From the NCBI GenBank assembly GCA_003224175.1, contig QHYQ01000200.1, positions 1-33,122 of the forward strand: a stretch of DNA of 33,122 nt. The letters are read 5' to 3'. The stretch comes from Acidobacteriota bacterium (GTDB lineage Bacteria > Acidobacteriota > Terriglobia > Acidiferrales > UBA7541). Made by a program: the position numbers and the translations under genes. A model generated the notes under the pieces. It worked only from the letters and a program-made list of their open reading frames with translations, did no database searches and was not told the DNA's origin. Of this stretch, positions 1 through 33,122 are shown piece after piece; positions within the stretch are counted from its first letter, which is position 1, and every line of letters starts with the position of its first letter.

Positions 1-1729
1 GCGTCCCGAGTGTCTGCGCATCGTCGATCTTCACCCTGCGCTCGCCCGGCGAGAACTCCACGCTCACTGCCGAGGCGAGTATCGGTTCATTGATGGCGCC
101 GTTCGTCAGGCGCAGATCGTGAAGGTCGAGCTGCCCATGAACAAGCGAGGTGCCGGGCCGCAGCGCACCGGCACAAACAAGCTGCAGAGAAGCGGGCCCT
201 TCGATGGTCCAGCGGGATCCGAATTGCCAGCCAAGAGCGGCCGCCACTGCCCGCAAATCCTGCACTCGACCCGTTTGGCCGGAAATCGTCAGCCGGTAAG
301 GCCAATCCCGCGCGGCATCACCGGCACGAACAGGCCCCAGAGCGCCCTCGATATGGAAGAGTCCTTCAGGAACAGCTCCTGATTGCGCGCCCCGCGGGGC
401 TCGGTTCGATGCCGGGGCGGGGAGACGCACCATGAGCGGCGCCAGAACAAGTGACGATCGGCTCCAGAATCCCTGCATGGGGCCGACGCGAATCGGAGCC
501 AGTTTGCCGCTATCGCTCTGAACAGAAGCACCGTCTGAGATCATGCTGAAATCTTCAACCCGGAGCGGCCAACCGCCAAATTTTGCTTCGAGATCGACGC
601 TGCCGGCGACATTCATTTCCTCAGCTCGGCCTTGGAAGAAAGCGCGGCTCCAATTGACAACGTCCCGGAAACCGATCTGGGACGCGAGCAGCCGCACCTG
701 GGGGTTAAATCCGCGAGACCAATCGATGCTGGCTTCGCCATCTAGGTTCGAGTGCGGCGCCTCCACGAGCCAATGCTCCATCTCTAACCGCGACTCAGCC
801 GGAAGCCAAGCTGCCGTGAGTTCGACGTTTATAGCGGGATTATCGGGCCGCGCCGCAAGATCCCACCGGTGAATGGCCTTGAGGCGAAACCCTCCCTCGA
901 TTTTCCAGAAGCTCCTTATCCCATCGCCGGCCGCGCGGTCGACGCGAGCAGCGAAATCGGCATCGAGAAAGCCACGAACTCCATAATCAGTCCCGCGCGC
1001 AAGACGCGCGGCGTCTGCAAGGGATGCACCTTCCCAACTCAGCCTGAGGTCGGCCGGTCGCAAACGCGCCGAGGTTCCCCCGATGGTTCCCCGCACGCGT
1101 AGTGTGCCGGACCGCTGGAGGACAACCGCGGCACGCATAGGATGCGCCTGGAGATCCAAAGACCAGCGCCCTGCGCTTTGCAGGTTTAGACTGCCGGAAA
1201 CGTCGATCAAAGCGAAGGGAAGCTTTTCCGTGCCTTTCTTGAAATTGATCCGTCCTGCTTCAATATCAATGCGGGAGGCGCGCGCCGGAAGGTCCACTGG
1301 GGGGCGATAAAGTTGGAGTGACTCTTGCGCATTCGCCGGAGGGAGCCATGTTTCGACATTCCATTGGCCGTCTGCCCTGACCAGATTCAGGCTTGGGCGG
1401 CTAAGCGACAACCGGGCAAATTCCATCCGTCCGTGGAACAAAGCCGCCCACCGCAGGCTGGCGGTTAGCCGGTCAGCGCGAAGAAAATATTCCTGGCCGA
1501 AGCGCGCATCCTCGCCAACCGTAACCGAATCAGCCTCGAATTTGGGTCCGCCCAAAAGAGTGAACCCGAAATGCCCCACTTCGACCGGGCGTCCAAACGT
1601 CGCTGCCAGCCTGGCCGACAGTGACCGGCGCAACCAACCGCCCTGCAGGGCGAGCGAAAAAGACCAGCTCGCGAGAATGAGGGAGAGGATCGGAAGGACG
1701 GACCACCAGACAAGTCGCTTGCGCAGCAT
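1..1729 (-). CDS. AsmA-like / large membrane-anchored protein, C-terminus truncated by window edge
   Basis: Not in the ORF track because it has no stop in the window. Reverse complement from ATG at 1727-1729 reads MLRKRLVWWSVLPILSLILASWSFSLALQGGWLRRSLSARLAATFGRPVEVGHFGFTLLGGPKFEADSV...; the codon frame is still coding at 61 (VEFSPGERRVKIDDAQTLG). N-terminal TM helix plus AsmA-like 'GRPVEVGHFGFTLLGGPKFEADSVTVGED' pattern. Confidence 0.75.
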   Translation of the reverse strand, partial: MLRKRLVWWSVLPILSLILASWSFSLALQGGWLRRSLSARLAATFGRPVEVGHFGFTLLGGPKFEADSVTVGEDARFGQEYFLRADRLTASLRWAALFHGRMEFARLSLSRPSLNLVRADGQWNVETWLPPANAQESLQLYRPPVDLPARASRIDIEAGRINFKKGTEKLPFALIDVSGSLNLQSAGRWSLDLQAHPMRAAVVLQRSGTLRVRGTIGGTSARLRPADLRLSWEGASLADAARLARGTDYGVRGFLDADFAARVDRAAGDGIRSFWKIEGGFRLKAIHRWDLAARPDNPAINVELTAAWLPAESRLEMEHWLVEAPHSNLDGEASIDWSRGFNPQVRLLASQIGFRDVVNWSRAFFQGRAEEMNVAGSVDLEAKFGGWPLRVEDFSMISDGASVQSDSGKLAPIRVGPMQGFWSRSSLVLAPLMVRLPAPASNRAPRGAQSGAVPEGLFHIEGALGPVRAGDAARDWPYRLTISGQTGRVQDLRAVAAALGWQFGSRWTIEGPASLQLVCAGALRPGTSLVHGQLDLHDLRLTNGAINEPILASAVSVEFSPGERRVKIDDAQTLGT

Positions 1730-1776
1730 GGCTGAGAATTGTCGCAGATCAACAGGTTGAAGCAAAGAGACGGCTA

Positions 1777-2574
1777 TCAGTGAACCGCGCGCAGCATGCG
1801 GTTCCAGCGCGTTCGCGTGGGTATCTCGATTAGGGTACGCAGGATACTCACGAGACCGCCCCCGAGGGAGCGTTCGCTATAGTCCTGCTCGGAACTTTGG
1901 ACGGACCAGTAGATCACCACGGGCCCGCCCATGATGGCTTCACGATCTACAAAACCCCAATAGCGGCTATCCCAGCTATTGTCGCGGTTATCTCCCATAG
2001 CGAAATAATTGGCTGGAGGCACCACGAGCTCCCCATTTTGGATGTACTTGAAAATCTGATCGGCCCATTCCGGCTGCATGCTGGAGATCAGTTCATCGTG
2101 GCTGGCCGGTGGGAAATTGTAGAGGAAGGCGTTATAAGAAGCGGCCCGGTCATGATAGGCGTACGGCTCATTGAGCTGCTGGCCATTGCGATAAACGTGC
2201 TGGTCAACGATCTTGATCCGATCGCCAGGTAATCCGATAACGCGCTTGACGTAGTGAGGATGATCCTGAAAAGGGAATTTGAATACGATGATGTCGCCCC
2301 GGCGGACGGGACGATAAGGCAGAAGTTTTTCGTACCAGGAATCGCGGCCGCCAAAGATAAATTTGTTTACGAGCAGATGATCGCCCACCAGCAGAGTAGG
2401 TTCCATGGATTGGGAAGGAATCTTAAAAGCCTGGACGACGAAAGTCGTCCCAAAAAGAGCCAGAATCACGGTCACCAGGAGCGATTCAATATATTCGCGC
2501 ACCGAGGTATGCGTGCGCGCTTCCGCTCGCGCAGCCTCTGTGCGGTGCTCGGCAACTGGCGCTATTTCGGCCAT
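1777..2574 (-). CDS. lepB: Signal peptidase I
   Basis: Motifs PSQSMEPTLLVGDHLLVNKF (catalytic Ser), HYVKRVIGLPGDRI (catalytic Lys) and MGDNRDNSWDSRYWGFV, with an N-terminal TM segment. Confidence 0.97.
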   Translation of the reverse strand: MAEIAPVAEHRTEAARAEARTHTSVREYIESLLVTVILALFGTTFVVQAFKIPSQSMEPTLLVGDHLLVNKFIFGGRDSWYEKLLPYRPVRRGDIIVFKFPFQDHPHYVKRVIGLPGDRIKIVDQHVYRNGQQLNEPYAYHDRAASYNAFLYNFPPASHDELISSMQPEWADQIFKYIQNGELVVPPANYFAMGDNRDNSWDSRYWGFVDREAIMGGPVVIYWSVQSSEQDYSERSLGGGLVSILRTLIEIPTRTRWNRMLRAVH

Positions 2575-2595
2575 CCTCTGCAGGACCTCGCTATC

Positions 2596-3309
2596 TCATT
2601 CTACTTCACCCGCGCGGAGCAGTTCGAGCGCCTGCGCCGCCGCGGATTGTTCGGCTTCCTTCTTATTGGGACCCACACCGGTCGCGTTCACCAGCCCGGG
2701 GACATCCACTTGCATCCAGAAAGTCTTCTGATGATCCGGCCCTGCCTCACGGACCACTGCATACCGCGCCGAAGGCAAACCTCTCGCCTGAAGCAATTCC
2801 TGGAGCGCGGATTTATGGTCGGACAGCTCCAGCCGACTCCCTTCCACCTCAATCGCAGTGTCCAACAAGGCCCGCTTCACAAACTCCCGCGCCGCAGGCA
2901 GACCTGCGTCCAAATAAATCGCCGCCACCAAAGCCTCAAAAGCGTCGGCAAGCAATGCGGGCTTCTCTCTCCCGCCGGTCTTCTCCTCGCCTTTACCAAG
3001 GCGGAGGTAATTTCCCAAAGCCAAGCGACGCGCCGCAACACAGAGTGACGCCGCGCTTACCAATCGTGCGCGGCTCTTGGACAATTGTCCCTCGCTCCAG
3101 GCCGCGAACGTGCCGACGAGATACTCACTGACCAGCATGCCGAGCACGGAGTCTCCCAAGTATTCGAGCTGCTCGTTATCGGGACGAATCCGAGTCGTAG
3201 CGTCTTCGGGCACAGCGGAACAGTGAGTGAGCGCCCGCTCCAGGAGTTCCGGCTGACGGAACCGGTAGCGAATGGCTTGCTCCAGTTCCTCCAGCCGGTT
3301 TTCACGCAT
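2596..3309 (-). CDS. rnc: Ribonuclease III
   Basis: NEQLEYLGDSVLGMLVSEYL signature, ADAFEALVAAIYLDAG, and C-terminal dsRBD (DHKSALQELLQARG...NKKEAEQSAAAQALELL). Confidence 0.97.
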   Translation of the reverse strand: MRENRLEELEQAIRYRFRQPELLERALTHCSAVPEDATTRIRPDNEQLEYLGDSVLGMLVSEYLVGTFAAWSEGQLSKSRARLVSAASLCVAARRLALGNYLRLGKGEEKTGGREKPALLADAFEALVAAIYLDAGLPAAREFVKRALLDTAIEVEGSRLELSDHKSALQELLQARGLPSARYAVVREAGPDHQKTFWMQVDVPGLVNATGVGPNKKEAEQSAAAQALELLRAGEVE

Positions 3310-3323
3310 CGGCGCGATAGAGA

Positions 3324-4172
3324 TTATTTGGGCGCCTCCAGGCTATTCTGCGACTTCTTCTTGACGTCCTCGAGACCAGTCTTGCATTGCGCTTGCAGCG
3401 GACCTGCCGTGGAACACTTCGTAAATGAGGTGATCGCGTCGGTAAAATGACTGGTCAGCTGGTTCGCGACACCCAAGAGATAAAAATCAACGGGATCGGG
3501 AGTGGCGGACAGCTCTACCGATTGATTGAGCTCGGCAATCGCGTCATCGTATTTACCCGTCTTTACCTCGGCAACGCCTATGCCATCGTGGCACATAGCT
3601 AACTTATCGTTCTTGGCCTTGGTAAATGCGGCGTCGTCCATTTCCTCGGGCTTGGGCATCGTGGTTAGCAGTTGGATGCCATGCTTGGCGTAGTCCTGAG
3701 CTTTCGCGAGTTGCTGGGCGGCGTCCGGCGTCTGCGCGGTCACCCGCCGAGGGATGGCCCAGGCGAGCAGCGGCAGAACGTCGACGTTGTCCGGATTTAT
3801 TTCCACGGCCTTGCTCCCAGCGGTAACCATCTTGTCGGCCTGATTGGTACTGAGATAGGCAGAAGCGAGCTCGGAATAGACCGCGCCTGCGTAAACGCTC
3901 ATTGGATACTTCGCCAGAAAACCCTCACCGACTTCGATTAGTTTTGAGGGATCCCCGGTGCGGGCGTCATAAACTTCTTTGTAGGCCTTGAGTTCGTCTT
4001 TGTTCGCCGCCCCACTCTGTTCACCGGGCTTGGTCTGATCGAGTGAACTGTTTCCCTGATCTTTTTGATCTTTTTGATCTTTCTTGTTTTTCTGGTTCTG
4101 GGCCCATGCTACAGACATCAAGGAAAAACTCAGCAGAACAAGTGCGCTCGCTTTCGCTATGGAATGCCTCAT
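3324..4172 (-). CDS. Secreted TPR-repeat protein
   Basis: ORF 3324..4211; the better start is ATG 4172 (MRHSIAKASALVLLSFSLMSVAWAQ, signal peptide) preceded by an AAGGAGAG Shine-Dalgarno. TPR-like helices (YAGAVYSELASAYLSTNQADKMVTAGSKAVEINPDNVDVLPLLAWA). Confidence 0.8.
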   Translation of the reverse strand: MRHSIAKASALVLLSFSLMSVAWAQNQKNKKDQKDQKDQGNSSLDQTKPGEQSGAANKDELKAYKEVYDARTGDPSKLIEVGEGFLAKYPMSVYAGAVYSELASAYLSTNQADKMVTAGSKAVEINPDNVDVLPLLAWAIPRRVTAQTPDAAQQLAKAQDYAKHGIQLLTTMPKPEEMDDAAFTKAKNDKLAMCHDGIGVAEVKTGKYDDAIAELNQSVELSATPDPVDFYLLGVANQLTSHFTDAITSFTKCSTAGPLQAQCKTGLEDVKKKSQNSLEAPK

Positions 4173-4251
4173 TACAACTCTCCTTCTTTGATTTTCCGGG
4201 CCCGCCAACATGCGGACCTCGGCCGTTCTTCGACCACATGACTCCCGCGCA

Positions 4252-5826
4252 TCATTCCGGCGGCCGATTGCTTACCGCCGGCTGGTATGCTTGCTCGATG
4301 CCGCGCTGAGCAGCCAAACGCGCCGTTTCCGACGCATTGTCGATTGCCAAGGCAGCACGATACTCCTGAAGGGCCTGTTCGCGATCATCTTCCAAATCGT
4401 GCATGCGACCAAGATAGATGTGCGACCAGGCAAGCGTAGCAGGTTCGGGCCGCATCTCCGCCGAATCTGCAAGAGCCGCGGCCACCACCTGCTCGAAGAG
4501 TGCTCTGGCATGTTCGGCATCTCCCTGCAACACGGAAGCAACCGCCAATCCGTAGAGGGCGCGTGGCTGCCCCGGACTCTTCTCCAAGACTCGCTGAAAC
4601 GCCTCCGCTGCCGCTGCCGCGTTTCGCTCTGCAATCATACGCTCGGCCGCGCTCAACTCCGCTTCCAAATCGGAAGCGGCACTTCCCGCATTCTGTTTTT
4701 TCGCTCCAAGGCCCTCAGCCCTTTCGCGGGCTGGTTCTGCATCGGATGCCGGCGCAAATTTCACGGTTTGCAGGCGCTGTTGTTCAGAAACGACATCGAT
4801 GGAACGCAGCAGATCCGGAAAATAGAGGTCCATGGCCGGTTCGGAGCGCTCAAATTTCGAGAGCGCTTTGAGCAGTGGCCGGATCAGAACGTAACCATCA
4901 GCTTCGGCGACGTTTACTTCATCCGCAAGCTGTGCGGGCGGCAGCCTGCGCACTCGAAACTCCACGGCACGAACGAAGCATTCGTCAAAAAAAGATGTGA
5001 GATCGGCGCGGTATTCATAGGGAAGATTGGGAGCGCGGTCCGCGAGGAACAGCAACGGTTGTTCGCCGACCAGCTTTTCGCGATAACGAATGGGCAACGG
5101 GTCCAGCAAGTAATGCAGGAATGCATGGCGCATCAGGTCGAAAGAGGGCGACGCGGGATTGAGGACCACAACATACCGGTCTCCGATGTTGCGCACATTC
5201 GTTTCATTGCCGACCATAGGCTCTACGTACGCCCGGAACGTCCGCACTCCCGGACGGATGATTTCTCGAAGATAAGCGCTGGAGGCTAGGACGATTTGTC
5301 CGAGTGGCTCGCGAACACTGGAGGCAGCGCGCTCATAGGCAGGCTCGAATTGGCGCCAGAGCTCTTCAATTTGCGCTTCCTGGTAGAAATTCGCGAGCAC
5401 TCCGCTAAAACCATCGAGCGCCAGCACACCTGGCGGCAATTCCTCACGTTTAGGGGAGAGCTCGAACTTCGGCGCCGGTCCGGCGATCAAGGCAAAAGTC
5501 ATGAAGCGGGAGAGAGTTGCTCCGGAGTCACCCAGAGCATGCTGGCGATAGTAATCGCGCAATGCTTCTGTTGCAGGGCCGTGGAGCGAACGCAAGCGGG
5601 CTCGCAACCGCGCCAAATCCGGAGTCCCTGCAGCCGGATCTGCTCCGAAACCCGCAGCAACGAGAGCACACATGGTGGCAAAAACCTGGGGGTTGGCTTC
5701 GACGCCGATGGGGCCGGTCGATTCGTTCTGCGGCGAAGCCGCTTCGGGAGAAGCCGGAACCGCCCACACGCAAGCCGCAAAAGAAAGAAGCAGGGCCCCG
5801 ATCCAGTTCAATCGGGCCGATGCCAC
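4252..5826 (-). CDS. Conserved secreted TPR-containing protein of unknown function
   Basis: 524-aa ORF with N-terminal signal peptide (MASARLNWIGALLLSFAACVWA) and C-terminal TPR units (AAEAFQRVLEKSPGQPRALYGLAVASVLQGDAEHARALFEQVV; YLGRMHDLEDDREQALQEYRAAL). Confidence 0.8.
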   Translation of the reverse strand: MASARLNWIGALLLSFAACVWAVPASPEAASPQNESTGPIGVEANPQVFATMCALVAAGFGADPAAGTPDLARLRARLRSLHGPATEALRDYYRQHALGDSGATLSRFMTFALIAGPAPKFELSPKREELPPGVLALDGFSGVLANFYQEAQIEELWRQFEPAYERAASSVREPLGQIVLASSAYLREIIRPGVRTFRAYVEPMVGNETNVRNIGDRYVVVLNPASPSFDLMRHAFLHYLLDPLPIRYREKLVGEQPLLFLADRAPNLPYEYRADLTSFFDECFVRAVEFRVRRLPPAQLADEVNVAEADGYVLIRPLLKALSKFERSEPAMDLYFPDLLRSIDVVSEQQRLQTVKFAPASDAEPARERAEGLGAKKQNAGSAASDLEAELSAAERMIAERNAAAAAEAFQRVLEKSPGQPRALYGLAVASVLQGDAEHARALFEQVVAAALADSAEMRPEPATLAWSHIYLGRMHDLEDDREQALQEYRAALAIDNASETARLAAQRGIEQAYQPAVSNRPPE

Positions 5827-6130
5827 ACGATCGCTGATCCTCGCGGGAATAGCCGACCTCGTGCCGCCTACCTCTTCTGCGGCTGAAACCCATTACAAAG
5901 AGCCTGCGGCGAACGGTCAGACCACGTCTGACCTCGGAATACGCAGCAAAGATCAGCGCATTCGCGTGCTTCCAATTTACAAGGCGACCCGCAGAAGGTC
6001 AAGAATTAGGGCGAGGCGAAACGTACATCAATCCCTTGATGCTCCGCCTGAGAACAACCGAAATAGCGGTGTGCGTACTCACGGCTATGATTTCGGGCAG
6101 ACTAACGAGGAATTGGGCCGGCCGAGAGCG

Positions 6131-6862
6131 TCACCCGCGTACCCGGATTTGGCTGAAGCTCAAGATCACACGGCCACCGGAGGTGGGGCGGCCAAAGCTC
6201 ATCTGCGGGCGGAATCGCGAGAAAAACAGAACCTGGTCCAGTTCGCGCTGCATGTTTTCATCCACCTGACCGGAAATCACACGATAGCTTACCGCCTGAC
6301 CATCGGCGTTTACCATGGCTTCGACGAGAAGCGGATGCTGTCCACCTGTGCGCGTCATCTCCTCGAGTTTAGTCATCTGAAATCCGGCCAACGCCTCCAG
6401 CCGAGCCGGCTGCAGCAAGTTTGTGGGCGAATCGGGCGTCGCAGCTCCTACGGGCATGCCCGTGCCCAAAACCTGGTAAACCAACGCAAAAACAAACAAA
6501 GCCACCACGATGCCGCCGGTCGCCGGCAGAGCAAGAGGCTCAAGTATATTCTCCAGCATAAGGTCCAAGCGATTCGTGGTCCGGCGCAGACGTGCCCCAA
6601 ATCCCCCAAATGCTCGTGAGTTTGATACCGCGAGGAGGATGCGGACGCCCAAGTCCGCCGGAGGCGACGGGCGCGGGGCTAGAGACATGATTCGCTGTAT
6701 GCGCCGATACCGCTCCAGCTCGCGACGGCAGGAGGGGCAAGTTTCAAGATGCGAGCCGATACTGGCATGTCCCTCAGGACCCAGAGTGTCCGGCAGAGCG
6801 CCGTCAAGGTAACCGGGTAACAATCGCATCACTCGACCACAGGTCATATTCTTAATCTCCAC
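6131..6862 (-). CDS. Zinc-finger (ZAS) anti-sigma factor, membrane-anchored
   Basis: HLETCPSC matches the HxxxCxxC zinc anti-sigma motif; central TM segment; start overlaps the end of the adjacent ECF sigma gene. Confidence 0.85.
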   Translation of the reverse strand: MEIKNMTCGRVMRLLPGYLDGALPDTLGPEGHASIGSHLETCPSCRRELERYRRIQRIMSLAPRPSPPADLGVRILLAVSNSRAFGGFGARLRRTTNRLDLMLENILEPLALPATGGIVVALFVFALVYQVLGTGMPVGAATPDSPTNLLQPARLEALAGFQMTKLEEMTRTGGQHPLLVEAMVNADGQAVSYRVISGQVDENMQRELDQVLFFSRFRPQMSFGRPTSGGRVILSFSQIRVRG

Positions 6863-7532
6863 ACTTCATGCGGGAGACCGCCAGAAATCCCGCATGGGGC
6901 ATCGATTTACGGGGCACCAAAACCGGTTCGAGGATTTCGCGGAGCATCCGGCGTCCGCGCAAAATGCGAGACTTCACGGTACCCACAGAAACATCCAGGA
7001 CCTCGGCCACGTCTTCGTAGGCGAGGCCCTCCAAGTCACGCAGGATGACCGCCGTGCGAAAGACAGCAGGCACTTCTCGCAATGCGTTCTGGACCGTGTC
7101 CTGAATCTCACGACTGGCGAGTTCATCGAACGGAGACGCGGCGGTATCCTCGAAATCGGCCGAGCCGTCCAGTTTCTCATCCTCGATCGAACTCTGGAAT
7201 CGCAAATGCCGCCAGAACCAGCGCCTGTAATTCAAACTTTCGCGCACCGCAATGCGGTACAGCCAAGTCTTGAGCGAGCTGCCCTGACGAAATGCGCGAA
7301 TGCCGCGATATGCTTTTAGAAACACTTCTTGCGTCACGTCGGCAGCATCATTCGGATTGCGCAATATTCCCGATATAACCGCGTAGACCGGGGCGTGATA
7401 GTAAGTCACGAGCCAATCGAAAGCCGCCTCGGAGCCGCTGCGCAACTCCGTCATGATCTCGGCTTCGTCCTGAGGCCAGGTGAGGACGTGTGCCAAGTCA
7501 GACACGACCAACCCCTCTCTTTCCCATAGCAC
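6852..7532 (-). CDS. ECF-family RNA polymerase sigma factor
   Basis: Region 2 (DAADVTQEVFLKAYRGIRAFRQGSSLKTWLYRIAVRESLNYRR) and region 4 (VPAVFRTAVILRDLEGLAYEDVAEVLDVSVGTVKSRILRGRRMLRE). Confidence 0.95.
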   Translation of the reverse strand: MLWEREGLVVSDLAHVLTWPQDEAEIMTELRSGSEAAFDWLVTYYHAPVYAVISGILRNPNDAADVTQEVFLKAYRGIRAFRQGSSLKTWLYRIAVRESLNYRRWFWRHLRFQSSIEDEKLDGSADFEDTAASPFDELASREIQDTVQNALREVPAVFRTAVILRDLEGLAYEDVAEVLDVSVGTVKSRILRGRRMLREILEPVLVPRKSMPHAGFLAVSRMKCGD

Positions 7533-7725
7533 CGAATCCGAGGACCACCCGCCGTTCAGGTCGTGCCGCCTGATTCCGATGCTGCGGAAACTCCTACAAA
7601 ATTAGACACCAATTGCGGCAGGGATGTTCCCCGCTTCCTAGTATTCTCGCGCGCCTGCAGCCTATTTGCAAATGGGCGCTCGAGGGGGCAAATTCCGCCT
7701 TTATAGCTGTTCTCTACTTCGTGCG

Positions 7726-10700
7726 TCACCAGATCAGTTTGAGCGCAACCTGGATCTGCCGGGAGGTGGTTTGCGTGGAGGTAATGAGGCCTGCGCTGGA
7801 AACGGGCAGGCCGTTCTGATCGAAGACGGCCAAGTTTTGGGTTGGGGAGGCGAAATTGGCACGGTTGAGAATGTTAAAGAATTCCGCCCTGAACTGAGCA
7901 TTGAAATTCTCAGAAATGCGCTTCACGGGATTGTTCTTGAAAACCGAGAAATCCAGATTCGATATCCCTGGCCCAACCAGGCTATTTCGACCCAAATTTC
8001 CCCAGCGGTTGGCGCCGGGAAAGGCGAGGCACTGAGTTTTGATATAGGCGTTGGGGTTGCCGGGATTGGTCAACGCAGCGCATCCCGGTCCTCCACCCAA
8101 ACTGGGCGGCTCGCTCGTCTCGTCCAATTTCATTCCAGCCGGATCGCCGCCTAGAATGGGCGTAAAAGGCTGTCCTGTGCTGGCCTTGTAAACGCCGCCG
8201 AATTGCCAGCAGCTCAGAGGCCATTTTGGAAAGGCGGAATTCGACGCCGGACCGGGCACCTCCCAAGTAAAGTTAAGCACCAACGTCTGGGCCACGTTGA
8301 AGTCCGAGAGCCCGCGTGAAGTCCGCTGATCAAAGAACAATTGGTTGAAGAGCCCATTAGGAAAAGCATCGTCGGCCTCTGTCGCGGACAAGGTATCGAT
8401 GCTCTTGCCCCAGGTGTAAGCAGCGTGAAACTCAATCCCGTGGCTCACGCGCTTCACAAGATCTGCCTGCAACGCGTCATAAATGGAATTGGCCTGCCAG
8501 AGCGTGGAGTCAATCCGGCCGAAATTTGGGTTGAGCGTTTGGCTGCTCACGTTTGGCGGAAACACGTAGCCCGTCGGCGTGAGCGTGGGCAGCACCATAT
8601 CGATGTTATCGACGCGATAGGGCAAATGGACCCCGCGCGACCCCACGTAACCGACGGTAAGCGCGATCGTCGATGATAGCTCGCGTGCCAGGCTCAAATT
8701 CCATTGCATCACGTAGTTGCGCTTTGGATTTTGCTCGACATAAGTACCCAGGCCAGAACCCGCCTGCGCATTGAATTTTTGATAAGCCTCAGTGGGAAAC
8801 GCGCCTGGGAGGAGCGTATTTGCGAAGATGGAATTCACAAATGGCACCGCACGCTGGAAGGAAAGATTGAATTCATAGGGGAGCGGCAGCACGTCAAAAA
8901 TGCCGAATCCACTGCGGACCAGAGTTTTTCCACCACGCGGATTCCAGGCAAAGCCGACGCGCGGCTCGAAATTCCGTAGCGTCGGATTCTGGAAAAAGGG
9001 CGCTCCCACGTGCGGCACGGCGTCGGTCGGATGAAGCAGGTTAGAAATCCGGTTATGCGCCTCCGTGGGCACGGTCACCATTTCATAGCGCAGCCCGGCG
9101 TTGACGATGAAGTTCCTTCGCAGCCGGATATCGTCTTGAACATAGGCGCCCACTAGAGTTTCGCGTAATCCGATATCCGGCAAGCCGCCCGTTTGGATTC
9201 CCTGAAAGACTCGGGGCCGATTCGCCAAGAAATCCGAGAGTGAGTCGAATCGGAAGACGCCATTTACATTGCCAGTCGATAACTCATTACTCTGCATCCG
9301 TTCAACCACGCCTCCGAGACTGATCGCATGTATACCGCGCGTAAGAAAGAGGTCGTCGCCACCCTGAAAGGAATTCCATGCCAACGACCTGTTAAAACCT
9401 TGCGGCGTAGGTCCTCCCGTGAAACCGGTCACGCCGGGCACCGCACGCACGCCACCCACAAATTCTTCGGGCACGAAGCCATAACTAGAATCGACCATCA
9501 GCGGATTTATAACTCTGGATACTCTTCCTTCAGTTCCCACCGCGCGGCTAAAGCCGAAGCGGGCTGCATTTAAAGAATTCGCGCTGAATACGTGTTGCTC
9601 GTGAAGGGTCGCCACCTGGCGCGCCGAAACAATGTCGGAATGCAATTCGTTAAACTCGTCGGGCTGCACGGTCTTGGAGCTGTCGCGCATGTAGCTCACT
9701 TCGGCGCTGTCCGTCCCCGAGAACTTGTGATCCAGGCGCACCGTAAAGTAGTTCTCATTAGTGACCTGCTGCCCCGCGAAGGTGAAGATTCCGGTATCGC
9801 CTGCACCCAATAGAGGGCCATTCGGCAAGGGATAAAAGGCGTTCAGGAATCTCGCTACCGCAGGATCAACCGGCACGGCCCCAGTGGACAGTTGCCCGTT
9901 GCGCGCTGCCGGGGAAGGGACTGTATCCACCGTGGTTACGCCCAGCGATTGGCGGAGTCCCTCGTAATCTCCAAAGACGAAGGTGCGGTCCTTTTGGATC
10001 GGCCCTCCCGCGGAGCCGCCAAACTGATTGCGTTTGAAAGGCGGGATTTGGCCGTCAAAGAAATTTCGCGCATCCAGCGCGCTGTTGCGAAGAAATTCGT
10101 AGACGTCACCGTGAAGAGCATTGGTCCCCGAGCGGGTCACAGCATTGATAACGCCTCCCGAAGTACGTCCGTACGCTGCCGGATAATTGCTCCCCAGAAC
10201 GGAGACCTGTTCCACGGCGTCGATGCCGAGATTATCGCCCAGCACGCTGCCTGGAGCGCCGTTCGCGTAGTCATTGATGCTAACTCCGTCGAGGCGATAG
10301 CTGTTCTGATCCGGTCTTGCCCCGGAGACACTCACCGGCGCGCCAAATCCGCGGTCGACATTGCCGCCGCCGGTCGCGCTGCCCGTTTGAACGCCGGTGA
10401 CGCCGGCTTGCAGAGTCGCGAGTTGCGCCCAATCGCGGCCGTTCAGCGGAGTTTCACGGACGGTCGAGGCATTCACGTTGCCGCCGCAGCAGCCGGAGGC
10501 CTGGCTGATCGGCGCGGGAGGCGCCACGGTTCTGACAACCTTTTTGGGATCGCCGGGCCGCATGACGATGTTCAGCACGCGATCTGTTCCGACCCCAACG
10601 CTAATGTTGGTCAACATCTGAGTGATAAAGCCCGGAGCCGAGATGATGATTTCATAGGCCGCCGGCGGCAGGGCGGGAAAGTTGTAGACGCCTCCGGTGT

Positions 10701-10908
10701 CGGTTGTGACTTCCCTGGCCATCGTCTTCACTTCATCGGCCAGCGAGACGTGGACCCCCGGCATCGTTCCCCCAGCCTCCCGCGTCACCGTGCCGCCGAT
10801 CGATCCTCCAGTCGCTTGCGCTCGGGCCACTCCAGGCGCCACAAAAGCGAACATGAGACAAAACACGATCCCGGCGATCGTTGATTTCGTTGAAGAACTG
10901 GTGGACAC
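7726..10908 (-). CDS. TonB-dependent receptor, Oar-like with N-terminal carboxypeptidase-regulatory-like domain
   Basis: 1060 aa: signal peptide, [23 protein letters not shown]...[22 protein letters not shown] domain, plug ([19 protein letters not shown]), [37 protein letters not shown], terminal aromatic ...ALKLIW. Confidence 0.93.
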   Translation of the reverse strand: [1060 protein letters not shown]

Positions 10909-11117
10909 GCTTTCCGGCTCCGATGGGGATCTTCCCCGATCTTCTATCTATCAAGATGAAAGGTTGCACAGCCCTGCGCGACAGCCGGCAAAGCTATCAC
11001 GGAAGCTTATTCGACATTAGCCACTCGGTGCAAATGAACCCAAAGGCAGCGCATCGCTCTCAGTGGGAAAGATGGGGCGTAGACGGCTCGAAGACGGAGT
11101 CTGTGGCGGAAATTCCT

Positions 11118-12182
11118 TCAGTCCGAGGCCAGAGGGACGTTAGTACGAGCGTGCGCGGTCTCTGAAGAACGTTTGGCCGGGAGTCCGGCCTGGCGGATCT
11201 TGTAGAGCAGCGCCCGGTAGCTGATGCGCAGGTCTCGCGCGGCGCGTTTGCGATTCCAACGATTTGCTTCCAAAGCGCTGAGGATAATTCTGCTCTCAAG
11301 CTCGCGCACAGCTTTGCGTGTCACATTTTTCAAGTGGATGGGACCATTGGCGGGGAGTTGGGGTGCGGCTGGGATGCGTTGCCAATTCGCCAGTTCCTCG
11401 GCAATCGTTTCCTCCGACCCCAAAATCACGTACCGCTCCATGAGGTTTTCGAGCTCGCGAATATTGCCAGGCCAAGTGTGTTTCTCAAAGAGCCTCAGCA
11501 GGACGGGCGAGACGGGACCGGCGGAACTCTTGTGCCGCTTGCGGAGCCGCTCGTAGAAGTGCATGGCAAGCTGCGGCACGTCATCGATGCGCAAACGAAG
11601 GGCCGGCAGCTCCATCCTCGCGACATTGATACGGTAGTAGAGATCTGAACGGAACCTGCCGGCGGCAATCTCATGCTCTAAGGGACGGCTCGTGGCGCAA
11701 ATCACACGGATCTGCACGGTAATGTCTTCTCCGCCGCCGATCCGGGAGAATTGCGTATCCTGCAGGAGTTGGAGCAGCTTAGCCTGAAGCGGCAGATCAA
11801 TTTCGTCGATCCCATCCAGGAAAAGGGTACCCGTATGGGCCATCTCAACGCGGCCTGGCTTGCTTACGTAGGCACCGGTAAAGGCCCCCTTTTCATAGCC
11901 GAAGAGTTCGCTCTCCAGCAGACTGCCGGGAATGGCAGCACAATTGACACTAACAAACGGGCCGGCAGCGACACTTGACCGCGAATGGATGTAACGTGCC
12001 AAAACTACCTTGCCCGTACCACTTTCGCCCTGAATCAGGAGCGGCACACTCGCGACGGCAAATTTTTGGACCCTTTGACGCAACTCCTGCATGACGGCCG
12101 AACGGCCAAATATCACTTCCTCCGGCGGGAGGCCCTCCATCCGAAGGGTAAGCGGAACTCTGTGTGTACCGGCCAGCGCCAC
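11118..12182 (-). CDS. Sigma-54-dependent transcriptional activator (AAA+ plus Fis-type HTH) without N-terminal receiver domain
   Basis: Walker A GESGTGK, intact GAFTGA loop (GYEKGAFTGAYVSKPGR), GTLFLDGIDEIDLPLQAKLLQLLQD, and C-terminal Fis HTH (EANRWNRKRAARDLRISYRALLYKIRQAGL). Confidence 0.95.
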   Translation of the reverse strand: MALAGTHRVPLTLRMEGLPPEEVIFGRSAVMQELRQRVQKFAVASVPLLIQGESGTGKVVLARYIHSRSSVAAGPFVSVNCAAIPGSLLESELFGYEKGAFTGAYVSKPGRVEMAHTGTLFLDGIDEIDLPLQAKLLQLLQDTQFSRIGGGEDITVQIRVICATSRPLEHEIAAGRFRSDLYYRINVARMELPALRLRIDDVPQLAMHFYERLRKRHKSSAGPVSPVLLRLFEKHTWPGNIRELENLMERYVILGSEETIAEELANWQRIPAAPQLPANGPIHLKNVTRKAVRELESRIILSALEANRWNRKRAARDLRISYRALLYKIRQAGLPAKRSSETAHARTNVPLASD

Positions 12183-12503
12183 TTTGCAAACTCTTCACGG
12201 AGCAAACAACTCAGGCTCGCCCCCAGAATGCAAAGCACATGGAACACCAAACTTTAGCGGCGCGGTGCCGCAGTTGGGGGACTGGGTTGGATACCTAGGG
12301 ATATCTTAAGTTTCGCGTCATCAATGAGCTGCAGATTTCTCGACGATATGTTCTGGGAATTCGCAACCAGGAACTGCCTTAAGGGAAAAGCTTTGCTTAT
12401 ATTAGGAAAGCTGGTTCAGCTTTCGCCGCTCGTGAGGCTCCGGGCCCGGTACTGAAACCCACCTGATTCCGCTGGTCTTATCAGTCTAAGTCGCCGCCGG
12501 ACT

Positions 12504-12529
12504 GCCGCCCTCAAGATAGAGCGGGCGGC
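12504..12529. other. GC-rich hairpin (7-bp stem, 12-nt loop) in the intergenic region upstream of the malonyl-CoA decarboxylase relic
   Basis: GCCGCCC tcaagatagagc GGGCGGC perfect inverted repeat. Confidence 0.4.
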
Positions 12530-12644
12530 GCAATGGATCGCTCTCAGTGCTCTCTCTATTATTGCTCTACCCGCGACGCAAGGGCCTTGATCACATTCCC
12601 CGAGCCAGCGGTTCATTTACCGATCGGGCTATAATTCTCCTAAG

Positions 12645-13776
12645 ATGCCTAGCTTCCTGAGCAATTTACTCCGGCTGCTGCGCGAACGGCGTGGCACCGA
12701 TATGGATTTTCTCTGCCATCATTTGCTCTCGGAACGGGGCGAAGCTTCACAGACCGTGCTGGCCCAGGAAATCATTAAAGCTTACAACGCGATGAACTCA
12801 GGGGAGCGGCGCAACTTTTTTGAAATGCTTTGCCGAAGATTTGGGCCCGACGATACTGCGGTCCTTAACGCAGCAGCGGCCTACAAACGACTGCCCAGCG
12901 CGGCCAATTTCACGGCGCTTTCCGCCGCTGTGGAGCCGCCACGGCAGGAGTTGCTGCGCCGCATCAACACAGCGGCCCACGGAACTGAAACGTTAGTGGC
13001 TATGCGAGGACACCTGCTGGAATTAGCGACGGATGGCACGGATCTCCAGCCGCTCGATGCCGATCTCAAACATCTTTTCAGGTCCTGGTTTAATCGCGGG
13101 TTCTTACGCATGGAGCGAATTACCTGGCATACCTCGGCTTTGACGCTGGAAAAGCTCATGGCTTACGAATCGGTGCATGAGATCAACGGATGGCCGGATT
13201 TGCGCCGCCGCCTCGAAGCAGATCGACGATGTTTTGCGTTCTTCCATCCGGCGCTAATCGAGGAGCCGATCATCTTTGTGGAAGTCGCATTGACGAAGGG
13301 CCTGACCGGCGATCTAGCGCCTCTATTGGATATCCGGGCGCCTGTGCTCCCGCCGGAACAGGCAGACACCGCGATATTTTATTCCATCAGTAACTGCCTG
13401 AAGGGCCTGCGAGGCATCGCCTTCGGGAATTTTCTGATCAAACAGGTCGTGACCGATCTCGCCGCAGAATTCTCAAATATCAAAACCTACGGCACGCTCG
13501 CTTTACGATCCGGTGGCGACTTTTCACCTCTCGAATGGCGCACGTCTCGAGCGCATCCACGCGTTTGGAAACCTGCGGCCGTATGGTTTGCAGGCTTCGT
13601 TCGGGCTTACCGCCAACTACCTGTATGTTCCTGCCGAGCTCGAAGAGAACCATGAGCGGTTTGTGCGTGAGGGCGAGATTCGCGTGTCACACGACTTGGA
13701 ACGGGAGTATAGAGCCGTGGCAGAGGCCTGGCGAGGCGAGCCGCACAGAGGGAAAAAAACAATAGCGATAAAGTGA
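12645..13776 (+). pseudogene. Malonyl-CoA decarboxylase, internally deleted and frameshifted
   Basis: Frame 12645..13655 carries MCD N-terminal/central sequence (AIFYSISNCLKGLRGIAFGNFLIKQVVTDLAAEFSNIKTYGTLA); the C-terminal MCD block (LYDPVATFHLSNGARLERIHAFGNLRPYGLQASFGLTANYLYVPAELEENHERF) is in another frame (ORF 13513..13776). The segment normally between them, starting with the SLSPIPGF motif, is absent. Confidence 0.85.
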
Positions 13777-13906
13777 CAGGACGGGTCAACTTCGGCTCGC
13801 CGTCCGTGCCGCTATCACCTCATGTTATTCGGCTGCATCCCCAGAGATCAGCCGTTCCGGCGGAAGCTCTTTGCAAAGGCCCGAACGCAAAACATCGTTC
13901 GAACAG

Positions 13907-13922
13907 TGTTTCACGTGAAACA
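13907..13922. promoter_or_regulatory. parS centromere-like site (ParB binding site)
   Basis: Perfect 16-bp palindrome TGTTTCACGTGAAACA, identical to the well-known bacterial parS consensus, in an intergenic region. Confidence 0.88.
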
Positions 13923-13961
13923 TTTTCCTGACACGAGCTTTCGCGTCGAGTTAGAAATGGC

Positions 13962-15296
13962 TTATTTTTCGCTCCGCAGCGCCCCGCCATTCTGAGCAGC
14001 GAAATCGTCTCGCACTACCACGCCGCCTTTCATGACAAATTTGACGCGTTGCATCTCCGTAATATCCTGAAGCGGGTCTCCGGAAACGGCGATGAGATCG
14101 GCGAACTTGCCTTTTTCAATCGTGCCGAGGGTGTCTTGCTTGTGAATGATCTCGGCATTCACAGTTGTTGCCATGCGCAGCGTGTATAGAGGAGTGGCGC
14201 CCCAGCGGACGAAGATCGGAAACATCTCCCCTTGCACGCCATGGGAACAGTTGCAGGCCGTGTTGTAGACCCTTCCAGGCGGCGGCGCGGCCCCGCTTCC
14301 CCAGCCAAGGATAACGCCCGCGGCAAGCATTTTCTTCCAAGTCTGCTCGACCAGTCTCCAGCGGCTATAGGGCGCCCATTGTTTCAGATCTTCAGGCTCG
14401 TCCTGCCGATGGTCCAGAATGGTGGTCGTAATGGGCAGGTGTTTTTGGACCAACGTCTTGATGTCATCATCCGTCGCAGCGGTGCCATGCTGGATGTCGT
14501 CCACGCCAGCTTCAATCGTGACTCTCAAGCCCTCGCCACCATAAGTGTGCGAGGCAATGAACATTCCCTGCCGGTGCGCTTCGTCCACCACCGCCTTCAT
14601 CTCGTCCAGCGTGAGCGTGGGCGTGTTCACCATTTCGCCGTTCGGCTTGAAGTAAAAGCGTCCCGTAGTGGTGATCTTCACGTGATCCGCGCCGTAATGT
14701 GCCAGTTCGCGCACACCCGCGCGCAGCGCGCCTGCTCCATTCGCGACGATGTCTTGTTCAAGAGGCTTGAACTCGAGTGGGAAATAAGCATTTCCGGCCA
14801 TTGTGGGATCCAAAAGGGGCCCAGCGGGCAAAATGCGCGGGCCGGTGACCAAGCCGCTCTCGATCGCTCGCTTCAATTCCACGTCCGCAAAACCGCCGCC
14901 ATGCGATCCCTGGACGACTAACGTTGTGTACCCCGCGTTCAAACTCGCCGTCGCCCAATGAAACGCCACCATCATCTGGTGCTGCATATTTCCGACGGCG
15001 TCGGTGAGGTGGACGTGGCCATCAATCAATCCCGGTAGCACGGTCGCGCGGCTCAGGTCGATCACCCTCGCGCCCGCCGGTATCGTCACGCTTGCCGTGG
15101 GACCGACCTGTGTAATTTTCTCGCCTTGTATGAGAACCACTTCGTTGTTCGACATCTGGCCTGATTTAGGATCAAACAATCGGCCGGCGCGTACAGCCGT
15201 AATTTCAGGAGCTTGCGCCTGCGACCACAGGAGCGTCGCTGTAAAAAGAACTCCTAATAGCCCGACTGCAATTCTGAGGCTCGATCTCCAAGGCAT
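13962..15296 (-). CDS. Secreted amidohydrolase-family protein (imidazolonepropionase-like)
   Basis: ORF 13962..15350; likely start at ATG 15296 after a TAGGAGG Shine-Dalgarno. Signal peptide MPWRSSLRIAVGLLGVLFTATLLWSQAQA, ATVLPGLIDGHVHLTDAVG, ASHTYGGEGLRVTIEAGVDDIQHGT, GTIEKGKFADLIAVSGDPLQDI. Confidence 0.93.
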   Translation of the reverse strand: MPWRSSLRIAVGLLGVLFTATLLWSQAQAPEITAVRAGRLFDPKSGQMSNNEVVLIQGEKITQVGPTASVTIPAGARVIDLSRATVLPGLIDGHVHLTDAVGNMQHQMMVAFHWATASLNAGYTTLVVQGSHGGGFADVELKRAIESGLVTGPRILPAGPLLDPTMAGNAYFPLEFKPLEQDIVANGAGALRAGVRELAHYGADHVKITTTGRFYFKPNGEMVNTPTLTLDEMKAVVDEAHRQGMFIASHTYGGEGLRVTIEAGVDDIQHGTAATDDDIKTLVQKHLPITTTILDHRQDEPEDLKQWAPYSRWRLVEQTWKKMLAAGVILGWGSGAAPPPGRVYNTACNCSHGVQGEMFPIFVRWGATPLYTLRMATTVNAEIIHKQDTLGTIEKGKFADLIAVSGDPLQDITEMQRVKFVMKGGVVVRDDFAAQNGGALRSEK

Positions 15297-15490
15297 AGCA
15301 GACCTCCTAAATTTTCTTTTCGCACCTGATTTGGCACTGGAACGATTCATGAACCGACCGTCCGCCGTTTCCGTCCAGCCGAGTGGAGCTTATCAAATGT
15401 GGCGACTCGCCGCATCTGTTGAGCCCGCGGGATCTCCTGCCCGTGGGCTCACAGGTCAAAGTGCAACGGCGTCTGGGGCAGCGCCTTACG

Positions 15491-18400
15491 TTACCAGACA
15501 AACTTCAAGGCAAACTGAATTTCCCTCGAGGGCGTCGCCGTCGCGTACTCCTGCAACTGACCAACGCTGCCTCCGCTCGGGGACCCGTCAGAGCCAAAAA
15601 TCGCAGCGTTGCCGTCGCCGCTGCCCGGCTGGGGTGGCACGAAGCTAACCTGGTTCAAGATATTGAACATCTCGGCCCGGAACTGAATGTTGAACACTTC
15701 CGAGATTCGCTTCACTGGGAAGTTCTTGAGAACCGAGAAATCGAGGTTCACCAGTCGCGGCCCGTAAATACTATTGCGGCTGACATTACCTAGTAGATTT
15801 GCACAAGTGCCCGGAATGCCCAGCGGGTTACTCTTAGAACCGAAGCCGAATGTTTGGCACTGAGCAGCGATCGCGGGAGTGGCCTGAGGTAGCGTGAAGC
15901 ATCCAACACCGCCCGCACTGTTGGGCTGGACGTTGATGTACTGGAGGTTGTCCGCTTTCCAGTTCGGGTTTACGGGATTGCATCCCGCAATGATATTCGG
16001 AAGGCCGAACTGGTCGGCGCCTGTATTCCCCAGGCCCAGAGGATCGTCCGCGATGATCGGGGTGGTCGGCACCCCGCTGTTGATGCTGAAAATCCCGCCC
16101 AGTTCCCATCCGCCCAAGGCCGTGTTAGCGAAACTCCCCAGCGATTTGGGCGCTGGAAGCTCCCATAAGCCGTTAATCGATATGGCGTGCTTAACGTCGT
16201 AGTCTGATGGGCCGTAGAACGCTTTGGGGATCATCCATGGCGGCGAGTTAAGACCGTTGCCGAAGGTATCGCCAGCGATCGTCTGCGAGTCATCATCCAG
16301 CGACTTACCATACGTATAGGCGAATTGCGCCTGGAAGCCGTGGCTGAACCTCTTCTCCAGATTTACGTGCATTCCATTGTAATTGGACGAAGTGTTCCAA
16401 TAGACGTAACGAATAACCCCTAAAGCTTGGTTGAGCTGGGCGCCGCCCGCGGGGAAGAGGTATCCCGCAGAAGTCAGCGTCGGGATGGTCATATTGCCGT
16501 CGTCCCCACGCATGAGTAGGTGTACGCCGCGAGAGCCTAGATATCCGAGTGTCAACGTGAGGGTGGGATCGAGCTGGCGCTGGATGTTGAAGTTCCACTG
16601 CATCGTGTAGCTGCGCTTGGGATTGGGCTCAATCGTCGAGGCTGCGAGGCGGCTGCTCGTGGAGCTTGTCAGCAGGGTCTGTCCGTTGCCGGCAGAAAAC
16701 GCTCCTGGGACCGTGAGGGCCGGATTGGCCTTAGCGGTGGTGCTCTTGAAGATCATGAAGGGTGCAGCCTGGTTCTGCTGCAACAGGAAATAGCCGGGCA
16801 GCGGCAATATGTCGTACACGCCAAAGCTGCCACGCAATGAGGTTTTGCCGTTGCGGAAGGGGTCCCAGGCAAATCCCAGGCGTGGCTCAAAGTCCCGCAG
16901 CGTCGGGTTTTTGTAATAGGGGCCGACGCTATCGCAACTGGTGCCCGGCTGTGGAGAAACGCCAAACGCAGTTGCGGCGTTGAACTGGGTGCCGCATCGC
17001 ATGTTCGCATCGGCCGTGGTCGCGGGGTTTGGCTCAAGAATACTTACCAGGCTTCCGAACTTGCCCTGCGCGTCATGTAGCACGGTGGCCATTTCGTAGC
17101 GCAGGCCAAGGTTGAGCGTCAGGTTGGGACGGAAGCGCCAGTCATCCTGAACATACGCCGAGATTATGGTCTGGCGCATCTCCCTCGGGGAGACCGTATT
17201 CGGCAAGCCCGCCTCGAAAGAGGTGGGATTTGTGCCGCCCAGGAAATCCGCTATGCTAGGGAACTTCCAGCGACCGCCCGGGTTTTGAAACGCGGTGGGG
17301 TTGTATAGCTCACGTTCGACGCCCGCGCCAATTCTGATGGAATGGGCCCCATGGATCCAGTTGGCATCGTCGTAGAACTGATAGGAATTCCAGGCATGGA
17401 GATAGTGGGAGCCCGAGTTGACCCCGCCAAACTCGTCGGCAATTCCTTTAACGGTCAACCGGGGCGCGGTCTGGTTCAGCGTGCTGCCAAGGGCCAGGTC
17501 GGCACCCGCGGGATTGACCGCACTGAGGTTAAATTGGTTGACTACGTAGTCCCGGTTGTAACCGACGCGCGCAGCATTCACTAGACTAGTACCGAACGTG
17601 TGGGTCTCTTCAATCGAGACGGTCTGCCGCTTGGTGCTCGAGTTGGTATTAATAAGGTTCATCTTGTCGGGCTGCGTGTAATCCGCTTTATCGATCAGAT
17701 AGGTCCCGAACAAGCTATCCTTGTCGCTGATCCTGTGATCGAGCCGGATGGTGCCGAAATTCTCCGGGACGACCTGCACGCCGGCGAAGACGAATTTGCC
17801 GGTATCTTTACTTATCGCGGAATTGGCGTGTGGATACGCTGCCAGCAGCGCCTTGGAGTAAGGACTCAGAGTGACGGTGCAAGGGGCACAGCCGCCCGAT
17901 CCCTTGTCTGTAAGAATTCCGGCGCGGGCCGTGTCCGACAGAACCGTGATGGAAGTCGGAATACCCTTGGTCTGGCGCAGCCCCTCGTAATCGGCAAAAA
18001 TGAAAGTTTTGTCCTTGATGATCGGCCCGCCCAGCGAGCCGCCAAACTGGTTGCGCTTGAATGGCGGCTTGGGGTTGCCGGCTCCCACGCTAAAGAAATC
18101 GTTCGCATCCAGGGCGCTGTTCCTAAGGAATTCGTAAACGTCGCCGTGGAACGAGTTCGTACCCGATTTGCTTACGGCGTTCACGACCCCGCCGGCTGCC
18201 CGCCCGTATTCCGCTGAAAAGCCGCCCGTTAAAACGGAAAACTCCTGAATTGCGTCCACCCCGAGCACAACGCCGAGCACGTCCCCGGGTGCGGCATTCG
18301 CGTAATCCACCACGCTGATCCCGTCAATGCGGTAGTTATTGAAGGTCGTCCGCCCACCAGAGATGGTGTACTCGCTTCCGAAGCCACGGTTCCCGCGCGC

Positions 18401-18955
18401 CGAGGTGTCGTAGCTCATCTGGGTCTCGATCTTGTCGACCCCTGGCTGAAGGGTCGCGAGCTGGGTCCAATCGCGGCCGTTCAGGGGCAGTTCGCGCACG
18501 GTTTGCGCCTGCACTTCGCCACTGAGCGTTGATGAGGTGAGCTGCACAGCCGGAGCCGCCTCGGTTACCTGCACTTTTTGCGTAGTTTCCCCAATTTTCA
18601 TTCCTATATTGAGCTGTTGCTGAGCGCCAACGGCCAGTTCTATGTTCGATTGAACAGCCGTGCTAAATCCCGGGGCGGTAACGGTGACCTCATAATTGCC
18701 CGGCAACAAATTGGGAATGGAGTAAAAACCGGCAGAATCTGTGGTGGCCACTCGGGCCACGCCCGTTGCCGTGTTCCTGGCAGACACCTGGGCATTGGGA
18801 ACGACCGCGCCGGACGGATCATTGACTGTACCGGAGAGAGTTGCTCCGGCCACCTGGGCATGTAGCTGGGTAGCAAATAGAATGGATACAGCTAGGGCAA
18901 ACGAAAGAAAGGCCAAAACGCGACGATTCCTTGGCAAAACACTGCACATAGACAC
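15491..18955 (-). CDS. TonB-dependent receptor, Oar-like with N-terminal carboxypeptidase-regulatory-like domain
   Basis: 1154 aa: signal peptide, [60 protein letters not shown], plug [38 protein letters not shown]...[19 protein letters not shown], terminal QFALKFVW. Paralogous to 7726..10908. Confidence 0.95.
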   Translation of the reverse strand: [1154 protein letters not shown]

Positions 18956-18981
18956 CCCCCCGAAGGTCAGATGATTTTGGG

Positions 18982-19009
18982 ACCGATCACCGCGAACCGA
19001 TCACCGCGA
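18982..19009. repeat. Two perfect tandem copies of a 14-bp unit (ACCGATCACCGCGA) upstream of the second TonB-dependent receptor
   Basis: 18982-18995 and 18996-19009 are identical. Confidence 0.85.
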
Positions 19010-19265
19010 GCGATCGTTTTTTTGTTCAAAACACTGGTGACGCCGTAACCTCTAGAAACAAACACACCACACACATCCAAACACCATGAAAAACCCAATC
19101 TGCGTGGGGTTTAGCACCGGCGGTGCAACAATGTCAAGTCAAATCAGGAAAACTACAGCGTTTCTCCGGACTCGCTACAGAGTACCAAAGAATTTCCCCG
19201 ATGCGAAGGGCGCTACCGTCCGACGGCCGCTGGCAGGTAGACGACTGCGTTAGTCAGGCGAGTCG

Positions 19266-21071
19266 TCAGCGCGACGCGGTCTCCTTCGAAGCCGCCCCGT
19301 GCCTCGAAGTCGGAGGCGGCGTGACGACAGCAGTCAATTTTCGGATCATACCGTCAGACTTGCTCAAGACGTAGAGTTCCCCGTCGCCCCCTAAACCCAT
19401 GCGGATGTCCGCGCGCCCCCCGCCGTACGTCACACCCTCAGGATCCATTTTGGCTTCAGGATGCGCCGGATCTTGCGAACGAGTGGTAGCCGTGCCGTTA
19501 CCCGGCAGCACATGGTCCGGGGGTGGCATCCCGCCCTTGCGCGCGTAGGTTTCGGCGACAATGTCGAACATCCGGCGCTTGGCGGGTTGGCTGGCAGCGG
19601 CCGCGGGATCTTTGTACATAATCTGCAACTCATGAATTTGCGCCTGCTGGCCGCGTTTTCCGTGCGCGGCAATCATCTCCGCGAAATCGGCGTAAAAAAT
19701 CCTGCCCGTGGTCATGTCGTTGAAAATATATTTTCCGCGAAGCTGCGGCATCAGCTTCCCGCGGTAAACGAAGCCGTTGCCGATCGAATCTCCTTCGCGA
19801 TGACTGTAGACGGCGACCGGATATAGGGGAGCAACCGGCTCACTGATGCCCTCCACCTGGAGGGCATCCTTTTCGGGGAAAGGCACTGCCGGGTTCATGA
19901 GGCTGCCCGTCTTGCCCGCGTCGTTTACAAAAAACTGTTCGTTCCCTTCACGCTCGGCATAACCGTAATTGCCGCCTTTGGTGACGATGTCGACTTCTTC
20001 CCAATAGTGCACGCCGATGTCATCCGCGATCAGCGTTTTCGTCTCCACATCCCATTGCAAGCGGTGTGGATTGCGCAAACCGTAGGCATAGATCTCGCCG
20101 CGAGCGCCGGTAACAGAGACAAAGGGATTCGGGTCCGATCCAGCGGATGGAATTCTGTATCGGCCATTGGCGCTCAGCGTGTCCTTCGGGCGCAAGTTGA
20201 TGTCGGGGGTAATTCTCAGGATCTTGCCGACCAACGTGTCGAGCCGCTGCGGCAGAGTGTGCGAAGGTCCCGGCGTTTCTCCAGCCGCGCCGTCGCCAAT
20301 CGAAATGTAGAGATTGCCGTAGTCGGCGTCTCCCGGTTTAGCCATCGGGTTAAAAACCAAATCGGCCATGGGGTGATTGCGATCGTAGCCGGTGCGCAAG
20401 ATTTCGCGCGCCGTTCCCTCAAACGTGGAATTGCGAATATTCGTATCCGTCCATTCCACGAGCACGGATTCCAGATGGGAGGGGCCCGCGGGCGGATTCA
20501 CCGCTGGAGTTGTGGAGTTTCCCTTGAGATCGAGCGTCGCTAGCCGCGCATTCGTGGGAGTCGCAGAGCCCTCCATATCCGGCTTTTCCGTGTGCACGGT
20601 ATAGAACTTGCCGTTTTTCGCGTACGCGGGACCAAAGGCAAACGAAACGAGGCCCGCCGTGTTGCCTACGTCGGACGCGAATTTCGGGAATATCTCTGCA
20701 AAATTGAGATACGGCGTGAACTTTTTCGCGGCCTTATCCAGAATATAGATGGTGGAACTCTGATCGTCCACGAAAAAGCGGGAGCCCGCCAGCGGCGCGT
20801 TCGCCGGCTCCGAGCGCAGGGCAGTCACGCGGCCCAATTGCCCTTTGTAGTCGATTGCGGGCGAAGCCAAGCCTCCGTGCGTTGGATTCGAAACCGGCAG
20901 GTTCGCATAATCCTCCAGCAAGACTGCCGTGCCGTCCTTGCTGACTTGCGATCGCGAAGGGTACTGCGCGAATAGGACGGCCGCGCTCGTGAGTAGGCCG
21001 ACGAGCAGCACGAATCCAAATCCAAAGCGAAGTCTTGCAAATCGCCGGGCTATCCTTTGCTCCATTGCCAT
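19266..21071 (-). CDS. Glucose/sorbosone dehydrogenase-family (PQQ-type beta-propeller) secreted protein
   Basis: 601 aa with N-terminal signal/TM; NLYISIGDGAAGE, IYAYGLRNPHRLQWDVETKTLIADDIGVHYWEEVDIVTKGGNYGYAEREGNE, GNGFVYRGKLMPQLRGKYIFNDMTTGRIFYAD, C-terminal GDGELYVLSKSDGMIRKL. Confidence 0.9.
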   Translation of the reverse strand: MAMEQRIARRFARLRFGFGFVLLVGLLTSAAVLFAQYPSRSQVSKDGTAVLLEDYANLPVSNPTHGGLASPAIDYKGQLGRVTALRSEPANAPLAGSRFFVDDQSSTIYILDKAAKKFTPYLNFAEIFPKFASDVGNTAGLVSFAFGPAYAKNGKFYTVHTEKPDMEGSATPTNARLATLDLKGNSTTPAVNPPAGPSHLESVLVEWTDTNIRNSTFEGTAREILRTGYDRNHPMADLVFNPMAKPGDADYGNLYISIGDGAAGETPGPSHTLPQRLDTLVGKILRITPDINLRPKDTLSANGRYRIPSAGSDPNPFVSVTGARGEIYAYGLRNPHRLQWDVETKTLIADDIGVHYWEEVDIVTKGGNYGYAEREGNEQFFVNDAGKTGSLMNPAVPFPEKDALQVEGISEPVAPLYPVAVYSHREGDSIGNGFVYRGKLMPQLRGKYIFNDMTTGRIFYADFAEMIAAHGKRGQQAQIHELQIMYKDPAAAASQPAKRRMFDIVAETYARKGGMPPPDHVLPGNGTATTRSQDPAHPEAKMDPEGVTYGGGRADIRMGLGGDGELYVLSKSDGMIRKLTAVVTPPPTSRHGAASKETASR

Positions 21072-21241
21072 GTGGCGGCCCTCCTCTTTCTCGTTTTGTC
21101 AGCAGCTTAACACACTCGAGAACCCTGGGTGCGGGCACAAGAGGCGATCGAGTCCGGGAAGTCTAGGGAAAATGCGGAGAAGCTGGATTCGAGTCCTGGG
21201 ATCACTTCATGGCCATTTTTACTGGTCCCGACTATGAAGCC

Positions 21242-21976
21242 CTAAGTACGGAACAACCTTCGCGGTCCGAGGTTTAGCGGCTCTCGGGGCGTACGGACTT
21301 CCAGATGCCCCGTGACGTAGAGCTGAATCGCATTTTGATTCTCCGGCGCCAGGCTGATAAATTCCACGGCCACGTGCCTGGTTCCTTCTTTGCGGATGAT
21401 CCGCGCTGACGCGTTGAGGGAGGCGTGAACCTCTGCAACCTTGAACTCCAACGCGACTTCCTGGCCCACCTCTGCGTCGATCGCGGGTTGAAGCAGCATG
21501 CCGCTCTCACTGATGTTCAAGCTGCGCAAGGGAAACTGCCGCTCCTTCCACGTGCAGTTGACTTCGGTAAAAAGAGGCAACCGGACTGCGTGCCTCTTGC
21601 CTTTCCACTCAGGCAGATCCATGGCCACCAGCATCCGACGCAGGCGATCTGCGGAAATAGGCTTAGCGACAACCAGGTCCGCACCCTCGCCGAAAGCCTT
21701 ACGCAAGCCGGCAACGTCGTCCGTGGCGCTGAGCATTACGATGACGGTCTCCCGGTTGGGCTTGGAGTTGCGGATCCGATGGGCCAACTCAAGTCCGCTG
21801 AGTTCGGGCAATCGCATGCCCACAAAGGCCACGTCAAACCGCTGTGTCTCCCCCCTTTGCCCGGCGGCTCGATAGTCCCCAAACGGCAGCACGGTATGAC
21901 CTAAAGGAGTCGCCAGAGACCTCATCAGGTGCGTAGTCTTCGGTTCGTCATCGGCGACCATAATTTTCAGCGACAT
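21242..21976 (-). CDS. Degenerate response-regulator receiver fused to a PilZ domain
   Basis: Receiver-like N-terminus (KIMVADDEPKTTHLMRSL...FDVAFVGMRLPELSGLELAHRIR...VIVMLSATDD...LVVAKPIS) followed by a PilZ-like domain (KRHAVRLPLFTEVNCTWKERQFPLRSLNISESGMLLQPAIDAEVGQEVALEFKV). Confidence 0.85.
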   Translation of the reverse strand: MSLKIMVADDEPKTTHLMRSLATPLGHTVLPFGDYRAAGQRGETQRFDVAFVGMRLPELSGLELAHRIRNSKPNRETVIVMLSATDDVAGLRKAFGEGADLVVAKPISADRLRRMLVAMDLPEWKGKRHAVRLPLFTEVNCTWKERQFPLRSLNISESGMLLQPAIDAEVGQEVALEFKVAEVHASLNASARIIRKEGTRHVAVEFISLAPENQNAIQLYVTGHLEVRTPREPLNLGPRRLFRT

Positions 21977-22210
21977 GAGTCTGGCCTCGTAATGGATTCT
22001 TGCCCGGGTGTCGCCCGGGGGCGTTCAAGGAAGGGAGGGGTAAATAGAGAATACGCCCAAGGCTCTGCCCAGTGTGAAAGACTGGATCATAGAGATGTCC
22101 AAAGCGTGAAGCCTGGGCTACGCCTTACCCGGGAAGGCCGAGACTCCTAGAGTTGGCCCTGACCGGGTGTGTGCCCTTCGGTTGTCCGAACATCCGGGCT
22201 TGCTCAAGAC

Positions 22211-22234
22211 AAGATTTCGTGAAAACGAAATCTT
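22211..22234. other. 10-bp perfect inverted repeat with GAAA loop
   Basis: AAGATTTCGT-GAAA-ACGAAATCTT in the intergenic region; followed by two further short hairpins (22244-22256, 22260-22278). Confidence 0.7.
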
Positions 22235-22452
22235 GGAGGCGGCGGAGTCGGACTCCTCAGCCCGCACTGAAAGCGGGCCGGTTGGTGGCGGCATATAATT
22301 TTTCTCGCTTGACATCAAATCCCGCCAGCCGATTTGCACGGACACTTCTAATTTCATCGGCTACCGACTAGAAAGCCTACGTATCCGGACCAACTTCAGC
22401 GGCCTACTACTGGAACGTCGAGAAAAGGCTCAGCAGTTTCAGGGTGAATGGG

Positions 22453-23043
22453 TCAAGACCGGGGATCGGTTGCAGTATAGATGCCGCGAAACAGGATCCC
22501 GACAATCCCGGAACGTGTCGAGACTCCTAGCTTGCCCATGACCATCCTGATGAATGCCCTCACGGTATTTGGGCTAATATTCATCCGCCCGGCAATCTCC
22601 TTGTTGGTGAGCCCCTGAATCAAAAGCTCGACGACTTCCCGTTCGCGTTCCGTCAGTCGAAAAGACTCGCTCACCTCAGCAGCACCCCATGAAGCTGCGC
22701 CGCTTCGTTCCAGCACTACTGCCACCGCCGCCGCAGCGGGTGGTCTTCGCCATTTAGCCAGAGGAATGGCCAAGCCGACGTACTTTCTCCTGCCGGACAG
22801 GAACTCCACGTGAGAAGTAGATGCGAAAGAGGAATTCTGCTTGCCGGTCAGAGCAAAGATCCTTTTCCCCATGAGGGCCCATGCCGATTGGAATCGCCGG
22901 GGGGCCTCAGGGTAGGTCACTATCTTCTTGGCTTCCGCATTGGCGTAGAGCGGCTTCCACTCCGTATCCGCCAGGATGAAGCCCGCCGCTGTACGGGAGG
23001 CACGGTGCATTTTCTCCGTTAATGCGCCTTTCACGTATTGCAT
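22453..23043 (-). CDS. LuxR-type HTH transcriptional regulator
   Basis: C-terminal FRLTEREREVVELLIQGLTNKEIAGRMNISPNTVRAFIRMVMGKLGVSTRSGIVGILF is a LuxR-family HTH; N-terminus may be PAS-like (ILADTEWKPLYANAEAKKIV). Confidence 0.9.
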   Translation of the reverse strand: MQYVKGALTEKMHRASRTAAGFILADTEWKPLYANAEAKKIVTYPEAPRRFQSAWALMGKRIFALTGKQNSSFASTSHVEFLSGRRKYVGLAIPLAKWRRPPAAAAVAVVLERSGAASWGAAEVSESFRLTEREREVVELLIQGLTNKEIAGRMNISPNTVRAFIRMVMGKLGVSTRSGIVGILFRGIYTATDPRS

Positions 23044-23332
23044 CGCTGCAAGATGCCTATTGCATGCTGAGGGAAGTGTTTGTCTTATTTGACTTAGAGC
23101 AAAGAGTCACTCTACGCCACGTGTTGCTGTGGAGTCGAGTGCGGATTCAGTTTCCTCGCCAATTCCCCGAAGTTCCCGATAGCCCCTCACCTCGCAGGAC
23201 TTCTTCCCCGCCTCCAACGACCCTTACGGGTGTCCAACGGGCGATGTGACCACCGCCATGCCAGCGTGTGCCTTGGTATCGTTCTGGCATCACCTCTTGC
23301 ACCACCTTTTCTATTTTAAGAATAACCAGAGC

Positions 23333-23767
23333 TCAATCCGACACCGTAAGGCCTCCGTCCACTGGCTTATAACACTTGGTACCGCCCCCGCAGTACCACA
23401 CCTCTACGTCATATGCGCCGTTGGTCACGCTCACCTCTGTCCCCGTGCTGGCGTCGAAGAAAGTGAAGTCCGCAATGGTTACGTGAACCAACGTGCAATT
23501 GTACATTGGCGGCGGACATGGCCCGTTGTCGGTAACTGTGTGCGATGTGGAACCAGCTCTAAAGTAAGACCACTTGAAATCGGTAGGCAGGAAGGCTTGT
23601 CCACCACCGTACGCGTTTATAATGATCGATCCTTTTGGACTGAATGAGAACGTACACCAACTTGCTGAACCGCTGCAAAACGAGGGTCTGGCATTGTACG
23701 CCGCAGCCCATAGAGGAACCGCCGCCAACATCGTTGTTATCGCTACAGCGAGACTGATCCTGCGCAT
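23333..23767 (-). CDS. Small secreted cysteine-containing protein of unknown function
   Basis: ORF 23333..23803; better start ATG 23767 after AAGGAGG; signal peptide MRRISLAVAITTMLAAVPLWAAA and several Cys residues in the mature part. Confidence 0.65.
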   Translation of the reverse strand: MRRISLAVAITTMLAAVPLWAAAYNARPSFCSGSASWCTFSFSPKGSIIINAYGGGQAFLPTDFKWSYFRAGSTSHTVTDNGPCPPPMYNCTLVHVTIADFTFFDASTGTEVSVTNGAYDVEVWYCGGGTKCYKPVDGGLTVSD

Positions 23768-24039
23768 GCTTCCTCCTTGAGATTGGATCAACTTCTCCGG
23801 CATTCTTTGGACGATCCTCGACCGCTTCGATCTCTGGCGTTACCGCCATCTAAATTTCGTCCCGTTGTGATTTGCTTTCAGCAACGTCTATACGAGGAAA
23901 TCCGCTCGTGTTTACGCTTCGGAAGGAATGGCGTCAATTACCCTTAAACACCTAGCAAGATTAGCTGCTAGCGAAGGTGCCTAGCTGATTTGATTAGAGA
24001 CGAACGTGCTTCTGATTCAAAGCGGATCGGTGCAGGAGG

Positions 24040-24348
24040 CTAGATCAGAAAACGCAGGCCCACGTTCGTGCCGGGCCCATCTGGATTCTGTCGCATCCAT
24101 CGGACTTCCATAACCGTAGGAATTCCGACGTGCGATCCGTCGGGGAAGATTTCGCACTGCAGGACAGCAGACTTTTCGATAGGCTGTTCGGTCAACAAGC
24201 AAAGCCCGCCGCGGTTAATATTTAGGACTCGTCCCTGAAGGGCCTCTTCATCGCCCTGCCGAAATCCCAGGAACGAAATGCCCCTGCCCTGCAGTTTCCA
24301 GAGAACCGGGTAACGTCGCCCGGAGCGCTTTTCGCGGCGTCTCTTCAC
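24040..24348 (-). CDS. PilZ-domain protein
   Basis: RREKRSGRRYPVLWKLQG...LQGRVLNINRGGLCLLTEQPIEKSAVLQCEIF...VMEVRWMRQN...NVGLRFL matches PilZ layout (RxxxR, then N-x-S/R-x-G-G, and terminal hGhxF). Confidence 0.85.
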   Translation of the reverse strand: MKRRREKRSGRRYPVLWKLQGRGISFLGFRQGDEEALQGRVLNINRGGLCLLTEQPIEKSAVLQCEIFPDGSHVGIPTVMEVRWMRQNPDGPGTNVGLRFLI

Positions 24349-24929
24349 GGCTTCGGAACACTACAGGCCACCAACATCTCCGGCAATACTACAAATAGAC
24401 TAAACGAACTTGAGCGCAGCGGAATTTCTGAAGGAGCGACGCGTGCCAACGGCGAAAAGCATCTTGAGTAGTGACGATGCTCCGACCCCAAACGTTACGA
24501 ACTGAATAAGGTTTAGCTTGATAAATGCGCTTCATCGGAACCCGGCCCACAACCGGACGCCCCCCAGCATCTATAGCCTATGCTCCTTGAGCAAACTCGC
24601 GAGACTTTGAGCCTGCGAAATTGTGAGCTTAAACATTACCTCGACCTTGCCATCGCTGAAGACCCCAATGTCAGGCGAATAGGTTGCGGGGAAAAGTCGT
24701 TTCAAGGTTTCGCGCTGCCTGGTCTCACGAAGGAAGAGCGCCTCGGCTTGTTCTCGAAATGGAACACATCGCCCCGTCCATACAGGATCACCTTCGCCGC
24801 GATGACAGAGTCGAGGCGAAACAGCCCGATTGACACTGCCCGAGTAAGGTGCTCTAGAATGCCGCACAACTCGGTATTACGGCTCGCTATCAAGAGGCTC
24901 CCGCGTCGGGCGAAATGAAAGAGGGCACG

Positions 24930-25895
24930 ATGAATGAGGCCAAAATCGGACGGCGCACCTTCCTCCAGGGCGTCAGCTTCGCGGCATTAAGCGCAGTCGC
25001 AAGGCTTGATGGGGTCAGTGCGGCACAAGTGGCGGTGCCGAATTCCAGCGGCATCGAATTCCCAAAGCTCAAAGCCCCTGCGCTCGCGTGCGACTGCCAC
25101 CATCACGTCTATGATCCCGCTCGCTTCGCGCCCCTTCAGCCTGGAACTGTGCCTCGTGCGCGTGTGGCGGAATACCGCTTACTTCAGGGGCGAATCGGTA
25201 CGACACGGAATGTGGTCGTAACGCCAAGACCCTACGCCACCGATAATCGCGTCACTCTCGACGCCATTGCTCAACTTGGAAGAAATGCGCGAGGGGTTGC
25301 CGTTATTCACCCCACCGTCACGGATGCGGAACTGAAAACTCTAGAACGCGGTGGAATTCGCGGTATCCGCTTCTCCCTGAGTGCCAATCCCGCCACCATC
25401 GCCGCTACCACAGTCGATATGATCGAGCCGCTGTCGAAACGTGTGAACGCGCTGGGTTGGCACGTTCAAATCGCCATGGACGCTGAGCAAATCGTCGCAG
25501 CCGAGGATTTGTGGAACCGCATTCCTTCCGTAATCGTGTTCGACCACATGGGGTACGTGCCGGAGCCGATAGGCACGGAACATCCAGTGTTCGCGCTCAT
25601 TCGGAGACTGATCGACAAGGGCCGCACCTGGGTGAAGCTATCGGTGATTCCCGGCAACACGAAGGACGGTCCGCCTACGTATGCAGATGTGAACAAAGTT
25701 GGCCAGGCCTACGTCCAAGCCGCGCCGGAGCGAATGGTATGGGGTAGCAACTGGCCTCATCCTAACGAACCGAATACGCCGGACGACGCTATCCTATTCG
25801 ACTTGCTGGCTCAGTGGGCACCCAACGAGGCGGCCCGCCACCGCATTCTCGTGGAGAATCCTGAAACTTTGTACGGTTTTGCCAAGTCGGCTTAG
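24930..25895 (+). CDS. Amidohydrolase family 2 (TIM-barrel metal-dependent hydrolase), Tat-type signal
   Basis: MNEAKIGRRTFLQGVSFAALSAVA twin-arginine signal; ACDCHHHVYDPARF metal-binding motif; VFDHMGYVPEP; RMVWGSNWPHPNEP; ILVENPETLYGF. Confidence 0.92.
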   Translation: MNEAKIGRRTFLQGVSFAALSAVARLDGVSAAQVAVPNSSGIEFPKLKAPALACDCHHHVYDPARFAPLQPGTVPRARVAEYRLLQGRIGTTRNVVVTPRPYATDNRVTLDAIAQLGRNARGVAVIHPTVTDAELKTLERGGIRGIRFSLSANPATIAATTVDMIEPLSKRVNALGWHVQIAMDAEQIVAAEDLWNRIPSVIVFDHMGYVPEPIGTEHPVFALIRRLIDKGRTWVKLSVIPGNTKDGPPTYADVNKVGQAYVQAAPERMVWGSNWPHPNEPNTPDDAILFDLLAQWAPNEAARHRILVENPETLYGFAKSA

Positions 25896-26168
25896 GCAGT
25901 TCAATGGCCGTCGGCGATCCATAGCGATACCAGTCGAATGACGAAGCATTCGACGGTGGGGCTCAGGCAGAATGGAAGCGGACTACTTCTGCGAGACCTC
26001 AGCCTTACCACAGTGGGAGCCTTAGCCCACATGTGGCCGAGGAAACCTTCAAGCAGAAATGCGAAAGCGGTGCGCGGCTACGCGGAAGTTACACTCCGAC
26101 CCGACGTTCCGCCCTGCTAGGAAGACGGTCACAATCGCAACGTTATAGGCCTGTTTTGGGCCCCTGAG

Positions 26169-27017
26169 CTAACGAGCTGAGCTTACCGTCGCCGGACGCT
26201 CCACCGCCACCATGACTTCGAACAGCTCCGTTCGAACCAGACTGCGCAGAGCCTGGCCTTGCTCGACGAACGCGGCAAAGTTTTGTTTCGGAAACACCTG
26301 GGCGAAACGACTTTGTCCTAATTCCGGGCTGGGTGCCGCGGTTGGCATAGCGGCGGCGAGATCCTTCACGGTATTAGAGAGCACAGCATTGAAGGGCGCC
26401 TCGGCTCCGCCGGGCGAAACGACGCGCGCGGCGCTCCACCCCAGGGAACGGCCTTCTTTCACCGCTAGGCCGTTTAACGGCAAAAGCATGTTCGTCACGT
26501 AGTTGCCGTAATCCCCGCCGCGCCCTGCCGTGATCTTCCAGCGGGTGACAGCAATGTAGTTTCCATCCTTCGCTTGGGAGCCGGGCGTGGCGGCCTCCAC
26601 CCTGTAAAGCACGCTGCCAACATTCGTCCGGAGCGTATTCAGCTTCTGCGTGTATTCCTGGAAACTCATTCCAGTGGCCTTGCGATACACCTCGTCGCGC
26701 TTTGGGGCGTTTGGCGTCTGAGGGGCGCCGTCGAAGGTAGCGGAAATCGCGTAGTTATAACTACTGGCCGGGATGCCGCGATAGGCCTCCCGCAGCAGAG
26801 CCCACAACGTGATGTTTTCGCCAGAGGCGATGCGTTCCTGCATCAGTTTCCGTTCCGTGGTTCTGGCCTCCTCGAGCATGGCGGTTACTTTTTCGGGAGC
26901 CACGCTGAAGTAATTCGTCACCCGGTAATTGATGCGCTGGGATTGCTGTGTCCAACCGACGGCCGACACCAGCAAAACGGCCAAGCCGACCGCCAACAAT
27001 AGGTGTGACCTTTTCAT
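26169..27017 (-). CDS. Secreted protein of unknown function
   Basis: 282 aa with signal peptide (MKRSHLLLAVGLAVLLVSAVGWTQQ) and AAAGGAG Shine-Dalgarno before ATG. Confidence 0.75.
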   Translation of the reverse strand: MKRSHLLLAVGLAVLLVSAVGWTQQSQRINYRVTNYFSVAPEKVTAMLEEARTTERKLMQERIASGENITLWALLREAYRGIPASSYNYAISATFDGAPQTPNAPKRDEVYRKATGMSFQEYTQKLNTLRTNVGSVLYRVEAATPGSQAKDGNYIAVTRWKITAGRGGDYGNYVTNMLLPLNGLAVKEGRSLGWSAARVVSPGGAEAPFNAVLSNTVKDLAAAMPTAAPSPELGQSRFAQVFPKQNFAAFVEQGQALRSLVRTELFEVMVAVERPATVSSAR

Positions 27018-27204
27018 GGACGATTTCTCCTTTGTGTCTCGAACTCAGTCGAGATTCGACGCTGCGATTTTGGATTCCTGGGGGAGCATTAATATATACC
27101 GTCGCGCCTCCGCACACAATGCTGGACATGCGCGGGAACTGTTCTACCGTAGCGGAAGCGGCGCGTGCCCACCGGAAGCCGCGTGCCAACCGGAAAATAA
27201 CCTG

Positions 27205-27300
27205 ATGATCGGGCAGACCATGTCGGACTATCGCATTTTGGAGAAGCTCGGCGGCTGGATGGCATCATCTACGAAGCCAAGACCTCAAACTGCACCGCGG
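27205..27300 (+). pseudogene. Remnant of a Ser/Thr protein kinase N-terminus
   Basis: MIGQTMSDYRILEKLGG then, after restoring one nucleotide at each of two places, (W)MGIIYEAKDLKLHRG, which is the typical start of acidobacterial Ser/Thr kinases (xYRILEKLGxGGMGxVYxAxDxKLxR). Confidence 0.6.
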
Positions 27301-27354
27301 GCTCCGCGGGTACCGCTTCCCCAATGCTTGAAATCACAAGGAGAAGGGCATAAA

Positions 27355-28602
27355 GTGCCGCTACTTGGAGTGCCTAGCCCCTTGCTGAAACCCAGGACAA
27401 TTCACCTGCCGGGAATTTGCGTTTCACTGCTGATGATCGTAACTCTGGCTGCTCCAGCCCTAGAGGGACGAATTGTAGCCATTGGCGATGTTCATGGCGA
27501 CCTTACTGATTTCGCTTCCATCCTTCGACATACGGGCCTGATTAACGACAAAAGTAACTGGATCGGTGGCGGCACTGTCCTGGTGCAAGTCGGCGACGTC
27601 GTGGATCGTGGTCCGAAGTCTCGTGAATGCCTCAACCTGCTGATGGCGCTGGAACGCCAGGCGCGCAGACAAAAGGGGAAAGTGATCGCCTTGCTGGGCA
27701 ACCACGAAGTGATGGCCATGATGGGTGACCTGCGCTACGTTTCTCCCGAAGACTACCGGGGCTTCGTCACGGAACAATCGGAGAAGGTGCGCGAGGAAGC
27801 CTATCAGGATTATTTGGATTTCGCATCGCACCACAGCCCCGCGCGCGCTGCCGTTCCCGCTGACCAAATGGCACGCGAAAAATGGCTGCTCGAACATCCC
27901 CTCGGATTCTTTGAACGCCGCGACGCCTTCAGTCCCCAAGGTGTCTATGGCCACTGGCTCCGCGAGCACGATGCCGTCGTGGAGATTGGCGATGTCCTGT
28001 ATGTGCATGGGGGCCTGAATCCAAACACTCCCTTTGGCGACATCCAGAAATTAAATCAAGAGATTCGTTCAGAACTCGCCGCCTTCGATTCTCTGTGGCA
28101 ATCGCTCTCGAAAAAGAAAGTAATCTGGAGATATATGAGGATCGAGGAGGCTCTCCGCCAGGCTGAAGTCGAGTGGAAGGCCGTTCAGGCCGACGGGCAG
28201 GTGGCCCCTGAACTGAAAAATGACCTTCAAAAATTTCTGGGCTTTTCTGCCTGGTTTGTCAATTCTCCGGATAGCCCGCTCTGGTACCGAGGTCTGGCCC
28301 TGGAGCCCGAAGAAACTCTCAAGGCAGGCGTGGATGCGATGCTGGAGCGGCTGAAGATTGGGTACATCGTCTGCGGTCACACTGTGCAGCCCGACTTTGA
28401 GGTCAACCATCGCTTTGGTAACCGTGTTTGGTTGATTGATACAGGTATGGTCTTCGGCGGCAGGGCATCCGCGCTGGAAATCCGTAACGGAGCTTTTACG
28501 CCCGACTATACCGACAAGCAGCCGCAAACATCACTGCCAGCAACCGGAAGTGCGACTTCTCCGGTGGACTCCAATCGGTATACTGGCGGGCCACAGCAAT
28601 GA
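27355..28602 (+). CDS. Calcineurin-like metallophosphoesterase, Shewanella-like protein phosphatase type, secreted or membrane-anchored
   Basis: Within ORF 26929..28602; likely GTG start at 27355 after AAGGAG. Hydrophobic N-terminus ICVSLLMIVTLAAPALEGRIVAIGDVHGDL; VQVGDVVDRGPKS; ALLGNHEVMAMMGDLRYVSPEDY; LYVHGGLNP; VCGHTVQPDF. Confidence 0.88.
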   Translation: MPLLGVPSPLLKPRTIHLPGICVSLLMIVTLAAPALEGRIVAIGDVHGDLTDFASILRHTGLINDKSNWIGGGTVLVQVGDVVDRGPKSRECLNLLMALERQARRQKGKVIALLGNHEVMAMMGDLRYVSPEDYRGFVTEQSEKVREEAYQDYLDFASHHSPARAAVPADQMAREKWLLEHPLGFFERRDAFSPQGVYGHWLREHDAVVEIGDVLYVHGGLNPNTPFGDIQKLNQEIRSELAAFDSLWQSLSKKKVIWRYMRIEEALRQAEVEWKAVQADGQVAPELKNDLQKFLGFSAWFVNSPDSPLWYRGLALEPEETLKAGVDAMLERLKIGYIVCGHTVQPDFEVNHRFGNRVWLIDTGMVFGGRASALEIRNGAFTPDYTDKQPQTSLPATGSATSPVDSNRYTGGPQQ

Positions 28603-28958
28603 TTCCTTATATTGAGAGCGCTCTGAATGTAAGGCGCGAGGAATTCAGGCCTTCCTCGCTCCTATTCCTCTACCTGTTCCTGGTGATCGGCTGCTACATC
28701 ATGGGACAGGCCGTGGGAGATGCCCTGTTCTTGAGCGCGTTTCCCACGTACTTACCCCACGTCATCGTCGCCACGGCGCTCGCAGTGGGCATTTTCACTT
28801 CGGTCTATATCCGCCTGTCGCACCGACTCCGCCTGGAGTTGCTCGTTATCGGCTCACTGTTGTTCTTCGGGCTCGGCTTCGTTGGCGTTGGGGTTGTGCG
28901 CGTTGTCCGTCAGACTGTTGTTCCTCCAGACGCAGCACCGAATGTCGGAAGTAAGTGA
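28599..28958 (+). pseudogene. N-terminal part of NTP/NDP-exchange-transporter-like (Tlc-like) membrane protein, frameshifted relative to the next ORF
   Basis: ALNVRREEFRPSSLLFLYLFLVIGCYIMGQAVGDALFLSAFPTYLPHVIVATALAVGIFTSVYIRLSHRLRLELLVIGSLLFF; start codon overlaps the phosphatase stop (ATGA). Confidence 0.65.
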
Positions 28959-31542
28959 GAAGCCGTCCTCCGCGCCTGACATGCCGAAGAACCTTCGCCA
29001 GGTCTGGGCCTATATTCGTGCTTCGCGGTACCTGGTGCTGATCACCGCCTTGATCCTGGTGGGTTGCTGCACCACCGCCATTATCGGCTACCAATTCAAG
29101 CTCATCGCTTACAAGAGCTTTAGTGGAGACAAAGTAGCGTTGGCTGCATTCTTTGGCCGCTTCAACGGCTACATCGGCCTCGCCTCGTTCATAGTCCAAA
29201 TGCTCCTCACCGGGCGGCTGTTGCGATGGTTCGGCATTCGGGTGACGTTATTTGTAATGCCGGTAGTGTTCCTGGGGGGCAGCATGGGCCTATTGCTGGC
29301 TCCCGCCCTGCTGACTGCCTCCATCCTGAAGGGCAGCCAGGGTCTGCTGCGCTATTCATTGGACAAATCCACGACGGAACTCTTGTACCTTCCTGTGGTG
29401 CCTCCGAGGGTAAAGAGTCAGGTCAAGTCGTTTATTGATGGTTTCATTTGGAGGATGGCCGACGGACTGGCCGGTGTAACTCTTTTCGTTTTTGGAAACA
29501 GGATGAAGTTCAGCCCTGGCCGCATCAGTTTGGTGAATTTCGTATTCCTTTTCGGATGGTTGGCGATCGCCTACGGTGTGCGACACGAGTATCTGAAGGT
29601 ACTACGCAGTGCCATCGAGCGGCGCACACTCGATCCAGAGCGGACTGCTGCTGGAACAATGGACGCCAGCACGATTGAAGTGCTGGCACAGCAACTGCAG
29701 CAGGCCGGTGAGCAACAAGTGCTCTACGGCTTGAGCTTGTTTGAGGTAGGGAGCGAAGCGGCATGGCATCCCGTCCTATCCGGCCTGTTGGAGCATCCGT
29801 CCGCTGTGGTTCGCCAACGGGCGCTGCATATTCTTGCTGAGTCCGGGCGTCATCCGATCGTGGCACAGGCAGAGAAGCTGCTCGGAGATGACGCACTTGA
29901 AGTGCGCGCGGAGGCGCTTCAATACCTCGTGGTACACGCGCATAAGGATCCTCTGGAGCTGCTGAAGATGACGACGGACGTACCCGCCCATTGTTTGCAG
30001 TCCGCGCTCGTGACCTACCTGGCGCGGAGTCGCGATACGGATCACGTCGTTGCGGCCCAGACCGTTCTGCAAACGATGCTCTCCAGTATAGGTCCAGAAG
30101 CTGAGGCCTCACATCGCGAGGCAGCCCGCGCGCTGGGAACAATCCCATCCCCTTGTGCGTTACACGCTGAGCTATCGGAGTTGCTCCGCCATCCGAATCT
30201 CGGCGTTGTGGAGCAGGCCCTGATGAGCGCGGGCAAGATTCGGGTCGGCGAGTTCCTGCCTCTGATCATCGAAAGCTTACGGGAGCCACGTTTGCTGGGC
30301 GCGGCACGGGTCGCGCTGGCTCAATATGGAGACGAAGCTGTCGGCGCGCTTGTCGATCGGCTCAACGACCAGGAAACTCCAACGAGTGTTCGAAAGAGAA
30401 TCCCCGCCGCGCTGGCACGCATTGGCACCGTCAAATCTGCTGCCGCCCTCGCTGGCGGTATCGTCCAGAGCGATCCAGAGCTTCGTTACGAAGTAATTAA
30501 AGCGCTCAACAAAATTCACACGCGAGATCCAGCTTTGATGCCGTCCGGTACGGACATCTCCCATATGCTCGATTATGAGTTACTGGGCTATTACCGTTCC
30601 TTCCAGATTCTGGCGGCATTGGACATGCAAAATGGAAAGCCATCTGCCAAAACGCAGTTGCTGGTGGTCGCTGCGGTGCGAGAGCGAATGGAACAGGAAT
30701 TCGAGCGCATCTTCCGTCTATTGAGCTTGGTTTATCCGTCTCGGGATGTCTACAACGCGTATGTGGGTTTGACTTCAAGCCGGCCACAGCTCCAGGCTAA
30801 CGCCCTCGAAGTCGTGGAACACCTTCTTCCTTCAGACCTCTACCGCCGCGTCGTGACCGGAGTGGACCCGGACAGCAGCCCGGTGCAGAGGCTGAATTTT
30901 GCCCAGCGGCTGTGCCGTTCCAGTGTCGCCTCTCCCACCGAAGCCCTCCGCATTCTTCTCCACTCCGGAGACTATTGGCTTTGCGCCTGCGCTCTGCATG
31001 CGGTCGGCCAGGGGGGCCTTGCCGAGCTGGCAGAGGATGTGCGCCGAGTTTTGCACGATGATCCTTTGCTGGACCAGACCTGGGCATGGACGAGCAGGCG
31101 ACTTGGTATCGTCGAAACTTCGAAAGGAGCAACAATGCCTACTGTTCTCGAAAATGTTGATCTCCTGCGGAAGGCCACGATTTTTGAGGGCATCTCCACG
31201 CAGAGCCTGCTTCGTATTGCCGCCATCACAAGCGAGCTCGCTTGGACAACCGACGAGGTGGTATACCAAGAAAATAGTCCGGCCGAGTCGATGTTCCTCT
31301 TGCTGGAGGGGGAAGTGGAGCTTCGCTCAGCAAGGATGGCCCAGCGCCGAGGAGAGAATCAGATGATTGGATCTCTCGCGGCCCTGGGCGGCGGAACTCA
31401 CACGGAGTCAGCGGTGGCCACTCGAGCAACGCGCGCCTTGCGGATTGACATGGAAGATTTCTTTGACACGATGGCGGAGGACTTCAATGTCACCCGCGGC
31501 ATCCTCGCGGTGCTGGCTGGCCTGGCGAGCCGCGCGGCATGA
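28882..31542 (+). CDS. Remainder of nucleotide-transporter-like protein fused to HEAT repeats and a C-terminal cyclic-nucleotide-binding-like domain
   Basis: TM-rich N-terminus (YLVLITALILVGCCTTAIIGYQFKLIAYKSFSGDKVALAAFFGRFNGYIGLASFIVQM...GLLRYSLDKSTTELLYLPVVP), HEAT-like repeats (LLEHPSAVVRQRALHILAESG; LLRHPNLGVVEQALMSAGKI), cNMP-like beta-roll (VVYQENSPAESMFLLLEGEVELRS). Confidence 0.8.
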   Translation: MALGLCALSVRLLFLQTQHRMSEVSEKPSSAPDMPKNLRQVWAYIRASRYLVLITALILVGCCTTAIIGYQFKLIAYKSFSGDKVALAAFFGRFNGYIGLASFIVQMLLTGRLLRWFGIRVTLFVMPVVFLGGSMGLLLAPALLTASILKGSQGLLRYSLDKSTTELLYLPVVPPRVKSQVKSFIDGFIWRMADGLAGVTLFVFGNRMKFSPGRISLVNFVFLFGWLAIAYGVRHEYLKVLRSAIERRTLDPERTAAGTMDASTIEVLAQQLQQAGEQQVLYGLSLFEVGSEAAWHPVLSGLLEHPSAVVRQRALHILAESGRHPIVAQAEKLLGDDALEVRAEALQYLVVHAHKDPLELLKMTTDVPAHCLQSALVTYLARSRDTDHVVAAQTVLQTMLSSIGPEAEASHREAARALGTIPSPCALHAELSELLRHPNLGVVEQALMSAGKIRVGEFLPLIIESLREPRLLGAARVALAQYGDEAVGALVDRLNDQETPTSVRKRIPAALARIGTVKSAAALAGGIVQSDPELRYEVIKALNKIHTRDPALMPSGTDISHMLDYELLGYYRSFQILAALDMQNGKPSAKTQLLVVAAVRERMEQEFERIFRLLSLVYPSRDVYNAYVGLTSSRPQLQANALEVVEHLLPSDLYRRVVTGVDPDSSPVQRLNFAQRLCRSSVASPTEALRILLHSGDYWLCACALHAVGQGGLAELAEDVRRVLHDDPLLDQTWAWTSRRLGIVETSKGATMPTVLENVDLLRKATIFEGISTQSLLRIAAITSELAWTTDEVVYQENSPAESMFLLLEGEVELRSARMAQRRGENQMIGSLAALGGGTHTESAVATRATRALRIDMEDFFDTMAEDFNVTRGILAVLAGLASRAA

Positions 31543-31678
31543 TGTCGAAACAGTTATGGACGTGCCTCGAAAACGTAAAAGAATTTGCTCAAGAAACTGC
31601 ACGATGAGAATGACCGGAAAATCGTTAAGAGCAAAGGCTACACAATCGCTACCCGCGGAACCTCGAAAGGAGTGTTCA

Positions 31679-32512
31679 ATGTTCTACCGACGCGCCTCGC
31701 TTCTACTCGCTGTATCCGTATGGCTGAGTGCCGCCAGTTTAGCTCAAGGACCCATTCAAGGCAGCCCGCAAAATGAACCCAACCTGACGGAAGAGCAACA
31801 GAAAGCATTCCTGCTGAATGCCAAGGTAGTAGCCAGTAAGCAGCTCGGCAAGGGCATTACACACCCTTGGCGATTGACACTGAGCGATGGCCAGCTGACC
31901 CACGACGCCGCCTTCCAAGTCGTCGACGAACATGAGCGGGGAAAGCAGTTCGACGATGGACATACGGAATACAATTTCGTCGACTCCTACCACTACGACA
32001 TCGCCGGGTACGAGTTGGCTACATTGATAGGCATGAGTGACATGATTCCCGTTTACGTAGAACGCGTGTGGAACGGCCAAAAGGGTGCTCTGTCTTGGTG
32101 GATAACCTGGAAGTGGGATAACCTCATGCTCCGTCAGCAGAAGCTAAGCGCACCGGACGCCGAAGCTTGGAATAAGCAGATGTACAAGGTTCGGGTTTTC
32201 GACCAGCTCGTCTACGATACAGATCCTAACCTCACCAATATTCTCATCACCGAGGACTGGAAGATCTGGAGGATAGACTTCACCCGTGCCTTCAGGCGCT
32301 ACGAAACCTTGCAGGCTTCCACTGATCTGGTGAAGTGTGACGGGAAATTGCTGGAGAAGTTACGCGCGCTGAATGGTGACGAGGTCCTGGAGAAAACCAA
32401 GCCCCACCTCAGCAAAGCCGAAGTCCAGGCGCTCATGGCGCGACGGGACAAGATCGTGGCTCGTTTCCGGCAGCTCATTGCCCAAAAAGGCGAGGAGGCC
32501 GTGCTGTATTGA
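31679..32512 (+). CDS. Secreted protein with protein-kinase-like-fold signature (FAM20/HipA/PI4K-like), function unknown
   Basis: In-frame ATG 31679 inside ORF 31367..32512, preceded by AAAGGAG. Signal peptide MFYRRASLLLAVSVWLSAASLAQ. VRVFDQLVYDTDPNLTNILITEDWKIWRIDFTRAFR resembles the catalytic D..N / ID(F/H)..AF segments of kinase-like folds. Confidence 0.75.
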   Translation: MFYRRASLLLAVSVWLSAASLAQGPIQGSPQNEPNLTEEQQKAFLLNAKVVASKQLGKGITHPWRLTLSDGQLTHDAAFQVVDEHERGKQFDDGHTEYNFVDSYHYDIAGYELATLIGMSDMIPVYVERVWNGQKGALSWWITWKWDNLMLRQQKLSAPDAEAWNKQMYKVRVFDQLVYDTDPNLTNILITEDWKIWRIDFTRAFRRYETLQASTDLVKCDGKLLEKLRALNGDEVLEKTKPHLSKAEVQALMARRDKIVARFRQLIAQKGEEAVLY

Positions 32513-32705
32513 ACCGCAGAGGCGTCATGTATTCGGTGCACCGCCAATACTCCCAGAGAGTCCAAATCGAGAGTCCCAATTCTAAAAGGTGCCGACAAGG
32601 ACACCAGACGGAGAGAGGGCATTCCCCCGAGCCGTTGAGCTCAACCTGACCTATGCGCCCGCCCACCAACGGTATGGGCATCTTAGAGACCATGGAACGG
32701 CCAAA

Positions 32706-33061
32706 TGGTGGAGGCGGGGGGAGTCGAACCCCCGTCCGAAAAGCGCTACGGCCCGAAGCCTACATGCTTATCGCATTCGATTTGGTTCGCCAGCTGCGCT
32801 AGGAACGCGCAAGACGCGCTGCCGGCTAGTCCGATTGATCTCGCCGGAAAACCACGGACCGAGGTCCGCCGGCCAGCCCACTGTGCGACGCCTCGATCCG
32901 AGCCCGTAGGCAAAGCTCGGGGAGACGGGCTACGCTAGGTTTTTCTAGGCAGCCAGAGCCAACTCAGTGTTGGCAGTTCTATTTTTCCACCCGATTGCGG
33001 GCAGGTGGCGCCCGGCATGCCTTCGGGTCGCCACAGCTTCCGTCGAAACCGTGTCGCCCCC
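32706..33061 (-). ncRNA. ssrA: tmRNA (transfer-messenger RNA)
   Basis: Reverse complement begins GGGGGCGACACGGTTTCGACGG and ends CGGGGGTTCGACTCCCCCCGCCTCCACCA; acceptor ends pair (GGGGGCG / CGCCUCC) and CCA is encoded. Tag ORF 32974..32945 reads GCC AAC ACT GAG TTG GCT CTG GCT GCC TAG = ANTELALAA*. Confidence 0.97.
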
Positions 33062-33075
33062 GTTGGATTACCTGA

Positions 33076-33081
33076 ATTATA
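33076..33081 (-). promoter_or_regulatory. Putative -10 element of the ssrA promoter
   Basis: TATAAT on the minus strand, 14 nt upstream of the mature tmRNA 5' end; no convincing -35 seen. Confidence 0.45.
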
Positions 33082-33122
33082 CCACCCGAACAAGGCGTCG
33101 CCGTTTCCGTCCGCGCCCGCCG

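Follow-up and report, generated by a model that had tools for sequence, protein, structure and literature searches.

Gene order and the products of P and T

The window analyzed here is a stretch of 33,122 nt (contig QHYQ01000200.1, GenBank assembly GCA_003224175.1) from an Acidobacteriota bacterium whose draft genome (5.6 Mb in 624 contigs) is 85% complete. The original prediction placed three consecutive genes on the plus strand, and reading the sequence confirmed them in the order P (phosphatase), T (transporter) and K (kinase-like). The TGA stop of P overlaps the ATG start of T within ATGA (28599-28602) and a gap of 136 bp separates T from K, both as predicted; K is preceded by its own AAAGGAG. 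The interval 27202-27351, ahead of P, might hold the remnant of a gene, but it matched nothing in Pfam and was discarded. About 190 bp downstream of K lies a tmRNA gene on the minus strand (32706-33061; tag ANTELALAA; Rfam RF00023, 169 bits).

P (27355-28602, plus strand, 415 aa) starts with GTG preceded by AAGGAG and carries the leader ICVSLLMIVTLAAPALEG, which is hydrophobic at residues ~19-36. It contains the full set of metallophosphatase motifs (GDVHGD, GDVVDRG, GNHE, HGG and GHT) and matches the Pfam Metallophos family at 2.4e-15. Among solved structures the Shewanella tyrosine phosphatases 2z72, 1v73 and 2zbm score best (E = 1.5e-26), with PP2A/PP1 and ApaH structures far behind. The description of this gene as a Shewanella-like, calcineurin-type phosphatase with a hydrophobic leader was therefore well founded. 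P also shows weak matches to ApaH-type models, and an identity as ApaH/Ap4A hydrolase was considered and ruled out since the Shewanella-like protein phosphatases (SLP) are much closer than the ApaH structure (E = 0.03). By homology P is a Shewanella-like protein phosphatase, very probably exported; its phosphatase activity is inferred. It shares all metal-site motifs with SLP such as 1v73 and 2z72, and differs from them in that it adjoins or is fused to the kinase-like K and nearly always has an export leader.

The prediction had described T as a Tlc/nucleotide-transporter-like protein with HEAT repeats and a cNMP-like domain whose ORF is damaged here, and both statements agree with comparison to the intact 937-aa homolog of the closest relative (L003, a metagenome-assembled genome). 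The N-terminal piece (28599-28958, plus strand, a 119-codon frame) corresponds to residues 1-86/94 of that NTT/TLC-type transporter, after which the frame is lost. The rest (28882-31542, plus strand), consisting of a transmembrane part, HEAT repeats and a cNMP-binding domain, lies in another frame and corresponds to residues ~181/187-931, so that 86 to 100 residues are absent and the frame is shifted. The HEAT repeats and the C-terminal cNMP-binding domain (31246-31479; PF00027, 43.7 bits) were matched by Pfam, and the TLC part is truncated and frameshifted. Intact T relatives match TLC (PF03219) at 49.1 and 46.9 bits against a Pfam cut-off of 21 and also contain the HEAT and cNMP parts. The match between T and the plastid ADP,ATP carrier structure is weak (1.4e-5) but falls in the correct region. 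Since T is broken, this copy of the gene set may be undergoing decay or may reflect misassembly; no second T copy was detected in the 85%-complete genome.

The NTT-HEAT-cNBD fusion architecture is already known. Such carriers are widespread in free-living bacteria, uncharacterized and with no function reported (Major 2017, PMC5381601). T has the same architecture, and differs from the published cases in being tied to a secreted kinase-like protein and a phosphatase. Among T relatives the cNMP-binding domain is either fused to T or encoded by a separate adjacent gene (L036 1039-1446, L122 7449-7931, L127 11281-11685 and L090 3185-3607). Clusters L065, L036, L111, L112 and L136 each contain at least two NTT-type T genes, some of them short and others long or in divergent orientation; these could serve different substrates or directions.

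K, its relatives and its active site

K (31679-32512, plus strand, 277 aa) begins with the signal peptide MFYRRASLLLAVSVWLSAASLA (31679-31744), as had been predicted, and is FAM20-like by homology, with a kinase fold and phosphotransfer inferred. When a profile of 50 K members was searched against all PDB chains, the best match was FAM20A (7e-13), followed by zebrafish and human FAM20C (2-3e-8), Caenorhabditis elegans FAM20 (3e-8) and FAM20B (4e-7); PI4K2 came next at 2e-3. The FAM20 match is collinear in two stretches that span the two kinase lobes and the C-terminal helix, and includes beta3, helix C (E-I-A-A-Y-x-L), the catalytic Asp-Arg, Asp-x-x-R-A-F and a C-terminal helix ending in G-x-x-V. 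Only the family profile reached FAM20: a phmmer search of the PDB with the single K sequence found nothing meaningful, and the window protein (P0004) matched no Pfam family, PF06702 included. Among the 50 members, Pfam kinase matches were to PI3_PI4_kinase (34), HipA_2 (32) and Fam20C (PF06702; 17, best 3e-4). The kinase-like signature noted earlier in this gene is present, and the profile search, which ranks FAM20 first among solved structures, upholds the kinase-like assignment. Structure prediction added nothing to it. AlphaFold2 of K (four sequences) gave a pLDDT of 42.5 and a pTM of 0.31, which is uninformative, and the fold assignment rests on profiles because of this low confidence; no fold is claimed from the model.

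K resembles FAM20 (FAM20C, FAM20B and the pseudokinase FAM20A) in its predicted export, in its C-terminal helix, and in the helix C sequence E-I-A-A-Y/F-x-L-D, the D-R of the catalytic Asp and the D-x-x-R-A/G-F motif. Like FAM20, the K family holds both active-looking and degenerate members. It differs in being bacterial, in its length of ~280 aa without the long N-terminal segment, in an Asn (Asn187) in the catalytic loop, and in its linkage or fusion to a phosphatase and linkage to a nucleotide carrier. K has not been filed as a FAM20 member because the family model does not match the window protein, the FAM20 disulfides are absent (K has a single Cys) and the beta3 Lys is replaced. The CotH spore-coat kinases, HipA and SCO1664 (TIGR03843) belong to the same broad group of atypical bacterial kinases. 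Individual K members weakly match the HipA_2 and SCO1664 models; no HipA or CotH structure appeared within E = 10 in the K profile search of the PDB. We know of no gene neighborhood like that of K for the HipA, CotH or SCO1664 families. FAM20 was treated as a eukaryote- or metazoa-specific cluster in one kinome survey (PMC9758233), and a paper on FAM20 evolution searched animal genomes and did not mention bacteria (PMC5865150).

Active-site residues were compared in an alignment of 139 K relatives. The catalytic segment VFDQLVYDTDPNLTNILITEDWKIWRIDFTRAF (32195-32293) contains Asp182, Asn187 and Asp200, of which Asp200 is invariant (139/139), Asp182 is found in 126 and Asn187 in 119 sequences; the Asp-Asn-Asp residues are kept in ~86% of members. 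Asp182 and Asp200 align with the D-R-H and L-D-N/H motifs of FAM20. Asp102 and the helix C partner Asp107 are encoded at 31982-31999. Position 102 is acidic (D/E) in 133 of the 139 and falls within two residues of the FAM20C Glu/FAM20A Gln site, where the alignment is ambiguous. In FAM20A a Gln takes the place of the Mn-binding Glu (PMC7948968, PMC5413348). The ATP-binding Lys position of beta3 (residue 80; 31916-31918 in K) is Lys in 70, Arg in 39, Gln in 28 and His in two sequences. It covaries with position 107: Lys or Arg occurs with Glu/Asp (109 sequences), Gln occurs with Asn/Asp/Ser (28) and never with Glu. The window K has Gln80 with Asp107. The original prediction cautioned that AAFQ (residues 77-80) stands where the ATP-binding Lys might be expected, which is correct, and the pairing of Gln with Asn/Asp is conserved in one clade.

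All Gln80 proteins, the window K among them, form that clade (bootstrap 100, SH-aLRT 99), and 28/28 retain Asp182-Asn187-Asp200 together with Asp102. Because the Gln proteins form one clade and keep the trio, the altered beta3-helix C pair is read as an inherited redesign and not the decay of a single gene. The sequence does not tell whether catalysis is lost, retuned or redirected by the redesign. Gln at the beta3 Lys throughout a well-supported clade, with the Glu partner replaced by Asn/Asp/Ser in every member, could mean that the proteins of this clade are pseudokinases with a non-enzymatic, binding or activating role like that of FAM20A. Pseudokinases do arise in the K family, as some P-linked K domains elsewhere have lost the catalytic Asp (CDD, LDD or QDD in lineages f43, f29, f50 and f64). 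Examples with CDD/LDD are P-K fusions (L131 5701-7602, L132, L133, L134, L137 and L125) and K genes overlapping P (L111, L112, L116 and L121). The degenerate copies in those lineages are mostly accompanied by intact K copies and by T, a pairing that recalls FAM20A-FAM20C. The Q clade, however, keeps its catalytic residues in full, and a Q-clade K is the sole detected copy in genomes G210, G196, G258, G122, G180 and G274, so that no active partner to regulate is evident. We regard the pseudokinase reading of the window's clade as unlikely, but as one that has to be kept in mind.

The class of substrate is a separate question. The same logic of export, phosphorylation and removal would also hold if K resembled FAM20B or PI4K in function, phosphorylating glycans or lipids (envelope polysaccharide or phospholipid) and not proteins. 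The profile does match FAM20B, a xylose kinase, with PI4K2 next in order, and PI3_PI4_kinase is the commonest Pfam match of individual members; FAM20A and FAM20C nevertheless outscore FAM20B and PI4K, and P groups with protein phosphatases. A glycan or lipid substrate thus appears doubtful.

The window's genome has a second K gene (L147 3161-4010, on contig C125 of G000; found at the same place in L002), which is 76% identical in DNA sequence and split into two overlapping frames. A Ser/Thr kinase gene lies downstream of it, as seen in L002.

Co-occurrence, linkage, fusion and predicted export

Across 297 Acidobacteriota genomes, 59 contain K and, at a cut-off of E ≤ 1e-24, 51 contain P (61 at 1e-10); a long NTT-HEAT T protein (bits ≥ 200) is encoded in 49. 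Co-occurrence amounts to 49 genomes for K and P (odds ratio 578, Fisher p = 2e-43), 38 for K and T (p = 4e-23) and 31 for P and T (p = 2e-16). T occurs more widely than K, with 11 genomes having a long T and no K, and it must therefore have other roles too. These tests ignored the relatedness of the genomes; local gene linkage is evidence independent of them. For the linkage analysis, profiles of P, K and T were used to annotate 120 regions, about a dozen of which had been picked for P or T and not for K. Forty loci hold P next to K or fused with it, mostly with gaps of less than 300 bp or overlapping, and 25 of them have a T gene no more than 5 kb away. Both counts are lower bounds owing to contig ends. 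K without P within 3 kb (81/139) is likewise partly a result of contig ends.

Single chains in which P precedes K are encoded by 18 ORFs from 17 genomes. On the K tree the fused state requires ~9 changes, at least five of them forced by strongly supported branches, and it has therefore changed repeatedly. P and K distances are correlated (r = 0.69 over 39 linked pairs; 0/2000 permutations as high), which is partly common descent. Gene order varies between loci. At L003, where K is 63% identical, the same three families adjoin, with the P-T pair kept on one strand and K divergent across a 242-bp gap. At L036 one strand carries T-P and the opposite strand T-K, L072 has P-T then K, and L135 has K-P-T. 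The co-occurrence of the three families anticipated for Acidobacteria is thus strong and is accompanied by repeated P-K fusion.

Neighbor clustering of the regions found no conserved substrate gene. The only other recurrent linked genes are FHA-SpoIIE/HATPase regulators in some lineages and general Ser/Thr kinases. FHA-GAF-SpoIIE-HATPase and RsbW-like HATPase genes are found in or beside the K-P-T cluster at L125 (9285-11393), L134 (4062-9204), L116 (226-11709) and L137 (14198-16486), and the L134 cluster also includes a STAS protein; together these are likely a partner-switching regulator. No K relatives were found in viral contigs in three scans (a narrower alignment and single proteins), nor in plasmids and phages; for the distribution outside Acidobacteriota, a single scan of genome contigs found only close relatives.

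The extracytoplasmic location predicted for both enzymes is backed by their leaders. With a mean Kyte-Doolittle value of at least 2.0 over 11 residues ahead of the catalytic domain as the threshold, a hydrophobic leader was found in 94% of K (n = 126), 92% of P (n = 26) and 94% of fused P-K proteins (n = 18), compared with 27% of control ORFs (n = 985), which are mechanical ORFs and only a rough yardstick. Example leaders of K and P look like ordinary signal peptides. With leaders on at least 92% of each group, K and P very probably reside beyond the inner membrane, and the two halves of the fused proteins very probably on the same side of it, although this is prediction only.

As an alternative, the genes could serve the extracytoplasmic salvage of nucleotides or phosphate. 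In that case T would import nucleotides, P would be a periplasmic nucleotidase or Ap4A hydrolase, and K an accessory that binds nucleotides or handles small molecules. The best-characterized NTTs serve intracellular parasites and plastids by nucleotide import or exchange (Major 2017, PMC5381601), and the weak ApaH-type matches of P fit such a role. P is far nearer to the Shewanella protein phosphatases, the Asp-Asn-Asp residues kept in most K members would be needless for salvage, and the fusion of P with K suggests that the two act on a single target, in opposition or in sequence. Salvage is therefore considered improbable. The broken T and the fragmented draft assembly leave a negligible chance that the genes are accidental neighbors or an assembly artifact, since the same genes adjoin in L003 and in ~36 other genomes of many families, including the single-contig G125 (P and K); chance is ruled out for the linkage by this recurrence across the phylum, the co-occurrence and the 40 P-K loci, and the damage to T is not covered by this argument.

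A proposed role in reversible phosphorylation outside the cytoplasm

We consider it fairly probable that P, T and K represent one copy of a module for reversible extracytoplasmic phosphorylation that is conserved among soil-dwelling Acidobacteriota. The original interpretation is supported for the module, for export and for kinase kinship, and its chemistry is left inferred. Homology, leaders, linkage, fusion and kept catalytic residues can be read from the genes themselves; ATP export and its direction, kinase activity, an envelope substrate, the opposition of K and P, and regulation are inferences. No substrate common to K and P has been demonstrated, and no experiment on any member stands behind this reading.

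To our knowledge, the bacterial periplasm is regarded as being without ATP, and for this reason one would not expect kinases among periplasmic enzymes. Since a kinase that is exported requires a source of nucleotide beyond the cytoplasm, a neighboring NTT-type exchanger would be the obvious supplier. Most likely, T in the inner membrane would move cytoplasmic ATP out and the ADP formed outside back in, an exchange presumably driven by the cytoplasmic ATP/ADP ratio. Exported K would spend this nucleotide on the phosphorylation of envelope proteins (or glycans), and exported P would strip the phosphate off the targets of K. The HEAT and cNMP parts of T, presumed cytoplasmic, could gate the transporter, and the FHA-GAF-SpoIIE, RsbW-like and STAS proteins of some lineages suggest stress-type control. 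This full scheme, a dedicated ATP-driven system of reversible envelope phosphorylation in bacteria in which T exports ATP, K spends it, the often-fused P resets the target, and cNMP binding and (in some lineages) partner switching exert control, is put forward tentatively and could well prove wrong.

A literature search covering extracytoplasmic or FAM20-like kinases of bacteria, ATP in the periplasm, fusions of SLP with kinases and the function of NTT-HEAT proteins turned up no account of the module; only open-access sources were covered, and absence is not proof. Eukaryotes supply the luminal kinases of their secretory pathway through a membrane ATP/ADP exchanger. If the proposed module is correct, the division of labor is the same, with T drawn from an unrelated transporter family and the bacterial envelope taking the place of the ER/Golgi. 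Bacteria would then possess an equivalent of secretory-pathway phosphorylation, and ATP would have to be present in the periplasm. Joint inheritance of a kinase, a phosphatase and a nucleotide carrier, the first two even fused, would offer a concrete and testable way round an ATP-free periplasm, and the module would give the NTT-HEAT-cNBD carriers their first functional setting. It would also extend the FAM20-type secreted kinases, treated so far as animal enzymes, into bacteria, which bears on their origin.
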